64,000 nt of DNA, from contig CAKZTM010000041.1 in NCBI GenBank assembly GCA_937920555.1, positions 1 through 64,000 of the forward strand, read 5' to 3'. Made by a program: the position numbers and the translations under genes. The DNA is from an uncultured Paracoccaceae bacterium. GTDB lineage: Bacteria; Pseudomonadota; Alphaproteobacteria; Rhodobacterales; Rhodobacteraceae. Positions 1-64,000 of the stretch are shown here, piece after piece; within the stretch, counting starts at the first letter, position 1, and each line of letters begins with the position of its first letter. Below the pieces are notes generated by a model that was given only the letters and a program-made list of their open reading frames with translations, did not search any database and had not been told where the DNA came from.

Positions 1-26
1 GCTACCAACCAAATCGTGCGCATCAT
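1..26 (-). CDS. N-terminal fragment of an unidentified protein, runs off the left edge
   Basis: On the minus strand an AGGAG ribosome binding site sits a few bases before two consecutive ATG codons, followed by about eight open codons (MMRTIWLVA) to the window edge. The hydrophobic start would suit a signal peptide or membrane anchor. It lies about 30 bp downstream of the next minus-strand gene, so the two are probably co-transcribed. No function can be read from so short a piece. Confidence 0.4.
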
Positions 27-56
27 CGTAACTCCTCTTTCAGGCAATCCCCCGCA

Positions 57-404
57 TCAATATATATGCGGATGCTTAGGCGGCGGTGCCTTGCGCCCCT
101 TGCCCGGGCGGTCTGCCCAAGGCCGGTACCCTCTGCTCTTCCAGCGGCCATGTCTTGCGGCCACATCGTAGCTCATATCCGAAAAACTATATGTCGCGTC
201 ACGACTGATCGCCAGAACAGCCGCCAATAACTGGTTGTCTTGCGACAAAATCTCATCATGTTCGAACGCGAAGGCCTGAATGCCGTTCAAATCATGACGG
301 TCAGCCAGAACCTCCAGTTCGTCGATCGCGGGGGCCGGAACACTCTCAGCCATTCGAGCAGACATCAGCGCAACCGACAGGGCAACAAGTAACTTGCGGG
401 TCAT
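57..404 (-). CDS. Small secreted protein of unknown function
   Basis: 115 residues. The ORF track begins at an upstream TTG, but that TTG lies inside the ribosome binding site TTGGAG, six bases before ATG, so I use the ATG (MTRKLLVALSVALM). The N-terminus looks like a signal peptide. The rest has no motif I recognise and ends in a basic, proline-rich tail (RPGKGRKAPPPKHPHIY). It is probably the first gene of a minus-strand operon continuing off the left edge. Unknown function. Confidence 0.55.
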   Translation of the reverse strand: MTRKLLVALSVALMSARMAESVPAPAIDELEVLADRHDLNGIQAFAFEHDEILSQDNQLLAAVLAISRDATYSFSDMSYDVAARHGRWKSRGYRPWADRPGKGRKAPPPKHPHIY

Positions 405-485
405 AAATATCTCCAAAGTAATGCATTAAGTACACTCCGCAACCTAAAGCAGCAATTCAGATCGGTAAAGCGCAAGGTGACGAAC

Positions 486-605
486 TCAATTCCCTAACAG
501 CGCATCGCCCACATTTGACAGGTCTTGGCCAAAGCCCCGGATAGTCTCGCAGCCCGACAGCCCGACCACGCTGAGAAGTATTAATACAGTTGCAATTCGT
601 TTCAT
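486..605 (-). CDS. Entericidin-like small lipoprotein
   Basis: 39 residues, too short for the ORF track in this frame. It starts MKRIATVLILLSVVGLSGC, a lipoprotein signal with lipobox LSGC, then a short tail ETIRGFGQDLSNVGDALLGN. This resembles the entericidin EcnA/EcnB family of tiny envelope lipoproteins, which typically carry a T(I/V)xGxGxDxxxxG pattern after the cysteine. A GAGGGG-type ribosome binding site precedes the ATG. In enterobacteria the EcnA/EcnB pair acts as an antidote/toxin pair; only one member is visible here, so a toxin role is not implied. The 68-residue ORF listed across this place (457..663) is in another frame and looks spurious. Confidence 0.75.
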   Translation of the reverse strand: MKRIATVLILLSVVGLSGCETIRGFGQDLSNVGDALLGN

Positions 606-797
606 GGCTCATGCCCCTCGTTTTTGTTCGCCCCAAAACTACCATGGCTATGGGCACCGTCAACGACGTAGATCGCGTGCGGTATCACATCTGGCCGCCG
701 GTATTTGCCCTAATTTTTCTTAGTCGAGTCACATTTTGGTAATTTTTCGCGTCCATAAACATCCTCAACAGATAACGAGTTAACGGAGTAAACGACC

Positions 798-968
798 ATG
801 AAACGTGAAGGTTTTGATTTCGAGACAAGCACTGAAGTAACAGAAAAGGTGAACGGCATGCTGAACAAAATTCTCTTTCGCCAGTCCAAGAACAAGGCGC
901 CACGTGTTGCCAAAAACGTAAAAATTCCAGCCGCACTGATGGGCGACGACTTCTTCGCTGGCTGCTAA
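798..968 (+). CDS. Small protein of 56 residues, unknown function
   Basis: Absent from the ORF track because of its length. It starts ATG after CGGAG and reads MKREGFDFETSTEVTEKV..., ending MGDDFFAGC. It is charged, has no signal peptide or membrane segment, and ends in cysteine. A strong intrinsic terminator begins 29 bp after its stop on the same strand, which supports a real short transcript. The two minus-strand ORFs across it (685..1185 and 710..913) are its shadows. No family recognised. Confidence 0.6.
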   Translation: MKREGFDFETSTEVTEKVNGMLNKILFRQSKNKAPRVAKNVKIPAALMGDDFFAGC

Positions 969-996
969 CCCCTACCGCCATCGCGAGACAAAACAG

Positions 997-1024
997 GCGC
1001 AGCTGCCCCCGCTGCGCTTTTTTT
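997..1024 (+). terminator. Intrinsic terminator of the 56-residue gene
   Basis: A perfect 7-bp stem GCGCAGC / GCTGCGC with a 7-nt loop is followed directly by seven T residues. It lies just downstream of the small plus-strand gene. Confidence 0.85.
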
Positions 1025-1215
1025 GTACCTGCCCCTATTTTGCGGGCAAGCACCGCCCAAATCACCACACAAGCGCCCCGCGGGATAGCCCGGCACCAAC
1101 CTGACCAACGCCCCCACCCGGCTTTGGCTGTCAGCCCGTCCCAGCCCCAGTGACTAAAATCACAGAAAAACACAGCCTGACCCATTATTCCTTTTGAAAC
1201 ATTCAGGAGGGACTA

Positions 1216-1461
1216 ATGTTTTCAGTCGATCTTTTGGGATATATCGCAGGCATTTTTCTTCTGCTCATGGCATCCATGAAATCCGTAACTTATATGCGCG
1301 CGTTCAATGTCGCAGGCAATCTAACCTTTATCCTATATGGATACTTGGCGGAGGTATGGCCGGTGTTGTTTCTCAATACCGCGATGCTACTGTTGCACGT
1401 TTACAGGCTCGCCTATCCGGCTCAGGCCACGCCTCCCGGCAAGGCCGCCGCATCCTCTTAG
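1216..1461 (+). CDS. Small inner-membrane protein, YgjV-like
   Basis: 81 residues starting MFSVDLLGYIAGIFLLLMASMKS, preceded by a CAGGAGGG ribosome binding site. About three hydrophobic segments are visible (residues 5-22, 31-48, 50-65), with the pattern of the short YgjV/Imp-type inner membrane family (also fused to regulatory domains in some bacteria). The biochemical role of that family is unclear. The overlapping longer ORF 1194..1607 is an out-of-frame shadow. Confidence 0.65.
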   Translation: MFSVDLLGYIAGIFLLLMASMKSVTYMRAFNVAGNLTFILYGYLAEVWPVLFLNTAMLLLHVYRLAYPAQATPPGKAAASS

Positions 1462-1519
1462 ACACGGAAATTCACAAATACGTGAAAACGCTGCAAATAA
1501 TCAGCATTTCTGCATTATT

Positions 1520-1549
1520 TTGTTGCATTAATCATTTTCTTGGTATAAA
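1520..1549 (+). promoter_or_regulatory. Candidate sigma70-type promoter for the RNA at 1555
   Basis: TTGTTG, 18 bases, then TATAAA. The predicted start point is 6-8 bases later, exactly at the base of the inverted repeat that opens the candidate RNA. This fits the alphaproteobacterial housekeeping consensus loosely at -35 and well at -10. Confidence 0.4.
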
Positions 1550-1554
1550 AAAGT

Positions 1555-1675
1555 TGGGACGAAGCGGAGGTCGTAACTCTACTTCGTCCCAGATGAGAGA
1601 GCTTTGAGTGACGCTAACCGGGGGTGGGGGCAAAAACCTGGCAGCGTCGAGTGTGTTAACAAGCTCGTGTCACCC
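1555..1675 (+). ncRNA. Candidate structured small RNA in a gene-free gap
   Basis: The gap 1462-1796 has no credible gene. It holds a perfect 10-bp inverted repeat TGGGACGAAG / CTTCGTCCCA with a 17-nt loop (1555-1591). Then come nested pairings GTGAC / GTCAC enclosing GACGCT / AGCGTC around a G-rich loop, and a hairpin CGAG...CTCG. A promoter-like sequence lies just upstream. No clear T-run terminator is seen, so the 3' end is a guess. It does not match 6S, tmRNA, 4.5S or RNase P RNA as far as I can judge by eye. Confidence 0.4.
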
Positions 1676-1796
1676 TTCTGATTATTTCGTTTGACCGAAT
1701 TCGGGCGCAATTGCGGCAGAATGGAGGCGAGAGCCTTGACCAAACGTCAACTTGTTGTTTGATCAAAACCCATCACCTTCACACAAACCCTCAAAT

Positions 1797-2333
1797 TTAC
1801 AATGTGTTGGCCGACGCATATTTCGTCTGCCCTGCAACGTTGAGCTGGCAATTGCCAAGCTCGACCAGGGCGTCAAACGCGCCGCTCATTTCGAAGTTCG
1901 CGACAGTTTGATCGCCAAACCGAACACCAAAATTGGACACGCCCATCATTTCCTCGAAAAACAACAAGTCGCGCCCTTCAATCCGAAGATCGATGGTGCC
2001 TGCCTCACTGGACACTTGCTGACTAGGCACGCGCCAAGGGGTCTGCGTGCCAAACTGTACGATCAGGTCATAGCCGCTAGTGCGACCATCGGTCTGCCAC
2101 TGAGGGTTAGAGACGACCAAACGGGGGGTCTGCTGGTTTCGTTGAAATCCAAGGGATACTTGTGTGCCGCCGGGCCAATAGGCCGACGCCTGACAAAAGC
2201 TGCGACCGTCCTCAATAACCCGAATGGACCAATCGCCCACGTCTTTCCATAAAACGGCCTGAGGATCTGCGGCTGATGCAGGAACGGCAATAGCAGTTGC
2301 GGCAAGGCATGCGGTAATAAACTCGATACGCAT
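1797..2333 (-). CDS. Periplasmic protein of unknown function
   Basis: 178 residues with a clear signal peptide (MRIEFITACLAATAIAVPASAAD, cleavage after ASA). The mature part has alternating polar and hydrophobic stretches typical of a small beta-rich exported protein, with two cysteines (near 48 and 166) that could form a disulfide. It is a single gene on the minus strand between gene-poor stretches. No family recognised. Confidence 0.65.
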   Translation of the reverse strand: MRIEFITACLAATAIAVPASAADPQAVLWKDVGDWSIRVIEDGRSFCQASAYWPGGTQVSLGFQRNQQTPRLVVSNPQWQTDGRTSGYDLIVQFGTQTPWRVPSQQVSSEAGTIDLRIEGRDLLFFEEMMGVSNFGVRFGDQTVANFEMSGAFDALVELGNCQLNVAGQTKYASANTL

Positions 2334-2560
2334 AATAATACTCCAGAACTAAAAACTAACGGGCAAAACCTACCGCAGGTTTCTTACAAAACAAATTACG
2401 AAGCCAAAACGCTAAATATTTGCCGTTCACTGTGTCCCAAGCGCAACCACCGGGAACTGCGTCCAGTTAGGTCAAATCACCCTTAAGGAGAGCTTAACGA
2501 CAGACTTTCCGAACACAAAACCCTTGGCAGATCCTGGGCCGAGCCTTGTGGCTTATGCAC

Positions 2561-2589
2561 AAAAAAAGGCGGGCCAAATTGCGCCCGCC
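2561..2589 (-). terminator. Intrinsic terminator of the 111-residue gene
   Basis: Read on the minus strand: GGCGGGC, an 8-nt loop, GCCCGCC, then seven T residues. It starts about 20 bp after the stop of the gene at 2610-2945. Confidence 0.85.
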
Positions 2590-2609
2590 TGACTTCATAT
2601 CCAAGGTAA

Positions 2610-2945
2610 TTAGGCTGCCTTTGAAACAGCCTCCGCTTGGGCCTGTGCTTGGGCCTTGCGCTCGGATTCTTCTCTGCTGAGCGCCACAGACGTTCTGACG
2701 CCGCGTCGCACAAATTCAATCATTCCCTTGACGGCTCGTTCGGTAGGTTCGATGCCTGCGCACATCAACACTTCACGCCCGTCGCGAGACCGAGCCCAGC
2801 GCGCGATAACCTCGGCGCCGTTTCCGTATTTCTTGTCATCCGCAATTGCATCATCGAGTGCTGCCAATACAACGGCTGCAAACATTTTTTGGGCGCGACC
2901 GCCTTGATCCTTGTCAAAAGCAGCAGAGTCCATATCGTCGAACAT
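2610..2945 (-). CDS. Conserved small cytosolic protein, DUF6280-like
   Basis: 111 residues starting MFDDMDSAAFDKDQGGRAQKMFAAVV. It is soluble, mostly helical, with an Ala/Gln/Glu-rich C-terminus. The sequence resembles a short protein family widely annotated in Rhodobacterales as DUF6280; I give that name from memory, not from a search. Its own terminator follows and it has no operon partner. Function unknown. Confidence 0.7.
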   Translation of the reverse strand: MFDDMDSAAFDKDQGGRAQKMFAAVVLAALDDAIADDKKYGNGAEVIARWARSRDGREVLMCAGIEPTERAVKGMIEFVRRGVRTSVALSREESERKAQAQAQAEAVSKAA

Positions 2946-3105
2946 ACACGTTCCCCATCATTCGATTCTTGTCATAATCAGACCGTAAATATGACGTTTT
3001 GTTGACACTTCAGGCAGGTCACTTAACACATATCAGCCATGCGCCAAATGCATACCCAGCAATATTTGAACCAGAACCATCAAGTTTTGGCGGTTATTCG
3101 TCCCT

Positions 3106-3165
3106 ATCGTTAAAAATTCCTTAACGATATCAAAGCGATGGAAAACATCCGGCGGCAAACCGCCG
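3106..3165 (-). other. Two hairpins downstream of pyruvate carboxylase
   Basis: In the 295-bp gap after pyc there is an 8-bp inverted repeat ATCGTTAA / TTAACGAT (3106-3128) and a GC hairpin CGGCGG-CAAA-CCGCCG (3150-3165). On the minus strand the GC hairpin is followed by a short T-rich stretch, so it may end pyc transcription weakly. Nothing else is seen in this gap. Confidence 0.4.
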
Positions 3166-3240
3166 AAAGGCAATTAATTCGCCCTTCGAAGCTATAATTT
3201 TGGCCTAACGTAGCGTAACTACCATTTTTCTCTGGTAATT

Positions 3241-6200
3241 TTACGTTTCAGCGATTTCGAGAAGAAGATCCTTGGCATCTACTTGCGCTCCAGCTGTCAC
3301 ATGGACGCTGCCAACCACCCCGTCATATTCGGCATGGATGCCCGTTTCCATCTTCATCGCCTCGATCGTCAAAAGAAGATCGCCACGGCTTATCTTTTGT
3401 CCCTCGCTTACAGCCACATTTGCGATAACACCCGGCATAGGTGCGGGGACATGTGCAGGGTTGTCGGTATCCGCTTTTGGCGTCTTTCGCACACCTGCCA
3501 CCACCGAGCGATCCGGCACACTGATTTTTCTGGGCTGGCCGTTAAGCTCGAAAAACACCCGAACCAAACCGTCCTCATGGGCTTCACCAACCGCTTGCAG
3601 CCGGATTTCAAGGGTTTTACCGGGATCAATCTCAGCGCTTATCTCATCACCGGCTTCCATGCCGTAAAAGAACGCCTTTGTGGGCAATGTGCGCACCGGC
3701 CCGTAAACCTGATGCCGCTCGGCATAATCGGAAAACACTTTGGGATACATAAGCGCGCCGCAAAGGTCTTCATCATCAATCTCCAAGCCCTCAAACTGCG
3801 CTGACAGCTCAGCTCTGACCGCTTCAAGATCAACCGGAGGCACAACCGAGCTGGGCCGCACCTCGATGGGTTTTTCACCTTTGAGAACTTTGCTTTGAAG
3901 CGCCTTTGGCCAACCACCCGGGGGCTGTCCCAGCGCCCCTTTCATCAAATTCACAACCGATTCTGGAAACGCCACATCCGTATCAGGATCTTCAACATCC
4001 GCTCTGGTCAGCCCTTGGCTCACCATCAAAAGGGCCATGTCGCCAACCGTTTTCGAGGACGGCGTCACTTTGGGTATGTCACCGAACATCTGGTTCACAT
4101 CCGCATAGGTTCGCGCCACATCGTCCCAGCGCCCGTCCAGTCCCATGGATTTGGCCTGCGCTTTGAGGTTGGTAAACTGACCACCGGGCATCTCATGAAG
4201 ATACACTTCTGACGCGGGCGCGCCCAGGCCGGTCTCAAACGCCGCATAGAGTTTGCGCACCCCTTCCCAATAATCGGAAATTTCGCGGATCCGCTCCACA
4301 GACAAGCCCGTATCGCGATCCGTGTGGCGCAAAGCCTCAACAACTGAGCCAAGGCAAGGCTGTGATGTCCCGCCAGAAAACGCATCCATGGCCAGATCAA
4401 CCGCATCCACACCCGCCTCAGCAGCAGCAAGAATGGAGGCCCCCGCCACGCCAGACGTATCATGTGTGTGGAAATGAACCGGCAGTCCGGTCTCCGCCTT
4501 CAGCGTCTTGACCAAAGGCCCCGCGGCCGTGGGCTTCAAAAGCCCGCCCATGTCTTTGAGCCCCAGAATATGCGCGCCTGCATCTTTCAGCTCACGCGCC
4601 AGCCCGACATAATATTTCATGTCGTATTTGGAGCGCTCCGGATCACGGTAATCGCCAGTGTAGCAAATTGACCCTTCACAGAGCTTGCCTTTGCTGATCA
4701 CCGCATCCATCGAGAGACGCATATTCTCAACCCAGTTGAGACTGTCAAAAATGCGGAACAGATCGATACCGCTGTCAGCGGCGCGGTGAATGAACTTCTC
4801 CACCACATTATCCGCATAGTTGGTATATCCAACGCCGTTTGAGCCACGAAACAGCATCTGGGTCATAACATTTGGCATGGCGGCGCGCAGGTCTCTCAGC
4901 CTCTGCCAAGGGCATTCCTGCAAGAACCGGTAGGCCACATCGAAGGTCGCCCCACCCCAACATTCGACGCTGAACAATTGCGGCAGATTTCGCGAATAGG
5001 CCGGAGCCACATTGATCATATCAATGGAGCGCATTCGGGTGGCCAGCAGGGACTGGTGCCCGTCGCGCATGGTGGTGTCGGTCAAGAGCAGTTGTTTTTG
5101 CTCCAACATCCAGTTTGCAACCGCCTCCGGTCCCTTCTCAATCAGCAGATCGCGGGTGCCCGGTGGAGGGGTCTGGACCTGAAGTTTGGGCGGCTTGGGC
5201 GGACGCACATCCGCAGGCAGTGGAGGCGTACCTTTGGTTTCCGGGTGGCCGTTCACGGTCACGTCCGCAAGATAAGTCAAAACACGGGTCGCACGGTCCC
5301 GGCGCGGCGTAAACTCAAAAAGCCCCGGCGTCGTGTCGATAAATTTGGTGTGGTAAGTGTTGTCGAGAAAACTGGGGTGCTTGAGCAGGTTCTCCACAAA
5401 CGCGATGTTGGTCGAAACGCCTCTGATCCGAAACTCCCGCAGCGCCCGGTCCAACCGCGCAATCGCCATCTCGGGCGTTGGCGCCCAAGCGGTCACCTTC
5501 TCCAGCAAACTGTCGTAAAAGCGGGTAATGACAGCACCAGAATAAGCAGTGCCGCCATCAAGACGGATGCCAAACCCGGTCGCCCCACGATAAGCGGTGA
5601 TGCGGCCATAATCCGGAATAAAGTTATTGGCAGGGTCTTCGGTTGTGATCCGGCATTGAATGGCGTGACCGCGCAACGCAATCTCGTCTTGCGATCCAAC
5701 TCCGATCGCATCCCAAAGCGGCTTGCCCTCAGAGACCAGAATTTGGGCGCGAACGATATCGATCCCGGTCACTTCCTCAGTGACAGTATGCTCAACCTGA
5801 ACGCGCGGATTGACCTCAATGAAGAAAAACTCATTGGTGTCCATGTCCATCAAAAACTCGATGGTTCCGGCACATTCATAATTCGCGTGGCGGGCGATTT
5901 TCAAACCCAGCTCACAAATCTCAGCCCGTTGTTTCGCATCCAGATAGGGCGCCGGTGCGCGCTCAACCACTTTTTGGTTGCGCCGCTGCACTGAACAATC
6001 GCGCTCCCAAAGGTGGACGATATTGCCGCTACTATCGCCAAGAACCTGCACCTCTACGTGACGCGCACGTTTCACCAGACGCTCAAGATAACCTTCGCCA
6101 TTGCCAAAGGCCGCTTCCGCTTCCCGGCGACCCTCAAGCACTTTGTCTTCCAACTCATCAGCATTGAGGATCGGGCGCATACCACGCCCCCCACCACCCC

Positions 6201-6690
6201 AAGAGGCTTTGAGCATCAACGGGTACCCGACCTCATCGGCCATCTTGCGCACGGCCGCCATGTCCTCGCCGAGCACCTCAGTGGCGGGCACCACGGGCAC
6301 ACCCGCTTCAATCGCGGCCCGGCGCGCAGATGCTTTATCGCCCAGCATCCGCATCGTTTCAGCCTTTGGTCCAATGAATGTGATACCCGCTTCACCGCAC
6401 GCATCGACGAAATCGGGGTTCTCGGACAACAGTCCGTAACCGGGGTGAATGGCGTCCGCACCAGCGGATTTGGCAACCCTGATAATCTCTGGGATCGACA
6501 GATAGGCTTCAACCGGTCCAAGCCCCTCACCGATCAGATAGGCTTCATCCGCTTTGAACCGGTGGAGGCTGAGCTTGTCTTCCTTGGCATAGACAGCGAC
6601 CGTCTTTTTACCCAGCTCGTTGGCAGCCCGCATGACCCGAATTGCGATCTCTCCACGATTTGCGATCAGGATTTTGCGGAATTCGGCCAT
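3241..6690 (-). CDS. pyc: Pyruvate carboxylase
   Basis: 1149 residues, the usual length of a single-chain pyruvate carboxylase. In order: biotin carboxylase with ATP-grasp glycine loop (SWGGGGRGM, near 165) in roughly residues 1-455; carboxyltransferase from about 530 (TDTTMRDGHQS) with the FRGSNGVGYTNY segment; a tetramerisation/linker region; and a C-terminal biotinyl domain with AMKM, the biotinylated lysine near 1113. It makes oxaloacetate from pyruvate, bicarbonate and ATP in the cytosol (anaplerosis). A single-gene unit; the start MAEFRKILIANRGEIA is canonical. Several long antisense ORFs here are shadows. Confidence 0.97.
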   Translation of the reverse strand: MAEFRKILIANRGEIAIRVMRAANELGKKTVAVYAKEDKLSLHRFKADEAYLIGEGLGPVEAYLSIPEIIRVAKSAGADAIHPGYGLLSENPDFVDACGEAGITFIGPKAETMRMLGDKASARRAAIEAGVPVVPATEVLGEDMAAVRKMADEVGYPLMLKASWGGGGRGMRPILNADELEDKVLEGRREAEAAFGNGEGYLERLVKRARHVEVQVLGDSSGNIVHLWERDCSVQRRNQKVVERAPAPYLDAKQRAEICELGLKIARHANYECAGTIEFLMDMDTNEFFFIEVNPRVQVEHTVTEEVTGIDIVRAQILVSEGKPLWDAIGVGSQDEIALRGHAIQCRITTEDPANNFIPDYGRITAYRGATGFGIRLDGGTAYSGAVITRFYDSLLEKVTAWAPTPEMAIARLDRALREFRIRGVSTNIAFVENLLKHPSFLDNTYHTKFIDTTPGLFEFTPRRDRATRVLTYLADVTVNGHPETKGTPPLPADVRPPKPPKLQVQTPPPGTRDLLIEKGPEAVANWMLEQKQLLLTDTTMRDGHQSLLATRMRSIDMINVAPAYSRNLPQLFSVECWGGATFDVAYRFLQECPWQRLRDLRAAMPNVMTQMLFRGSNGVGYTNYADNVVEKFIHRAADSGIDLFRIFDSLNWVENMRLSMDAVISKGKLCEGSICYTGDYRDPERSKYDMKYYVGLARELKDAGAHILGLKDMGGLLKPTAAGPLVKTLKAETGLPVHFHTHDTSGVAGASILAAAEAGVDAVDLAMDAFSGGTSQPCLGSVVEALRHTDRDTGLSVERIREISDYWEGVRKLYAAFETGLGAPASEVYLHEMPGGQFTNLKAQAKSMGLDGRWDDVARTYADVNQMFGDIPKVTPSSKTVGDMALLMVSQGLTRADVEDPDTDVAFPESVVNLMKGALGQPPGGWPKALQSKVLKGEKPIEVRPSSVVPPVDLEAVRAELSAQFEGLEIDDEDLCGALMYPKVFSDYAERHQVYGPVRTLPTKAFFYGMEAGDEISAEIDPGKTLEIRLQAVGEAHEDGLVRVFFELNGQPRKISVPDRSVVAGVRKTPKADTDNPAHVPAPMPGVIANVAVSEGQKISRGDLLLTIEAMKMETGIHAEYDGVVGSVHVTAGAQVDAKDLLLEIAET

Positions 6691-6829
6691 GTGTCACCTC
6701 AAAGATTATGAATTTGCCGAAGTCATACTGAGCCGCTCACCGAGTTGCAAACAGTCTTGGCGCAGACATGCTGCGTCGCACCACAAAACGACGCTGTGGC
6801 GCTAAAACTCGGAACAAATGCCGTAAAAA

Positions 6830-7816
6830 CTAGCAGGACAGGATAATCTTGGGCGGTGCCTTTCCCTCATGAACGTCATGAAAAGAGCGCGCACCCTCGT
6901 CAAGCGGGCGAACCTCGCTCCAACCAGTGCCGGTGACACGACGATCCGCAAGCATGGCGATCGCCTCGGCGAAATCATCGGGCGTATAGCAGTAGACGCC
7001 CATGAAACCGATTTCCTGCAATGTCATGGTGCGCGTGTCCAGCCCAGGCTCATTGTCCTGTAGGCCGATATGAACAATCATGCCGCCGGGGCGCACCAGA
7101 CTGGTGGACGCCGCACGGGTGCGTCCCGACCCAACAGCATCCAGAACGATATCGCAGCTCGCAAGCTCCGGGCCGCCGTCGCGCGGATCATAAGTCTTGG
7201 CCTTAACGACAGCTTCCAACATCTCCCCGCGGAGCGGATTGGTCTCTGCGATCCAAAGGTCATCGACCCCGGCATCCGCAAAAACCATGGCACATAACAG
7301 ACCTATGGCGCCACCGCCAAGCACCGCAACCCTCGCGTTTTGAGGTGTTTTCGATATCCGCGTCAGACCGGCCATTGCGGCATGAACCGAACACGCCAAG
7401 GGCTCGGCCAGAGCGGCGGTCTCAAAATCCAGATCATCGGGGATCACAATGGCGTTCTTTTCCAACACCCCAATCCGCTGCGCAAAGCCGCCCGGACGGG
7501 CCATCCCGACCATGCTGCGGGTCGGACATAGATGCACCATCCCGGCCGTGCACATCTCGCAAGTGCCGCATTCCATTAACGGGTTCACCACCACGCGTTT
7601 GCCGGCGAGTGCGCCGTCCAGAACAGTGCCGGCAATCTCGTGCCCCAAAATCATCGGCGGGACACGGCGCGGATCATGACCGTGAAACGCATGCATGTCC
7701 GAGCCGCAAATCCCGCAGTGGGAGACATCCACAATGCAATCACCGGCCTGAGCGACCGGCTCCGCGGCATCGCGGATCTCCATCTCCATGGTTCCCGTAT
7801 AGAACAACGCTTTCAT
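6830..7816 (-). CDS. Zinc-dependent alcohol/polyol dehydrogenase (MDR family)
   Basis: The start is set at MKALFY, ten codons inside the ORF-track start, because AGGGGGAGG lies six bases before that ATG; this gives 328 residues. Catalytic zinc motif CGICGSD with GHE (GHEIAGTVL), structural zinc cysteines CGTCEMCTAGMVHLC, and a Rossmann glycine motif (VLGGGAIGLL) near 170. This is the medium-chain dehydrogenase type that includes threonine and sorbitol dehydrogenases; the substrate is not readable. It follows the TRAP transporter genes on the same strand, so it probably oxidises the imported compound or a derivative. Confidence 0.85.
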   Translation of the reverse strand: MKALFYTGTMEMEIRDAAEPVAQAGDCIVDVSHCGICGSDMHAFHGHDPRRVPPMILGHEIAGTVLDGALAGKRVVVNPLMECGTCEMCTAGMVHLCPTRSMVGMARPGGFAQRIGVLEKNAIVIPDDLDFETAALAEPLACSVHAAMAGLTRISKTPQNARVAVLGGGAIGLLCAMVFADAGVDDLWIAETNPLRGEMLEAVVKAKTYDPRDGGPELASCDIVLDAVGSGRTRAASTSLVRPGGMIVHIGLQDNEPGLDTRTMTLQEIGFMGVYCYTPDDFAEAIAMLADRRVTGTGWSEVRPLDEGARSFHDVHEGKAPPKIILSC

Positions 7817-7834
7817 GAAGCCTCCCCCTGAAAT

Positions 7835-7860
7835 AGGCGACGCCACCGAAGGTGGCGCCT
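7835..7860 (-). other. Hairpin between dctM-type gene and dehydrogenase
   Basis: Inverted repeat AGGC...GCCACC-GAA-GGTGGC-GCCT with a three-base bulge, lying in the 79-bp gap between the TRAP permease stop and the dehydrogenase start. There is no T-run on the minus strand, so it is more likely an mRNA stability or attenuation element than a full terminator. Confidence 0.45.
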
Positions 7861-7895
7861 CAATTACTTATGTCGCGTCTGAGCCTGAAACGTCG

Positions 7896-9227
7896 TCACC
7901 CACCGTACCAAAGATTTGGCAACCAAGTGGCGATGCCCGGCACAAAGAAGACCACGAGCAGGCCGATAATCTGGATGACCATGAATTGCATCATACCGAA
8001 ATAGATGTCCTTCAGATCCCATTCCGGCACCACCCCTTTCAAGAAATAGGCTGATAACGCAACCGGTGGACTGAGCCACGCCGTTTGCAGGCAGACGGCC
8101 ACCAGAATAGCGAACCAGAGCATGTCCACCTCCAGTTTGATCAGCACAGGGGCCAAGATCGGCAGGATGATCAGCACAATCGGCACCCACTCAAGCGGCC
8201 AGCCCAAGATGAACACAAGCGCAAGGATCAACAATACTACCACCCCGGCGGAAGCATCCAACCCAAGCAGCAACTCGGTGATCATCGTCGGTGTGCCCAG
8301 ACGCGAGAACACGGCACCAAAGAAGTTGGAGGCCGCTACCAAGAACAAGATCAGCACTGAAATCTGAAGTGTTTTCAGCAAAGCCTCATATGTCTTGGCA
8401 ATGGTGAACTTGCGGTAGCCGATCGTCAGGATGATTGAGCCGAATGCGCCCATACCAGCGCCTTCCGTAGGCGTTGCCCAGCCCGACAAGATAGAGCCAA
8501 GTGCAAATGCGATCAGGATCGTGGGCGGAACAAGGCCTGCCGCCAGCTCCTTCCAGATGATCGATCTGTCTTCCGGGATCATATCCTCAGGAAGCGGCGG
8601 GCCCAAGTTAGGGTTAATCCAACAGCGCCCGACCGAATAAACCAGATAGAGAAATGCCATCATTATGCCGGGCAAGATCGCAGCGGCAAACAGGTCCGTC
8701 ACAGGAATTTCCAGAACTGGCCCCATCACAACCAACATGATCGACGGCGGAATAAGGATACCCAACGTGCCACCAGCGGTGATCGTACCTGCGGCAAGCC
8801 GCACGTCATAGCCCGACCGGTTCATGGTTTTGGCGGCCATGATGCCAAGAATTGTGACAGAAGCGCCAACGATACCGGTGGCAGCGCCAAAGATGACCGA
8901 GACGAACAGAACCGCGACAAAGAGCGAGCCTTTCATCCTTGCCAGCATCATCTGGATCGACGCAAATAATCGTTCCATTAGGCCCGCTTGTTCCATCATG
9001 AAGCCCATAAAGACGAATAACGGGACAGCGGCGAGCGTCTGTTCCATCTGCGATCCATAGGACTGCAACGTCATCAGGAAAATCGTGAGTTTAATGCCAA
9101 AGCCCCATGTCCCGAAGACAACGCCCAGAAAAATCAGCGTGAACGAGATCGGGAAACCGACAAAGATTGCGAACAGCATCGCGCCGATCATCAGCAATCC
9201 GATAATTTCATTGGTAATTTCAAACAT
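7896..9227 (-). CDS. dctM: TRAP transporter large permease subunit (DctM type)
   Basis: 443 residues, very hydrophobic, with about 12-13 membrane segments, matching the DctM/TRAP large permease. Typical features are MGFMMEQAGLMERLF, the GATGIVGASVTILG stretch and IPPSIMLVVMGPV. It couples sodium-driven uptake to the periplasmic binding protein. It lies nine bases after the small permease gene and belongs to the same operon. Confidence 0.93.
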   Translation of the reverse strand: MFEITNEIIGLLMIGAMLFAIFVGFPISFTLIFLGVVFGTWGFGIKLTIFLMTLQSYGSQMEQTLAAVPLFVFMGFMMEQAGLMERLFASIQMMLARMKGSLFVAVLFVSVIFGAATGIVGASVTILGIMAAKTMNRSGYDVRLAAGTITAGGTLGILIPPSIMLVVMGPVLEIPVTDLFAAAILPGIMMAFLYLVYSVGRCWINPNLGPPLPEDMIPEDRSIIWKELAAGLVPPTILIAFALGSILSGWATPTEGAGMGAFGSIILTIGYRKFTIAKTYEALLKTLQISVLILFLVAASNFFGAVFSRLGTPTMITELLLGLDASAGVVVLLILALVFILGWPLEWVPIVLIILPILAPVLIKLEVDMLWFAILVAVCLQTAWLSPPVALSAYFLKGVVPEWDLKDIYFGMMQFMVIQIIGLLVVFFVPGIATWLPNLWYGG

Positions 9228-9236
9228 CGAAGCGTC

Positions 9237-9863
9237 CTATACTGGCCACTTGCCACGCGTCGCCGCGTACCATGATTTAAGAATTTCGGAGACGCCTTGG
9301 ATGACAAGGAAAAGCACACCAAACATCAGTGACATTTTCACCGGCCACACGATTGGTGCCCATGTGCTGTCTCCTGCGCGCTCCCATTGGGAGAAGGATT
9401 TTATGGAAAATTCGTAGGCCGCCCACAAAAAGAACAGCATCGAGGGCATGAAGAGAACCACATACAAGACCAGATCAATCCGACCTTGGTTGCGTTCACT
9501 AAATCCGCGGTACAAAAAATCTGCACGAATGTGCAAGCCACGCATCAAAGCATAAGCAGCACCAAGCATAAAAGACATGCCGTATAGCATCCGGGAGACA
9601 TCAAAAGCCCAGAGAGTGGGGGCGATAAAGAACTTTCGCATGATAACTTCATACACCATGGCCCCAATGATCGGCACGATCATCAAACAGGCAATTCTGC
9701 CCTGCCACTCAGAAAAGTTGTCGATAAAATATACGGTTTTTCGCGCCAGCGGGTGCATGTCATCGGGCAAAACCGCGCCAGCAGCGCCCTTTGCTTCCGC
9801 AAGCAATTCGTCTCCGACGTCCTGATATTCAGTGAAATCAATGTCGTTTTCATTTTCCGCCAC
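9237..9863 (-). CDS. dctQ: TRAP transporter small permease subunit (DctQ type)
   Basis: 208 residues with a hydrophilic N-terminus of about 50 residues, then four hydrophobic segments, as in DctQ proteins. The N-terminal extension (ENENDIDFTEYQDVGDELLAEAKG...) is longer than in minimal DctQ members. Encoded between the binding protein and the large permease. Confidence 0.88.
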   Translation of the reverse strand: MAENENDIDFTEYQDVGDELLAEAKGAAGAVLPDDMHPLARKTVYFIDNFSEWQGRIACLMIVPIIGAMVYEVIMRKFFIAPTLWAFDVSRMLYGMSFMLGAAYALMRGLHIRADFLYRGFSERNQGRIDLVLYVVLFMPSMLFFLWAAYEFSIKSFSQWERAGDSTWAPIVWPVKMSLMFGVLFLVIQGVSEILKSWYAATRGKWPV

Positions 9864-9903
9864 GGCGTCCCCCCCTTGAATATAGGCTGCTTTGTGCAGC
9901 TCT

Positions 9904-9933
9904 CCGCCCGCAACCCATCAGAGCTGCGGGCGG
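9904..9933 (-). terminator. Attenuator-like hairpin between binding protein and permease genes
   Basis: A perfect 9-bp stem CCGCCCGCA / TGCGGGCGG with a 12-nt loop lies in the 92-bp gap between the binding protein stop and the small permease start. There is no strong T-run. In transport operons such hairpins often leave the binding protein transcript more abundant than the permease message; that role is inferred here. Confidence 0.55.
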
Positions 9934-9955
9934 GATATTTGATCAGACTTGCGTC

Positions 9956-11068
9956 TTACTCAGCTGCAAGCTCGGCTGCATAGGCGCGGCCAAGGTTTGC
10001 GTTGGATGTTTGAGCACCGGCCCAGAATGGAACCGCTGTACGTGCAAAATCCTTCTGAGAATTCCAAACTTCCGCGAAGAACTCGTTCTCTGCGGCGTTT
10101 GTCTCAAGCGCCTTCTTGGCTGCTGCCATATACTCTGTGAAGTAATCAGCAGGTGTGTCGTGAAGGATCACACCGTCTTCGTTGATCAGCTTATCAAGTG
10201 CCAGACCATTTTCACGGATCCGGTAAGCCATGGACTTCATCAAAGATGCTTCAGACGCGACCTGAATGGCCTTCTGCTGCATTGGTGTCAGAGCGTTATA
10301 AACGTCGCCATTGATGTAAAGATCGGCGTTCACAACAACCTGGTGTAGACCCTGAAGGTAGTAATGCTTGAGCACCTTCTGGAAACCAAACACGCTGTCA
10401 GGCTTCGGGCAGCACCACTCAGCCGCATCAATTGTGCCTTTTTCAAGCGCAGGAAGGATGTCTCCGCCGCCCATGGCAACCGATGCCACACCAATGTCTT
10501 TGTAGGTCTGACCTGGAATACCCGGAGGTGTCCGGAAACGGTACTTGCGGAAATCGGCCATAGTCTCGATTGGCTCTTTGAACCAACCCAAAGCCTCTGG
10601 ACCAACGGGCTGAAGCATGAAGCCTTTGACGTTCACGCCCATCTCGTCCCAAAGCTGGTCGTAAAGCTCTTTGCCGCCCGCGTTCAAGAACCAAGACATG
10701 AATGCGATGTTGTCGATGCCAACGCCGGCACCCGCAACAGGTGAGCCAAACAGCATAGCTGCAGGGTGCTTACCGGACCAGTAGTGTGTCCAAGCAAAAC
10801 CGCCCTCGATCAGGCCCGCGTCAACCGCATCAAGTGTCTCCTGAACACCGACAACCGCACCAGCAGGCAGGATTTCGATGATCACTTCATTGTCTGTAAG
10901 TGCTGCCACGTCATCCGCAAAGACCTGCAACATTACAATCTCGTCAGCGCTCGACGGAATAACCGACTGAACACGGATCGTTGTTTGTGCAAGGGCAGCC
11001 GATGCCACCATGCACAGGCCAACAGCTGTCGCTGCAATGCCCGAAGTTAGAGTTTTAAAGTTAACCAT
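9956..11068 (-). CDS. TRAP transporter periplasmic substrate-binding protein (DctP/TakP-like)
   Basis: 370 residues with a signal peptide (cleavage after AALA, mature start QTTIRVQS). Family features include the RVQSVIPSSADE start, FRTPPGIPGQTYKDIG with the conserved arginine that usually binds a carboxylate, and DAAEWCCPKPD in place of the EWVGP-type segment of TakP. It is closer to the TakP/keto-acid group than to C4-dicarboxylate DctP in my reading, but the substrate is not determined. First gene of a binding protein-dctQ-dctM-dehydrogenase operon. Confidence 0.88.
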   Translation of the reverse strand: MVNFKTLTSGIAATAVGLCMVASAALAQTTIRVQSVIPSSADEIVMLQVFADDVAALTDNEVIIEILPAGAVVGVQETLDAVDAGLIEGGFAWTHYWSGKHPAAMLFGSPVAGAGVGIDNIAFMSWFLNAGGKELYDQLWDEMGVNVKGFMLQPVGPEALGWFKEPIETMADFRKYRFRTPPGIPGQTYKDIGVASVAMGGGDILPALEKGTIDAAEWCCPKPDSVFGFQKVLKHYYLQGLHQVVVNADLYINGDVYNALTPMQQKAIQVASEASLMKSMAYRIRENGLALDKLINEDGVILHDTPADYFTEYMAAAKKALETNAAENEFFAEVWNSQKDFARTAVPFWAGAQTSNANLGRAYAAELAAE

Positions 11069-11196
11069 TAGGTCCTCCCTTAAGGTCCAAGCCTTCTCGC
11101 ATCGTATTGTGTGCCGGGCAAAGAAGGCATGTTGCCCAACACTTCCAACAGGTCGACCCGCATGATTGCCGGTCGGCTGAATTCACTTACAGGTTC

Positions 11197-11865
11197 TTAA
11201 TGACCTTTACTCAAATCATATCCCTCAAACCAGCCCATCATGGGCCCGATGCCCGTCGAGGCATCAAAAACGCCGCGATAGAACATCTCTGCAGCTACAT
11301 AAACCAGAACAATCAGCCCTAACCAAGAGATCCATGGGTAATTGGTCAATAATTTCATAATCAAAGTTGCGGCAAATGCCATCAACAAAATCGCGAGGGC
11401 AAGACCAAAGATTAGCATATTGGTGTTGCCATCAGCAATTGCGGCCACTGCCAATACGTTGTCCAGGGACATCGAGACATCGGCAATTGTGATCGAGATC
11501 AGCGCCGACGCAAGCGTGCGTCGGGGGGGGCCTGTATAGCCTGCCTCCGGGTTTTCGGCGTCTTCCATGGCGTGTTCGGCCTGTTCATCCACGCCCGAGC
11601 GTATCTCGACAAACAGGCGCCAACAGACCCAGAACAACAGCAGCGATCCGACGAAGAGAATACCCGGAATGCCCAAAAGCGTGGTTGCGATCACCGCAAA
11701 AACGATCCGCAACAAAGCCGCGATGACCATGCCGTATAAAATCGCCTTTTTGCGCAACTCAGGCGCCAAACCTGCTGCGGCCATGCCAATAATCAGAGCA
11801 TTGTCGCCGGACAAAATGAGATCGGCGATTATGATTTTTCCTGCATCTAGCATCAGATCCATCAT
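11197..11865 (-). CDS. TerC family membrane protein (YjbE type)
   Basis: 222 residues, about seven membrane segments, with paired acidic family motifs (IIADLILSGDNALIIG near 12-27 and SITIADVSMSLDNVLAVAA near 128-146) characteristic of TerC-like integral membrane proteins, several of which export metal ions such as manganese. A charged loop with a REP-like acidic stretch lies near 85-115. Its start overlaps the stop of the GMC oxidoreductase by four bases (ATGA), so the two are translationally coupled. Confidence 0.88.
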   Translation of the reverse strand: MMDLMLDAGKIIIADLILSGDNALIIGMAAAGLAPELRKKAILYGMVIAALLRIVFAVIATTLLGIPGILFVGSLLLFWVCWRLFVEIRSGVDEQAEHAMEDAENPEAGYTGPPRRTLASALISITIADVSMSLDNVLAVAAIADGNTNMLIFGLALAILLMAFAATLIMKLLTNYPWISWLGLIVLVYVAAEMFYRGVFDASTGIGPMMGWFEGYDLSKGH

Positions 11866-13460
11866 GTTCGCGCGTCTTCCAAAATCATATCTGATGCTTT
11901 CTCGCCAATCACCATCGCCGGCGCGTTTGTGTTTCCCGATACGATAATCGGCATGATGGAGGCATCAGCAACCCTGAGCCCCCCGATCCCGTGCACCCGC
12001 AACCGCGCATCAACAACAGCCATGGGATCGCTTCCCATCTTGCAGGTTCCCGTCGGGTGGTAAATTGTCGTGGCCGTATCGCGCGCCCAATTGAGGATGG
12101 CATCATCATCATCCGCGGCAACCTCGCTTCCGGGTGCGTGCTCTTGGGTCACGATCTCTTTCAAAGGTGCGGTATCAGCGATGCGGCGGGCAATCTTGAT
12201 CCCCTCCACAATCGTGTCGCAGTCCGTTTTTGTGGCAAGATAATTGGGATGGATAACCGGATAATCGTTCATCGATGCCGATTTTAACTCAAGATGCCCC
12301 GCACTTTCCGGGCGCAATTGCAAAACTGAGGCGGTGAAAGCCGAAAACTTATGCGGCCCCTCAGACGGATTATCTGCGCTCCAAGGCTGGACATGAAACT
12401 GAATGTCTGGCGTTGCAAGATCGGGTCTGGTCTTCAAAAAGCCCTGCCCCAAACTGGCCGCCATGGTCATGGGGCCGGTTTTCTTGACCAGATACTCAAC
12501 CCCCATAAGCGCTTGTTTGAATATATTTCCAACCTCGGTATTGACCGTTGGCAGATTGACTTTGAAAACCGGACGGGCCTGCAGATGATCCTGAAGGTTT
12601 TTACCAACACCTTTGAGGTCTTGAACCACCTCTATGCCATGAGGCTTCAGATCGTCAGCTCCGCCCAAGCCCGAAACCATCAATATCTGCGGGGAGCCGA
12701 TAGCGCCGGCCGACAAAATCACCTCTTTATGGGCCCGTACAGTCTCCTGACCGGTGGGCCCTGAGACCTCCAACCCGACCACCCGTCGGCCTTCAAAAAC
12801 CAACTTTTGGGCGGCGGTTTGGGTCAAGACAGTCAAGTTCGCTCGCGATAGAGCGGGCCTGAGATACGCCACCGCCGAAGAGCATCTCTGTCCATTCTTT
12901 GCGGTCAACTGAAAATAGCCAACCCCCTCTTGATCCCCGCTGTTGTAATCAGCGTTTTCAGGGTAACCAGCCGCAACAGCCGCCTCCACCCAAGCATCCA
13001 CAACCCGCCGCTTCAGGCGCGAATTGGAAACGTGAAGCGGCCCAGAGCCCCCGCGCACGTCATCTTCGCCGTCTTCCCAGCTTTCAGACCTTTTAAACAA
13101 CGGGGCAATATCGCTCCAGCCCCAGCCATCATTTCCAAGCTGGCGCCACCCGTCATAATCCTCGGGCTGCCCTCTGACATACAGCAAACCGTTGATCGAA
13201 GAGGAACCGCCCAAGACCTTACCGCGCGGCCAATTGATCGAGCGACCGTTAAGGCCCGGATCCGGCTCGGTTTTGTACATCCAGTCAGTTTTGGGATTGC
13301 CCATGGTTTTGAAGTAACCAACGGGGATATGTATCCAAGGAGAGCTGTCTTTCCCACCCGCTTCGATGAGTGCTACGGAATAACGACCATCGGCTGAGAG
13401 CCGGTTCGCCAGCACACAACCGGCTGACCCCGCACCTACAACGATGAAGTCGAATTCCAA
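11862..13460 (-). CDS. GMC-family FAD-dependent oxidoreductase (choline dehydrogenase-like)
   Basis: 532 residues. N-terminal FAD-binding motif VVGAGSAGCVLANRLS, GMC signature GKVLGGSSSINGLLYVRG near 85, and the C-terminal block TIYHPTGTCKMG ... ADASIMPIIVSGNTNAPAMVIGEKASD containing the active-site His and the NTNA pair. The family oxidises alcohols such as choline, polyethylene glycol or other small alcohols; the substrate is unknown. I place the start at a TTG five codons inside the ORF-track TTG because GGGAG lies eight bases before it. Divergent from the IclR gene, which is the likely regulator. Confidence 0.85.
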   Translation of the reverse strand: MEFDFIVVGAGSAGCVLANRLSADGRYSVALIEAGGKDSSPWIHIPVGYFKTMGNPKTDWMYKTEPDPGLNGRSINWPRGKVLGGSSSINGLLYVRGQPEDYDGWRQLGNDGWGWSDIAPLFKRSESWEDGEDDVRGGSGPLHVSNSRLKRRVVDAWVEAAVAAGYPENADYNSGDQEGVGYFQLTAKNGQRCSSAVAYLRPALSRANLTVLTQTAAQKLVFEGRRVVGLEVSGPTGQETVRAHKEVILSAGAIGSPQILMVSGLGGADDLKPHGIEVVQDLKGVGKNLQDHLQARPVFKVNLPTVNTEVGNIFKQALMGVEYLVKKTGPMTMAASLGQGFLKTRPDLATPDIQFHVQPWSADNPSEGPHKFSAFTASVLQLRPESAGHLELKSASMNDYPVIHPNYLATKTDCDTIVEGIKIARRIADTAPLKEIVTQEHAPGSEVAADDDDAILNWARDTATTIYHPTGTCKMGSDPMAVVDARLRVHGIGGLRVADASIMPIIVSGNTNAPAMVIGEKASDMILEDART

Positions 13461-13491
13461 GAAAACATCTCCCAATGACTATTTTATTTGA

Positions 13492-13522
13492 TTAATGAGA
13501 CTTTTTGTCCCTTAATAAGACT
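13492..13522. promoter_or_regulatory. Candidate IclR operator: direct repeat with 20-bp spacing
   Basis: TTAATGAGACT and TTAATAAGACT, ten of eleven bases identical, start exactly 20 bp apart, about two helical turns. They lie in the 106-bp divergent region between the GMC oxidoreductase and IclR genes. Position and spacing suit a regulator that controls both promoters. Confidence 0.45.
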
Positions 13523-13566
13523 AAATCAGCGATATTGAGTCGAAACAAGTCAAAAATGGATTTTAA

Positions 13567-14328
13567 ATGGCTGAACCTCAGCGAATAGCGACCAATCTAC
13601 GAACCTTGCGCATCCTGGAAATCCTGGGAAACGCAGACCACCCAATGACACCAACGCAAATCAACCAGGAGCTTGGATTACCCAAGCAAACAATCCACCG
13701 ACTGTGCAAGACCCTTTTGGAAGAAGGGTATTTGACCACCGAGGGACGCTCCAAAGGCCTTCGACCGTCACGACGTTTGCGTGCCTTGGCCTCCGGTGTT
13801 TTGTTTACATCTCAGTTTCATGTTGCCCGCCACCAAATTCTTGAGGATGTCGCCGCGAAAGTGGCCGAGACCGTCAATTTTGTTGTTCCGCAAGCCCAAG
13901 GCATGATTTATTTGGACCGGGTCGAGACAGATTGGCCGTTTCGCATCCAGCTGCCAATCGGCACCCATGTCCCATTCCATTGCACGGCGAGCGGCAAGAC
14001 ATACTTGGCCAGTCTACCGCCCAAGGCCCGTGGGATCATGGTGGATAGCTTGCATCTCAAATCCCTGACCGAAAACACCTTGGTGGATCGCACTACGTTG
14101 TTGGAGGAGTTGGCGGTGATCCGAAAACGCGGATATGCGCTTGATAGTGAAGAATTCGTCGACGGCATGGTCGCCATCGCCGTGCCGGTTAAAGACAGCG
14201 AAAGACGATATGTCGGCGCGCTTGCCTTTCATGGCCCTGTCCAGCGGATAAGTTTGGAAGATGCGGTTGCGAAGCGGGATATTTTAATTGAGGGCGCGCA
14301 GCGCCTCAGCGATTCAATGCTGCTGTAA
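13567..14328 (+). CDS. IclR family transcriptional regulator
   Basis: 253 residues. N-terminal winged helix-turn-helix (residues 8-70: LRTLRILEILGN...MTPTQINQELGLPKQTIHRLCKTLLEEGYL) and a C-terminal effector-binding domain with the family pattern IQLPIGTHVPFHCTASGKTYLASL. IclR proteins bind small organic effectors and control adjacent catabolic genes; here the divergent GMC-TerC pair and perhaps the TRAP operon are the natural targets. Confidence 0.9.
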   Translation: MAEPQRIATNLRTLRILEILGNADHPMTPTQINQELGLPKQTIHRLCKTLLEEGYLTTEGRSKGLRPSRRLRALASGVLFTSQFHVARHQILEDVAAKVAETVNFVVPQAQGMIYLDRVETDWPFRIQLPIGTHVPFHCTASGKTYLASLPPKARGIMVDSLHLKSLTENTLVDRTTLLEELAVIRKRGYALDSEEFVDGMVAIAVPVKDSERRYVGALAFHGPVQRISLEDAVAKRDILIEGAQRLSDSMLL

Positions 14329-14344
14329 TGGTCACTTTGGAAAT

Positions 14345-14421
14345 TGGTACCAGCGCCCCGGTTCGAACGGGGGACCTCTTGATCCACAATCAAGCGCTCT
14401 AACCAGCTGAGCTACGCCGGC
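14345..14421 (-). tRNA. tRNA-His (anticodon GTG)
   Basis: On the minus strand the gene reads GCCGGCG acceptor, D arm TAGCTCAGCTGG, anticodon loop TTGTGGA within the stem CTTGAT / ATCAAG, T arm with GTTCGAA, 3' acceptor CGCTGGT, discriminator A73 and an encoded CCA. The base at -1 is T, not G, and position 73 is A, not C: the form known in a clade of alphaproteobacteria that lost the otherwise universal G-1. The acceptor contains two G-T pairs. Confidence 0.95.
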
Positions 14422-14538
14422 ACCTTTGCGCATCCGATACAGCCGACATTGCAGGATTGCAAGAGCCAGAGGTGCGGCTTATACGCGTTTTTTCGAGGCC
14501 GCTATCGGCCAACGGGACAGAAATCTTGGAGGTGCGGA

Positions 14539-14757
14539 ATGGGAATAAATACACAAAGCGATATAACTGCGACGCTTCAAATCGGCCCAACCTCCGAGGG
14601 CATGGTGCGCCTGTTTGTGCAAACGGACACAACCGAAATCCCGTTTGATTTCGATCCTGATGAAGCAGAGGACATCGCGGCCGAAATATCTGCCGCCGCC
14701 CGAGCCGCGCGGGCAACCGAAAAACCAAGTCCAAAAGGCAAGAAAAAGAAACGTTAG
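14539..14757 (+). CDS. Small acidic protein with lysine-rich tail, DUF6324-like
   Basis: 72 residues, MGINTQSDITATLQIGPTSEGM..., ending PSPKGKKKKR. The start is chosen at the ATG preceded by TTGGAGG, not the upstream codon of the ORF track. The middle (VDLP-like IPFDFDPDEAEDIAAEISAAARAA) is acidic and helical. It resembles a small roseobacter family that I recall as DUF6324; function unknown. Its stop codon TAG is the first three bases of the palindromic element that follows. Confidence 0.65.
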   Translation: MGINTQSDITATLQIGPTSEGMVRLFVQTDTTEIPFDFDPDEAEDIAAEISAAARAARATEKPSPKGKKKKR

Positions 14758-14790
14758 AGCGCAATCCCAAAAGTGGGGGCCAAATTGCGC
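14755..14790. repeat. TAGAGCGC palindromic intergenic element
   Basis: TAGAGCGCAAT ... ATTGCGC: a 7-bp stem GCGCAAT / ATTGCGC enclosing a smaller CCCA / TGGG stem. The pattern (GAGCGC.ATCCC.AAAAGTGG) resembles short palindromic repeats common between genes in Rhizobiales and Rhodobacterales. It overlaps the stop codon of the upstream gene and lies in a convergent gap, so it may also act as a bidirectional terminator. Confidence 0.5.
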
Positions 14791-14851
14791 GTAAAATCAA
14801 AAGATGAGAGCGGGTCGATTGTCTCAGATTGGATGGACGCCGCCTAGACCT

Positions 14852-15304
14852 CTATACCACGCCGTATACGCGCGTTGGTGTTGGATCATTGAGGGCCTGA
14901 AGTCGCTGCATTGACACACGGGCGGCTTGGCGGGTCACAGCCTTTCGTCTTGGTGCGGACAAGCTGCGCTCAGCACCATATTGCAGGATTTGAGCGTCGA
15001 ACCCATCTGCAATAATCAAGCCGTTGCCCTTGGGAAGAATATCCAAGGGGAACTGGTCGTCGACACACCAGAAAAACCGGTCGCACCACTCCAGATACCC
15101 TTGCCATTTTTTGTCTGACAGAAAATCGCTGCGGCAGGATTTACACTCTACGATCCAAATCTCGCCCTTCGGACCAATTGCCAAAACATCGACACGTAAC
15201 CCGCGCGCGGGCACAAATTCCGTCATGGTGGTAAAGTTATGCTGGAGCAAATGACGGCAAATACCGCGTGCTAAAACTTGACCGGGTTGGAGGTTTTCAG
15301 ACAT
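14852..15304 (-). CDS. mmcB: MmcB family DNA-repair protein
   Basis: 150 residues matching the MmcB (formerly DUF1052) family: compact nuclease-like core with RVDVLAIGPKGEIWIVECKSCRSDFLSDKKWQGYLEWCDRFFW, a D...E.K arrangement typical of PD-(D/E)XK enzymes (D39 region, E53, K55 approximately). The family is linked to mitomycin C resistance in Caulobacter, in a LexA-regulated damage response. No obvious SOS box was identified by eye upstream. Cytosolic, single gene. Confidence 0.85.
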   Translation of the reverse strand: MSENLQPGQVLARGICRHLLQHNFTTMTEFVPARGLRVDVLAIGPKGEIWIVECKSCRSDFLSDKKWQGYLEWCDRFFWCVDDQFPLDILPKGNGLIIADGFDAQILQYGAERSLSAPRRKAVTRQAARVSMQRLQALNDPTPTRVYGVV

Positions 15305-15357
15305 AGCCGATAATGAACATTACATGAACATTTCGTCAAGTCGAACAGACACACCCT

Positions 15358-18183
15358 TTAGATCACTCCAATTTCGCGAAGTCGGGCACGGTATCGGTCA
15401 GCTTGTTGTTCGGGCGAAAATTTACTTAATATCAACCGCTTACCCTCTCCTGCGCGCTGACGGCCAATGGCTGGGTTGGCAACAAAGTCGCGCATCTGTG
15501 CGATCAACGCGTCACGATCAATTTCTGCCCAGGTCGCCCCTCTTAGCGGGTGCAGAACTTGATGTCGCTCCACTTGCACTTTGGAAAATGGAATCGGCAT
15601 CGCCGTGCGATCATTGCAAAAATCCGTTGTCCCGGAATAGTCCGTAGCCATCACCGCGACCCCCAAACCCAAAGCATAAGCGGGCATCAAGCCAAACCCT
15701 TCCGCCCGGTGAGGCGAGATTAGACAGTCGCACGCGGCAATCAGGCTGAGCAAACGGTTGAATGGATAATATTCGGAAACAACGACTATTCGGTCATCCG
15801 CAGCCGCTATTTGGTGGATCTTGCGCATCTGATTTTCGGGGTCGCCCCAATGGCTCTCAACTGAGGGTGTGGTTTTGACGATCAGACGCACATCGCGCCG
15901 CTCCTTGGCGAAGGCGTTCTTGAAAGCCTGAACGGCTGCCAAAGGGTTCTTGCGGGCCACAGAAGAATGGAAATCAAAGCAGGTTAGAAATGTGGTGCAC
16001 CCCTCTTCGACACCAATCTCGCCCAAGTCAAACTGGGGCACTTTAGGGATATGCAAGCCCTTGAGCATATTGCGCACAGGCTTGTTTGATGCATTCGCAT
16101 ATACGTCACGCAGAAATTCCGTCGGGGTCCAAATCTCGTCAAGGATGTCCAATGCCAAACGGTGAGACTGCGGCAGCTTGTCAAACTCCCAAAGCAGAAA
16201 ACCAATATGCATTGTGCGGGTTTGATGTGCGAAAACCGGCGCGATCATCGACTGTGGCACCAAATCTGCATTAACATGGTGGAGTGCAACCGGTCGCTTC
16301 AAACGCCCGATGGCCGATGTATTGGCGTCCGTATTCAGCTTACGCATACCGTCGGCTGTGTCAAAAACCTCCGGTTTTAGGCCGATATCATGGAGCGCAG
16401 ACAAGCTCATATGAAGATTGCTGCCGACACCGGTTTCTGATTTTGGCAAACCGGAAATAGAAAATTGTGGTCTGTTCTTGGGTGGTTTGTGATTCGCACC
16501 CACCAAAGCCTGAACCCCCGGAAAGACCGGTCCACAAGCCGCCTGAGTAAACCGCCGCACCGCATCGCATTGCCACGGCAATTCGACAGAGCCGCGCCCC
16601 TCCAACTGACACCGGGCTTGAACCGCCATCAGAAATTCCAGACGGCTGACATTTTGACTGTCACCGCCGATGGGCGCGTTCAGATAGGCCACAGCAGATT
16701 GGCCAATTTGCCCGGCAACATCCTCTAAGTCATTCTGGGTTAACAGAAATTCCAGAACAAAACCGAGCCGATCAATGGGATCATCAACATCATATTTTTG
16801 CGCAATGGGATGATCACTATTTGCCAAAGTGGCCAGCTCAGCCGAGAGCGCAAACGGGTTGCTATCACGACCACGCGCATGCACCAGACCCTTGGAATCC
16901 AGCTCAAAAGCCGGGGCCAAACCCGCCATTTCCTCAAGATAATAGCGCCGCACCTCTGGCACCAAAGGAACGGACCGGCCGGGAACCCGTCCGGGCGCCT
17001 CTAAAAGATACCATTCGAGTAACTTTTCCGCATCAGCGCGCGATGTTAGCCGAAACCGGCGGTGCGGACCAATCGACACCCACAAATGCCGCATGTAACG
17101 GGTGATCGGCACACCAAAGGTATCCTGACCATCCAAAAACGCGCTAGAGGCTTGATATCCCGGCGATTTATCGCCATCGCCTGCGATCTCACCAAGGGTG
17201 TCTGGTGCATTCCACAACAAGCGAAAATGCGGCAGAGCATGTAGATCATGCCGTTGCGCCAACTGGATCAGCGCGCGCAAATCCTCGCCCGTGGGCGAGT
17301 GTTCCGGGTCTTTTGCCCGCCCGCCCCAGAAATTTAAAGCCTGCTCAGCGCGGGCAACCGTTAACCGCACGGGCGGCGTCTGACCGTCAGGATTGAACGC
17401 CGCCTCATAGGCTGTTTCCTCAGCCCGGTTGGCCGTGGGTTGAGGTCGTTTTAGACCTGTCAGACCTTGGAAAATGCTGCTGACACTGTCGTTTTGATGC
17501 ACGACACTGACCGGTTTGCGGTGAAGTTTGCCAAAAAACCGCAAGACCGCCCACAGGGATATCTGGTAGCGCGACATGTGCGGCCGGTCTTCCATCACCA
17601 AAGTGGTGGAGCTGTACGTCTTCACAACTCTTGCGAGCCACCGCAAACGCCTGAGCTCTTCCAGACGCCGCTTGTACCACAGCGGCTTGGAGACTTTTGC
17701 GAAATCCAAGCTTTTTGCATAGATCACCGCAAAATCGTCATTCGCGCATTCCCCCAAGAACCCCGAGGAGGTCTTAAGTCTTGTTTCTGAAGCGAAATTC
17801 ACGTTGTGACGGGCCAGCGCCAGACCGGGGCCGGTGGCAGATCTTACCGTGTAGCCGGTTTCCTTGAACAGATGCAGCAGGGCAGAGGCATGCCCCGCAG
17901 CTGCCCCGATAAGGGGAGGAAACGGCCCCATAACAAGCACGCGTCCTGCTTCCGCACTGCCAGCCGCATCTTGCGGGACCACCGAAAGCTGCGCCTTGGG
18001 AGCCACTTGATAGGGCTTGGACTTGGGGTGGTCGAAACCGCTGCTCTCAAAAATCGCATCTTCTCCCATGCGTTTTTGCAAATTTGGACGCAATGGATCG
18101 ACACTAGGCTCTGTGGCGTTAAAGATTGGTTGATTTGGCACCGGCACGGGTCTGGATTCACCTAAACTTTTATTTATTCGCAC
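15358..18183 (-). CDS. Large three-part glycosyltransferase (GT4 type C-terminus)
   Basis: 941 residues, more than twice the length of a normal GT4 enzyme. Residues about 1-75 are low complexity; about 80-260 look like a GT-B N-terminal half (VLVMGPFPPLIGAAAGH...SALLHLF); about 270-590 are a region I do not recognise (ARAEQALNFWGGRAKDPEH...); about 600-941 look like a full GT4 module with MHIGFLLWEFDKLPQS, VSEYYPFNRLLSLIAACDCLISPHRAEGFGLMPAYALGLGV and a TDYSGTTDF segment. Likely acts in exopolysaccharide or surface glycan synthesis, but acceptor and donor are unknown. No glycan genes lie beside it, and an 11-bp repeat array lies upstream of its start. Confidence 0.75.
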   Translation of the reverse strand: MRINKSLGESRPVPVPNQPIFNATEPSVDPLRPNLQKRMGEDAIFESSGFDHPKSKPYQVAPKAQLSVVPQDAAGSAEAGRVLVMGPFPPLIGAAAGHASALLHLFKETGYTVRSATGPGLALARHNVNFASETRLKTSSGFLGECANDDFAVIYAKSLDFAKVSKPLWYKRRLEELRRLRWLARVVKTYSSTTLVMEDRPHMSRYQISLWAVLRFFGKLHRKPVSVVHQNDSVSSIFQGLTGLKRPQPTANRAEETAYEAAFNPDGQTPPVRLTVARAEQALNFWGGRAKDPEHSPTGEDLRALIQLAQRHDLHALPHFRLLWNAPDTLGEIAGDGDKSPGYQASSAFLDGQDTFGVPITRYMRHLWVSIGPHRRFRLTSRADAEKLLEWYLLEAPGRVPGRSVPLVPEVRRYYLEEMAGLAPAFELDSKGLVHARGRDSNPFALSAELATLANSDHPIAQKYDVDDPIDRLGFVLEFLLTQNDLEDVAGQIGQSAVAYLNAPIGGDSQNVSRLEFLMAVQARCQLEGRGSVELPWQCDAVRRFTQAACGPVFPGVQALVGANHKPPKNRPQFSISGLPKSETGVGSNLHMSLSALHDIGLKPEVFDTADGMRKLNTDANTSAIGRLKRPVALHHVNADLVPQSMIAPVFAHQTRTMHIGFLLWEFDKLPQSHRLALDILDEIWTPTEFLRDVYANASNKPVRNMLKGLHIPKVPQFDLGEIGVEEGCTTFLTCFDFHSSVARKNPLAAVQAFKNAFAKERRDVRLIVKTTPSVESHWGDPENQMRKIHQIAAADDRIVVVSEYYPFNRLLSLIAACDCLISPHRAEGFGLMPAYALGLGVAVMATDYSGTTDFCNDRTAMPIPFSKVQVERHQVLHPLRGATWAEIDRDALIAQMRDFVANPAIGRQRAGEGKRLILSKFSPEQQADRYRARLREIGVI

Positions 18184-18313
18184 CGTCCTGAGGATAGCGC
18201 GTGTGGGGTTTTTCTTTAACCTTGGTTAACCACAAACATGTCGAAATGGTGGCAGGCGCCACAAAATCCCCTGATTTTAAAGGTTAATCCACCGATTTTG
18301 GATGTCCGCAAAC

Positions 18314-18370
18314 TGTATGATTTGTGTATGACATGTGTATGACATCTGTATGACAAAATGTCGGATTTTG
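18314..18370. repeat. Array of four 11-bp TGTATGACNNN direct repeats
   Basis: Four tandem units (TGTATGATTTG, TGTATGACATG, TGTATGACATC, TGTATGACAAA) at 18314-18357, followed by ATGTCGGATTTTG. A second array with the same order of parts is at 36043. The array lies about 130-175 bp upstream of the minus-strand glycosyltransferase start, in a 251-bp gene-free gap. An 11-bp period puts all units on nearly the same face of the helix, as in iterons or multi-site regulator operators. Confidence 0.8.
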
Positions 18371-18434
18371 CAGGGTTAACGTGGCGTTCGGTGGTAAAAG
18401 GTTAATTTGCGTGAATATCGCGAACGCTGGCACC

Positions 18435-19478
18435 TTAGATGATTTCATCCTCATCAAAGAGCGGTGCCTCTTCAAGCTGGGTCGCCAGATCATCAACCGC
18501 GGCTTCGGCCACATCGGATGATTTCACTTCCGCGATATGAAACAAGGCATCGCCTTCATGCACAATTGGCATCACCGCACGCCCGACAATGATCCCGCCG
18601 TGACGGGCCGCGACCTCGGTCTCGCTTTCGCCGAACGGATCGGAAATGGCCGCAACGACCTCACCTTCGTCAACCACGTCGCCTTCGCCTTTGAACATGC
18701 GCAGCAAGCCGCCAAGAGGGGCGCGCAGCCAATAGCTGTTGGAACATAAAAGCGAGCGGGCTTTGGGCTTGGCGATACCCGCCGATGGCAGCATCTCGAT
18801 CTCTTTGAGGACCCTCAGGATGCCCGCAACCCCGGCCCTGACCGACATCTCATCAAAGCGCATGCCTTCGCCCGCCTCATAAAGCAGCACATCAACGCCG
18901 ACTTTCTTGGCCTCTTGGCGCAAACTTCCATCGCGCAGAGCACTGGTCAAAATGACCGGAGCGCCAAAGACCTTGGCCAAATTCAAGGTTTTGGCGTTAT
19001 TGGCCGAGACCCGAACCTGCGGCAGGTTCATCCGGTGGATGGCGGCCGAATGCAGGTCGATGCCAAGGGCGCAGCGGGCCACGATTTCGTCCATGAAAAT
19101 ATGCGCCAAACGCGACGCCAATGAGCCATTGGGCGAGCCTGGAAAACAGCGGTTCAAATCGCGCCGATCCGGCAGGTAGCGCGAGTGGTTGAGAAACCCG
19201 AACGTGTTCACAATCGGGATCACGATCAATGTGCCGCGCAAGGATTTCAGATTTTTGGCTCTGAGAAGACGGCGCACAATCTCGACGCCGATCACCTCGT
19301 CGCCGTGAATGCCCGCACTGACAAATATGGTCGGCCCGTCGCTGCGCCCATGCACAACATGCGCCGACAAGGTGACCGGCGTGTGATCCGAGAGCGTGCT
19401 GACCGGCAGATTTACGGTTTTACGGGTGCCTGCCGCCACGCTTTCACCGGCGATCTCAAAGCTTGGGCGTTTGCTCAT
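18435..19478 (-). CDS. Succinylglutamate desuccinylase/aspartoacylase family zinc hydrolase
   Basis: 347 residues. Zinc ligands GIHGDE (near 57) and a later DLHSA (near 140), with RDLNRCFPG between, as in AstE/aspartoacylase-type M14 enzymes; a C-terminal beta-rich part follows. It is the last gene of a three-gene operon after rimB and rimK, overlapping rimK by four bases. RimK adds glutamates to protein C-termini, so this carboxypeptidase-like enzyme could remove amino-acid tags or process a small amide; that role is inferred. Confidence 0.85.
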
Positions 19479-20380
19479 CCTTTTCCTTTGGTTTTGGTCG
19501 AATTGGGTTTGGCGTATTTTTCGATGTGTTCGATGATTTTTCCGGCAATATCCAGTCCGGTTGCTTTCTCCACGCCTTCAAGGCCCGGCGAGGAGTTCAC
19601 CTCCATCACTACGGGCCCGTGATTGGCCCTGAGCATATCCACGCCGCACACGTTCAAGCCCATGGCTTTGGCGGCACGGATTGCGGTGGAGCGTTCCTCG
19701 GGGGAGAGTTTGATCAGTTCCGCCGATCCGCCGCGGTGCAGGTTTGAGCGAAAATCGCCATCCGCGCCGGTGCGTTTCATGGAGGCCACAACTTTGCCGC
19801 CCACAACGATGGCGCGGATATCGGTGCCGCCTGCTTCTTTGATGAATTCCTGGATCAGGATGTTGACGCCTGCGCCGCGGAAAGCCTCGACCACAGATTT
19901 CGCCGAGCGTTTGGTATCGGCCAGAACAACGCCGATGCCTTGTGTGCCTTCGAGAAGTTTGATCACCACCGGAGCGCCGCCGGCAAGTTCCAGCACTTCC
20001 TCGGTTTGTTTGGGATCATGGGCGAAGGTTGTGACCGGCAGGCCGATGCCATCGCGGGCCAAAAGCTGCATGGAGCGCAGCTTGTCGCGCGACCGGCCAA
20101 TGCCCACGCTTTCATTGAGCGGATAGACGCCCTGCATTTCAAACTGGCGCAGCACCGCCATGCCGTAAAAGGTAATCGAGGCGCCAATGCGCGGGATCAC
20201 CGCGTCATATCCAACCAGCTTTTCGCCGTTGTAGTAGACCTCGGGCCGGCGCGAAGCGATATTCATGTAGCAGCGCAAAGTGTTAATAATATCAAGGGTA
20301 TGGCCACGCTCTTCGGCAGCAGCTTTCAGGCGTTTATGTGTGTAAAGCTCGGCGTTTCGCGCAAGCATGGCGATCTTCAT
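19475..20380 (-). CDS. rimK: RimK family ATP-grasp ligase
   Basis: 301 residues, the standard RimK length. ATP-grasp features: [37 protein letters not shown] near 140-158, and the metal-binding [18 protein letters not shown] near 268. The family ligates glutamate to ribosomal protein S6 or makes poly-alpha-glutamate using ATP. Overlaps rimB upstream and the zinc hydrolase downstream by four bases each (ATGA), so the three products are made together. Confidence 0.92.
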
Positions 20381-20958
20381 ATTCGTGGTCCTCCAAAGTT
20401 AGGCTTGGTGCTGACGAGATAGGACCGCCCGGGATGGACGACGATGTTTTTGTGGCGCAAGGCGCGGCGGCCAAGAATGAGCGGGAAGCGCATCAACCCG
20501 CGATCGGTCAGGGAAATATCGATCTTCCATTTGCGCCCGGCCAATTTCATCGGCGTGCGAATGATCACCCGCGTTTGGGGGGCACCGCTGGTATTGGTGA
20601 TATCGCGCTTGGTGACAACCGGGCATTCGCAAGTTCTGCTTGGCGCACCTGCAATACTGGGCGTTTGGAAGCGAACCCACTGCGCGCCGTCTTTTTTGAA
20701 TATCTCGATATTGTCTGCGTGCAGGGCCGTGGTTTTGGCGCCGGTATCCACCTTCACCGCAAAATCAATAAGGCCCAGATCGGGCAGGCTTATACATTCG
20801 TGCCATCCAATGACGGTAAGCGATTGTAGATGTTCAGCGTGGAGTTCTGTCAAAATAGCAATGCTTTCAAAACTGCGTTCACGATCAAAGATTTCGCCAA
20901 CAAAAGAGAAGTTCCCGGCGGTTGTGTCCAGTTTGACCGATAAGACTTCAAATTGCAC
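20377..20958 (-). CDS. rimB: RimB-type retropepsin-like protease (ATP-dependent zinc protease family)
   Basis: 193 residues. The C-terminal 140 residues contain [24 protein letters not shown], with the DTGA aspartic protease motif of the retropepsin-like RimB family, then [24 protein letters not shown] and LILGRRAL. The N-terminal ~55 residues are an extension ([27 protein letters not shown]) not usual in short RimB proteins. In Pseudomonas RimB modulates RimK activity. First gene of the operon; a perfect palindrome lies just upstream of its start. Confidence 0.85.
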
Positions 20959-20966
20959 GGCGTTAA

Positions 20967-20980
20967 CGGTTGATCAACCG
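20967..20980. promoter_or_regulatory. 14-bp perfect palindrome at the rim operon start
   Basis: CGGTTGATCAACCG is fully self-complementary and ends nine bases before the rimB ATG on the minus strand. In that position it could be an operator or a 5' leader hairpin that hides the ribosome binding site. Confidence 0.4.
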
Positions 20981-21038
20981 CATAACCTTCCGAAACCGGG
21001 GGCTTGCGCTGGCCCGTCACCCGCCCTACCTAAGCAGT

Positions 21039-21235
21039 GGCGGGTTCTGCCCTTCGTGTGCGAGGTCCTTTTCCAGTGGCCGATAATTTTCTTGAGGGAG
21101 CTGGCTCTGTTTCGGATCCTGGTCTGATGCATCTGGCACCCACCTTGTTCTCAGGGTCTCAGGAATTACTCACCTCCACCTTTGCTTGGTGGTTCCCGTC
21201 ACCATTGCCCCGCGCGCCTCAGGCGAGCGGTTGCC
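21039..21235 (+). ncRNA. ssrS: 6S RNA candidate (ssrS)
   Basis: The gap upstream of 5-formyl-THF cyclo-ligase is the classic place for 6S RNA in proteobacteria. The sequence folds by eye into the 6S plan: a closing stem GTGCGAGG (21058-21065) with CCGCGCGC (21210-21217), CAGTGG (21074-21079) with CCATTG (21202-21207), a large central bubble whose 3' side holds a hairpin CCACC-TTTGCTT-GGTGG (21176-21192), and an apical stem GATCCTG (21115-21121) with CAGGGTC (21152-21158). A -35/-10 pair TTGCGC-17-TACCTA lies at 21004-21032. Ends are approximate. 6S RNA binds and inhibits the housekeeping RNA polymerase in stationary phase. Confidence 0.55.
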
Positions 21236-21310
21236 GATGTCGCAAAAAGATACAGAATTGTCACATAGCTGTGTTATGATCGGCTGGGAGCAACGGCCCA
21301 AGGAGTTCTT

Positions 21311-21892
21311 ATGCCAACTCAATTGATGGAAATTGCTGATCGGAAAACCTCTGCCCGCAAGCATGCTTTTGCGGCCCGCAAAGCAGCCCAGAGCCAGACG
21401 GCCAATATTGCGGCTTGCGGCTATTTGACGGAGTTCATCAACGCCCTGCCCGCCTGCACTATTGTGGCGGGCTACATGCCCATTCAGACCGAGATTGATC
21501 CGCGCGCGACCATGAATGCCCTTCATGACGGCGGTGTGCGGATTTGTTTGCCGGTGATCCAAGGCCACGGCCAGCCGCTGTTGTTTCGCGAGTGGACACC
21601 CGGATGCGGGATGATTGAGGGTGATTTTGGCGCGCTTATTCCGCGTGGCGGCGAATATTTGATCCCCGATGTGTCGATTGTGCCCTTGGTCGGGTTTGAT
21701 CAAAGCGGTGCCCGTCTGGGCTATGGCGGCGGATTTTATGACCGCACTTTAGCGCTTTTGCGCGACGCGGCTGATTTCGTCAGCGTTGGCTTTGCTTTTG
21801 CCGGGCAGGAGTTGGACGCGGTCCCAACCGACAAGTTCGACCAAAGGCTCCACGCGATTGTCACCGAGGACGGGGTTCGCCAGTTTAGCTGA
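21311..21892 (+). CDS. 5-formyltetrahydrofolate cyclo-ligase
   Basis: 193 residues; converts 5-formyl-THF to 5,10-methenyl-THF with ATP in the cytosol. Family motifs: KHAFAARKAAQ-type basic N-terminus, YMPIQTEIDPRATM and the C-terminal VPLVGFDQSGARLGYGGGFYDRTLA. AAGGAG lies just before the ATG. Probably transcribed with, or just after, the 6S RNA candidate, as in the ssrS-ygfA pairing of other proteobacteria. Confidence 0.92.
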   Translation: MPTQLMEIADRKTSARKHAFAARKAAQSQTANIAACGYLTEFINALPACTIVAGYMPIQTEIDPRATMNALHDGGVRICLPVIQGHGQPLLFREWTPGCGMIEGDFGALIPRGGEYLIPDVSIVPLVGFDQSGARLGYGGGFYDRTLALLRDAADFVSVGFAFAGQELDAVPTDKFDQRLHAIVTEDGVRQFS

Positions 21893-21940
21893 GGCCAGAT
21901 CGCACTTGCACCAATGAGACGCGCAAGATAGGCCGCATTT

Positions 21941-22756
21941 ATGCGTATTCTCTTTCTTGGCGACGTTATGGGTCGCGCTGGCCGCTCTGCAATTTCCACC
22001 CGCTTGCCGGAATTGCGCGAACGATTGCGTTTGGATTTTGTGATCGTAAACGGTGAGAATGCCACCGCGGGCATGGGGTTGTCGGCGGATCATGCCAAGT
22101 TGATTTTGGACGCCGGTGCCGATTGCATCACGCTGGGTGACCATGCGTTTGACCAAAAAGATATGATGAGTTTTATCGGCAAGGAGCCGCGTATTTTGCG
22201 GCCCATCAATTACTCCAAGCAGGCCCCCGGTGCGGGGGCACGTCTGTTTGAAGCCCCCGGTGGGCGCAAAGTTCTGGTGGCCCAAGTATTGGGGCAAGTA
22301 TTCATGAAGCGCCCTTTTGCCGATCCTTTCTCGGCGGTGGATGAGGAATTGCGGAAGGTGCCCCTCAAGGGCCGTGCGGACGCGATTGTGGTGGATGTAC
22401 ATGCGGAAGCCACCTCCGAGAAGATGGCCTTGGGGCATTGGATGGACGGGCGCGTGTCGCTGATCACCGGCACCCACACCCATGTGCCCACGGCGGATGC
22501 GCAAATATTGCCCAAGGGCAGTGCGTATCATTCCGACGCGGGCATGTGCGGGGTGTATAATTCGGTCATAGGCATGGACAAAGAAGAGCCGCTTCAGCGG
22601 TTCATCACCGGCATGCGCAAGGGGCGCTTTACGCCTGCCGAGGGCGAGGCCACTTTGTGCGGCACCTACATCGAGACCGATAACATGACCGGGCTTGCCA
22701 CCCGCGTGGTGGCCGTGCGCACCGGTGGCACATTGTCCCAAGAATTACCTGAGTGA
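21941..22756 (+). CDS. YmdB-type metallophosphoesterase
   Basis: 271 residues. Matches the YmdB/TIGR00282 family of cyclic-nucleotide phosphodiesterases: MRILFLGDVMGRAGR with the metal-binding Asp, VNGENATAG, LGDHAFDQK and TGTHTHVPTADAQIL motifs all present. The family hydrolyses 2',3'-cyclic nucleotides and affects RNA turnover in Bacillus. Overlaps the downstream permease by four bases (GTGA). Confidence 0.9.
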   Translation: MRILFLGDVMGRAGRSAISTRLPELRERLRLDFVIVNGENATAGMGLSADHAKLILDAGADCITLGDHAFDQKDMMSFIGKEPRILRPINYSKQAPGAGARLFEAPGGRKVLVAQVLGQVFMKRPFADPFSAVDEELRKVPLKGRADAIVVDVHAEATSEKMALGHWMDGRVSLITGTHTHVPTADAQILPKGSAYHSDAGMCGVYNSVIGMDKEEPLQRFITGMRKGRFTPAEGEATLCGTYIETDNMTGLATRVVAVRTGGTLSQELPE

Positions 22757-23667
22757 GCCGGTTCCACCGGTTCCGGCTGATTGCGATCCTGTTTTGCATT
22801 GGCACAACATGGGGGTTGACGATCCCGCTCACCAAAATTGCGGTCTCCACCGGGCATCAGCCATTTGGTTTGATCTTGTGGGAGTTGCTGCTGGCCAGTT
22901 TGGGTTTGGGTGCGTATCTTCTTGCCTGTGGTCAGTTGTTTTCGATCACCGGTCGCCGTGTGTTTCTGTTTGTGGTGATCGGTCTGGCCGGTACGGTTAT
23001 TCCCGGCGCTTTTTCCTACCGGGCCGCGGCCGAGCTTCCGGCCGGCGTCATGGCCTTGGTGATTGCGCTGGTGCCCCTATGTTCGCTTCCCATTGCGATT
23101 CTGATCAAGCTGGAGAGACCTGATCTCAAGCGGTTTATCGGGGTTATTTGCGGCGCTATTGCCATCGTTTTGATCGTCGGGCCTGAGAATGCGTTGCCCG
23201 ACCCTGCAAAGGCGGGGTTCGTGTTGCTGGCGCTGATTGCGCCGTTTTGTTACGCGGTTGAGGGCAATTTCGTAAGTTGGCGGGGCACGGACGGGCTGAA
23301 CGCCATCGAGACGCTGTTTGGCGCTTCTGTATGTGCATTTTTTCTGACCCTGCCGCTCACGGCTGCCACTGGCGAATGGGTTAATCTGTGGCAAATTTGG
23401 GGGAAGGCCGAATGGGCGCTGGTGCTTTTGTCGGTCCTGCATATCGGGGCTTATGCGGCCTATATCTGGCTGGTTGGTCAAGCCGGTGCGGTCTTTGCCA
23501 GCCAAGTGGCCTATCTGGTGACGGTTTCGGGGGTTTTGTGGTCGATCGCGCTTTTGGACGAGGGCTATTCCAAGTGGATTTGGGCGGCTTTGGCCACGCT
23601 TATATTGGGGATATCTTTGGTGCTACCCAAACCGCGGATGCGGTTGGGTGACGGTTCCGTCAGCTAA
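22753..23667 (+). CDS. DMT-superfamily (EamA) permease
   Basis: 304 residues with ten predicted membrane segments in two EamA repeats (about 5-135 and 155-295). It starts at a GTG that overlaps the previous stop. Drug/metabolite transporters of this type export amino acids, drugs or metabolites; the substrate cannot be read. Confidence 0.85.
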   Translation: MSRFHRFRLIAILFCIGTTWGLTIPLTKIAVSTGHQPFGLILWELLLASLGLGAYLLACGQLFSITGRRVFLFVVIGLAGTVIPGAFSYRAAAELPAGVMALVIALVPLCSLPIAILIKLERPDLKRFIGVICGAIAIVLIVGPENALPDPAKAGFVLLALIAPFCYAVEGNFVSWRGTDGLNAIETLFGASVCAFFLTLPLTAATGEWVNLWQIWGKAEWALVLLSVLHIGAYAAYIWLVGQAGAVFASQVAYLVTVSGVLWSIALLDEGYSKWIWAALATLILGISLVLPKPRMRLGDGSVS

Positions 23668-23680
23668 GCATCGGCGTGGT

Positions 23681-23787
23681 TTAAAGCGTTTTACTTTTAA
23701 CTTGAAGCATAATGCATCCCCTAACGCGTTGAAATCTCTGATTTCAGAGAGCTTTAGGTGATCTCTGGTTTAAAGCCAAACGCTCTA
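23681..23787 (+). repeat. 107-bp dispersed palindromic repeat, copy A
   Basis: TTAAAGCGTTTT...AAACGCTCTA, with ends that are imperfect inverted repeats of about 20 bp and an internal hairpin CTCTGA-TT-TCAGAG. Copy B at 30155-30261 has the same length and is identical at about 84 percent of positions, counted by eye (17 mismatches). It lies between the EamA permease and the SLC13-type permease. It carries no ORF, so it is a MITE- or REP-like element. Confidence 0.8.
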
Positions 23788-23831
23788 ATCTGTCACTTGT
23801 ACCGGGCTCTGCGCTACGCCATTCTGGGCTT

Positions 23832-25616
23832 ATGATAAGTCTTTTGTTTACATCGCCACTGGCCCCTGCCGTCCTGACACTTGCGGTCGTGGTGTTGATG
23901 TTCATCATGTTCGCCCGCGAGAGCTACCCCACCGAGGTGGTGGCCATGGCCGGGGTCTCCATCCTGCTGATCAGCGGTGTTTTACCGTCTGACCGGGTTT
24001 TGGAGGTTTTCATGAACCCCGCGCCTTGGACCATTGCGGCCATGTTCATTTTATCGGGTGGCTTGGTGCGCACGGGCGCGTTGAAATCATTGACCGATTA
24101 CGTGTCATCGCGGGCCGAGGACCGGCCTGTTTTCGTGATCATAGCGCTGGCCCTTTTGATCCTGACCGCGTCCGCCTTCATGAACAACACGCCCGTGGTG
24201 GTGATGTTGATCCCGGTGGTCATTCAGGTGGCCAAGACCTTCAAAGTGGCGCCCTCAAAAATGCTGATCCCGCTGTCTTACACAGCCATTTTGGGCGGAA
24301 TGTGCACGTTGATTGGCACCTCGACCAATTTGCTGGTCGACGGCGTGGCCCGGTCGCAGGGGATGCAGGCGTTCTCGTTGTTCGAAGTGACGCCTTTGGC
24401 GGTCATTCTGGCGGGATTTGGGCTGTTATATCTGCGCATCTTCGCGCCGCGCCTGTTGCCGGACCGGACGTCTATGGCGGGGATGCTGGGGCGCAAAAGC
24501 TCGATGAAGTTTTTCACCCAAGTGGTGGTGCCTCAGGGCAGCTCATTGATTGACCAAAAGATCACTGATGCAGCGGCCTTCAAGCGTCCCGATGTGCGGG
24601 TGATTGACGTGCTGCGCGGGGATTTATCATTGCGCCGGGATATCGCAAATGTGGTGCTCCTTCAGGGGGACCGGATCGTGTTGCGCACCGGTGTCGGCGA
24701 ATTGTTGTCGATCACCGGCGAGGAGGAAGGTGTGGAGCCTGTGGACCGCATCGACAGTCGCGAGACATCGACCGTGGAGGCCTTGATCACCCCCGCCTGT
24801 CGCATGGTGGGGCGGTCCTTGGGCGATCTGCGTTTGCGCAGGCGCTACGGCGTGTATGTTTTGGCGGTACACCGGCAGGACCAAAATATCGGCACCGGAC
24901 TTGACGAGATTGAGTTGCGCGTGGGCGATACGATCTTGATTGAGGGGGCCGAGGACGACATCGCACTTATGGCCCGCGAGATGAATTTGGGCGATGTCAC
25001 GGCCCCCACCGCGCAGCCTTATCGGCGTGCCAAAGCCCCGATTGTGCTTTTGACGCTGGCCGCTGTGGTGATCTTATCCGCACTCAATGTGGCGCCCATT
25101 TTTATGCTTGGGATTATCGGTGTGACTGCGATCTTGCTGACCCGCTGCATTGATGCAGGCGAGGCGTTTGCTGCCGTGGACGGGCGTTTGTTGGTGCTGA
25201 TTTTTGCCATGCTGGGCGTTGGCATGGCTTTGGAGATTTCCGGGGCGGTGACGTTGATTGTGACCTATTTGGGCCCTTATCTTTCGCTCTTGCCGCCGTT
25301 TTTGATCGTGTGGGTGGTGTATCTGATCACCTCGCTTCTGACCGAGCTGGTGTCCAACAACGCGGTGGCCGTTGCCATCACGCCGGTTGCCATCGGGCTT
25401 GGGGCGTCCTTGGGGGTTGATCCGCGCCCGCTGGTTGTGGCGGTGATGATTGCGGCTTCGGCCAGTTTTGCGACCCCTATCGGGTATCAGACCAACACTC
25501 TGGTTTACGGTCCGGGGGGGTATAAATTCACCGATTTCATGCGTATCGGCATTCCGCTCAACCTGTCTATCGGACTTTTGGCGAGCCTGCTTATCCCGAT
25601 TTTCTTCCCGCTTTGA
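23832..25616 (+). CDS. SLC13/DASS-family anion permease with two TrkA-C (RCK_C) domains
   Basis: 594 residues. About 11-12 membrane segments split by a central cytosolic block (residues about 215-395) holding two TrkA-C-like domains (MKFFTQVVVPQGSSLI...GDRIVLRTG and CRMVGRSLGDLRLRRRYGVYVLAVHRQ). Family signatures: AFMNNTPVVVMLIPV, LGGMCTLIGTSTNLLVDG near the first ion/substrate site, and ELVSNNAVAVAITPVAIGL near the second. The substrate may be sulfate, a dicarboxylate or another anion. Confidence 0.88.
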   Translation: MISLLFTSPLAPAVLTLAVVVLMFIMFARESYPTEVVAMAGVSILLISGVLPSDRVLEVFMNPAPWTIAAMFILSGGLVRTGALKSLTDYVSSRAEDRPVFVIIALALLILTASAFMNNTPVVVMLIPVVIQVAKTFKVAPSKMLIPLSYTAILGGMCTLIGTSTNLLVDGVARSQGMQAFSLFEVTPLAVILAGFGLLYLRIFAPRLLPDRTSMAGMLGRKSSMKFFTQVVVPQGSSLIDQKITDAAAFKRPDVRVIDVLRGDLSLRRDIANVVLLQGDRIVLRTGVGELLSITGEEEGVEPVDRIDSRETSTVEALITPACRMVGRSLGDLRLRRRYGVYVLAVHRQDQNIGTGLDEIELRVGDTILIEGAEDDIALMAREMNLGDVTAPTAQPYRRAKAPIVLLTLAAVVILSALNVAPIFMLGIIGVTAILLTRCIDAGEAFAAVDGRLLVLIFAMLGVGMALEISGAVTLIVTYLGPYLSLLPPFLIVWVVYLITSLLTELVSNNAVAVAITPVAIGLGASLGVDPRPLVVAVMIAASASFATPIGYQTNTLVYGPGGYKFTDFMRIGIPLNLSIGLLASLLIPIFFPL

Positions 25617-25717
25617 GATTTGCTAACTCTTTGAGTTTGCGCCTTTAAGTGCCCCGTCAGTTCTACTTTTCTAGAAGAGTAGATAAGTTGTTACATCGAA
25701 GGAGGCAGCTATTAGCC

Positions 25718-26950
25718 ATGTCTGAAAATCAAAGCGCCACAGCCGGGTCCGATCGAAACATCCGGCTTTATCCGTGGTTCCGGTTTTTCCAAGGTCTGAT
25801 CTTTTGGCAGGCGGTTTGGTTTTTGTTTTTCCAAAGCCGTTTGTCTGCCGCTGAGGCGGTTCTGATCTATGCGATCTACGATATCTCAACGACCGTCTTG
25901 GAAGTGCCGTCGGGGTATATGTCGGACCGGTTGGGGCGGCGGGGGACGCTGATCGCCTCGGCCATTGCGGGTATGCTGAGCGCGCTTTTGCAGTTTTTCG
26001 GTGGATCCTTTGAGGTTTATGCGCTGGCGCAATTGCTGCTTGGGGCCAGTGCGGCGCTTGCGTCGGGGACCGACAGCGCCTTGTTATACGAGTCGCTCTC
26101 CTCATCGGGGCGCGAAAAGGAAGTCGAGCACCAAGAGCTCAAGGCTTGGCGCTATTCGTTCAGCGCCTATGCCATCTCAGCGGTTTTGGGCGGCATTTTG
26201 GCCCGAACCATGGACACATTGCCATTTCTGGCCACGGCCATTGCGTTTGCAGGTCTTGTGCTCATCGCGTTTCGGTTCACCGAGCCGCGCGGTTCAGGCC
26301 GCAAAGGCGACCAGCTGCCCGCGCATATCACGCTCAGGCGGGCCCTTACCGAGCCCGTCTTGGTCTGGCTTTTCGCCCTGACTGTGGTGATGTATCTGTT
26401 TAGCCATATCCCGTTTGTCTTTGGGCAGCCGTTCATCGCGCAGGCCCTAGAGAGCACGCCGTGGAGCGCTGAGGCCCCATTGGTCAGCGGCGTCACCTCG
26501 GCGGTAATGATGCTGATGTCCGTGGCCACATCGCTGGTTGCGCTAAAGCTGCGCAGGCGTATCGGGTTGGCGGCCATTTTGCTGCTCGCCTTTGGGCTTC
26601 AAATCGGCCTGATTGGTGTTTTGGCCCTGACAAACGCCTCCATCGCCATTCTGGTTTTGACTTTGCGCATGGTGCCCAATTCGCTGTCACAGCCTTTTAT
26701 CCTGGCCCGCATTCAGCCCGAACTTGGCGACGGGAGCCGCGCCACTTATCTATCTTTGCAATCTTTCTGCGGCAGGTTGTTTTTTGCAGGCACGTTGCTG
26801 GTCGCCTCGACGGTGTCCTCGGATAGCGGACAAATGCCTTACGCCGAAATTCAAACGGTTCTGGGATGGTACGTGGTCGCGGGACTTGTGGTTTTCGCGG
26901 GTTTGGCGCTTTTGGTGCGGCGGGTGCCGTTGGAACAGAACTCCGCTTGA
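25718..26950 (+). CDS. MFS transporter
   Basis: 410 residues, about 12 membrane segments, with the MFS loop motif in [14 protein letters not shown] (near 65). The start is chosen at the ATG after GAAGGAGG, not the upstream GTG of the ORF track, whose extra 23 residues are basic and unlikely. The arrangement fits a small-molecule exporter; substrate unknown. Confidence 0.82.
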
Positions 26951-27009
26951 ACCAAACCCGCTGCCTGACTTATAACCCCTCAAACGAGAACCAGATCGGG
27001 TGTAGAGAC

Positions 27010-27759
27010 ATGGCAGGCCATTCCAAATGGGCAAATATTCAGCATCGCAAAGGGCGTCAGGACGCGGCCCGTTCGAAGCTTTTCTCCAAGCTCTCTAAGG
27101 AAATTACCGTGGCCGCCAAGATGGGCGACCCGGACCCGGACAAAAACCCGCGTTTGCGCTTGGCGGTGAAGGAGGCAAAGTCGAACTCCGTGCCCAAGGA
27201 TGTGATCGACCGGGCCATCAAGAAGTCACAGGCGGCCGAAGGCGAGGATTACAAGGAAATCCGCTACGAGGGTTACGGGCCAAATGGTGTCGCGGTGATT
27301 GTTGAGACCATGACCGACAATCTTAACCGCACGGCGTCAAATGTGCGGTCCATTTTCGGCAAGTCCGGCGGAAACCTTGGTGAGACCGGATCGGTGTCGT
27401 TCATGTTCGAGCGCAAAGGTCTGATCGTGTACCCTGCTGACGTGGGCGACGAGGACACGGTGATGATGGCCGCGATTGAGGCCGGTGCGGAGGATGTTCA
27501 ATCCTCTGAGGACGGGCACGAGATTTACTGTGCTGACACGGATCTTAATGATGTGTCCAACGCGCTTGAGGCGGAACTGGGCGAATCAGAGACCTCCAAG
27601 CTGATCTGGAAGCCCGGCAACACGACGGAGCTTGATCTTGAGGGTATGCAAAAGGTCATGCGTCTGATCGAGGCTTTGGAAGATGATGACGACGTGCAAA
27701 ATGTGACGGCGAATTTCGAGGTGTCCGACGAGGTATTGGCGCAGCTTGAGGACGCCTGA
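27010..27759 (+). CDS. YebC/PmpR family protein
   Basis: 249 residues, starting with the family's [32 protein letters not shown] block. The ORF-track start in the middle of the preceding MFS gene is ignored. YebC-type proteins act as transcriptional regulators or, as shown for some members, help ribosomes through proline stretches. An intrinsic terminator follows 42 bp downstream. Confidence 0.95.
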
Positions 27760-27800
27760 TAGTTTGGTTAACGCCAATTAACTGACAATTGACGGTAATT

Positions 27801-27828
27801 TCTGCGCCACAGGGCGCAGAGATTTTTT
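27801..27828 (+). terminator. Intrinsic terminator after yebC
   Basis: Perfect 8-bp stem TCTGCGCC / GGCGCAGA with ACAG loop, followed by ATTTTTT. Confidence 0.85.
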
Positions 27829-27953
27829 CCGGCTTTGCCCAAATATGGCACAAATGTGTTAGAACTGCGGCCAGCGTGTGAGGGGTCATACGCTTTGTAA
27901 TGTAGTCTCGCGTATTTTTTTTGCGGGCCTTGCGTATTGTATAGGGGCTAACC

Positions 27954-28685
27954 ATGAAACATGTCGCATTTGTATGCGCTGCACTGGCTGTATCTGCTTG
28001 TGCGCAAAACTCTGAAATCACATCACGTAACGCGGATTTGCCGGGCATACCGACAACGATCAGTTGTGATCCTGAACCGGTTCGTATCTTCTCCAAATCC
28101 GGTGATTTGATTGAGGTCAAGCATCCCATTCTTCACCCGTCTTGTTCTGGGCAAGTGGAAAGTGCCGGGGTCACCAGAGCCGCTCAGGGCAATTCCGCCG
28201 GTATTATGGATGCTTTGCAGCTGGGACCGGCAAAATCTTACACAAAACGTATGGCCGCCACCGACGAGGCTGTTCTTGCGGCCGCCGACGTGGCCGCGGA
28301 CCGATCTGACGCGGACCATGCCGCAGGTGGCACCGCAGATGAGCCAAGCGCTGATCCGGTTTCAAATGACGATCATTCTGGCGACAAGACCGCCGGTGGC
28401 GAGGGCATAGCACCCGTGACCGAAACGGAAGCCGAAGCTGAGGTTGAGGTTGAGGTTGAGGTTGAAGCTGAGGCGGAAACGGAAACGGCGGCAGAAGAGG
28501 TCGTCGATGACCATGAGCCCGCCGCACAGGAGCCTAATGAGGCGCCCGTCGATGACGCATCAGAAGCCGAAACTGAGCCTCAAGAAGAGGCGCAGGAGGA
28601 AGAGCAAGAGCCGGTGGAGACCGAAGCGGAGAGCCCGACTTTGTCGAAATTGGACAAGCTCAAGGCCCATGCCGGCCTCAAATAA
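27954..28685 (+). CDS. Lipoprotein with acidic Glu/Val/Ala repeat tail
   Basis: 243 residues. Signal peptide with lipobox LAVSAC (Cys near 16). Residues 17-100 are an ordinary domain with two further cysteines (TISCDPEP and HPSCSG). The C-terminal half (about 115-230) is highly acidic, including a run of EVEVEVEV and EAEAETET encoded by tandem six-base GAGGTT units. The end (LSKLDKLKAHAGLK) is basic. It is likely anchored in the envelope with a disordered acidic tail; no family recognised. Repeat number may vary between strains. Confidence 0.7.
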   Translation: MKHVAFVCAALAVSACAQNSEITSRNADLPGIPTTISCDPEPVRIFSKSGDLIEVKHPILHPSCSGQVESAGVTRAAQGNSAGIMDALQLGPAKSYTKRMAATDEAVLAAADVAADRSDADHAAGGTADEPSADPVSNDDHSGDKTAGGEGIAPVTETEAEAEVEVEVEVEAEAETETAAEEVVDDHEPAAQEPNEAPVDDASEAETEPQEEAQEEEQEPVETEAESPTLSKLDKLKAHAGLK

Positions 28686-28692
28686 TCGTGAT

Positions 28693-28717
28693 CGGGAGGG
28701 GTTGCCCCTCCCGGTTT
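28693..28717 (+). terminator. Stem-loop after the acidic lipoprotein gene
   Basis: Perfect 9-bp stem CGGGAGGGG / CCCCTCCCG with TTG loop and only a short T run (GTTTC). It starts seven bases after the stop codon; likely an intrinsic terminator of moderate strength. Confidence 0.7.
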
Positions 28718-28871
28718 CGCCACGCAACTGCAACCGATTAAACACATTTTTTGGGTTTGACGGAATTTTTCTCCTCAATTTTGCCTTTTTACCGTTTTAC
28801 CTTGGCAATCAAGGACGGGTTCTTTAACCACGTTTAGAGATTTGTAACCGCTATCGGAGATTTTCGCGCGG

Positions 28872-29900
28872 ATGAACGAAATGTCTCCGAAGGCGGTACC
28901 TTCCGCACCCGACATCGCAGCACGCGACTGGCTCCGTGTATTGGCGCGCTACCGTGAACCGGTGGAGTGGCGCAGCGCCTTGGAAGTTGTGATAACTCTG
29001 GGGCCGCTGATGGCCATCTGGTGTTTGGCGTGGTGGGCCCTGTCCGTCAGTCTGATTTTATCCTTGGCCTTTTCGGTTTTGGGATCGCTCTTTTTGGTGC
29101 GCATGTTTTTGATCCAGCATGATTGTGGTCATGGTGCGTTTTTCAAAAACCGCAGCGTCAACAACTGGCTTGGACGGGCAATCGGGGTGCTTACACTCAC
29201 CCCTTACGACGTTTGGAAACACGGCCACGCGATCCATCATTCAGGCTCGGGCAACCTTGATAAACGCGGGGTTGGCGACATTTTCACCTATACGGTGGAC
29301 GAATATAAGGCGCTGTCTGCGCTGAGAAAGCTGCAATATCGCGCCTATCGCCACCCGATCACGCTGTTTGTCATTGGCCCGTTTTACACGTTCCATCTGC
29401 AACAGCGGTTGCCTGTGGGCTTTATGAAAGACGGATGGAAGTTCTGGATCAGTGCCATGGGCACCAATCTGGGCATGGCGTTGATGGCTTTGGGATTGAT
29501 TTACCTGATGGGGTTATCGGCATTTTTGTGGGTCTATTTGCCCATGACGATTATTGCGTCATCCATTGGCGTGTGGCTGTTTTACGTGCAGCACCAGTTT
29601 GAGGACACCCATTGGGACCAGCCCGAAGACTGGGACCTGCACGAGGCGGCGCTACACGGCAGTTCGCATTATGTGCTGCCGCAGCCGCTGCGCTGGCTTA
29701 CCGCCAATATCGGCGTGCATCACATTCACCATCTTTACAGTCGTATTCCATACTACCGGCTTTACGATGTTCTCAACGAGCATCCGGCTCTTGATAAGGT
29801 CAGGCAGCTGACCCTGATGGAAAGCTTTGCCTGTGTGAAGCTGCAACTGTGGTGCGAGAAGAGCCGCCGATTGGTAACCTACTCCGAGGCTGCTGCTTGA
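28872..29900 (+). CDS. Membrane fatty acid desaturase
   Basis: 342 residues. Three histidine clusters of the membrane di-iron desaturases: HDCGH (near 81), HAIHH (near 117) and HHIHH (near 279, in GVHHIHHLYSRIPYYRL). Four to six membrane segments. Resembles acyl-lipid desaturases of the FADS-like class (omega-6/delta type); regiospecificity unknown. It would introduce double bonds into membrane lipid acyl chains. Confidence 0.88.
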   Translation: MNEMSPKAVPSAPDIAARDWLRVLARYREPVEWRSALEVVITLGPLMAIWCLAWWALSVSLILSLAFSVLGSLFLVRMFLIQHDCGHGAFFKNRSVNNWLGRAIGVLTLTPYDVWKHGHAIHHSGSGNLDKRGVGDIFTYTVDEYKALSALRKLQYRAYRHPITLFVIGPFYTFHLQQRLPVGFMKDGWKFWISAMGTNLGMALMALGLIYLMGLSAFLWVYLPMTIIASSIGVWLFYVQHQFEDTHWDQPEDWDLHEAALHGSSHYVLPQPLRWLTANIGVHHIHHLYSRIPYYRLYDVLNEHPALDKVRQLTLMESFACVKLQLWCEKSRRLVTYSEAAA

Positions 29901-29931
29901 AGTCTGGCCCGGTCGCACCAATATTGTGACC

Positions 29932-30147
29932 ATGCATATATTTTTCCTTGTCGCGATACTGTTCGTTGTTGTCTACCTCAACCGGCACATGTTCGGATTT
30001 GGCGGGACCGGTTGTGAGTGGGTCGGTGCTGACACCGACAATGAGGATGGTTCGCGCAAATGGATGTGCAACCGGCACGGCACGGTGGTGGTCACCGAAG
30101 ACGGGACCAAGCCGCCCGATTGCGAGATCGACAAGACCGGCGGGTAG
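29932..30147 (+). CDS. Small membrane-anchored protein, unknown
   Basis: 71 residues from the ATG (the ORF track uses the GTG six bases earlier). One N-terminal membrane helix (MHIFFLVAILFVVVYLN), then a small hydrophilic part with three cysteines (GTGCEWVG, KWMCNRHG, PPDCEID) in a W...C pattern. Thirty bases after the desaturase, so possibly co-transcribed. No family recognised. Confidence 0.55.
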   Translation: MHIFFLVAILFVVVYLNRHMFGFGGTGCEWVGADTDNEDGSRKWMCNRHGTVVVTEDGTKPPDCEIDKTGG

Positions 30148-30154
30148 CGGCCGC

Positions 30155-30261
30155 TTAAAGCGTTTTGCTTTTAGCTTGAGCCGTACTGCATCACCGAACG
30201 CGTTGAGTTCTTTGATTTCAGAGAGCTTTAGGTGATCTTGGGTTTAAAGTGGCACGCTCTA
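30155..30261 (+). repeat. 107-bp dispersed palindromic repeat, copy B
   Basis: Second copy of the element at 23681-23787, same orientation and length. Here it fills the gap between two convergent genes, and its right end CTCTA supplies the stop codon of the minus-strand VOC gene (TAG at 30261-30259). Confidence 0.8.
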
Positions 30262-30639
30262 GGACGCTTCTGATACGTCAAAATCGATGTGCAGGTGGTT
30301 GCCGTCCGGATCCCAGATATTCACCTGCACTATTCCGAAATCTTCGATCCGCGTCTCTTTTGCGGGCACATCGTGTTTGCGAAGATGGGTTCGGAATTCC
30401 GCAAGGCCGGTTGCGGAAAATGCCGCATGTTCCAGATGCAGATCATCGCTGTGATCGGGATTTGAGGTGACCTCCACCAAGTGCACCAGCGGTTGTCCGT
30501 GGCGGTACATCCACGCCCCCGGAAAGCCGAAATTGGGCCGCGGTCCCTGCTGAAAACCCAATATATCCCGGTACCACTCAATCATATTTTGCAACTGATG
30601 GGTCCGAAGGTTGACGTGGTCCAGTCTTTTGATGTCCAT
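30259..30639 (-). CDS. VOC superfamily (glyoxalase/dioxygenase-like) protein
   Basis: 126 residues, one VOC module. Metal-ligand pattern visible: RLDHVNLRT (His near 8), HLEHAAF (near 70) and the C-terminal NIWDPDGNHLHIDF (His/Glu-like ligands near 116). Substrate unknown. It is not a clear methylmalonyl-CoA epimerase. Six bases after the DUF3052 gene, so in an SRPBCC-DUF3052-VOC operon. Confidence 0.8.
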   Translation of the reverse strand: MDIKRLDHVNLRTHQLQNMIEWYRDILGFQQGPRPNFGFPGAWMYRHGQPLVHLVEVTSNPDHSDDLHLEHAAFSATGLAEFRTHLRKHDVPAKETRIEDFGIVQVNIWDPDGNHLHIDFDVSEAS

Positions 30640-30645
30640 GGCGAG

Positions 30646-31050
30646 TTACCCTTTTCTCAATTCCTTGCGGATCACCAGTTTGAGGCCCGACCAGATCGCA
30701 TCCACCGCGCAGACTTTCACATCGACCAAGCCCATGGGCAGGCAGACGGCGCGGATTGTGTCCTCGGTAACATCTGTATCTACCTTGGAGGCTTTCTTGG
30801 GCCAACTCACCCAAATCTGTCCGTTCTGGTCCATGGTGTCGCGGAACCGTTTCAAGCCTGCGACCAGATCCGCCCGCCGTGTCACGAATTTATGCACCGC
30901 ATCGGGCTGGTCGCAATCGGGCAAGAGGCTGAGGCCGTAGCTGTCAATTTGCGCGCGGACCGATTGTGGCATATCGAGAAAGCAGACCCGCCAGCCATCG
31001 CGCAACGACAGTTTTTTGGCCAAGGGCGTGCCCGAGTAGTCGGTGCTCAC
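30646..31050 (-). CDS. DUF3052-type protein
   Basis: 134 residues from a GTG start (VSTDYSGTPLAKKLSLRDGWRVCFLDMP); the ORF track extends upstream through the SRPBCC gene, which cannot be right. The sequence resembles DUF3052 proteins (SGYSGTPLAKKLGIK-type start, later WVSWPKKASK). A methyltransferase-like alpha/beta fold is suggested for the family, without known function. The start lies two bases after the SRPBCC stop. Confidence 0.75.
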   Translation of the reverse strand: MSTDYSGTPLAKKLSLRDGWRVCFLDMPQSVRAQIDSYGLSLLPDCDQPDAVHKFVTRRADLVAGLKRFRDTMDQNGQIWVSWPKKASKVDTDVTEDTIRAVCLPMGLVDVKVCAVDAIWSGLKLVIRKELRKG

Positions 31051-31051
31051 C

Positions 31052-31558
31052 TCAGCCCAAGACTTTCTTGAACCAGCCTTTTTTCTCTTCTTCGGGGGCG
31101 TCCGCTGCGGGGGCGTCTTCCCCCTCGACCACCTTTTGGAAGGTCTCAAAGAACTGATCGGCCATCTTCTTGGCAAAGCTGTCAATCAGGCGCGAGCCCA
31201 GCTGGGCCAGTTTGCCGCCCACACGTGCATCGACGTCGTATGACAGTTCCGTGCCGCCTTCGACCTCGCTCAACTGGACCGCAGCGCCGCCTTTTGCGAA
31301 GCCTGCCGCCCCGCCTTTGCCCTCGCCGCTGATCGTGTAGCTAACCCCCGGCACCACATCAGACAATTGCACGGCACCGGCGAAATTTGCTTTCACGGGG
31401 CCGACTTTCTGGGTGACTTTTGCCTCAAAGCCGTCATCAGGCGAGCCGGTCAACTCGGTGCAGCCGGGAATGCAGGCCTTCAGGACATCAGCGTCATTGA
31501 GCGCCGCCCAGACCGTTTCGCGATCCGCCGCGATCACCCGGCTTCCTTTAAGTTCCAT
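31052..31558 (-). CDS. SRPBCC family protein (CoxG-like)
   Basis: 168 residues. The first 145 match the CoxG/SRPBCC ligand-binding fold: MELKGSRVIAADRETVWAALNDADVLKACIPGCTEL and LGSRLIDSFAKKMADQFFETF. The C-terminus (EGEDAPAADAPEEEKKGWFKKVLG) is an acidic linker plus amphipathic basic end that could touch the membrane. CoxG is an assembly factor for CO dehydrogenase, but no cox genes are in the window, so the role here is open. Confidence 0.82.
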   Translation of the reverse strand: MELKGSRVIAADRETVWAALNDADVLKACIPGCTELTGSPDDGFEAKVTQKVGPVKANFAGAVQLSDVVPGVSYTISGEGKGGAAGFAKGGAAVQLSEVEGGTELSYDVDARVGGKLAQLGSRLIDSFAKKMADQFFETFQKVVEGEDAPAADAPEEEKKGWFKKVLG

Positions 31559-31622
31559 TGCAGTCGCTCCCTATTTCGATGCACCAGACATAACTTGAGC
31601 GCCCTGCCCGCTCAATGCAAAA

Positions 31623-33026
31623 CTATCCCAATTGGTAGGGTTGGCCGTGGCGCAGATCGTGATCTACCCGAAGCGCGTGGTTCATGGGCGGGACCGAGCG
31701 CTGGTGGCAGCCGGTCCGCTCGCAGGTCCGGCACGACACACCAATGGGCTCAAAGGCGCGGGTGTTCTCCAGATCAAGACCATCCGCATAGACGAGCGCT
31801 TTGGCATGGCGGACCTCGCAGCCCAGACCGATCGCGAAACGCTGGATCGGTGCGCCAAAATGCGTGCCGGGCTTAGAGACATCGCGGGCCAGACACAAAT
31901 AGCGCAGCCCGTCGGGGGTTTCGGCCAATTGACGCAGGAATTGCCCGGGCGTCTCGAAGGCCGCATGCACATTCCACAGCGGGCAGGCCCCGCCATAGCG
32001 GGCAAATTGCAGCTTGGTGGCCGAGTGGCGTTTGGTGATGGTTCCGGCCCGGTCAACGCGCACAAAGAAGAACGGAATGCCCTTGTGATTGGGCCGCTGG
32101 AGGGTTGAGAGGCGTTGGGCCACCTGCTCGATCGAGGCACCAAACTGGGTGGACAGGACGTCCAGATCGTGGCGGTGCTGAGCGGCGGCGGAGCGAAACT
32201 CCGCGTAGGGCAGGATGGCGGCACCGGCGAAGTAGTTTGCCAGACCGATTTTGGCGATGGCGCGGGCTTCCTCGGAGCGGAACGGTCCAAGATCGAGCGT
32301 GGCATCAATCAGATCGCCATGGGCGGTCAGCGCGATCTGGTGGGCCATCTGAAACGCCTGCGTGGCCGGGAGGGTATTTGCCCCGAGGTAGAGGGTTTTG
32401 GTATCCGCATCGAAACGGCGCAATGGGCCATCTGCGATCTGGGTACCAATCCCGTGTCTGTCCTTGAGCCATTTGGCACCGGCGACCAGTTTGTGGGGGC
32501 CGGAAAAACCACAGGATTTGGCAAAATTTTCCGCCGCCCGGTCCACAGGGTCCACATAATTGTCGCAATAGTGAAAGAAATCGCGCACCTCTTCCCACGG
32601 GGTCGCGGCCAAATCATGGGCCTTTTCACCCAGGGCCTGATCAAGTGCGGCAAAGCGCTGGGTCGTTTCGCGGTGGGTTCGGTATAGGGTCAAAAGCGCA
32701 TGGGCCAAGCTGGGCGCATTGGACGCGATCAGGCGCAGGTCATCGTCATGGGGCCGGGTCGCATCAAAGAGCGGATCGGCCAGCGTCTCGCTGAGGTCGG
32801 CCACAATCCGGTTGGCTTCATCCGCGGATAATGTACGCACGTCAAAGCCGAATTCCTGCACCAGTTTGAGCACCACTGCGGCAGAAAGCGGCCTGTGGTT
32901 GCGTTCCATCTGATTGAGATATGAGAGTGATACGCCCAGCGAGGAGGCGAATTCTTTCTGGGTCTTTCCGGTTTGCAATCGGGCTTCGCGCAGCTTCACA
33001 CCGGCATAGATTTTTTCCGCGCGCAT
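31623..33026 (-). CDS. pccR: PccR-type short-chain acyl-CoA regulator (ScfR family)
   Basis: 467 residues. N-terminal Xre helix-turn-helix (KLREARLQTGKTQKEFASSLGVSLSYLNQMERN), a middle IrrE/ImmA-like peptidase domain (QMAHQIALTAHGDLID...ARAIAKIGLANYFAGAAILPY) and a C-terminal DUF2083-type domain with cysteines CRTCERTGCHQRSVPP that may bind a metal. ScfR proteins respond to short-chain acyl-CoAs; PccR of Rhodobacter sphaeroides controls propionyl-CoA carboxylation. AGGAGG precedes the ATG. Its upstream region has TTTGCAA-type sites, so it may autoregulate. Confidence 0.88.
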   Translation of the reverse strand: MRAEKIYAGVKLREARLQTGKTQKEFASSLGVSLSYLNQMERNHRPLSAAVVLKLVQEFGFDVRTLSADEANRIVADLSETLADPLFDATRPHDDDLRLIASNAPSLAHALLTLYRTHRETTQRFAALDQALGEKAHDLAATPWEEVRDFFHYCDNYVDPVDRAAENFAKSCGFSGPHKLVAGAKWLKDRHGIGTQIADGPLRRFDADTKTLYLGANTLPATQAFQMAHQIALTAHGDLIDATLDLGPFRSEEARAIAKIGLANYFAGAAILPYAEFRSAAAQHRHDLDVLSTQFGASIEQVAQRLSTLQRPNHKGIPFFFVRVDRAGTITKRHSATKLQFARYGGACPLWNVHAAFETPGQFLRQLAETPDGLRYLCLARDVSKPGTHFGAPIQRFAIGLGCEVRHAKALVYADGLDLENTRAFEPIGVSCRTCERTGCHQRSVPPMNHALRVDHDLRHGQPYQLG

Positions 33027-33041
33027 GGTCCCTCCTAAATG

Positions 33042-33081
33042 AGTTGCGAAGGATTAGCTGAAATTTTGCGAAGTTGCAAAG
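33042..33081. promoter_or_regulatory. Candidate PccR site upstream of pccR
   Basis: GTTGCGAAGG (33042-33051) and TTTTGCGAAGTTGCAAAG (33063-33080) resemble the GCAAATTTGC repeats at the pccB promoter and lie between the MFS stop and the pccR start. Autoregulation is a reasonable reading. Confidence 0.4.
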
Positions 33082-33092
33082 TTTGGTCAGGA

Positions 33093-34328
33093 TCAGCGGG
33101 CGGCGGCCTCGACCCGGTTGGTATATATGGCAAGGATGATGCCCGCGAACCCGCAGCCCAGCATCATCAGGATCAGCGGCCAAGCCCCGGTTTCAGGGCC
33201 CAACAGCGCGCCGGTTATGGCCGACAGCGCCGAGCCCATCCCGATCATGGTGGCGGTGCCAAGCCCTGAGGCGGAGCCTGCAAGTTCGGGCTTCACGCTC
33301 AGAAGGCCAGAGGTGGCGGACGGCATCACAAGCCCGTTGCCCAGTCCCATGAAGAACAAGCTGCCGAAAAGTGCGGGGGCGGTTTGGATGCCGCTGAGCC
33401 AAAATCCAACCACCAGCAGCATCCCAAATGTGGCCACGTATCCGCCTGCAAGGATCATCCAGCCGATGCCCAGTCGGGTGGCATATCGACCGGTGAAGAA
33501 ATTGCCCACCAGATAGCCCATTGGGATGATGCCGAAGTAAAAGCCCAGTGTTTGCGGCCCGAGCCCCAAGATCTCGCTGCCCACATAGGGTGCGCCGCCC
33601 AGGAATGCGAAGAACGCACCTGAGGTGACGCCGGCCACGAATGTGTAGCCCCAAAACCGGCGCGATCGCAGCAGTGCCGGATAGGCCGCGAATTGCTGGC
33701 GGAACCCTGTGGTTTGGTGGCGGTTGGTCTCGCCCAGATCAGCATAGGTGAGCCAAAACACCAATGTGCCTGCGGTGGCCATGGCGACAAAGTTGGCTTG
33801 CCAGCCGAATTTAGCGTCCAATACCCCGCCCAACATCGGGGCCAGCATCGGCACCAGCGCCATGCCCATGGTCACGTATGCGATCATCGATGCGGCTTGG
33901 TCGGGCGGTGCCATATCGCGCACGATGGCCCGCGACAGCACCATGCCGGAGGCCACCACCGCTTGCGCCATGCGGAAGAACAGGAACATCTCAACGGAGG
34001 TTGAGAACACGCATCCGACCGAGGCCAGTGTGAACACTGCCAGTGATGCCAGCAGGACCGCGCGTCGTCCGAACCGGTCCGACAGAGGGCCAAGGAAGAT
34101 ATTGAGCACCCCGGTGAGCGCCAGATAGGCGGAGATTGCCAATTGGATCAACGCGTAATCGGCCTGAAAATAAATCGCCATGGCAGGCATTGAGGGCAAG
34201 AAGATGTTCATGCTCATCGCCGCGATGCCCGCAATCAAGACCAAGGTCAGGATATGGGGCGGCGCGCTACGGCTCAGGAACCCCGATCCTGTTGCGGCAT
34301 TTGAGCTGGGAGGTTGAACGGGCGTCAT
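33093..34328 (-). CDS. Bcr/CflA-family MFS drug efflux transporter
   Basis: 411 residues, 12 membrane segments. MFS motif GPLSDRFGRRAVLL near 68 and the Bcr/CflA-typical N-terminal helix region PHILTLVLIAGIAAMSMNIFLPSMPAMA. I start it at MTPVQPP; the longer ORF-track start would extend the gene into the pccB promoter region. Divergent from pccB, so its promoter shares the intergenic region with the PccR-like palindromes. Probable drug exporter, substrate unknown. Confidence 0.8.
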   Translation of the reverse strand: MTPVQPPSSNAATGSGFLSRSAPPHILTLVLIAGIAAMSMNIFLPSMPAMAIYFQADYALIQLAISAYLALTGVLNIFLGPLSDRFGRRAVLLASLAVFTLASVGCVFSTSVEMFLFFRMAQAVVASGMVLSRAIVRDMAPPDQAASMIAYVTMGMALVPMLAPMLGGVLDAKFGWQANFVAMATAGTLVFWLTYADLGETNRHQTTGFRQQFAAYPALLRSRRFWGYTFVAGVTSGAFFAFLGGAPYVGSEILGLGPQTLGFYFGIIPMGYLVGNFFTGRYATRLGIGWMILAGGYVATFGMLLVVGFWLSGIQTAPALFGSLFFMGLGNGLVMPSATSGLLSVKPELAGSASGLGTATMIGMGSALSAITGALLGPETGAWPLILMMLGCGFAGIILAIYTNRVEAAAR

Positions 34329-34375
34329 CGGTTCAGTTACGCCTTTCTTGAGGCCGAGGAAAAGCAAAATCGCGC

Positions 34376-34428
34376 TTCGCAAATTTGCATTATTCTTGTT
34401 TGCCGCTTCGCAATATATGCAAATTTGC
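34376..34428. promoter_or_regulatory. Candidate PccR operators in the pccB promoter region
   Basis: Two perfect GCAAATTTGC palindromes (34379-34388 and 34419-34428), centres 40 bp apart, each preceded by a TTCGCAA sequence (one directly, one 12 bp before). Inverted TTTGCAAA-type motifs are the sort of site reported for PccR/ScfR regulators. They lie in the divergent region between the Bcr/CflA gene and pccB and 70-120 bp before the pccB start. Confidence 0.6.
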
Positions 34429-34501
34429 TATTCCACGCTTCAAAATGGCGCAAAACAGCTCTAGGGACGTAGTCAAACCGCCCCAAAGGAGTTCCTTTCA
34501 G

Positions 34502-36028
34502 ATGACACATATTTTGCAAGAGCTGGAAACCAGACGCGCGGAGGCCCGTGCCGGAGGTGGTTCACGCCGGGTTGAGGCGCAACATGCCAAGGGCAAGTTA
34601 ACGGCACGCGAGCGCATCGAGCTGTTGCTGGATGAGGGGTCATTTGAGGAGTTTGACATGTTCGTGGCCCACCGCTGTGTGGACTTTGGCATGGAGACCC
34701 AGAAATACCCCGGCGACGGTGTGGTCACCGGATGGGGCACGGTGAACGGGCGGCAAATTTTTGTGTTCTCGCAGGATTTCACGGTTCTGGGCGGGTCGCT
34801 ATCGGAAACCCATGCGCAGAAAATCTGCAAAGTGATGGATATGGCCATGAAGGTCGGCGCGCCCATTGTCGGGCTGAATGACAGCGGGGGTGCGCGCATT
34901 CAGGAAGGCGTCGCCTCTTTGGCGGGCTATGCGGATGTGTTCCAGCGCAACGTTCTGGCATCGGGCGTGATCCCGCAAATCTCGGTGATTATGGGCCCGT
35001 GCGCGGGGGGGGCTGTGTACTCGCCGGCCATGACCGATTTCATCTTTATGGTGCGCGACAGCAGCTACATGTTTGTGACCGGGCCGGACGTGGTCAAGAC
35101 GGTCACCAACGAGGTGGTAACGTCCGAAGAATTGGGCGGGGCGAAAACCCACACGTCCAAATCTTCCGTGGCGGACGGCGCGTTTGAAAATGATGTCGAG
35201 GCGATGATGGAGGTTCGGCGGCTGATCGACTTTCTGCCCAAAGACAATCGCGAGGGGCCGCCCGTGCGCCCGTTTTTCGACGATCCAGGCCGCATTGAGG
35301 ACAGTCTGGACACGATCATCCCCAGCAACCCCAACCAGCCCTACGACATGAAAGAGCTGATCTTGAAGGTCGCTGATGAGCATGATTTTTACGAGATACA
35401 GGAAGATTATGCCAAGAATATTCTGACCGGTTTCATTCGCCTCGAAGGGTCAACTGTGGGTGTCGTGGCCAACCAGCCCATGGTGCTGGCCGGGTGTCTG
35501 GATATTGACAGTTCGCGCAAGGCGGCCCGGTTTGTGCGGTTTTGTGATGCGTTTGAAATTCCGATCCTCACGCTTGTGGATGTGCCGGGGTTCTTGCCGG
35601 GGACGTCTCAGGAATATGGCGGGGTGATCAAGCACGGCGCGAAGCTCTTGTTTGCCTACGGCGAGGCCACCGTGCCCAAGGTGACGGTGATCACCCGCAA
35701 GGCGTATGGGGGGGCTTACGATGTGATGTCCTCCAAGCATCTGCGCGGCGATTTCAACTATGCGTGGCCCACAGCGGAGATCGCGGTGATGGGCGCCAAA
35801 GGGGCCACGGAGATCATCCACCGGGGCAAATCACCTGAGGAAATAGAGACGCTCACGGCGGAATATGAGGCGCGTTTTGCCAATCCGTTTGTGGCCGCGG
35901 AGAAGGGGTTTATTGACGAAGTGATAACGCCCCGCTCGACGCGAAAGCGGGTTGCGCGTGCTTTTGCGAGTCTGCGCGGCAAAAAGCTGTCTAACCCATG
36001 GAAAAAACACGACAATATCCCGCTTTAG
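34502..36028 (+). CDS. pccB: Propionyl-CoA carboxylase beta subunit
   Basis: 508 residues, the normal PccB length. Start ATG at [20 protein letters not shown] after AAAGGAG; the ORF-track start 39 codons upstream falls inside the operator region. Carboxyltransferase motifs: [20 protein letters not shown] with oxyanion-loop residues, [43 protein letters not shown]. Forms a dodecamer with biotinylated PccA and makes (S)-methylmalonyl-CoA from propionyl-CoA. Acyl-CoA specificity is inferred from PccA, PccR and the mutase nearby. Confidence 0.95.
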
Positions 36029-36042
36029 GGGGAGTCACAAAC

Positions 36043-36140
36043 TGTATGACTTGTGTATGACTCTTGTATGACATTTTGTCGGACTTTTGGACCGGCGTTA
36101 AGCTTTCAGTAAGATTTCGTTAAGGCTTTGGTAAGGGTTG
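36043..36140. repeat. 11-bp phased repeat array: three TGTATGACNNN units, then four NKTAAGNNTTN-like units
   Basis: TGTATGACTTG, TGTATGACTCT, TGTATGACATT (36043-36075), then TTTGTCGGACTTTTGG as in the array at 18314, then GTTAAGCTTTC, AGTAAGATTTC, GTTAAGGCTTT, GGTAAGGGTTG (36097-36140), also at 11-bp period. It lies just after pccB, in a 333-bp gene-free gap. Possibly a multi-site DNA-binding element. Confidence 0.7.
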
Positions 36141-36231
36141 GGCTGGGTTTTGGAGAGGCAAGGCTAATGATGAAACGCTTGGCGATGTGTAAGGGGAGCG
36201 CGCGGTGGAATTCCTCAATGCGGGTCAACGC

Positions 36232-36318
36232 CCATGACTAGATCATGGTGCAGTGGACCCAATTTAAGCGCTGAGCGCACGACCCTGGGTGAGTGCAATG
36301 CGCCCTCCCGTGGGGAGG
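36232..36318. other. Small hairpins in the pccB-36362 gap
   Basis: CCATGA-CTAGA-TCATGG (36232-36248) and CCTCCC/GGGAGG with a three-base loop (36304-36318), the second followed by TTTGGGCTGGCCTTTTG. They could be part of an untranslated RNA or of the 5' region of the next gene. Nothing else is seen in the right-hand half of the gap. Confidence 0.3.
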
Positions 36319-36361
36319 TTTGGGCTGGCCTTTTGCACCAACATAACCGGAGCGTAACCTG

Positions 36362-36730
36362 ATGGCCCTTCCGTATATGCTCAAGCACAAAGGTTTCCCC
36401 GGGCGTTATCCCGGCACCGATTTTCAGTACACTTTGCGGCGGGCCAATCCCAAAGGCGCGACCGAGCTGACCGCCCGCGAGCGCTTCAAGGATCGCCGCA
36501 AGCCCGAGCGGGATGCGGACGAGTATTTCCTGGCCTCTTTATGGGAGCATTTCGGCTCTGAGCCGTTTGAGCGCGGCAATCTCGATGCGGGACGGCTCTC
36601 GTGGTTGTTTGGCCGCGAGGTGATTGCAGCGGACGACGATTTTGATCCGTCATCCTATGAGGCCCTGCTCAAGATCGATGAGCGCCGGGCGCGGGCCAGT
36701 TTCCCGCAGGTGTTTGAGGGCTCGGTGTGA
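36362..36730 (+). CDS. Conserved hypothetical protein
   Basis: 122 residues, soluble, rich in charged residues; reads MALPYMLKHKGFPGRYPGTDFQYTLRRANPKGATELT. Preceded by CGGAG. It occupies the pccB-pccA interval in this genome. I do not recognise the family, but codon use and the lack of any competing frame support a real gene. Confidence 0.6.
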   Translation: MALPYMLKHKGFPGRYPGTDFQYTLRRANPKGATELTARERFKDRRKPERDADEYFLASLWEHFGSEPFERGNLDAGRLSWLFGREVIAADDDFDPSSYEALLKIDERRARASFPQVFEGSV

Positions 36731-36818
36731 TGCGCGCTTTATCTGAGCCACGCATTTGTGTTAATGTCCGCCCCAAGGCGGGCGCTGATGACCCGTCACG
36801 ATCTATGAGGCAATATTT

Positions 36819-37028
36819 ATGCGGTTATCAATCATTGCAGTTTTCTGCGCGCTGGGCCTATCGGCCTGCGGCTCATCTCTTTCAGACCGGACCCTTTCGG
36901 GCGGCGCATTGGGGGCCGTTGGTGCGGCTGTCATCAGTGCCGACCCTCTTGTCGGGGCTGCCGTTGGCGTTGCGGTCGGCGCGCTCACCAATTCATCGCA
37001 AATCGATCTGGGCGAGCCTATCTGGTAA
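36819..37028 (+). CDS. Small lipoprotein with glycine-zipper-like segment
   Basis: 69 residues. Lipobox LSACG (Cys near 17), then SGGALGAVGAAVISADPLVGAAVGVAVGALT, a glycine/alanine segment of glycine-zipper type as found in small outer-membrane lipoproteins. Not in a shared operon frame with pccA. Preceded by a GAGGC-like site. Confidence 0.6.
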   Translation: MRLSIIAVFCALGLSACGSSLSDRTLSGGALGAVGAAVISADPLVGAAVGVAVGALTNSSQIDLGEPIW

Positions 37029-37133
37029 GTTTGCGCGGGTTTGCGCTGGTCGTGGCTTTTGGGCGCGCGGCCTCTTGGAGTTTGGGTTTTCGCGTGGCTA
37101 TCATTCAACGTGGAACTTTTTAGGAGAGCGATC

Positions 37134-37349
37134 ATGCGACACGGACTTTATTTGGCGGCCCTTTTGGCGGTTGCCGCTTGCGGCGACACAGCGTTGGAGC
37201 AAGGTGCCATCGGTGCAGGCGCCGGTGCCGGTGCGGCCGTTCTTTTGGGCGGTGACGTGGCCACGGGTGCGGCAACTGGTGCTGCGGCCAATGTTATTTT
37301 CTGCCAGACCAATCCGGGCAAATGCGACGACGCAGGCACGCCACTTTAA
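37134..37349 (+). CDS. Small lipoprotein with glycine-zipper-like segment, second member
   Basis: 71 residues. Start ATG after TTTAGGAGAGCG; the ORF-track start lies 31 codons upstream in non-coding sequence. Lipobox LLAVAACG (Cys near 16) and a Gly/Ala core GAIGAGAGAGAAVLLGGDVATGAATGAAANVIF. Two cysteines in the tail (FCQTNPGKCDD). A neighbour with the same layout at 36819 suggests a tandem pair of unrelated primary sequence but similar design. Confidence 0.6.
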   Translation: MRHGLYLAALLAVAACGDTALEQGAIGAGAGAGAAVLLGGDVATGAATGAAANVIFCQTNPGKCDDAGTPL

Positions 37350-37465
37350 TCGGGGCCTTAATCGGGGCTTTGATCTGACATCTGGCCAGTCTGGCCATCA
37401 CACTATCAAAGGCGCTGCACATTTGTGTGGTGCCTTTTTGCGTTTGGGAAGAGGACGAACCGCAC

Positions 37466-39463
37466 ATGTTTAAGAAAATTCTGATTGCAAACCGGGGTGA
37501 GATTGCCTGCCGGGTGATCAAGTCGGCCCGTGCCATGGGTATCAAGACGGTCGCGGTCTATTCGGACGCGGATGCGCAGGCTTTGCATGTGAAGATGGCT
37601 GATGAGGCGGTTCATATCGGCCCTCCTGCGGCCAATGAGAGTTACATTGTGATCGACAAGATCATGGCGGCCATCAAGGAGACCGGCGCGGAGGCGGTTC
37701 ATCCCGGTTACGGATTTTTGTCGGAAAATGCCAAGTTTGCGCAGGCGTTGGAGGCGGCAGGTGTGGCGTTCATCGGCCCGCCTGTGGGGGCCATTGAGGC
37801 CATGGGCGACAAGATCACATCGAAAAAGCTGGCGCAGGAGGCGGGTGTATCGACTGTGCCCGGTTACATGGGGTTGATTGATGACGCGGAGCACGCGGTC
37901 AAGATCGCCGGTGAGATCGGCTATCCGGTGATGATCAAGGCTTCCGCTGGTGGCGGTGGCAAGGGCATGCGGATTGCCTGGGATGACACGCAGGCGCGTG
38001 AGGGGTTTCAGTCGTCCAAGAACGAGGCGGCGGCGTCCTTTGGTGATGATCGCATTTTCATCGAGAAATTTGTCACCCAGCCGCGTCACATCGAGATACA
38101 GGTCTTGGGCGACACTCACGGGAATTGCATTTATTTGGGCGAGCGGGAGTGTTCGATCCAGCGCCGGAACCAGAAGGTGATCGAGGAGGCGCCATCTCCG
38201 TTTTTGGATGAAGCGACCCGCAAGGCCATGGGCGAGCAGGCGGTCGCATTGTCCAAAGCGGTCGATTATTGTTCAGCCGGGACGGTGGAGTTTATCGTTG
38301 ATGGGGATCGGAATTTCTATTTCCTTGAGATGAACACGCGCCTTCAGGTCGAGCATCCTGTGACCGAGTTGATCACGGGTGTGGATTTGGTCGAGCAGAT
38401 GATCCGGGTGGCGGCGGGCGAAAAGCTGGCCTTAGCGCAAAAGGATGTGAAGCTGAACGGATGGGCCATTGAGAGCCGTCTTTATGCGGAGGATCCTTAC
38501 CGGAATTTCCTGCCGTCCATTGGGCGTTTGACCCGGTACCGCCCGCCTGAGGAAAGCGCCACGGCGGAGGCGATTGTGCGCAATGACACCGGCGTTTTTG
38601 AGGGTGGTGAGATATCCATGTATTACGACCCGATGATTGCCAAGCTGTGTTCTTGGGCGCCCACACGCGAGGCTGCCATTGAGGTCATGCGCGGGGCTTT
38701 GGACGGGTTCGAGATTGAGGGCATCGGGCATAATCTGCCGTTTTTGTCCACGGTTATGGACCATCCGCGGTTCGTGTCCGGCAACATCACCACCGCCTTT
38801 ATCGAGGAGGAATTCCCCGACGGGTTTGACGGAGCCAAGCTGCCGGGTGCGGTATTGGAGCGGCTGGCGGCATCGGCCTGTGCGATGCACCGGGTGCGCG
38901 AAATCCGCGACGCCCGGGTCTCGGGGCGGCTTGGAAATCATGAGCGCGAGGTTGGCCGGGATTGGGTTGTCTCTTTGGGCGGGCTTGATCTGGAGGCGCA
39001 AATCAAGGCGGACAGGGGCGGCTCGACGGTGACTTTGAACGGGACGGAATACAGGGTCGAATCTGATTGGACGCCCGGTGATCCATTGGCCCGTTTGCAG
39101 GTCAATGGCGCGCCTGTTGTGGTCAAGACCCAACCGCATCCCACGGGCATGCGCATGCGTCACCGGGGTGCTGATCTGTTGGTATTGGTGCGCACGCCGC
39201 GCCAGTTCGAGTTGGCCAAGCACATCCCTGAGAAAATCCCGGCCGACACATCCAAGCTGTTATTGTGCCCCATGCCGGGGCTGATTGTTGCGGTCAATGT
39301 GGCGGTCGGCGATGAGGTGCAAGAGGGCCAAGCCCTGTGCACGGTTGAGGCCATGAAGATGGAGAATGTTCTGCGCGCTGAGCGCAACGGGATTGTGTCC
39401 AAGGTCAACGCAAAAGCCGGGGACAGTTTGGCGGTGGACGATGTGATCATGGAGTTTGAGTGA
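37466..39463 (+). CDS. pccA: Propionyl-CoA carboxylase alpha subunit (biotin-containing)
   Basis: 665 residues. Start MFKKILIANRGEIACRV, 13 codons inside the ORF-track start, with GAGGA upstream. Biotin carboxylase domain (about 1-445) with SAGGGGKGM; a middle linker domain; C-terminal biotinyl domain with AMKM, biotin on the lysine near 631. Partner of PccB. The downstream gene starts in a GTGA overlap. Confidence 0.95.
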   Translation: MFKKILIANRGEIACRVIKSARAMGIKTVAVYSDADAQALHVKMADEAVHIGPPAANESYIVIDKIMAAIKETGAEAVHPGYGFLSENAKFAQALEAAGVAFIGPPVGAIEAMGDKITSKKLAQEAGVSTVPGYMGLIDDAEHAVKIAGEIGYPVMIKASAGGGGKGMRIAWDDTQAREGFQSSKNEAAASFGDDRIFIEKFVTQPRHIEIQVLGDTHGNCIYLGERECSIQRRNQKVIEEAPSPFLDEATRKAMGEQAVALSKAVDYCSAGTVEFIVDGDRNFYFLEMNTRLQVEHPVTELITGVDLVEQMIRVAAGEKLALAQKDVKLNGWAIESRLYAEDPYRNFLPSIGRLTRYRPPEESATAEAIVRNDTGVFEGGEISMYYDPMIAKLCSWAPTREAAIEVMRGALDGFEIEGIGHNLPFLSTVMDHPRFVSGNITTAFIEEEFPDGFDGAKLPGAVLERLAASACAMHRVREIRDARVSGRLGNHEREVGRDWVVSLGGLDLEAQIKADRGGSTVTLNGTEYRVESDWTPGDPLARLQVNGAPVVVKTQPHPTGMRMRHRGADLLVLVRTPRQFELAKHIPEKIPADTSKLLLCPMPGLIVAVNVAVGDEVQEGQALCTVEAMKMENVLRAERNGIVSKVNAKAGDSLAVDDVIMEFE

Positions 39464-40152
39464 TCTTTGGGACCGACGTTCTTGGTGCTTTAAAGCAGGT
39501 TGATGCCCGCATCTGGCAGGCCGTCGTGGGCGGCGGCTTTGTGGCGTTGAGTTGGCTTTTGAACGGTTGGCGCAACAGGCGTGATGCCCAGCGCGGACGG
39601 GCCGAGCGCTTGCGCGATGTTCACAAGGCGATTTACGCCGAGATCAAGGCCTATGTTGTGGTGCTCAACCGCGATGATTTGGACGATTATGCGCAAGCCA
39701 TGGTCGCGCGCATGCGGCAGGGCGAGCCCGGTGGCGGCGAGTTTATTCCGTTCATCCCCATCGAGCGCAACGAGACGGTTTTTCGGGCGATTGTGGGCGA
39801 AATTCATGTATTACCGCGCGCCACAATTGACTCGGTCGTGCTTTATTACAGTCAGTTGGAGGCGATCAGCGCGCTGGTGGAGGATATGAGGTCAGACGCG
39901 TTTGTGGCCATTGGTGTGGAGCGTCGCGTCAAGATGTATCTTGATTATATCAACATGAAAAAGATGGCGTTGGAGATCGGCGAGGTCTGTTTGGAAGTTA
40001 TCGCAGCTTATGCCAGCGGCGGCAAAGATGCCGCTCAAGCCATTGTTATAAAACGCAAAGAATCTGCGGCTACAGAGAAAGGCCGCGATGATATCGCCGC
40101 TTTAGAGGGCGGTCAGATCAGTAGCCCGGTCGGGGCTTCGTCCGACCCGTGA
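39460..40152 (+). CDS. Hypothetical protein with one membrane helix, coupled to pccA
   Basis: 230 residues from a GTG that overlaps the pccA stop by four bases. One hydrophobic segment near 22-38 (VVGGGFVALSWLLNGWRN), then a helical, charged cytosolic part. Translational coupling suggests a function connected with propionyl-CoA carboxylase or simple read-through expression. The last 10-15 residues are antisense to a candidate small gene at 40118-40198. No family recognised. Confidence 0.6.
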   Translation: MIFGTDVLGALKQVDARIWQAVVGGGFVALSWLLNGWRNRRDAQRGRAERLRDVHKAIYAEIKAYVVVLNRDDLDDYAQAMVARMRQGEPGGGEFIPFIPIERNETVFRAIVGEIHVLPRATIDSVVLYYSQLEAISALVEDMRSDAFVAIGVERRVKMYLDYINMKKMALEIGEVCLEVIAAYASGGKDAAQAIVIKRKESAATEKGRDDIAALEGGQISSPVGASSDP

Positions 40153-40198
40153 TTGGAACTGTGTCATATGGAACCTGGTTTTCAGGTGTGTCAGCCAT
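40118..40198 (-). CDS. Candidate 26-residue peptide on the strand opposite the 39460 gene end
   Basis: Minus-strand ATG after TTGGAG at ten bases, reading MADTPENQVPYDTVPITGRTKPRPGY then TGA. Below the ORF-track length. Proline-rich, no signal. The ribosome binding site and composition are persuasive, but it overlaps 35 bases of a plus-strand CDS end, so it is only a candidate. Confidence 0.3.
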   Translation of the reverse strand: MADTPENQVPYDTVPITGRTKPRPGY

Positions 40199-40370
40199 CT
40201 GGTGTTCTCCAAGAGCGTCAGCGAAAGCGCGCTGCTCTGCCAATCATATAGGCGAATTCATTAACATTTTCAACCCAAACCGGGACATTCTTCGTGCCGT
40301 CTGCCCCGCTGCTATCCCTTGCAATCGCCGGCGTATCGCGGGTGATTACGGGCGCAAACTGCTCCGGTTT

Positions 40371-40985
40371 TCACGACAATCGCCCAAGCAGCGTGTCGCT
40401 GGGGTCTGGCATGGCAGGTTTGCGGCCAAAGATTGCGGCCAACACAGCGCCACTCACCGCGGCCCCGCCCAAAACAGGCAGGAAAAACCCCAGCAATTGG
40501 CTCCAAGCCATGATTTTGAAGGCGCCAACCCCGCCCAGCAACAGCGCCGAGAGCCAGCACCCCGCCGAGGCCCCGGCAATGGCACCAAACGACACCAATT
40601 GGGCCTTTGGAATTTGATCAAGCCGCATGCCGACCAAACGGTCCAGCCGCGGCAGAACATAGGCGTCGATCAGCCACATATTCAGCGTCAGGCCCACCAC
40701 GACCGCCAGTTTCAGGATCAGTTTGGCGGACAATATGCCGTCGAGAATGCCCAATCTGATGGCCAAAAGGCCAAGGCCGCTGACCCACAACGCGACCACA
40801 GCAAGGCCGATGACGCAATGGGCTTGCTTCAACAGCGCCAGACACGCTTGATCGATGCCATTATGGAAGCGCCGGAACACAGCGACCTCAACGAATACGG
40901 CACAGCCAATTCCCACCGAGAACGCGGCCATATGGGCGACAGTGAACATGTCGAACATCAGGCCAATCATCCTGAGATCGTGCAT
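40371..40985 (-). CDS. Integral membrane protein, unknown
   Basis: 204 residues, start at MHDLRMIGL after AGGGG (nine codons inside the ORF-track start). About five to six membrane segments, for example DMFTVAHMAAFSVGIGCAVFVEV, VIGLAVVALWVSGLGLLAI, LILKLAVVVGLTLNMWLI. Layout resembles CopD-like or other small conserved membrane families, but no diagnostic histidine or cysteine motif is seen apart from HMAAF and KQAHCV. Function unknown. Confidence 0.6.
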   Translation of the reverse strand: MHDLRMIGLMFDMFTVAHMAAFSVGIGCAVFVEVAVFRRFHNGIDQACLALLKQAHCVIGLAVVALWVSGLGLLAIRLGILDGILSAKLILKLAVVVGLTLNMWLIDAYVLPRLDRLVGMRLDQIPKAQLVSFGAIAGASAGCWLSALLLGGVGAFKIMAWSQLLGFFLPVLGGAAVSGAVLAAIFGRKPAMPDPSDTLLGRLS

Positions 40986-41188
40986 TTGGCGTTTTCCCCT
41001 CGCAATCGCCAAGTGATATCAAATACTCGGCGCCCCCCGCGCAACACAAACCCGCAAAGATCGAATAAAACCTCTGTGCGGGCAAATCCATATTACGCGT
41101 TTACCCCAGGAAATGCACCTTTACTTGGGTCTTTTCTGGACAATCGGCGGATTTCGATCCATTTGAGGGCAAAATTGCGGGTTGGCTG

Positions 41189-41581
41189 CTATCTGCGCGA
41201 CTGGATTTCCTGCAATCGCATGGGCATTTTGTCGATGGCCCGGCTCAGCTCGCGCACATTCCACGGGAAGGGTTTGCGCAATTTCACGTCCCCATCCTTA
41301 CCAATGAGCAGTATCTGGAAGTCACGGGGATGGAACTGTGCGCGCAAAGCGGACGGCTCATCGCTTTGCACATCGACGATCACAACGACGTCGCGTTCCT
41401 CGATCTCGTCCATACGGTCTTCGAGCCATTCCAGCTGTTGGACAAGTCGGGGGTCATCTTGTGAGGGTGCAAAAATCACCAGCGGGCGGGCTTTCCACAG
41501 ATACGAGTCTATGTCCGCGGCCTCGGTCCCCCATGCGGGTACAGCAATCACAGTCAAAATTTGGGCAATTATTCGTCGCAT
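41189..41581 (-). CDS. DUF4174-type secreted protein
   Basis: 130 residues from ATG after GGAAGGACC; the ORF-track start lies far upstream in the divergent gene. Signal peptide (MRRIIAQILTVIAVPAWGTEAAD), then WKARPLVIFAPSQDDPRLVQQLEWLEDRMDEIEERDVVVIVD and GKDGDVKLRKPFPWNVRELSRAIDKMPMRLQEI, the pattern of DUF4174 proteins, which have a thioredoxin-like appearance without the CxxC pair. Function unknown, periplasmic. Confidence 0.85.
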   Translation of the reverse strand: MRRIIAQILTVIAVPAWGTEAADIDSYLWKARPLVIFAPSQDDPRLVQQLEWLEDRMDEIEERDVVVIVDVQSDEPSALRAQFHPRDFQILLIGKDGDVKLRKPFPWNVRELSRAIDKMPMRLQEIQSRR

Positions 41582-41668
41582 TTTGGTCCTTCCATACCTG
41601 ATAGATAGGGTCGACGCCTCGCATTGCGAAGCCGCACCATGTTTTTTTTCGACAGGACGGTCCATTTG

Positions 41669-43255
41669 ATGACATCTGCTTTTGATATGCGGCACATTAT
41701 TTTGTCTCTTTTGGGGGCAATTGCTCCGTTTGCGGCAATTGTTTGGATGACTATAGCGCGAACGGGAGGTTATTTTGAGTACCCTCTTGATGATCCGTAT
41801 ATTCATTTGGCCATGTCCGAGCAGATCATGGCCGGTGGTTATGGGGTGAATGCGGGCGAGTTTGCCTCTGCGTCCTCGTCGATCTTGTTTCCGTTTCTGC
41901 TGGCCCCGTTTAGCGGGTTTTCGTGGCACTGGCTAACCCCGCTTTTTTGGGGGGCTGCCGGGCTGGTTGGCGGCGCCCTTTTATGGGGGAGATTTGTGGG
42001 CGAGATCGCGGCCCGGTCCGCCCCTGCGACGCGCGGCTATCTGTTGATCTTGGCGTTTATCGGGCCCATGTTTTTGCATCTGGTAGGCGTGTCCATGATC
42101 GGGATGGAGCATGTATTGCAGGTGTTGGCCGCCATGATGGTGGCCTATGGGCTGATCCGTTATGCCGATGGTCGCGGGGTTGGATGGATTTTGGCCGCGG
42201 GCATCATCTTGAGCCCGATGTTCCGGTTTGAGGGTTTGGCGGTGTCGTGTTTTGCCTGCGGTGTGTTGTTGCTGTCGGGTCGTCCCAAGGTCGCCATTGG
42301 TTTGGGTGTGGCCGCGTTGGTGCCGGTGATCGCCTATTTTGCCGCCATGACAAGCATGGGGTTGGCGCCTTTGCCCAACTCGGTGATGGCCAAGGCCGCC
42401 ATTGTCGGCGGTGACACGCATTTTGTCACCGGCGAGGAAGACACCCGGCTTGAGACCTTGATCACAACGGTCAAAATCAGCTTTTCCTCCTCGTCCGGTT
42501 TTCCGCTTTTGATCCTGTCGATGTTCTGGCTGGTGGGGGCGTGGATCTGGCGCGGGGTCTTCGGGCGCACCCGTGTGTTGATCGCGTTGTCGGTGCCGGC
42601 CCTTGCCATGACCCATGTGTTTTTCGGCTCCATCGGGTATTTTTACCGCTACGAGATTTATGCTTGGAGCTACGGCGTTATGGTCACGCTCTATTTGATG
42701 TCTTTTGTGTGGGACCGGTTTGATCTGGCCGCGCGGGTCGCGCCTGCGGCATTGATTTTGGCATTGGTTGCGGGCGGGCGGCATTATCCGCTTCAGGCGT
42801 TTTTCATTTACCCCGATGCGGGCGCGGCCATTGGTGTTCAGCAAAAGCAAATGGGCCGGTTTGTGGATGATTACATCATTGGGCCTGTGGCGGTGAATGA
42901 TTTGGGTCATGTGGCGTATCGCAACCCGCATTACGTTTTGGACTTATGGGGACTGGCCTCTCGCGAGGCGCTTGATGCGCGGCTAGAGGGCCGTGATCCC
43001 AATTGGGCGGATGGTTTGATCGCACGCTATGATGTGGGGGTCATCATGATTTACGACTGGTGGTTTCAAGGGCGCATCAACCCGGACTGGATCAAGGTCG
43101 GTGAGATGACCATCACCCGGCGCATGGGCGCATTGGGCGGCTCGGTGGTGGCGTTTTACGCGGTATCTGAGAATGACGAGGCCAAGCTACGGGCCGATTT
43201 GGCGGCGTTTGCACCTACGCTGCCGGCGGGCACGGAGTTTGCGTTTGTGAACTGA
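41669..43255 (+). CDS. GT-C-like multi-pass membrane protein
   Basis: 528 residues, about 10-12 membrane segments. The first periplasmic loop holds [21 protein letters not shown], a DD pair as expected of GT-C glycosyltransferase catalytic loops. The last 120 residues are a soluble periplasmic domain. Start chosen at [12 protein letters not shown] after AGGACGG. It may transfer a sugar from a lipid carrier, but the acceptor is unknown and nothing nearby fixes the pathway. Confidence 0.6.
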
Positions 43256-43296
43256 AACGGCCAGCGGTTGCTGGTTTGGGCAATGGAGGCGACACA

Positions 43297-45408
43297 ATGG
43301 ATGCTAAGTGGAAAGCACTGGCAGAAAAGGAACTGCGCGGGCGGGCCTTGGATGATCTGACTTGGGACACGGCCGAAGGGATTGCTGTGAAGCCGGTTTA
43401 CGGCCCCGAGGATGCGGGCGCGCCTCATGCATTGCCGGGTTTGGAGCCGTTTACGCGCGGGCCGCGTGCGACCATGTATACCGGGCGTCCTTGGACAATC
43501 CGCCAATATGCGGGATTTTCCACCGCCGAGGAAAGCAACGCGTTTTACCGCGCGGCGTTGGATGCGGGTCAGCAGGGTGTCTCGGTGGCCTTCGATTTGG
43601 CCACCCACCGCGGTTATGACAGCGACCATCCCCGCGTGGAGGGTGATGTCGGCAAGGCTGGTGTGGCCATTGACAGTGTCGAGGACATGAAGATCCTGTT
43701 TGACGGGATCCCGCTTGACAAGGTTTCGGTCTCCATGACCATGAACGGGGCTGTGATCCCGGTCTTGGCGTCGTTCATTGTGGCCGGTGAGGAGCAGGGC
43801 GTGGACCGCGCGGCTCTGTCGGGCACCATTCAAAACGACATTCTCAAAGAGTTCATGGTGCGCAACACCTATATTTACCCCCCTGAGCCGTCCATGCGGA
43901 TTGTGGCGGATATTATTGAGTACACGGCCAAGGAGATGCCGAAGTTCAATTCGATCTCAATTTCGGGCTATCACATGCAGGAGGCCGGGGCGAATTTGGT
44001 CCAAGAGCTGGCGTTCACGCTGGCGGACGGGCGGGAATATGTGAAGACGGCGATTGCGCGCGGCATGGATGTTGACGCATTTGCCGGGCGCTTGTCGTTC
44101 TTTTTCGCCATCGGGATGAATTTCTTTATGGAGGCGGCCAAATTGCGGGCGGCGCGGTTGTTATGGCACCGGATCATGAGCGAGTTTGGGGCCAAAAAGC
44201 CCGGCAGTTTGATGTTGCGGACCCATTGCCAGACCTCCGGGGTCAGTTTGCAGGAGCAAGATCCCTATAACAACATTGTGCGGACCGCCTATGAGGCCAT
44301 GTCGGCGGCTTTGGGCGGCACGCAAAGCCTGCACACGAACTCGTTTGATGAGGCGATTGCGCTGCCGACCGAGTTTTCATCGCGCATTGCCCGCAACACC
44401 CAGCTGATTTTGCAAAACGAGACCGGGGTGACCAATGTGGTCGATCCTCTGGCGGGGTCGTATTATGTGGAGGCATTGACCCGCGAGTTGGCCGATGCGG
44501 CTTGGAAGATTATCGAGGAAGTGGACGAGTTGGGCGGTATGACCAAGGCTGTGGCCTCGGGCATGCCCAAACTTCGGATCGAGGAAGCGGCGGCCAAACG
44601 GCAGGCGGCGGTGGACCGGGGCGAAGAGGTGATTGTGGGCGTCAATAAGTTCCGCCTTGAGACCGAGGACGAGATTGACGTGCGCGACATCGACAATGTC
44701 GAAGTCAGGGATGCACAAGTGGCGCGACTGGCGCGCGTCCGGCAAGGCCGCGACGCGGCGGCATGTGAAGGCGCCCTTGCGGCGCTTGAACAGGCCGCTC
44801 TTACGTCCCGCGGAAACTTATTGGAGCTGGCGGTTGAAGCCGCCCGCGCGCGTGCCACGGTTGGGGAGATTTCAGACGCTATGGAAAAAGCATTTGGCCG
44901 TCATTCGGCGGATGTCAGAACGCTCGCAGGTGTGTACGGGGCCGCCTATGAGGGCGACGCGGAGTTCGAAGCGATCCAAAAAGATGTGGAGGCATTCGCC
45001 GAAGACGAAGGCCGGCGCCCGCGCATGCTGGTGGTCAAAATGGGTCAGGACGGGCATGATCGGGGCGCCAAGGTCATCGCCACCGCTTTTGCCGATATCG
45101 GTTTTGACGTCGATGTGGGCCCTCTCTTTCAGACCCCGGAGGAAGCCGCCGAAGATGCCATCGACAATGATGTGCATGTGATCGGCATTTCCTCGCAGGC
45201 GGCAGGTCACAAGACGCTGGCCCCAAAGCTGGTGGAGGCGCTCAATGCCAAAGGGGCCTCGGAAATTCTGGTCATTTGCGGCGGTGTGATCCCTGCTCAG
45301 GATTATGATTATCTTTATGAGCGCGGGGTGAAGGCGATTTTTGGTCCCGGCACAAACATACCTGAGGCGGCCAAAAACATCCTTGACCTGATCCGTAACT
45401 CTGGTTGA
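43297..45408 (+). CDS. scpA: Methylmalonyl-CoA mutase
   Basis: 703 residues, single-chain type carrying both the TIM-barrel substrate domain (about 1-530; [32 protein letters not shown]) and the B12-binding domain with the DGHDRG motif near 585-590 (His near 587 ligates cobalt). Start ATG after GGAGGC, seven codons inside the ORF-track start. Converts (R)-methylmalonyl-CoA to succinyl-CoA. The epimerase needed between PccAB product and this enzyme is not in the window. Confidence 0.96.
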
Positions 45409-46268
45409 TTGGGCAGGCCCCACAAGAACGGAACAGCACAATTTCAGCAATCTTGTCCTCAGAGGTTTTCACAGCGGTGATCAATTTGGAGCACCGCCCC
45501 GACAGGCGTGACAAGATCGCGGCGCAATCTGCCCGTCTTGGGGTTGATTTGCAGTTTTTCCCGGCTGTGAACGGCTATGCGGCGTCCGATGATTTCTTTG
45601 ATACACGGTTTGCCCGCAGCGGGCCTCTGGGCCTTTTGGGGACCGGGGACAAAGCCTGCACGCTCAGTCATTTCAATGCGTTGGAGGCGTTTTGTGCCGG
45701 GGATTGTTCGTATTGTTTGATGGTCGAGGATGATGCCATCATCTCAGCCGAGCTTGGTCTTTGGCTCGGCGACTTGTCCTGGTGGCCCCGGGGTGCGGAT
45801 GTGGTCAAGTTGGAGGCCTATGAGCAAGCCGGGCTGGTTGTTCTGCTGGGCCCCGATCACAGTTGTCACTTGGGCCGGTCTTTGGCGCCTTTATGGTCGC
45901 GTCATGCGGGCACATGCGGATATATGATCAGCAAAGCGGGCGCGCGTGCGGCTTTGGCGCAATCGGATCATGTGGATGTGCCCATTGACCATCTCTTATT
46001 CAACGGAAATATCTCAGCGCTTGCGCGGCAGTTGAACGTCTACCAGCTGTACCCCGCGCTATTCAAACAGACCCCTCATGAGGGCACCAGCGATGTGATC
46101 GGGTTGCGCAAGCGGCCCAAGGGTGTCGCGCGGCTGGCGCAGGAGTTACGCCGCGGTTTGGGCGAGGTCAGGCGTTTGCCTATCCAGATTTCCCAGCGTC
46201 TTTTCAGGGGCGGTCTCATCGAGGCCATCCAATTTGCCGACACGCCCAAACATGCCAAACCTGCTTAG
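45405..46268 (+). CDS. Glycosyltransferase family 25 (LPS-type) protein
   Basis: 287 residues. GT25 features: [18 protein letters not shown] near 24, a [12 protein letters not shown] stretch near 85, and the DxD-like VEDDAI near 108. Family enzymes add sugars to lipopolysaccharide outer core. Start uncertain: the listed TTG overlaps the mutase stop; a TTG at 45453 or a GTG at 45477 (VINLEHRPD, closer to the usual GT25 beginning) are alternatives. Confidence 0.8.
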
Positions 46269-46331
46269 CTTCATAGACGCGTAACAATTCTCACGCTAGG
46301 AAGGAGTTTGCACCCCATTGGAGTATCTCAA

Positions 46332-48605
46332 TTGACTGATCGCAATGATGCCAACCGGCAAGCCGCACTTGATTATCACGCCCATCCCAAGCCCGGAAAG
46401 CTGGAGATCCGCCCCACCAAGCCCATGGCCAGTCAGCGCGATCTTGCGATGGCCTATTCCCCCGGCGTGGCCGAGGCGTGTCTGGAGATCAAGCAAAACC
46501 CCGCACTGGCGCCCACCTACACCACCAAGGGCAATCTGGTTGCGGTCATCTCTAATGGCTCGGCGGTTCTTGGGCTTGGGAATATTGGCGCGCAGGCCTC
46601 CAAGCCGGTGATGGAGGGTAAGGCGGTTTTGTTCAAGAAATTCGCCAATATCGATTGTTTTGATATCGAGGTGAATGAGAGCGATCCTGAAAAGCTGGCT
46701 GATATCGTGGCCGCTTTGGAGCCCACATTTGGGGCGATCAATCTGGAGGATATCAAAGCGCCTGACTGTTTCGTGGTCGAAAAGCTGTGCCAAGAGAAAA
46801 TGGGCATTCCGGTTTTTCATGATGATCAGCACGGCACGGCCATTGTGGTCGGGGCTGCGGCCACAAATGCGTTGCATCTGGTGGGCAAGCGTTTTGCCGA
46901 TATCAAGGTGGTCTCCACCGGCGGTGGTGCGGCGGGCATTGCTTGTTTGAACATGTTGCTCAAGTTGGGTGTGAAGCGCGAAAATGTCTGGCTCACCGAT
47001 ATTGAGGGGGTGGTTTTCAAGGGTCGCGAAAAGGACATGACCCCGCAAAAGGCAGACTATGCGCAAGACACGGATGCGCGGGTTTTGGATGATGTGATTG
47101 AGGGGGCTGATCTGTTTCTGGGTCTGTCTGCAAAGGGTGTATTGACCCAAGACATGGTCAAGAAAATGGCCAATGCGCCGGTCATTTTAGCGCTGGCCAA
47201 TCCCAACCCTGAGATCATGCCCGATGAGGTCAAGGCGGTTGCGCCTGATGCGATCATTGCCACCGGGCGGTCGGATTTTCCCAATCAGGTCAATAATGTG
47301 CTTTGTTTTCCGTTCATTTTTCGCGGTGCCTTGGACATTGGTGCGACTATGATCAATGACGAGATGAAGATCGCCTGTGTGGCGGCGATTGCGGATCTGG
47401 CACGCAAAGCCTCTACGGCGGAGGCGGCTGAGGTTTACGCCGGTGAGAACCTGACTTTCGGGCCCGATTATGTGATCCCCAAGCCTTTTGATGCGCGTCT
47501 GTTGGCGGCTGTCGCCGGTGCGGTCGCGGAGGCTGGAACCGATAGCGGTGTGGCCGCGCGCCCCATTGCGGATATTTCCGAGTACCGCGCCCATCTCAAC
47601 AGCACTGTGTTCCGTTCATCCACCATCATGAAGCCGGTGTTTGATGCCGCCCGCATGTCGCCGCGCCGCATTGTGTTTGCGGAAGGCGAGGACGAGCGCG
47701 TGTTGCGCGCCGCCCATGCGATGATCGAGGACACCGTGGACAAGCCCATTTTGATCGGGCGCCCTGAGGTGGTGGAAAACCGGCTCGCCAAAATGGGGCT
47801 CAAAATCAAGATCGACCGGGATTTTGAATTGGTCAACCCGCAAGATGATCCTCGATTTCGGGAGTATTGGGGCACGTATCACGGTTTGATGGAGCGGCGC
47901 GGGGTGACGCCTGCATTGGCGCAGACAATTGTGCGCACCAACACAACTGTGATTGCGGCCACCATGGTACACCGGGGCGAGGCGGACAGTCTGGTGTGCG
48001 GCACGTTCGGGCAGTATTTGTGGCATCTCAAGCATGTCACCGACATTCTTGGGCGAGACGGATTGAAGCCTGTGGGTGGTTTGAGTTTGATGCTCAATGA
48101 CACGGCCATTTTTGTGGCCGACACCCATGTGAATGCCGATCCCACGCCTGAGCAATTGGCCAATATTGCAATTGGGGCTGCCCGCCATGTGCGCAGATTT
48201 GGTCTGGAGCCGCAGGTCGCGTTATGTTCGCATTCGCAATTTGGCAATTTGGATACGGATTCGGGTCGCCGCATGCGCGATGCCATCCAAATTCTGGACG
48301 AGACCGGTGTGGATTTTGTCTATGAGGGCGAAATGCATTCCGACAGCGCTTTGGACCCTGCGTTGCGCGAGCGGATTTTCCCAAATTCGCGGATCAAGGG
48401 TGCGGCCAATGTGTTGATTTTCGCCAATGTGGATGCGGCCTCTGGCGTGCGCAACATGCTCAAGATTGTGGCCGGCAGCCTTGAGGTCGGGCCCATTTTG
48501 ATGGGCATGGGAAACAAGGCGCATATCGTGACGCCGTCGATTTCGGCGCGCGGATTGCTCAACACTTCTGCTTTGGCTGGCACATCTGTGGTCAACTATG
48601 CTTGA
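46332..48605 (+). CDS. maeB: NADP-dependent malic enzyme with phosphotransacetylase-like domain
   Basis: 757 residues. N-terminal malic enzyme (about 1-430; SPGVAEACLEI, FHDDQHGTAIVVGAA) and C-terminal phosphate acetyl/butyryltransferase-like domain (about 435-757). Start TTG chosen (LTDRNDANRQ), eight bases after GGAG; the ORF-track TTG 24 bases earlier is too close to its own Shine-Dalgarno. Decarboxylates malate to pyruvate. Together with pyc it sets the C3/C4 balance downstream of the methylmalonyl-CoA route. Confidence 0.92.
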   Translation: MTDRNDANRQAALDYHAHPKPGKLEIRPTKPMASQRDLAMAYSPGVAEACLEIKQNPALAPTYTTKGNLVAVISNGSAVLGLGNIGAQASKPVMEGKAVLFKKFANIDCFDIEVNESDPEKLADIVAALEPTFGAINLEDIKAPDCFVVEKLCQEKMGIPVFHDDQHGTAIVVGAAATNALHLVGKRFADIKVVSTGGGAAGIACLNMLLKLGVKRENVWLTDIEGVVFKGREKDMTPQKADYAQDTDARVLDDVIEGADLFLGLSAKGVLTQDMVKKMANAPVILALANPNPEIMPDEVKAVAPDAIIATGRSDFPNQVNNVLCFPFIFRGALDIGATMINDEMKIACVAAIADLARKASTAEAAEVYAGENLTFGPDYVIPKPFDARLLAAVAGAVAEAGTDSGVAARPIADISEYRAHLNSTVFRSSTIMKPVFDAARMSPRRIVFAEGEDERVLRAAHAMIEDTVDKPILIGRPEVVENRLAKMGLKIKIDRDFELVNPQDDPRFREYWGTYHGLMERRGVTPALAQTIVRTNTTVIAATMVHRGEADSLVCGTFGQYLWHLKHVTDILGRDGLKPVGGLSLMLNDTAIFVADTHVNADPTPEQLANIAIGAARHVRRFGLEPQVALCSHSQFGNLDTDSGRRMRDAIQILDETGVDFVYEGEMHSDSALDPALRERIFPNSRIKGAANVLIFANVDAASGVRNMLKIVAGSLEVGPILMGMGNKAHIVTPSISARGLLNTSALAGTSVVNYA

Positions 48606-48676
48606 GCCCGGGTGAGAGTGGGTTGTCGTGATTGCGACCTGCTACAAAATTTTACCAAAAAGCAAAAAACGGATCA

Positions 48677-48691
48677 TTTTGCGATGCAAAA
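48677..48691. promoter_or_regulatory. Inverted repeat TTTTGC-GAT-GCAAAA
   Basis: A 15-bp inverted repeat in the 198-bp gap between maeB and the signalling operon. It resembles the TTTGCGAAGTTGCAAA site before pccR and could be another ScfR-type site, here before a plus-strand operon. Confidence 0.35.
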
Positions 48692-48803
48692 CGCCATCAG
48701 ATTGCCCGAAACGGGTTCAAATGCCATCACATACCCAGATAATTAACGGCCCGAAACTTGCATTAACCAAACGATAACCATTTGCATTTTTTAGGATGCC
48801 CAA

Positions 48804-49307
48804 TTGAGAACCCAAGTTTCGCACGTACTGATGATTGCTGTAGCTACACTTTTGACAGCGGTAAGCCCTTCCAACGCACAATCGGAGGATCCGGTCTTCA
48901 CGGTTCTGTCTCAATCCGACAGCGCCACGGCTGAGATATCCTTTTCGCTCTCTGAGCTGGAGGCTTTTCCACAGGTCACTGTTCTGACCGAAAACGAGTT
49001 TGTGGACGGCATGACCGCTTTTAGTGGCCCGCTTGCGCGGGTGGTCTTAAAGCAGACCAACGATATCAGCGCTCAAGAGGTCAAACTGATCGCCGCCAAC
49101 GACTATCACATCGTGGTGCCCGTAGATGATTTCCGCAAATACGATGTCATTTTGGCAACGCGTCAAGACGGTAATCTCTTTTCACGTCGGGACAAAGGCC
49201 CGGTTTGGCTGATATACCCCATGTCTGAGCATCGGGAATTGCGCGACAGCACCTATAATGCCAGATTGATCTGGCAGCTTGTGCGTATGGAGGTTTTGGA
49301 AAATTAA
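48804..49307 (+). CDS. Periplasmic molybdopterin-oxidoreductase-fold-like protein
   Basis: 167 residues. TTG start after TAGGA; signal peptide ending SPSNAQ. The body (SFSLSELEAFPQVTVLTENEFVDGMTAFSGPLARVVLKQ ... KLIAANDYHIVVPVDDFRKYDVILATRQDG ... GPVWLIYPMSEHRE) reads like the small standalone sulfite oxidase-fold family without a cysteine ligand for the cofactor. It is the first gene of the operon and lies 13 bases before a membrane kinase, so it may be a sensory partner in the periplasm. Confidence 0.65.
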   Translation: MRTQVSHVLMIAVATLLTAVSPSNAQSEDPVFTVLSQSDSATAEISFSLSELEAFPQVTVLTENEFVDGMTAFSGPLARVVLKQTNDISAQEVKLIAANDYHIVVPVDDFRKYDVILATRQDGNLFSRRDKGPVWLIYPMSEHRELRDSTYNARLIWQLVRMEVLEN

Positions 49308-49320
49308 ACGTACCCAAGTC

Positions 49321-50952
49321 ATGCGGCTGCTCATCGCCACCGTCATTCTGACGTTGTTTGGTTTGGTCGCGCTTGGCTATAATGCTTTCAACACCAATCT
49401 CACATCTCTTCATCGTCTCAATCAGGAAAGTCTGGTTTGGACCTCGGACCAGATGAAATACGAGATGGCATCCCTGACCCGTGAGCTTGCCAAGTTGAAG
49501 GCGGGAACGGAGGGTGCCAGCCCGGCCACGGTCAACACCCGGTTTGACATTTTATGGAGCCGGGTTGCGCAATCTGAGGCGGGATCATTGGGCAAGCGTT
49601 TGCGGGCCTATGATGAGAACAGTCAAATTCTGCCTACGGTTTATGCGCAATTGCGCGCCTCCGAAGAGGATGTTGTGTCCTTGAGGGCGGATGACATTGA
49701 GACAATCGGCACGTTGATTGCGGCTTTCGATGCGCTTCAAAAGCCGCTTTTTGATTTTGATCGGAAAGTGTTTTTGGGCGAAGAGGCCTTCGTAGCTGAT
49801 ATCCGCGCACAGCTTTGGACCAGTGCGTTGTTTACTGCAATTGTGACGTTTGTGGCTTTTGCGCTGACGGTTGGCGCCTTGTTTTGGGTCAACCGCGAGA
49901 ACAGCCGCAACAAGCAGATGGCCGAACATAATTTGGAACTGGCGGAGGCCGCCGAGAGCGCCAATCAAGCCAAGTCGCGTTTTCTGACGATGATGAGCCA
50001 TGAGTTGAGAACCCCCATGAACGGCGTTTTGGGCATGATCTCTTTGGCCAAGCAGCCGGGCATGGCGGTCCCGCAATTGCGTCTGATCGAGCAGGCGGAA
50101 AAGTCGGGCAAGCAGATGATTTCCATGCTCAGCGACATTCTGGATTACGCGGCACTTCAGGACAAAGAAATGCAGTTGGAGCGCAAGCCCTTTGCGGTGT
50201 CCAATCTGGCGGATGCGGTTCATGAGCTGTTTGGGTCGGTCGCCCGCCGGGAAGGCATTGAGTTCAACGTCGCGGTCGAGCGCAATTGCCCCGAGCGGGT
50301 GTCTGGCGACATTCGCAGGCTCCGGCAGGTGGTGGCGCATTTTGCGTCCTACATTGTCGAGATGGCGGGCACGGATAATGTGGAGGTCAGCATTGGCCAT
50401 CACGACAGCACGTTGCGGATGGCCATCAATTTTGACTATGGGCACGGACAATCGAGCGAGGTTTGGCACCCGGAGATATTGCTTGGGACCAACAGCGACG
50501 ACCCCACGCAATTTGCATCTGACGCGCTTGGCCCTGCGGTCGCCCGTGGTATTCTGGCCCAAATGGGCGGAAAAGTTCAGTTGGGTCATTCCGACGGCAA
50601 CCGGATTTCGGTGATCTTGAGCGCGCCTGCCAAGGTGGTTGAGCTGAATGAGATCTTGGTTCATATCGAGACCAAATCACAGGCTTTGCGAACAATTTGC
50701 GAGGTCGGATTGAGCGGAACCAAGGCCAAGGTGGTGGATCCCGCATACCCTGCCCGGGTCGATATTGTTTTGGTTGAGTGCGGTGGTCTTGATGAAATGG
50801 AGCGTGTGCAAAGCCTGTCACAAACTTACCCGGATGCGCTTTTGATCGCGCTTGGCACGCCCATTAATCCAAGTGATTTTGAGGGGCGATTGGACATTCC
50901 GATTGATCTCAAGGAGCTTCGGGCCTCGGTCTTACAACAATTGACTGGATAA
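49321..50952 (+). CDS. Membrane histidine kinase with degenerate ATPase domain
   Basis: 543 residues. Two membrane segments (near 2-20 and 165-190) bracket a periplasmic loop of about 145 residues. HisKA box MSHELRTPMNGVLGM with His near 227 is intact. The ATPase part lacks recognisable N-box asparagine (DIRRLRQVVAHFASYIVE instead of LxNLLxNAIKF) and lacks the DxGxG lobe. The C-terminal ~100 residues look like a decayed receiver (VDIVLVECGG in the place of the phosphoacceptor Asp). Start MRLLIATV; the ORF-track start is out of the operon's spacing. It may act as a phosphotransfer scaffold or a substrate for the next kinase. Confidence 0.75.
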   Translation: MRLLIATVILTLFGLVALGYNAFNTNLTSLHRLNQESLVWTSDQMKYEMASLTRELAKLKAGTEGASPATVNTRFDILWSRVAQSEAGSLGKRLRAYDENSQILPTVYAQLRASEEDVVSLRADDIETIGTLIAAFDALQKPLFDFDRKVFLGEEAFVADIRAQLWTSALFTAIVTFVAFALTVGALFWVNRENSRNKQMAEHNLELAEAAESANQAKSRFLTMMSHELRTPMNGVLGMISLAKQPGMAVPQLRLIEQAEKSGKQMISMLSDILDYAALQDKEMQLERKPFAVSNLADAVHELFGSVARREGIEFNVAVERNCPERVSGDIRRLRQVVAHFASYIVEMAGTDNVEVSIGHHDSTLRMAINFDYGHGQSSEVWHPEILLGTNSDDPTQFASDALGPAVARGILAQMGGKVQLGHSDGNRISVILSAPAKVVELNEILVHIETKSQALRTICEVGLSGTKAKVVDPAYPARVDIVLVECGGLDEMERVQSLSQTYPDALLIALGTPINPSDFEGRLDIPIDLKELRASVLQQLTG

Positions 50953-51074
50953 TAGCGAGATTGCACCTTTCTTTTTCAGCCTTAAAGTTGTATCAAAATA
51001 AATTACAAGCAACTTAAAGGCGACTCGAACTTGGAGTTGCACGTAAGCTGTATTGGATTCAACTTAGGTGATGA

Positions 51075-52640
51075 ATGGATAATGCGTCGCGTGAACCCGA
51101 GAACACACCAGCCGGCCGGCGGAACCGCCATCTTGCAATGTTGTCTCATGACTTAAAGTCTGCTCTGACCGGCGTGATTGGTGGTCTCAAGCAAATTGAG
51201 ACCGAAAAGCTGAGCGGGCCCGACCTCAAGCACCGCGATGGTGCTTTGGCCTCTGCCTTGGAAGCGACCAGACTTCTGGACGGAATTTTGGATATCGAGG
51301 CTATTGAGTCCGGTCAATTCGAGCTCAATGTTGAGGTGACCAATCTTGAGGGCTTTCTGGCAGAGATTTACCGGCGCTGGACTGCGCGGGCGGAGTGGAA
51401 AAATCTGACGCTCAAAGTGTTTATGGACGGCGATTTGCCCAAGACGATCGATTTGGATCGCGGGCGTTTATCGCGGGTTCTTGGCAATCTTTTGGACAAT
51501 GCGATCAAGTATACCGATGCTGGCAAGGTCGAATTATCCGTGCATCTGGAAGGCACAAGCCAGGTTGCTTTTTCGATTTGCGATGATGGTACTGGGTTTT
51601 CCGAAGAAGCGCTCGACAGTCTGTTTGAGTTCCGTGGTCGTCCGCCCAATTCCACCAAGCCCGGTTCAGGTTTGGGGCTTTACATCAGCCAGTCGCTGCT
51701 GAGCCAGATGGGCGGTGAGATCAAGATTTGCAATCGGCCCGGTCGCGGTGCGGAGGCGGTTGTGGTTGTTCAGACCAATATCGCCGAGCAGTCGGCCAGA
51801 GAGGCGATTGAAACGACGGCATCTGTGTCGGTTTTCCCGTCCACCAAGCTGCCCAATTTGTCGGGTTTGAGCATTCTTCTGGCGGAGGACAATATCACCA
51901 ATCAGATGGTTGTGACCCAGATGCTCGACGCTATGGGCGCGCAGTTTGAGATCGCCTCGGACGGTGTTGAGGCATTGGAAAAGTTCGAGGCGCATGATTT
52001 TGATGTGTTGCTTTTGGACATTGAGATGCCGCGGCTGTCGGGGCTTGATGTGATCCGGTCGATCCGGTCGCGCACTGACAAAAAGCGTGCCAAGACCATT
52101 GTGGCGCTCACCGCTTATGCCATGCGCGAACACCGCGAAAAGATATCCGGTGCCGGGGCGGATGGTTTGATTGCAAAGCCAATTCTGGGCATTGAAGATT
52201 TCGGCATAGACATTTTGGGGTACCACCATAAGGCGGGCTCGGATGGTGCCAGCGCGGGTACACAGGATGCGGATGGCGGGCCGAGTGCGGATGCCGGTGA
52301 CGGTCTGATCGACATGCAAATTTACGGCAAGCTGGAAGAGACCATTGGTGCCGATACTATGGACGAGTTGTTGTCAAAGGTCGCCATCGATCTGATTTCG
52401 GTCCGTGACGGCATCACTGAGGGCCTGAAAGCATCAGAGCAATCGAAGATCGGCGCATCCTCTCATGTTTTGATATCTGTGGCCGGTGCGATCGGGGCGG
52501 TTTCGACCCAAGAGATGGCACAAAGGCTCAATAAAGCGTGCCATCACGGTCAGTGGTCTGAGGTCGCCGAAGGCTCGGCGCAATGTTTGACCAACATCGA
52601 AGAATTACTTAGGTTCGCCAAAGGGAAATCTCAGCGATAG
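51075..52640 (+). CDS. Cytosolic hybrid histidine kinase (HisKA-HATPase-REC-HPt)
   Basis: 521 residues without membrane segments. H-box LSHDLKSALTG with His25; N-box LSRVLGNLLDNAIKYTD; G1 DDGTGF and G2 GSGLGLYISQSL; receiver LLAEDNITNQMVVTQML with Asp near 315 (LLLDIEMP); C-terminal HPt with His near 464 (ASSHVLISVAGAIGA). All phosphorelay residues are present. Probably phosphorylates the sigma54 activator encoded next, perhaps with input from the degenerate membrane kinase. Confidence 0.85.
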   Translation: MDNASREPENTPAGRRNRHLAMLSHDLKSALTGVIGGLKQIETEKLSGPDLKHRDGALASALEATRLLDGILDIEAIESGQFELNVEVTNLEGFLAEIYRRWTARAEWKNLTLKVFMDGDLPKTIDLDRGRLSRVLGNLLDNAIKYTDAGKVELSVHLEGTSQVAFSICDDGTGFSEEALDSLFEFRGRPPNSTKPGSGLGLYISQSLLSQMGGEIKICNRPGRGAEAVVVVQTNIAEQSAREAIETTASVSVFPSTKLPNLSGLSILLAEDNITNQMVVTQMLDAMGAQFEIASDGVEALEKFEAHDFDVLLLDIEMPRLSGLDVIRSIRSRTDKKRAKTIVALTAYAMREHREKISGAGADGLIAKPILGIEDFGIDILGYHHKAGSDGASAGTQDADGGPSADAGDGLIDMQIYGKLEETIGADTMDELLSKVAIDLISVRDGITEGLKASEQSKIGASSHVLISVAGAIGAVSTQEMAQRLNKACHHGQWSEVAEGSAQCLTNIEELLRFAKGKSQR

Positions 52641-52648
52641 GCACGAAT

Positions 52649-54106
52649 ATGACATCCCCTCTGCTTTTGGTCGAGGACACTCCATCTTTATCGTTGGTAT
52701 ACCAAAGTGTTTTGGAAAAGGTTGGGCACAAGGTCGATTGTGCATTCACTTTTGCCGAGGCCCGCGCCGCCTACACCAAGGGCAAGCACCGGACCATTCT
52801 TCTTGATCTGGTGCTGCCCGACGGGGATGGCAGCGACCTGATGGGTGAAATTCTTAAATCTGATCCAGACTGCAAGATTATTGTGATCACAGCCAATGGT
52901 TCGGTCAACAGGGCTGTCGAAGCCATGCGGGCGGGCGCTTTCGATTTTCTGGTCAAACCGTTTGATGAGAGCCGGTTTCTGTCTGCGGTTCAAAATGCCA
53001 TCAAGGCCGGTGAGCTTGGAAAGGGGCGTTCCAAGCGCAAGCTGGCGGTTGCCACGTCTGAGTTCCACGGCTTTATCGGATCCTCCCCGCCCATGCAGCG
53101 GGTTTATGAGATGGTCAGTTCTATCGGGCAATCCACGGCGACCGTTTTCATCACCGGGGAAAGTGGAACTGGCAAGGAGGTTTGTGCGCAGGCGACCCAT
53201 GATGTCTCTAACAAGTCGGACGGCCCATTTGTGCCGCTCAATTGCGGTGCAATCCCGCGCGATTTGCTGGAATCGGAAGTGTTTGGCCATCTGAAAGGGT
53301 CATTCACCGGGGCCATTGCGGATAAAAAGGGTGCGGCTGAGATGGCCAATGGCGGCACGCTGTTTCTTGACGAGATATGCGAAATGGATTTGGCGTTGCA
53401 AACCAAGCTCTTGCGGTTTTTGCAGACCTCCATGATCCAGCCTGTGGGCGCTACCATGCCCAAGCTGGTGGATGTGCGCATTGTGTGCGCCACCAACCGC
53501 GACCCCCGCGAGGAGGTTCGCGCTGGCCGGTTCCGGGAAGATTTGTTCTACCGGTTGCATGTGGTTCCCATTCATTTGCCCAAACTCATCGAGAGGGGCG
53601 AGGATGTTAACGAGATCGCCAGCCGGATTTTATTGCAGTTTTCGGCCGAAGAGAAAAAATCCTTCAAGCGTTTGAGCGAGAGCACCAAAGAGGCGTTCCG
53701 CAGATATTCTTGGCCGGGCAATGTGCGTCAATTGCTCAATGCGTTGCGCAATGTGGTGGTGTTGCATGACGGCGAGGAGGTTTTGCCGGAGATGCTGCCT
53801 GCCGAGATCACCCAAGACAGCGCGCCCACGCGCATCGAGGTGCAGCCTGCGCAGGATGGTCCGTCCGACAATTGGGGGCCTGAGCCTGCGACGACGGTTC
53901 ATCCTTTCCGAACCGAAGTGGCCCCACCGCCTGCGCAAAGCACCTTGGTTGGCAAAACGCTGGCTGAGGTGGAGCGGGAGCTGATCGAGGCCACGATCGC
54001 CCATTGTGGCGGCTCAATACCCAAAGCTGCACATATTCTGGACGTCTCTGCCTCAACCATCTACCGTAAGCGCGAGGCATGGGCGGCGCAAACACGGGCG
54101 TCCTGA
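52649..54106 (+). CDS. Sigma54-dependent response regulator (NtrC/LuxO type)
   Basis: 485 residues. Receiver (about 4-120) with Asp53 (LLDLVLPDGDG); AAA+ sigma54 activator domain with Walker A GESGTGKE, the sigma54-contact loop HLKGSFTGA (Ser in place of the Ala of GAFTGA), Walker B GGTLFLDEI and R-fingers RFREDLFYRL; C-terminal Fis-type helix-turn-helix ELIEATIAHCGGSIPKAAHILDVSASTIYRKREAW. It would activate sigma54 promoters when phosphorylated. Its targets cannot be seen from the window. Confidence 0.92.
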   Translation: MTSPLLLVEDTPSLSLVYQSVLEKVGHKVDCAFTFAEARAAYTKGKHRTILLDLVLPDGDGSDLMGEILKSDPDCKIIVITANGSVNRAVEAMRAGAFDFLVKPFDESRFLSAVQNAIKAGELGKGRSKRKLAVATSEFHGFIGSSPPMQRVYEMVSSIGQSTATVFITGESGTGKEVCAQATHDVSNKSDGPFVPLNCGAIPRDLLESEVFGHLKGSFTGAIADKKGAAEMANGGTLFLDEICEMDLALQTKLLRFLQTSMIQPVGATMPKLVDVRIVCATNRDPREEVRAGRFREDLFYRLHVVPIHLPKLIERGEDVNEIASRILLQFSAEEKKSFKRLSESTKEAFRRYSWPGNVRQLLNALRNVVVLHDGEEVLPEMLPAEITQDSAPTRIEVQPAQDGPSDNWGPEPATTVHPFRTEVAPPPAQSTLVGKTLAEVERELIEATIAHCGGSIPKAAHILDVSASTIYRKREAWAAQTRAS

Positions 54107-54141
54107 CTGGCCTCGACTGTGCGGCCATCAAGGGTATTTCG

Positions 54142-54564
54142 ATGTCACATTCTCAAGATCTTTACAGCGCCGCGAAGGCGGTTCGCGATCATGCGCATGC
54201 GCCCTACTCCAAGTTTCACGTGGGTGCGGCGATCCGCGATGCATCCGGTCGCATTCATGTGGGGTGCAATGTGGAGAATGTGGCCTATCCAGAGGGCACC
54301 TGTGCTGAAGCCGGTGCCATTGCGGCCATGTGTGCCAGCGGCGGGTCGCGCGAGATAGCCGAAGTTGTGGTGGTGGCCGACAGCGTGCCGCCGGTGACAC
54401 CGTGTGGGGGGTGTCGTCAAAAACTGGCGGAGTTTGGCAATGGTGAGGTTACGGTCAGTTTGGCTGATTTGGACGGCGTTAAGGTCACCATGAGTATGGC
54501 CGAGCTTTTGCCCGGCGCTTTTTCGACCCAGCACATGGCGTTAGACGGGGGCGGCAATGGATGA
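54142..54564 (+). CDS. cdd: Cytidine deaminase
   Basis: 140 residues, homotetrameric-type. Start at MSHSQDLY, after AAGGG; the ORF-track start is upstream. Zinc motif CNVENVAYPEGTCAEAGAI with Glu as the catalytic acid, and PCGGCRQKLAEF as second Cys pair. Deaminates cytidine and deoxycytidine. First gene of the nucleoside operon; overlaps deoC by eight bases. Confidence 0.93.
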   Translation: MSHSQDLYSAAKAVRDHAHAPYSKFHVGAAIRDASGRIHVGCNVENVAYPEGTCAEAGAIAAMCASGGSREIAEVVVVADSVPPVTPCGGCRQKLAEFGNGEVTVSLADLDGVKVTMSMAELLPGAFSTQHMALDGGGNG

Positions 54565-55318
54565 TTTGAAGCAAGATGCGGCGCGGGCATTGGCCTGTCT
54601 GGATTTGACCGATTTGTCAGATGGCTGCACGGCGCAGGATGTCAGTGAGCTTTGCGCGCGCGCTCAAACCCGGTTCGGGCCTGTGGCGGCGGTGTGCATT
54701 TGGCCGCAATTTGTAGCTCAGGCGGTTCGTGCGTTGAGTGCGACCCCGATCAAAGTCGCCACGGTGGTGAATTTCCCGCAAGGGGATCATCCGGCCGGCG
54801 AGGTGATCGCTTTGACCCAAAAGGCTTGCGAGGACGGAGCTGACGAGGTTGATATGGTAATCCCGTGGAAAGCGTTGTTGGAGGGGCACCCGGAGAATGT
54901 CTCAGCCCGTGTGGCGCGTGTGAAGCGTGCGGCGGATCGCTCCAAGGTGAAAGCGATCTTGGAGACCGGCATGTTGATGACGCCAGAGTTGATCGCACAA
55001 GCCACGCACGGGGCCATTGATGGCGGTGCGGATTTTGTCAAAACATCCACTGGAAAGGTGCCCATCAATGCAACGCCCGGTGCAGCGCGGGTCATTTTGG
55101 AAACCATCAAGGAGATGGGCGAGGATGTGGGTTTCAAGGCCGCAGGCGGGGTGAAAACCACCGAGGATGCAGCCGAATATCTGGCCATTGCCGATGAGAT
55201 CATGGGGCCCGGCTGGGCGGTTCCGTCTCATTTCCGTTTTGGGGCGTCCAGTGTGTTGGACGCTCTTTTGGCCACGTTGGGCGGTCAGGCGGCACCTGAA
55301 ACCGGCAAGGGGTATTGA
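54557..55318 (+). CDS. deoC: Deoxyribose-phosphate aldolase
   Basis: 253 residues. VDMVIPWKALLEGHPE contains the family lysine region, and DFVKTSTGKV the Schiff-base lysine. Splits 2-deoxyribose-5-phosphate to acetaldehyde and glyceraldehyde-3-phosphate. Stop overlaps the deoA start (TGATG). Confidence 0.94.
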   Translation: MDDLKQDAARALACLDLTDLSDGCTAQDVSELCARAQTRFGPVAAVCIWPQFVAQAVRALSATPIKVATVVNFPQGDHPAGEVIALTQKACEDGADEVDMVIPWKALLEGHPENVSARVARVKRAADRSKVKAILETGMLMTPELIAQATHGAIDGGADFVKTSTGKVPINATPGAARVILETIKEMGEDVGFKAAGGVKTTEDAAEYLAIADEIMGPGWAVPSHFRFGASSVLDALLATLGGQAAPETGKGY

Positions 55319-56625
55319 TGCTCGCGCAGGAAATCATTGCGAAAAAACGCGATGGTGTAGCACTTGCGGCGGGTGAGATCTCGCAATTTGTGCGCGGCTT
55401 GACCGATCATAGTATCGGGGACGCGCAGGCCGGGGCTTTTGCCATGGCGGTATTGCTCAAGGGCATGGATGCAGCCGAGCGGGTGGCCCTGACACAGGCC
55501 ATGCGCGATTCAGGCTCGGTTCTGGATTGGGATCTACCGGGACCGGTGGTCGACAAACACTCCACCGGTGGGGTTGGTGACAATGTATCGCTGATCTTGG
55601 CCCCTGCCTTGGCGGTATGCGGGGCTTATGTGCCGATGATCTCGGGGCGCGGTTTGGGGCATACGGGGGGCACACTTGATAAGTTTGATGCCATTCCCGG
55701 ATATCAGACCCAGCCCGATCAAGAGACATTGACGCGCGTGACCCGCGATGTGGGCTGTGCGATCATCGGCCAGACCAGCGATATCGCCCCTGCGGACAAG
55801 CGGCTTTATGCGATCCGCGATGTGACCGGTACGGTTGAGAGTATTGATCTGATTTGTGCCTCGATCCTGTCGAAGAAACTGGCGGCGGGGCTTGGGGCTT
55901 TGGTGTTGGATGTGAAGGTCGGGTCTGGGGCGTTTATGTCATCGATGGATGACGCGCGCGCGCTGGCGGCCACTTTGGTGGAGGTGGCCAATGGGGCGGG
56001 CTGCAACACCAGCGCTTTGATCACGGATATGAACGAGCCTTTGGCAACGGCGGCGGGCAATGCGCTTGAGGTCGCAAATGCGGTACGGCTGTTGCGCGGC
56101 GATGAGATCGATACCCGGCTTTGGGATGTCACGGTCGCCCTTGGCGGGGAGTTATTGGCCTCGTCCGGGCTGGCCGGGGATGCCGCGAGCGGTGCGGCCA
56201 AGATCGCGGATGCGCTGCAATCGGGTCAGGCTGCGGAGCGGTTCGGGCAGATGGTGGCCGCTCTGGGCGGGCCATCTGACTTTATGGAGACGTTTGAGAC
56301 CCATCTGGATCACGCGCCCATCATTGAGGAGGTTTTGCCGCAAAGCGAGGGTTTCGTGAGCGCCATCAACACCCGCGAGCTGGGTATGGCCGTGGTCGAG
56401 CTTGGCGGCGGCAGGCGTGATCCGTCTGACAAGATTGACTACGCGGTTGGGTTGGATTGGACCGCCGGATTGGGGCTTATGGCGGATGCTGAAACGCCGC
56501 TTTGCCGGATACATGCGCGGACCCAGGCACAGGCTGATGCGGCGCAAGCCCGCATCAGGGGTGCCTATAGTCTGAGCGAAACGCCTGCGGCAGAGTACCC
56601 GTTGGTCGTGGAGCGGTTGGTCTGA
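55318..56625 (+). CDS. deoA: Thymidine phosphorylase
   Basis: 435 residues from the ATG of TGATG. Features: [13 protein letters not shown] (phosphate-binding glycine loop near 80), [16 protein letters not shown] and [10 protein letters not shown]. Phosphorolysis of thymidine or deoxyuridine. Overlaps deoB start by one base. Confidence 0.94.
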
Positions 56626-57824
56626 TGGCGCGGGCAATCCTGATCGTTTTGGACTCTGTTGGATGCGGCGGCGCACCGGATGCGGCAGATTTCGGCGATG
56701 AGGGCTCCAACACATTGGGCCACATCATTGAGGCCTGCGCACAGGGGCGCGCCGAAGAGGGCAGAACAGGGCCTCTTCATATCCCGCACATGGACGCGTT
56801 GGGATTGGGGGCGGCTGTGCGCCTGTCCACGGGCATTCAAACCCCCGGGCTGGACGCGGTACCATCCGGGCTTTGGGGGGCGGCCACGGAAGTATCCATT
56901 GGCAAGGACACACCGTCAGGTCATTGGGAGCTTTCAGGCGTGCCTGTGCCGTTTGAGTGGCATTATTTTCCCGACACTGAGCCTGCATTTCCCGAAGATT
57001 TGGTCGCGAAATTTGTAGCGCAGGCCGGCATTCCGGGCATTTTGGGCAACATGCATTCTTCGGGCGTGCCGATCATGGAGGCGTTTGCAGCAGAGCATCT
57101 AAAGACCGGCAAGCCGATCTGTTATACCTCTGTTGATAGTGTATTTCAGATTGCAGCCCATGAAGAGGTGTTCGGTCTGGACCGGCTTTATGAGATTTGC
57201 AAAATCGGCGCTGAGATCATGCATCCCATGCGGGTGGGCCGTGTGATCGCGCGGCCTTTTGTGGGAAGTGAGGCGGATGGTTTTTCGCGGACTTCCAATC
57301 GCAAGGATTTTGCGATTACGCCCCCTGACGGCACGTTATGCAACCGGGTGGAGGCCGCTGGTGGGCGTACCTTCGGGGTTGGCAAAATCGGTGATATCTT
57401 CGCCTATTCCGGCATCTGTGAAAGCCACAAGGGTGCCTCCGATAGCGACCACATCGATTTGACCCTCACGATGATGGACACTGCCCGCGCAGGCGATTTG
57501 ATTTTCACAAATCTGGTTGATTTTGACACGCTCTACGGCCATCCCCGCGACGTATCCGGGTATGCCCGCAATCTAGAGGCGTTTGATCTGAGATTGCCTG
57601 AGCTGTTGGCCAAGATGCGGAGTGACGATCTGATGCTGATCACCGCAGATCACGGCAACGATCCCACATGGCGCGGCACGGACCACACCCGCGAGCGGGT
57701 GCCTGTGATCGGTGCGGGGCTTGGCGCACGCGAGATCGGGATTTGCGGTTTTGCGGATGTGGGTGAAACTCTTGCGGCCCATCTGAAGCTGCCGCCGGGC
57801 CAACACGGGACATCTTTTTTATGA
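56625..57824 (+). CDS. deoB: Phosphopentomutase
   Basis: 399 residues, alkaline-phosphatase superfamily. [20 protein letters not shown] carries the N-terminal Mn-binding Asp and catalytic residues; [10 protein letters not shown] and [19 protein letters not shown] carry further metal ligands. Interconverts ribose/deoxyribose 1- and 5-phosphates. Overlaps add by four bases (ATGA). Confidence 0.95.
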
Positions 57825-58801
57825 CCGATTTTCGCGCCATGCCCAAAGTTGAGCTGCATCTTCATCTTGAGGGGGCGGCCCCGCCGGAGTTCATCCGAAC
57901 CTTGGCCGCCGAACAGGGTGTGGACCTGTCGGGGGTTTTCGATGAGGCGGGGGCTTACAAATGGTCCAATTTCGTGGAGTTTCTGGGCGTCTATGAAGCG
58001 GCTTGCGAAGTGTTGCGCGGCCCCGAAGAGTTCAAGCGGTTGATGAAGGCGGTTTTGGCCGCGCAGGCCGCGCATGGAGTGCTTTACACGGAGCATTTTT
58101 TAGCCTCGGACCTTTGCGGCGACGGGAGTGCGGTTGCTTGGGGCGAATATCTTGCGGCCATGGACGAAGGCGCTCAGGAGGCGCTGGCGGAGCATGGTAT
58201 CGAGGTGCGGTTCATTCCCACCTGCATTCGTCATTTCGGGGCTGACAAGGCGGAGCATGCGGCAAGGTTGGCAGCGCAAACCGCCGGTGGACGGGTCACG
58301 GGCTTTGGCATGGGTGGAAATGAGAGCCATTTGATGCCCGCCGATTTTGCCCGCGCTTTTGAGATTGCGGGGGACGCCGGTTTGGGGCTGACCTGTCACG
58401 CGGGCGAGATTGAGGGGCCACAGATGGTCAACGCCACTTTAGATGCGCTCAATGTCACCCGCATTGGCCACGGTGTGCGGTCTATTGAGGACCCTGCGAC
58501 TGTGGCCCGTTTGGTGCGCGAGGGCATTGTGTTGGAGGTCAATCCCGGCTCCAACATCTCGCTGTCGGTTTTTCCCGATTGGGCGTCCCATCCGCTGACC
58601 AAGCTCAAAGATGCGGGCGTTAAGGTGACAATCTCTACCGATGATCCGCCCTATTTCCACACGGACATGACCCGCGAATATGACATGGCGGAACGTCATC
58701 TGGGGTGGGACGCGGCCGCCTTGCGCGCACAAAACGCTGTTGCGATGGACGCCGCCTATTGCGATGAAGAGACCAGAACCCGCATCAAAGACAGGCTTTG
58801 A
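57821..58801 (+). CDS. add: Adenosine deaminase
   Basis: 326 residues. HLHLEGA and CHAGE metal/catalytic motifs, STDDPPYF near the C-terminus, and [10 protein letters not shown] in between. Deaminates adenosine or deoxyadenosine in the cytosol. Adenosine-type family; the related adenine deaminase cannot be fully excluded. Eight bases before upp. Confidence 0.9.
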
Positions 58802-58809
58802 GGATCACC

Positions 58810-59439
58810 ATGGACCACGTCATTCACGTCACCCACCCTCTTGTTCAGCACAAGCTCACGATTATGCGCGACAAGGGCACCTCGACGGCTGTGTTTCGGC
58901 AGCTTTTGCGGGAAATTTCGCTATTATTGGGCTATGAGGTGACCCGCGATCTGCCGGTGACCACCAAAACAATCGAGACGCCTTTGACCGACATGGAGGC
59001 CCCAACGCTCAAGGGCAAAAAGCTGGCGCTGATATCGATCCTGCGGGCCGGCAACGGGCTTTTGGACGGCGTTTTGGAGTTAATCCCTTCGGCGCGTGTG
59101 GGATTTGTGGGGTTATACCGCGATCATGACACGCTTCAGCCGGTGCAATATTACTTCAAAGTGCCCAAAGATTTGCCGCAGAGGCGGGTGATTGCGGTTG
59201 ATCCCATGCTGGCCACCGGCAATTCATCTGTCAAAGCCATCGATTTGTTAAAGGATGCCGGTGCCAAAGATATTAAATTTTTATGTCTTTTGGCTGCCCC
59301 GGAGGGGATTGCACGCATGAAGGAGGCCCATCCCGATGTGCAGATCATTACGGCGGCCATAGACGAAAAACTCAACGATATCGGGTACATAATCCCCGGT
59401 CTGGGCGATGCGGGAGACCGCATGTTTGGCACAAAATAG
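58810..59439 (+). CDS. upp: Uracil phosphoribosyltransferase
   Basis: 209 residues from the ATG after GAGGATCACC. PRPP-binding motif [19 protein letters not shown] and the N-terminal [30 protein letters not shown]. Makes UMP from uracil and PRPP. Last gene of the cdd-deoC-deoA-deoB-add-upp operon. Confidence 0.95.
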
Positions 59440-59586
59440 GGCGATCGGTGGTCCCGGTTCCACCCAAATTCTACTAAATTTGGCTGGAATTTATTAAACG
59501 GGCATAAACACATAGCTGCGATACAGGGCTGGTATTGTTTTTGTGTAAGCATCCCGGGTGGGGTGTTCGTGTTTAGGAGTTGAGTA

Positions 59587-59811
59587 ATGCGAAAGTACAT
59601 TGTGTTGGCAGTTTTGGCAGCCACGGTTGCGGGATGTAGTGATATTCCAATTGATGGTTTGAGCCGTTCTGGCTGGAACGATCCGATTTCAATGCCCCCT
59701 GCCGGTTACACGAAAGACACTTGGGTTGATGCACGAGGTTGTGTATTTTTCGCAACTCAAGCTGGTTGGGTGCCGCATGTTGGCGGCAATCTAAAGCAGG
59801 TCTGCCGCTAG
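59587..59811 (+). CDS. Small lipoprotein with VDxxGC...W.P...C module, first of three
   Basis: 74 residues. Lipobox TVAGC (Cys near 17). Contains TWVDARGCVFFATQAGWVPHVGGNLKQVCR, the same spacing of WVD..GC, GWVP and terminal C as in the two next lipoproteins. No SPOR domain. Preceded by TAGGAG. Its TAG stop is part of a TAGAGCG element. Likely outer-membrane anchored; function unknown. Confidence 0.7.
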   Translation: MRKYIVLAVLAATVAGCSDIPIDGLSRSGWNDPISMPPAGYTKDTWVDARGCVFFATQAGWVPHVGGNLKQVCR

Positions 59812-60144
59812 AGCGTCTGCCATTTATTCTAAATCACTTAGGTTGAGACCTACCGCGACGATATCCGGTAGCTAAGCCGGGCGTTGGACCCAGAAAAGCA
59901 ATGCGTTTTTGGGCCCACGCTTTCAATCCAAGATGCGGCCCATCGCGGCGGTTCGTCCCGTGGGCGGCCAAGTCTGGGCTTTGGATGGCGATCTTTTTGA
60001 ACATTTGCGATCCGGTCAAAGCCGGGTCGCCAGAACCTCACAATATTCGTCCTTTTGGATGAATTTACACCGAATTCATATGTACTCTGCCGTCCATCAT
60101 GACTTATGCTTTGCATAACTTTTGGGTTCTGCGGGATAAATACG
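59812..60144. other. Gap without convincing gene
   Basis: 333 bases. Starts with TAGAGCGTCTGCC...AATCACTTAGG, possibly a degenerate fragment of the 107-bp repeat in reverse. Inverted repeats CTACC...GGTAG and CCCAGAAAA...TTTTTGGG are present further on. The short ORFs listed on both strands (59834-60287) show no recognisable features. I see no promoter I can support. Confidence 0.4.
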
Positions 60145-60756
60145 GTGGCCACAAAACACATTTTACCAGTCATTCTGTCGCTTGCCGTTGTTGGATGCAG
60201 CGACGGCGAGGACAAAGTGACTTTCTTCTCGCTCCTGCCGCCGTCTTCGCGCGATATCGTGCAACCTGCAAATCTGCCGCCGGACAATTTCGACGGCGAG
60301 TTCTGGGTGGACCGAAACGGGTGCAGCTACATCAAAACCGGTAACGGCCAATGGGTTCCGCGCATGAACCTTGACCGGACCCGCATGTGCGACCCGTCGC
60401 TGGTGCCATCGGCCATTCAAATGGCTGAAAGTCTGGCGGGCCTTGCCCCAGAAGCAGCCGCTTCCGTTGGCGGTGACGCCGAGATCGCGGAGGTCAGTGA
60501 AGTGCGCCCCTCCCAAACCATACCGCCCACTTACGTTCAGGTCGGAAGTTACAGTGACACCGGTGTCGGGCTTGGCGTCCGTGAGAAGTTCGCCAGCATG
60601 GGCTTTCCGGTAGTGGGTCAGGATCAGGCCCCGCCTGAGGGTCGTGCGATCACGGTTGTTTTAGGCCCCTATTCAGATTCGGGTTTCCTTGAGGACGCCT
60701 TGGAAACCGCCAAATCACTGGGTCACAATGATGCTTATGTTTTCCAGAACCAATAA
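60145..60756 (+). CDS. SPOR-domain lipoprotein with VDxxGC module, second of three
   Basis: 203 residues. GTG start after GCGGGAT (ORF track begins 13 codons earlier at an ATG); lipobox AVVGC (Cys near 17). Module: FWVDRNGCSYIKTGNGQWVPRMNLDRTRMCDPS (about 53-85). A linker follows, and residues about 130-203 have a SPOR-like repeat pattern (TYVQVGSYSDTGVGLGVREKFASMGF...ITVVLGPYSDSGFLEDALETAKSLG). SPOR domains bind denuded peptidoglycan at division sites. Confidence 0.75.
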   Translation: MATKHILPVILSLAVVGCSDGEDKVTFFSLLPPSSRDIVQPANLPPDNFDGEFWVDRNGCSYIKTGNGQWVPRMNLDRTRMCDPSLVPSAIQMAESLAGLAPEAAASVGGDAEIAEVSEVRPSQTIPPTYVQVGSYSDTGVGLGVREKFASMGFPVVGQDQAPPEGRAITVVLGPYSDSGFLEDALETAKSLGHNDAYVFQNQ

Positions 60757-60869
60757 TGCGGCGCATAACACACACAAAACACAGCGTATAATTGAGTAGG
60801 CCAGTTGTTTTATCTTTTCCGTTAGCCGCGGTCTTGGTAGACTAGTGGAAAATTACGAGGGTAGTAGCA

Positions 60870-61550
60870 ATGATTTTCACTCTGAACCGCATGACTTTAG
60901 CTTGTGTCGCCGGTCTGGGACTATCTGCGTGTGACGCGCCCACGTTGGTCTCATTGCAGCCCATCGGTGCGCCGCTCCCCTCAAATTCTCAGCAGACCTT
61001 CGTGGATGCAGATGGCTGTAGCTGGTGGATCGTTGGCAATGGCGACGACTTACGTTGGGCTCCGATGACCAATTCAGTTGGCGAGCATGTGTGCGACGGT
61101 GGTGCCACGCGGTTTGATCCCCCAGTTGCCGGTGCGCTTCCGGTGGCCGGTGAGCTTCCCGCCACTGCGCCTGACACATTGGCCAGCGAACTTGACGCGG
61201 CCATTGAGGAGACAAGCGAAGCGACCGCGGTTCCGATCACGGCCGCACCGGAGGCAGAGCCGCAAGCAGAAACTGCGCCAGAGCCGGCGCCTGCGCCATC
61301 CGAGCCCGTTGCAGGCGACAGATCGTATTTTGTGCAGGTTGCGACCTTCGCCCGCGAGGCCAATGCGTCGGCCAGTGAAGCGCTCTTTGGCAGTCTTGGA
61401 TACACGATTGATTCAGGCGCAGATGTGCGCGACAACGACAATCTTTACAGATTGATCCTTGGACCTTTCCCGAACCGCGAAGAGGCGCAAAAGGCGGTTG
61501 AGCGGGCTTTCAACGAAGGCTTTGACGACGCTTTCCCATTCCGCAAATAG
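60870..61550 (+). CDS. SPOR-domain lipoprotein with VDxxGC module, third of three
   Basis: 226 residues. Lipobox LGLSAC (Cys near 21). Module: TFVDADGCSWWIVGNGDDLRWAPMTNSVGEHVCDG (about 48-82). Pro/Ala/Glu-rich linker (about 90-150), then a C-terminal SPOR-like domain (SYFVQVATFAREANASASEALFGSLGYTIDSG...YRLILGPFPNREEAQKAVERA). It follows the second gene by 113 bp on the same strand. Likely the same envelope complex as its neighbours. Confidence 0.78.
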   Translation: MIFTLNRMTLACVAGLGLSACDAPTLVSLQPIGAPLPSNSQQTFVDADGCSWWIVGNGDDLRWAPMTNSVGEHVCDGGATRFDPPVAGALPVAGELPATAPDTLASELDAAIEETSEATAVPITAAPEAEPQAETAPEPAPAPSEPVAGDRSYFVQVATFAREANASASEALFGSLGYTIDSGADVRDNDNLYRLILGPFPNREEAQKAVERAFNEGFDDAFPFRK

Positions 61551-61568
61551 GGTCGCGGTGGTCAGGTT

Positions 61569-62912
61569 ATGACCACGGTTCTTGTGCGCAATGCCCGTGT
61601 GCTGGTCACTATGGATGGTGCGCGGCGCGAGCTTGAAGCCAGTGGTTTTTTTGCACGCAACGGGCGCATTGAGCAGGTTGGCGGTGATCTGCCTCGGATG
61701 GCTGACGAGATTGTTGATGCGGCCGGATGCGTGGTCACACCGGGGCTGATCAACACGCATCATCATCTTTATCAGACCCTGACCCGCGCGGTACCTGCCG
61801 GTCAGGACGCGCTTTTATTTGGTTGGCTCAAGACGCTTTACCCCATTTGGGCGCGGTTCGGGCCGGAGGAAATCCGGGTGTCGGCCAGTCTGGGTTTGGC
61901 GGAGTTGGCGCTGAGCGGCTGCACTTTGAGTTCTGATCATCTTTATCTCTACCCGAACGGTTCGTCTTTGGCCGACAGCATTGACGGGGCTCGCGAGATC
62001 GGAGTGCGGTTTCATCCGACCCGCGGCTCCATGAGCATCGGTGAGAGCGATGGCGGCCTGCCCCCTGACAGTCTGATTGAGGACGAGGCGGCGATCCTGA
62101 CCGACAGTGCCGATATGGTGGACCGGTTTCACGACCCATCTGAGGGTGCCATGTTGCGAGTGGGAATTGCCCCCTGCTCACCCTTTTCGGTCAGCCGCGA
62201 ATTGATGCGGGACGCGGCTATTTTGGCGCGTGAAAAGCAGGTCATGCTGCACACTCATTTGGCGGAAAATGACGAGGATGTCGTTTATTCGTTAGAGAAA
62301 TTTGGCTGTCGTCCCGGGCAATATGCTCAAGATTTGGGCTGGACCGGCGATGATGTTTGGCACGCCCATTGCGTGAAGTTGGATGCAGGCGAGATTGATT
62401 TGTTTGCGCGCACAAAGACCGGTGTGGCGCATTGTCCCTGTTCCAATTGCCGGTTGGGCTCAGGTATTGCACCGGTCCGGGCCATGCGTGATGCGGGGGT
62501 TCCTGTCGCACTTGGGGTGGACGGCTCAGCGTCCAATGATAGCGGGTCTTTGATCGGTGAGGCACGGCAGGCCATGTTATTGCAGCGTGTGGCTCATGCA
62601 GCGGATGCCATGTCCGCCCGTGAGGCCCTTGAGATTGCGACTTTGGGCGGGGCGGCTGTGCTTGGCCGCCCGGATCTGGGGTCTTTGGAGGTTGGGAAAC
62701 GGGCGGATTTTGTGCTTTGGGACACCAAGACCTTGCCCATGGCGGGTGGTTGGGACCCGGTGGCAGCGCTCATATTGTGCGGCCCTCACATGGCGCGGGA
62801 TGTGTATGTGGAGGGGCGTGCGGTTGTGCGGGACGGACGACTGGCCACAGCGGATGGGCAAGAAATCACCAGCCACGCTGCCCGGCTATGTGAAAACTTG
62901 ATAAACGGTTGA
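61569..62912 (+). CDS. 8-oxoguanine deaminase (guanine deaminase-like amidohydrolase)
   Basis: 447 residues. GLINTHHHLYQTLTRAVP, LHTHLAENDEDV, VWHAHCVKL and VAHCPCSNCRLGSGIAPV with LGVDGSASNDS: the metal-binding and substrate motifs of the 8-oxoguanine deaminase subgroup of amidohydrolases. Produces urate from 8-oxoguanine with release of ammonia. Purine salvage or clearing of oxidised bases; fits with the nucleoside genes nearby but is not in their operon. Confidence 0.85.
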   Translation: MTTVLVRNARVLVTMDGARRELEASGFFARNGRIEQVGGDLPRMADEIVDAAGCVVTPGLINTHHHLYQTLTRAVPAGQDALLFGWLKTLYPIWARFGPEEIRVSASLGLAELALSGCTLSSDHLYLYPNGSSLADSIDGAREIGVRFHPTRGSMSIGESDGGLPPDSLIEDEAAILTDSADMVDRFHDPSEGAMLRVGIAPCSPFSVSRELMRDAAILAREKQVMLHTHLAENDEDVVYSLEKFGCRPGQYAQDLGWTGDDVWHAHCVKLDAGEIDLFARTKTGVAHCPCSNCRLGSGIAPVRAMRDAGVPVALGVDGSASNDSGSLIGEARQAMLLQRVAHAADAMSAREALEIATLGGAAVLGRPDLGSLEVGKRADFVLWDTKTLPMAGGWDPVAALILCGPHMARDVYVEGRAVVRDGRLATADGQEITSHAARLCENLING

Positions 62913-62975
62913 GGGTTCATCTTTCCTTTAGCATTCGTGGCACCTATATTTTGAGCAACCCAAATAGGATGACGC

Positions 62976-64000
62976 ATGGCCGATCCCAACATTAAAGATG
63001 TGGAAACGGAAGAGGATGCCTATGCGCTGACCGGGCCGGTTGTCGATGCGATTTTGGATGCTGTAAAGCAGGACGAAAAGCCGCTGTTGATGGAGTTGTT
63101 AGAGCCGCTCCATGCCGCCGACATTGCCGATCTTTTAGAGCAGATATCCGCCCCCGACCGGCAGGGTTTGTTGGCGCTTTGGGGGGCTGAATTTGACGCC
63201 GATGTCTTGGCTGAGGTTGAGGAAGGCACCCGCGACGACCTTCTGGACGAGCTTCCCAATGACGTTCTGAATGAGGCCGTCAAGGAGTTGGACACAGACG
63301 ACCTTGTGTACTTGATCGAGGATTTGGACGACGCGGATCAAGAGCGGGTTCTAGATGCCTTGGACGAGGGTGACAGAGCGGCGGTTCTATCTTCGTTACA
63401 ATTCCCAGATGACAGTGCCGGGCGGATGATGCAGCGGGCGTTCGTTATGGCGCCCACCCATTGGACCGTTGGCGACACCATCGACCACATGCGCGCGTCC
63501 GATGATTTGCCGGAAAAGTTTTACGATGTGATTGTGACCGACCCGCGTCTGCGCCCTGTGGGTACGGTTGGGTTGAGCCGGATCATGGCCCATCCGCGCG
63601 ACAAGAAGATCGCCGAATTGATGGAGGAAGAATTTCGCACGCTTCCCGCCTCTCAGACCCGCGAAGATGTAGGCTATGCATTTTCGCAGTATCATCTTGT
63701 GTCGGCTCCGGTTGTGGACAGTGACGGCAGGTTGGTGGGGATCATCACCATTGATGACGCGGTTGAAGCCATGGAAGAGGAGCGCCACGAGGACATGATG
63801 CGTTTGGCCGGTGTGGGCGCTGAGGAGGAGCTGAGCGACAGCATTTGGGAGACCGCCCGGCAGCGATTTCCTTGGCTTTTCGTCAATCTGATCACGGCTG
63901 TTTTGGCGTCGCTTGTGATTTCCATGTTTTCTTCGACCATTGAGGCTTTGGTGGCGCTGGCGGTTTTGATGCCGATTGTGGCCTCCATGGGCGGGAACGC
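62976..64000 (+). CDS. mgtE: MgtE-type magnesium transporter, cut by the right edge
   Basis: Not in the ORF track because it runs off the edge. ATG after AGGA, reading MADPNIKDVETEEDAYALTG. MgtE N domain (about 30-130; LLMELLEPLHAADIADLLEQI, DDLVYLIEDLDDADQERVLDAL), two CBS domains (about 135-260; MAPTHWTVGDTIDHM, FSQYHLVSAPVVDSDGRLVGIITIDDAVEAM) and the first membrane helices (FPWLFVNLITAVLASLVISMF and on). Magnesium influx gated by the cytosolic domains. About 340 residues visible of roughly 450. Confidence 0.93.
   Translation, partial: MADPNIKDVETEEDAYALTGPVVDAILDAVKQDEKPLLMELLEPLHAADIADLLEQISAPDRQGLLALWGAEFDADVLAEVEEGTRDDLLDELPNDVLNEAVKELDTDDLVYLIEDLDDADQERVLDALDEGDRAAVLSSLQFPDDSAGRMMQRAFVMAPTHWTVGDTIDHMRASDDLPEKFYDVIVTDPRLRPVGTVGLSRIMAHPRDKKIAELMEEEFRTLPASQTREDVGYAFSQYHLVSAPVVDSDGRLVGIITIDDAVEAMEEERHEDMMRLAGVGAEEELSDSIWETARQRFPWLFVNLITAVLASLVISMFSSTIEALVALAVLMPIVASMGGN

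Follow-up and report, generated by a model that had tools for sequence, protein, structure and literature searches.

The 11-bp repeat array at positions 18314-18370 of the window (the whole analyzed stretch of 64,000 nucleotides from an uncultured Paracoccaceae bacterium) is one member of a dispersed repeat family, whose copies share an architecture, keep an 11-bp phase, lie at gene ends, show no conserved RNA structure and are distributed patchily among genera. We give a probability of about one half to the reading in which the array is part of an interspersed family of non-coding DNA repeats of Rhodobacteraceae-like bacteria and a candidate phased protein scaffold at the ends of genes.

The array in the window and its dispersed family

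The earlier note on this DNA had described four 11-bp units starting at 18314, and these are present on the forward strand at 18314-18357 (TGTATGAT or its form with C, each followed by 3 nt): TGTATGATTTG at 18314, TGTATGACATG at 18325, TGTATGACATC at 18336 and TGTATGACAAA at 18347, followed by ATGTCGGATTTTG. The last three contain exact TGTATGAC and the first, TGTATGAT, differs from it by one C to T change; TRF reports period 11, 3.8 copies and a score of 63. Although the array is real, it is only the center of an element of ~140 bp at 18277-18417 on the forward strand, as defined by the sequence-only covariance model R1 (82.1 bits, E 7.6e-25; E-values of our short-calibrated models are rough). 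On the same strand the element carries a 5' box with the core GTTAA (of GGTTAAT) at 18283-18287, placed by sequence and by alignment across copies, and a 3' box, GTTAACGTGGCGTTCGGTG, at 18375-18393, equivalent to GTTAACnnnnCGYRCGGTG in other copies and genera. R2, a model derived from a different genus, has its sole window match here (18271-18401, E 7.6e-7). The neighbors of copy 1 are two leftward genes, encoding a glycosyltransferase-domain protein and an AstE/AspA-like enzyme.

The same order of parts does recur 18 kb away, as had been noted. Copy 2 has three exact TGTATGAC units on the forward strand (36043-36072, starting at 36043, 36054 and 36065, again with period 11 by TRF) and then ATTTTGTCGGACTTTTG, within an element at 36016-36139, likewise on the forward strand, whose 5' box is degenerate (R1 67.1 bits, E 3.7e-20) and which begins 15 bp past the stop codon of a gene for a carboxyltransferase. 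A second 11-bp-phased array lies 3' of the first on that strand, at 36097-36135 (GTTAAGCTTTC-AGTAAGATTTC-GTTAAGGCTTT-GGTAAG; TRF period 11 at 36096-36124), with TAAG at 36099, 36110, 36121 and 36132. All six occurrences of TGTATGAC in the window are inside the two arrays, against 0.8 expected, and none of 100 shuffles contained six. Elsewhere in the window, a perfect short 12-bp tandem, TTAATCGGGGCC, is found at 37346-37368, near the junction of an uncharacterized ORF and a biotin carboxylase gene.

The two copies of the window are not an isolated pair, and the dispersed family to which they belong had been overlooked. In the genome of origin (3.19 Mb in 112 contigs, 83% complete), the exact pair TGTATGACnnnTGTATGAC occurs 69 times and the reversed pattern not at all; with up to three mismatches the counts are 136 and, in the reversed control, 3. 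Inspection of 45 stretches of this genome gave 47 arrays, those of the window included, and R1, built from 44 of the genome's copies, finds 50. The consensus element of ~140 bp runs from a GAATC..GTTAAC box through three to five units of 11 bp to a GTTAACnnnnCGYGCGGTG box; the 5' GTTAAC box, often preceded by GAATC, lies ~25 bp ahead of the array, (G)TCATCAA or GAGTCACAA stands immediately before it, and GTTAA-n5-CGYRCGGTG follows it.

Fourteen close copies (subfamily A) are a discrete block: over ~165 bp their identity is ~0.9, and beyond it 0.45-0.55. This favors the main rival to a protein scaffold, a selfish, non-autonomous MITE-like element, in which the array would supply sites for a trans-acting transposase and the gene-end placement would come only from purifying selection. 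In 18 mutually diverged copies, on the other hand, the unit positions remain 91% identical (a value somewhat inflated, because unit matches doubled as the search criterion), against 49% for the 3-nt spacers and 29-36% for the flanks, and this suggests a continuing constraint on the units. The ends expected of a MITE were also missing: among three copies examined, terminal inverted repeats were absent from window copy 1, which has one weak 12-nt inverted pair, and from L077, which has none, and the inverted pair of the third, L148, is a near-palindromic box that doubles as a direct repeat. Mobilization by RAYT was rejected since Y1/RAYT transposases occur in 0 of 11 carrier genomes, a test confined to this transposase type. 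We regard the selfish element as possible but somewhat doubtful.

Other repeats adjoin the element in places. Downstream of subfamily A copies (L072, L074, L077, L089) there is another dispersed repeat, CGCCGTCATGCCAAGGCTTGACCTTGGCATCCAGTCAGAGAGCCTTGCGA, which is palindromic and REP-like, and downstream of the array in L059, L084, L069, L078, L085 and L097 there are mosaic repeats of several hundred bp, whose short modules include GGATATTTGGGGAACATTGAAAG and CCGGCGATGGGGCGTTTTGG. Many contigs break near the element, probably because the mosaic repeats extend downstream.

Helical phase and distribution among genera

A search of relatives for the exact three-unit pattern found it in 0 of 40, whereas R1 has matches in 28 of the 397 genera of the family, each sampled by one genome and with the genome of origin counted. 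R1 copies number 28-45 each in genomes G087, G346 and G359. The element of G346 has the shared architecture with different units (CGAATCGG-GGTTAACGCCTTATTTTG...GTCGGCAAAG-CGTCGGCAAAG-TGTCGGCCTTG-CGTATGGCACC-TCGTATGGCA...GGTTAACAGACCGCGCGGTGG), and R2, built from G346 alone, finds 106 copies in that genome, 82 in G312 and 114 in G300, where the units are CGTCGGTATTA/CGTCGGTAAAA. The 3' box by itself is detected in 57 of the 397 genera, with 55 copies in G346 and at most 3 per genome in the reversed control. Taken together, the R1, R2 and 3'-box matches point to one element family across genera with a patchy distribution. This patchiness, together with the high copy number and the homogenization of copies within genomes, is again what a MITE-like element would show, as are the inverted array copies of one related genome. 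In G087 and G359 the CGTATGAC/TGTATGAC arrays are kept and the boxes mostly lost. G087 also has a variant (L166-L184) with three forward units and then an inverted one (GCGKCATACACTTGTC), often directly after stop codons, which forms a strong hairpin (L178, z -5.0), and at four G346 loci (L150, L152, L154, L159) a longer repeat, GGTGCGTGAGATCACGCAGCCTACGTTTGCTGGAAGATGTTTGGGTGCGGCTATTGAG, common to all four, comes after the element.

What is kept across four genera is the spacing. The last unit and the 3' box are 17-20, 28-31, 40-42 or 52 bp apart, and 102 of 102 of these distances fall into four adjacent classes modulo 11; the 5' box and the first unit are mostly 14, 24-26, 36-38 or 47-48 bp apart (74 of 78 in three classes). 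But the units were located with a loose motif, and part of this quantization arises because the unit finder misses degenerate units. The box-to-box totals are independent of which units are detected. They come to 87-89 bp for the majority of copies in G000, G346 and G312 and to 77, 87-89 or 99-100 bp in G300, so that the helical phase is kept across the four genera despite the changing unit sequence; as the copies of any one genome share ancestry, neither these counts nor those of placement below are independent events. The phase-locked spacing, with the second 11-bp series of copy 2, is the strongest sign of proteins that may be arranged along one face of the helix.

The same boxes enclose arrays of differing units in many genera, and the number of units hardly varies (two to five per element) over ~50-110 dispersed sites. 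A neutral minisatellite made by replication slippage would explain the head-to-tail repeats, and long same-unit arrays do occur in a few Bacteroidota MAGs, but it is already contradicted by the conserved boxes and is the explanation we find hardest to credit. As to the Bacteroidota, MAGs and Flavobacterium aquatile (L027-L055) contain dispersed intergenic YGTATGAC/TGAATGAC arrays whose spacing is 11 bp or, in some cases, 10 bp, and some of them also have inverted units close by; ten genomes picked for matching have 7-65 exact pairs each, against 0 in the reversed control. We treat this link as a curiosity because YGTATGAC arrays were found in 0 of 294 other Bacteroidia genomes.

The drift of the unit bears on another explanation, in which the array is an operator of an OmpR/PhoB-family response regulator, a Pho box or CenR site with a regulon of ~50 promoters. 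The reverse complement of the unit, TGTCATACAnn, is similar to the direct repeats, also of 11 bp, that make up the Pho box, and the units appear to be under constraint. In the genome of origin they contain TGA-N8-TGA, which fits the CenR motif of R. sphaeroides (PMC9275681). A TGTCAT or TGA core at 11-bp spacing is present in that genome and in G087 and G359, but not in G346, G312 and G300, where units lack both (for example CGTCGGCAAAG and CGTCGGTATTA) even though such regulators are conserved. An operator of this kind is unlikely also from where the elements lie.

Placement at gene ends and tests for RNA structure

We compared the gaps that hold 136 elements in six genomes with 364 background gaps of the same stretches, using a home-made codon-usage gene caller. 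The elements lie in 52 convergent, 68 co-directional and 16 divergent gaps, against 44, 221 and 99 in the background, that is, convergent gaps are enriched (p 5e-10) and divergent ones depleted (p 2e-4). In co-directional gaps, 31 elements are sense and 37 antisense, showing no preference for the transcription strand. The gap types and this balance indicate that the elements occupy gene ends and have no fixed direction relative to the transcript. CenR sites lie <100 bp upstream of their genes (PMC9275681), whereas the elements are at 3' ends and in convergent gaps and not upstream of promoters, and copy 1 has no promoter-like site. Nor do the neighbors share a function: the regulon was rejected, as 66 proteins next to copies of the genome of origin fall into 89 Pfam families, none of them in more than three proteins.

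Gene-end placement would also suit a signal in the RNA, such as a terminator, a 3'-UTR stabilizer or a small RNA, but conserved base pairs were absent from the copies of the genome of origin, compensatory changes numbered 0 in G346, both window copies fold as single strands no better than their shuffles, the two orientations are balanced, and Rfam 15 gave no match above the gathering score. A single derived form, the G087 hairpin described above, does fold. We rejected an RNA element for its want of covariation and of an Rfam match, and consider an RNA-level signal very unlikely.

Other candidates were rejected as well. The 67 listed copies on the G346 chromosome are evenly spread (largest gap 318 kb, mean 59 kb), with a two-arc strand p of 0.08 and weak concordance with GC skew, which speaks against a site linked to ori/ter or to the replication strand. 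Phage origin was dismissed since three array patterns were not in IMG/VR, and a plasmid collection searched with the G346 element gave no match. Fixed positions were likewise rejected, orthologous neighbors between genera being few and near chance; since a position in one genus is not retained in another, none of the sites seems essential by itself. A MITE-like element would be expected to behave in this way too, and gene-end placement can also come from selection against insertion into promoters, without any function.

The earlier suggestion of a multi-protein binding site fits better after these tests, since the 11-bp steps run on into the flanking boxes, the units of diverged copies are far better conserved than their spacers and flanks, and conserved RNA structure is absent; it is still a predicted site. 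No described element with this sequence had been known to the earlier reader, and within Rfam and open-access papers that statement holds: the element did not turn out to be a known repeat family, and searches of the open-access literature for TGTATGAC, Rhodobacteraceae repeats and 11-bp repeats gave no description of it.

Comparison with known repeats and a proposed scaffold

Interspersed intergenic repeats are a known kind of sequence, and it is the phase-locked form that appears to be new. Like REP/BIME of enterobacteria and Pseudomonas, the element has many intergenic copies, preferentially in convergent gaps; REPs, which bind gyrase, IHF and Pol I (PMC1525189, PMC2817692), are however palindromes and often linked to RAYT, whereas the element has no conserved palindrome and its carriers no Y1 transposases. 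BrickBuilt, a MITE of Porphyromonas gingivalis (PMC4596501), is similarly interspersed and intergenic with flanks around an internal head-to-tail array, but it has 23-bp units, inverted-repeat ends and 19 copies in one species, while the element has 11-bp units, no inverted ends that we could find, a range of many genera and a conserved helical phase. The element is thus comparable to REP/BIME in placement and to BrickBuilt in build, and we assign it to neither because palindromes, RAYT and inverted ends were looked for and not found. The TAACTGA repeats of Beggiatoaceae, cyanobacteria and Bacteroidetes (PMC4679880) are also short direct repeats in many intergenic sets, patchy over distant phyla, and may serve as a precedent for such a distribution over distant lineages; they differ in having 7-bp units that in Cand. 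Maribeggiatoa are mostly just upstream of start codons, whereas the element has 11-bp units, lies at gene ends and has conserved boxes added. With Pho box and CenR operators (PMC9275681 for CenR) the element shares 11-bp direct repeats on one helix face, and by analogy the array may be bound in a similar manner, although its position is not that of a promoter and its unit sequence is not kept across genera.

In the scaffold reading, each copy would be a nucleoprotein scaffold of ~90-140 bp, in which subunits of a DNA-binding protein would line up head to tail along a single face of the helix, each occupying one turn of 11 bp, and the two flanking GTTAAC boxes would hold a second contact. The copies sit where transcription units end and keep away from divergent promoters, like BIME/REP in enterobacteria. 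Copying would multiply them within a genome, and in each lineage their units would change in concert with no loss of helical phase. From sequence we infer protein binding, presumably with one subunit per turn, and a putative role in chromosome structure or supercoiling at gene ends. More tentatively, the element may belong to a class of chromosomal site not yet described, marked by conservation of helical phase more than of sequence. Two GTTAAC boxes would stand 7, 8 or 9 turns apart, and the head-to-tail array between them would be occupied by an oligomerizing protein that co-evolves with the unit sequence and organizes the DNA where transcription units end; in some Bacteroidota the same unit may be of independent origin.

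The phase-lock predicts different effects of 5-bp and 11-bp insertions, which would tell a structural nucleoprotein site apart from selfish DNA. As the unit sequence drifts, its variants provide a natural series along which the joint evolution of a DNA-binding protein and the site it binds could be followed. If the element is a protein site, ~50-110 gene-end positions per genome would be marked in a seemingly undescribed way, in a family with genetically tractable members.

Follow-up and report, generated by a model that had tools for sequence, protein, structure and literature searches.

The three tandem genes that follow upp in the DNA analysed here, P1, P2 and P3, are probably a lipidated triplication, specific to this lineage, of a gene that is widespread in one copy. 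They lie near the end of the window (the whole analysed stretch of 64,000 nucleotides) and were singled out in an earlier note for a short module that all three share; that reading was incomplete, since the module is not peculiar to P1-P3, and what is unusual, the tripling of the gene and the replacement of a cleaved secretory signal by a lipid anchor, had gone unnoticed. We consider it moderately probable that P1-P3 are paralogous, lipid-anchored derivatives of a upp-linked protein made of the module and a SPOR domain, with P2 and P3 linking a membrane to septal peptidoglycan and P1 devoid of wall targeting. The features of the locus are collected in Table 1.

Table 1. Features of the P1-P3 locus, with positions in the window.
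Feature	Position	Strand	Evidence or remark
deoA, deoB, add	55315-58801		ORF list; ahead of upp
upp (uracil phosphoribosyltransferase)	58810..59439	+	ORF list; conserved upstream neighbour
P1, 74 aa lipoprotein: lipobox VAGC, module, stop	59587..59811	+	Pfam LPAM_1 match
P1 lipidated Cys17, Ser at +2	59635..59637	+	
P1 module (PISMPPAGYTKDTWVDARGC...WVP...VC)	59683..59805	+	window-free profile 41.3 bits; another search 56.3 bits
Dispersed repeat copy (about 110 bp), from the P1 TAG stop	59809..59921	+	3' end approximate; five further copies aligned
P2, 203 aa lipoprotein: lipobox VVGC, module, short linker, SPOR-like domain	60145..60756	+	
P2 lipidated Cys18, Ser at +2	60196..60198	+	
P2 module	60265..60393	+	window-free profile 45.9 bits; another search 65.7 bits
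P2 SPOR-like domain	60532..60741	+	19.3 bits, sub-threshold; structure match to RlpA SPOR
P3, 226 aa lipoprotein: lipobox LSAC, module, Pro/Ala linker, SPOR	60870..61550	+	
P3 lipidated Cys21, Asp at +2	60930..60932	+	
P3 module, most divergent of the three	60960..61097	+	window-free profile 18.1 bits
P3 SPOR domain	61320..61508	+	54.7 bits, over Pfam cut-off

The lipobox reported earlier for each of the three proteins is indeed present: VAGC in P1, where it also passes the Pfam LPAM_1 model (26 bits; cut-off 20), and VVGC in P2 and LSAC in P3, which are recognized as lipoproteins by the lipobox consensus alone. An AGGAG-like ribosome site precedes the ATG of P1. The start of P2 is most likely the GTG at 60145, with an in-frame ATG upstream of it at 60106. 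Apart from one Cys inside the signal peptide of P3, each protein has exactly three Cys residues: that of the lipobox and the pair of the module. No structured RNA near the three genes was matched in Rfam, and promoter and terminator scans gave results near chance.

The shared module comprises about 45 residues and follows the pattern P..PP.....(Y/F/W)VD..GC......G....W.P.........C. Its core block, (F/W)VDxxGC...W.P...C, occurs in all three proteins as described in the earlier note (WVDARGC..WVP..VC in P1, WVDRNGC..WVP..MC in P2, and FVDADGC..WAP..VC in P3), and 41 modules agree without exception in the residues P, D, G, C, W, P, and C. The blocks are homologous, as had been supposed: in pairwise comparison the module pairs of P1-P3 score 80, 56, and 72 against shuffle maxima of 51, 51, and 56 (5000 shuffles each), and a profile built on 38 modules of other genomes, from which the window with P1-P3 had been excluded, ranks P2, P1, and P3, in that order, above every other ORF in the window, the next one reaching 6.2 bits. 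With this window-free profile all three modules also exceed the best of 6000 shuffles (12.4 bits). An AlphaFold2 model of P1 (41-row alignment) presents the module as a three-strand meander with pLDDT >90 over its core. Because both members of the Cys pair are invariant and stand otherwise isolated, the module likely holds one disulfide, as the earlier note proposed from the sequence.

Searches of Pfam, NCBIfam, and the PDB returned no relative of the module, in agreement with the earlier remark that no named family was known for it; the fold search with the P1 module gave a best E of 2.7, and a literature search found no paper on the module or on the upp-linked protein. A phage origin was considered and rejected: comparison of the modules with PHROGs gave one weak match, for P2 alone (E 0.0004), which, followed into a phage collection, yielded a best E of 0.8, that is, chance level, and a scan of viral contigs for the module found no relative. 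Beyond P1-P3, no other copies of the module were found in this genome, which is 83% complete.

The C-terminal parts bear out what had been claimed, namely that P1 lacks SPOR and that P2 and P3 both end in a SPOR-like domain. P1 has no match to PF05036, and P3 is clear by sequence (E 7.6e-14, 52.2 bits; 54.7 bits in another search; cut-off 21). P2 stays below the same cut-off (E 0.0057, 17.4 bits; 19.3 bits in another search), and here the fold is backed by predicted structure: its AlphaFold2 model has a confident C-terminal domain that resembles solved SPOR domains, RlpA first, with a Foldseek probability of 1.00 and a target TM-score of 0.75-0.76 to the RlpA SPOR structures 6i09 and 6i05, at modest E-values (>=0.013). 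SPOR domains bind denuded (peptide-stripped) septal glycan, and in RlpA the glycan is contacted by Q270 and R309, the Arg contact being found in FtsN as well (PMC6895207). Judged by motif, P3 keeps both the Gln (FVQV) and the Arg (LYRLILGP); P2, aligned by its GP motif, keeps the Gln (YVQV) but shows T in place of the Arg (AITVVLGP). Elsewhere in this genome, four more SPOR matches exceed the cut-off. The septal placement suggested earlier for the module is arguable only for P2 and P3, on account of SPOR; nothing in P1 places it there.

The module is not restricted to P1-P3: in 291 of 397 sampled Rhodobacteraceae genera it forms the N-terminus of a SPOR protein that is usually present in one copy. 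A survey at the level of the order found it in 113 of 150 genomes, the matches listed being all from Rhodobacteraceae, and a class-wide sample, in which about 18 candidates per genome were scored, found it in 4 of 385 genomes, again all Rhodobacteraceae; a match outside this family (G375) was without the Cys pair and was discarded as spurious. At least 588 relatives were retrieved from named genomes in one scan, and the 80 kept belong to roseobacters and other Rhodobacteraceae, bar one Nocardioides marinus record. In all 80 the gene lies directly after upp, with deoB ahead in 76, deoA in 74, and add in 15. Since deoA, deoB, add, and upp stand just before P1, the triplet fills this conserved slot. 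As to the exceptional record (L073), titled as from an actinobacterium, its deoA-deoB-upp-module locus is typical of roseobacters and the assembly is probably mislabelled.

The relatives are proteins of about 300-550 aa with a signal peptidase I signal (typically ending in AQ), a Pro/Ala linker, a long and loosely conserved middle region (CGPQ; P.GY..AW.DDRLNP.RG), and usually a C-terminal SPOR domain. P1-P3 share with them the module next to the N-terminal signal and the slot after deoA-deoB-(add)-upp; the Pro/Ala linker recurs in P3, and the C-terminal SPOR of most of these relatives in P3 and, by predicted fold, in P2. P1-P3 differ in being three short lipoproteins, whereas the relatives have one copy, a signal peptidase I signal, and the long middle region, neither of the latter two being found in P1-P3. 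The linkers of P2 and P3 are short, and the middle region is absent. One relative, L184, has a minimal layout of module, linker, and SPOR with a cleaved signal; its match to P2 covers 179 aa and that to P3 197 aa. In one genus (g24) the upp-linked proteins (L172-L177) have divergent modules in which the loop before the Trp is shortened as in P2; several of them are also without the usual proline of W.P.

A second group of relatives consists of short secreted Rhodobacteraceae proteins that carry the module alone (L178-L181, L186, and L187) and have no match in Pfam. They follow the pattern PPxGYxGQWWTxPxGCxYSRA...W.LI...C; their family profile matches the module profile with 97% probability in profile-profile comparison and, in the reverse search, retrieves upp-linked proteins in many genomes. 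Their module is a divergent version of the one in the window: PP, GC, an aromatic residue, R, W, and the late C are shared, and the module stands alone as in P1, but the D of the motif is mostly T, the proteins are secreted and not lipidated, and their genes are not linked to upp.

Of the genomes whose copies the family survey lists, this one is alone in having three, and the second copies examined elsewhere are of the stand-alone type. A true lipobox was found in none of 141 distinct relatives; five regular-expression matches were not counted, as they fell within, or ahead of, a signal peptide that ends in AQ. When the SPOR part of P3 was used as query, seven of the eight best matches elsewhere were module proteins (L005-L009, L011, and L012), and as it thus finds mainly upp-linked module proteins, both ends of P3 are tied to the same ancestor. 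A module tree (47 columns) neither groups P1-P3 nor rejects their grouping (AU p 0.36), so the case for duplication in place, which we regard as likely, rests on position. Besides a tandem duplication, such an origin would have involved removal of the middle region, a change of the signal into a lipobox, and, for P1, truncation at a dispersed repeat.

Among the named systems, the PF05036 family (FtsN, DedD, DamX, RlpA, and CwlC) is akin to P3 by sequence and to P2 by predicted fold; the N-terminal partner domain differs, however, and P1-P3 have neither the membrane anchor of FtsN nor a match to the catalytic domain of RlpA. RlpA, a septal lytic transglycosylase, shares the layout of a lipoprotein with C-terminal SPOR, but P3 has no Pfam match to its catalytic domain. 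The NCBIfam RlpA model gave 34.4 bits (cut-off 201), over linker and SPOR only, and the FtsN model 20.3 bits (cut-off 107.65).

P1 ends one residue past the last Cys of the module, and its TAG stop is the first triplet of a dispersed repeat whose first bases read TAGAGCGTC.GCCATTTATTCTAAA. Five other copies, most of them 77-82% identical, were found on contigs C2, C94, C111, C17, and C7 of G000 (L203-L207), and some of these also seem to begin at or near ORF ends. The repeat appears to supply the stop codon of P1. As P1 ends exactly where the repeat begins, the repeat may have cut a longer gene, the alternative being that the gene was short originally; a hairpin at the stop was no stronger than in shuffles. 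This abrupt end is among the arguments for a decaying locus, in which a duplicated module-SPOR gene is being lost, P1 is a remnant, the SPOR of P2 is degenerating, and only P3 is functional. The sub-threshold SPOR of P2, without the glycan-contacting Arg position, would fit such decay, as would the three modules, which score weakly or are long-branched. Yet the frames, the lipoboxes, and the residues D, G, C, W, P, and C are all intact, the mature parts are free of stray Cys residues, no SPOR remains were found 3' of P1, and the module on its own is a viable layout elsewhere; we therefore judge decay to be unlikely, if worth keeping in mind.

In the preferred explanation, that of lipid-anchored derivatives of the upp-linked protein, mature P1-P3 would be tethered to a membrane by their lipid, and the SPOR of P3, possibly also that of P2, would bind glycan denuded by amidases at the site of division. 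The module, three strands locked by the putative disulfide, would act as a small non-catalytic binding domain between membrane and wall: it has no conserved set of residues suggestive of catalysis, which makes binding the better guess. P3 and perhaps P2 would thereby connect a membrane with the peptidoglycan of the septum, where they would display the module, whose membrane-bound form in P1 would not be targeted to the wall. P2 and P3 are likely non-enzymatic tethers between a membrane and septal peptidoglycan. By the sorting rule of E. coli, Ser at +2 favours the outer membrane and Asp at +2 can retain a lipoprotein in the inner membrane; by analogy, P1 and P2 would be directed to the outer membrane and P3 could stay in the inner one.

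Alternatively, the module itself might bind peptidoglycan or another wall polymer, with SPOR adding only avidity, and the proteins would be general staples between outer membrane and wall instead of division proteins. The stand-alone secreted modules and two upp-linked proteins without SPOR (L037 and L049) indicate that the module can act alone. Another pointer in the same direction is Dshi_0924 of Dinoroseobacter shibae, a SPOR lipoprotein abundant in outer membrane vesicles (PMC7901474), which may or may not be the upp-linked protein. Against this, comparison with known glycan-binding folds found no similarity to the module, and we hold the staple role to be as improbable as decay. That P1-P3 are small lipoproteins of separate descent which bear the WVDxxGC motif by coincidence, as the shortness of the block and the weak P3 score (18.1 bits) could suggest, is refuted by the window-free ranking of P1-P3 first and above the 6000 shuffles, by the conserved slot, and by the SPOR part of P3 independently finding the same proteins, and we give it next to no credence.

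More tentatively, and with rather less confidence than in the paralogy of P1-P3, the module may be a new disulfide-locked binding domain of the envelope, confined to Rhodobacteraceae and defining a protein family, active in cell division or in the envelope, whose genes lie with those of nucleoside salvage; here three lipid-anchored proteins, perhaps destined for different membranes, would have taken the place of the single free periplasmic one. A domain present in about three-quarters of the genera sampled from a major marine family has neither a Pfam or NCBIfam entry nor an assigned function, and its partner SPOR binds the septal wall and its place on the chromosome is fixed. The triplet indicates that the module can be transferred to a lipid anchor and can occur without SPOR, which helps to define its boundaries.
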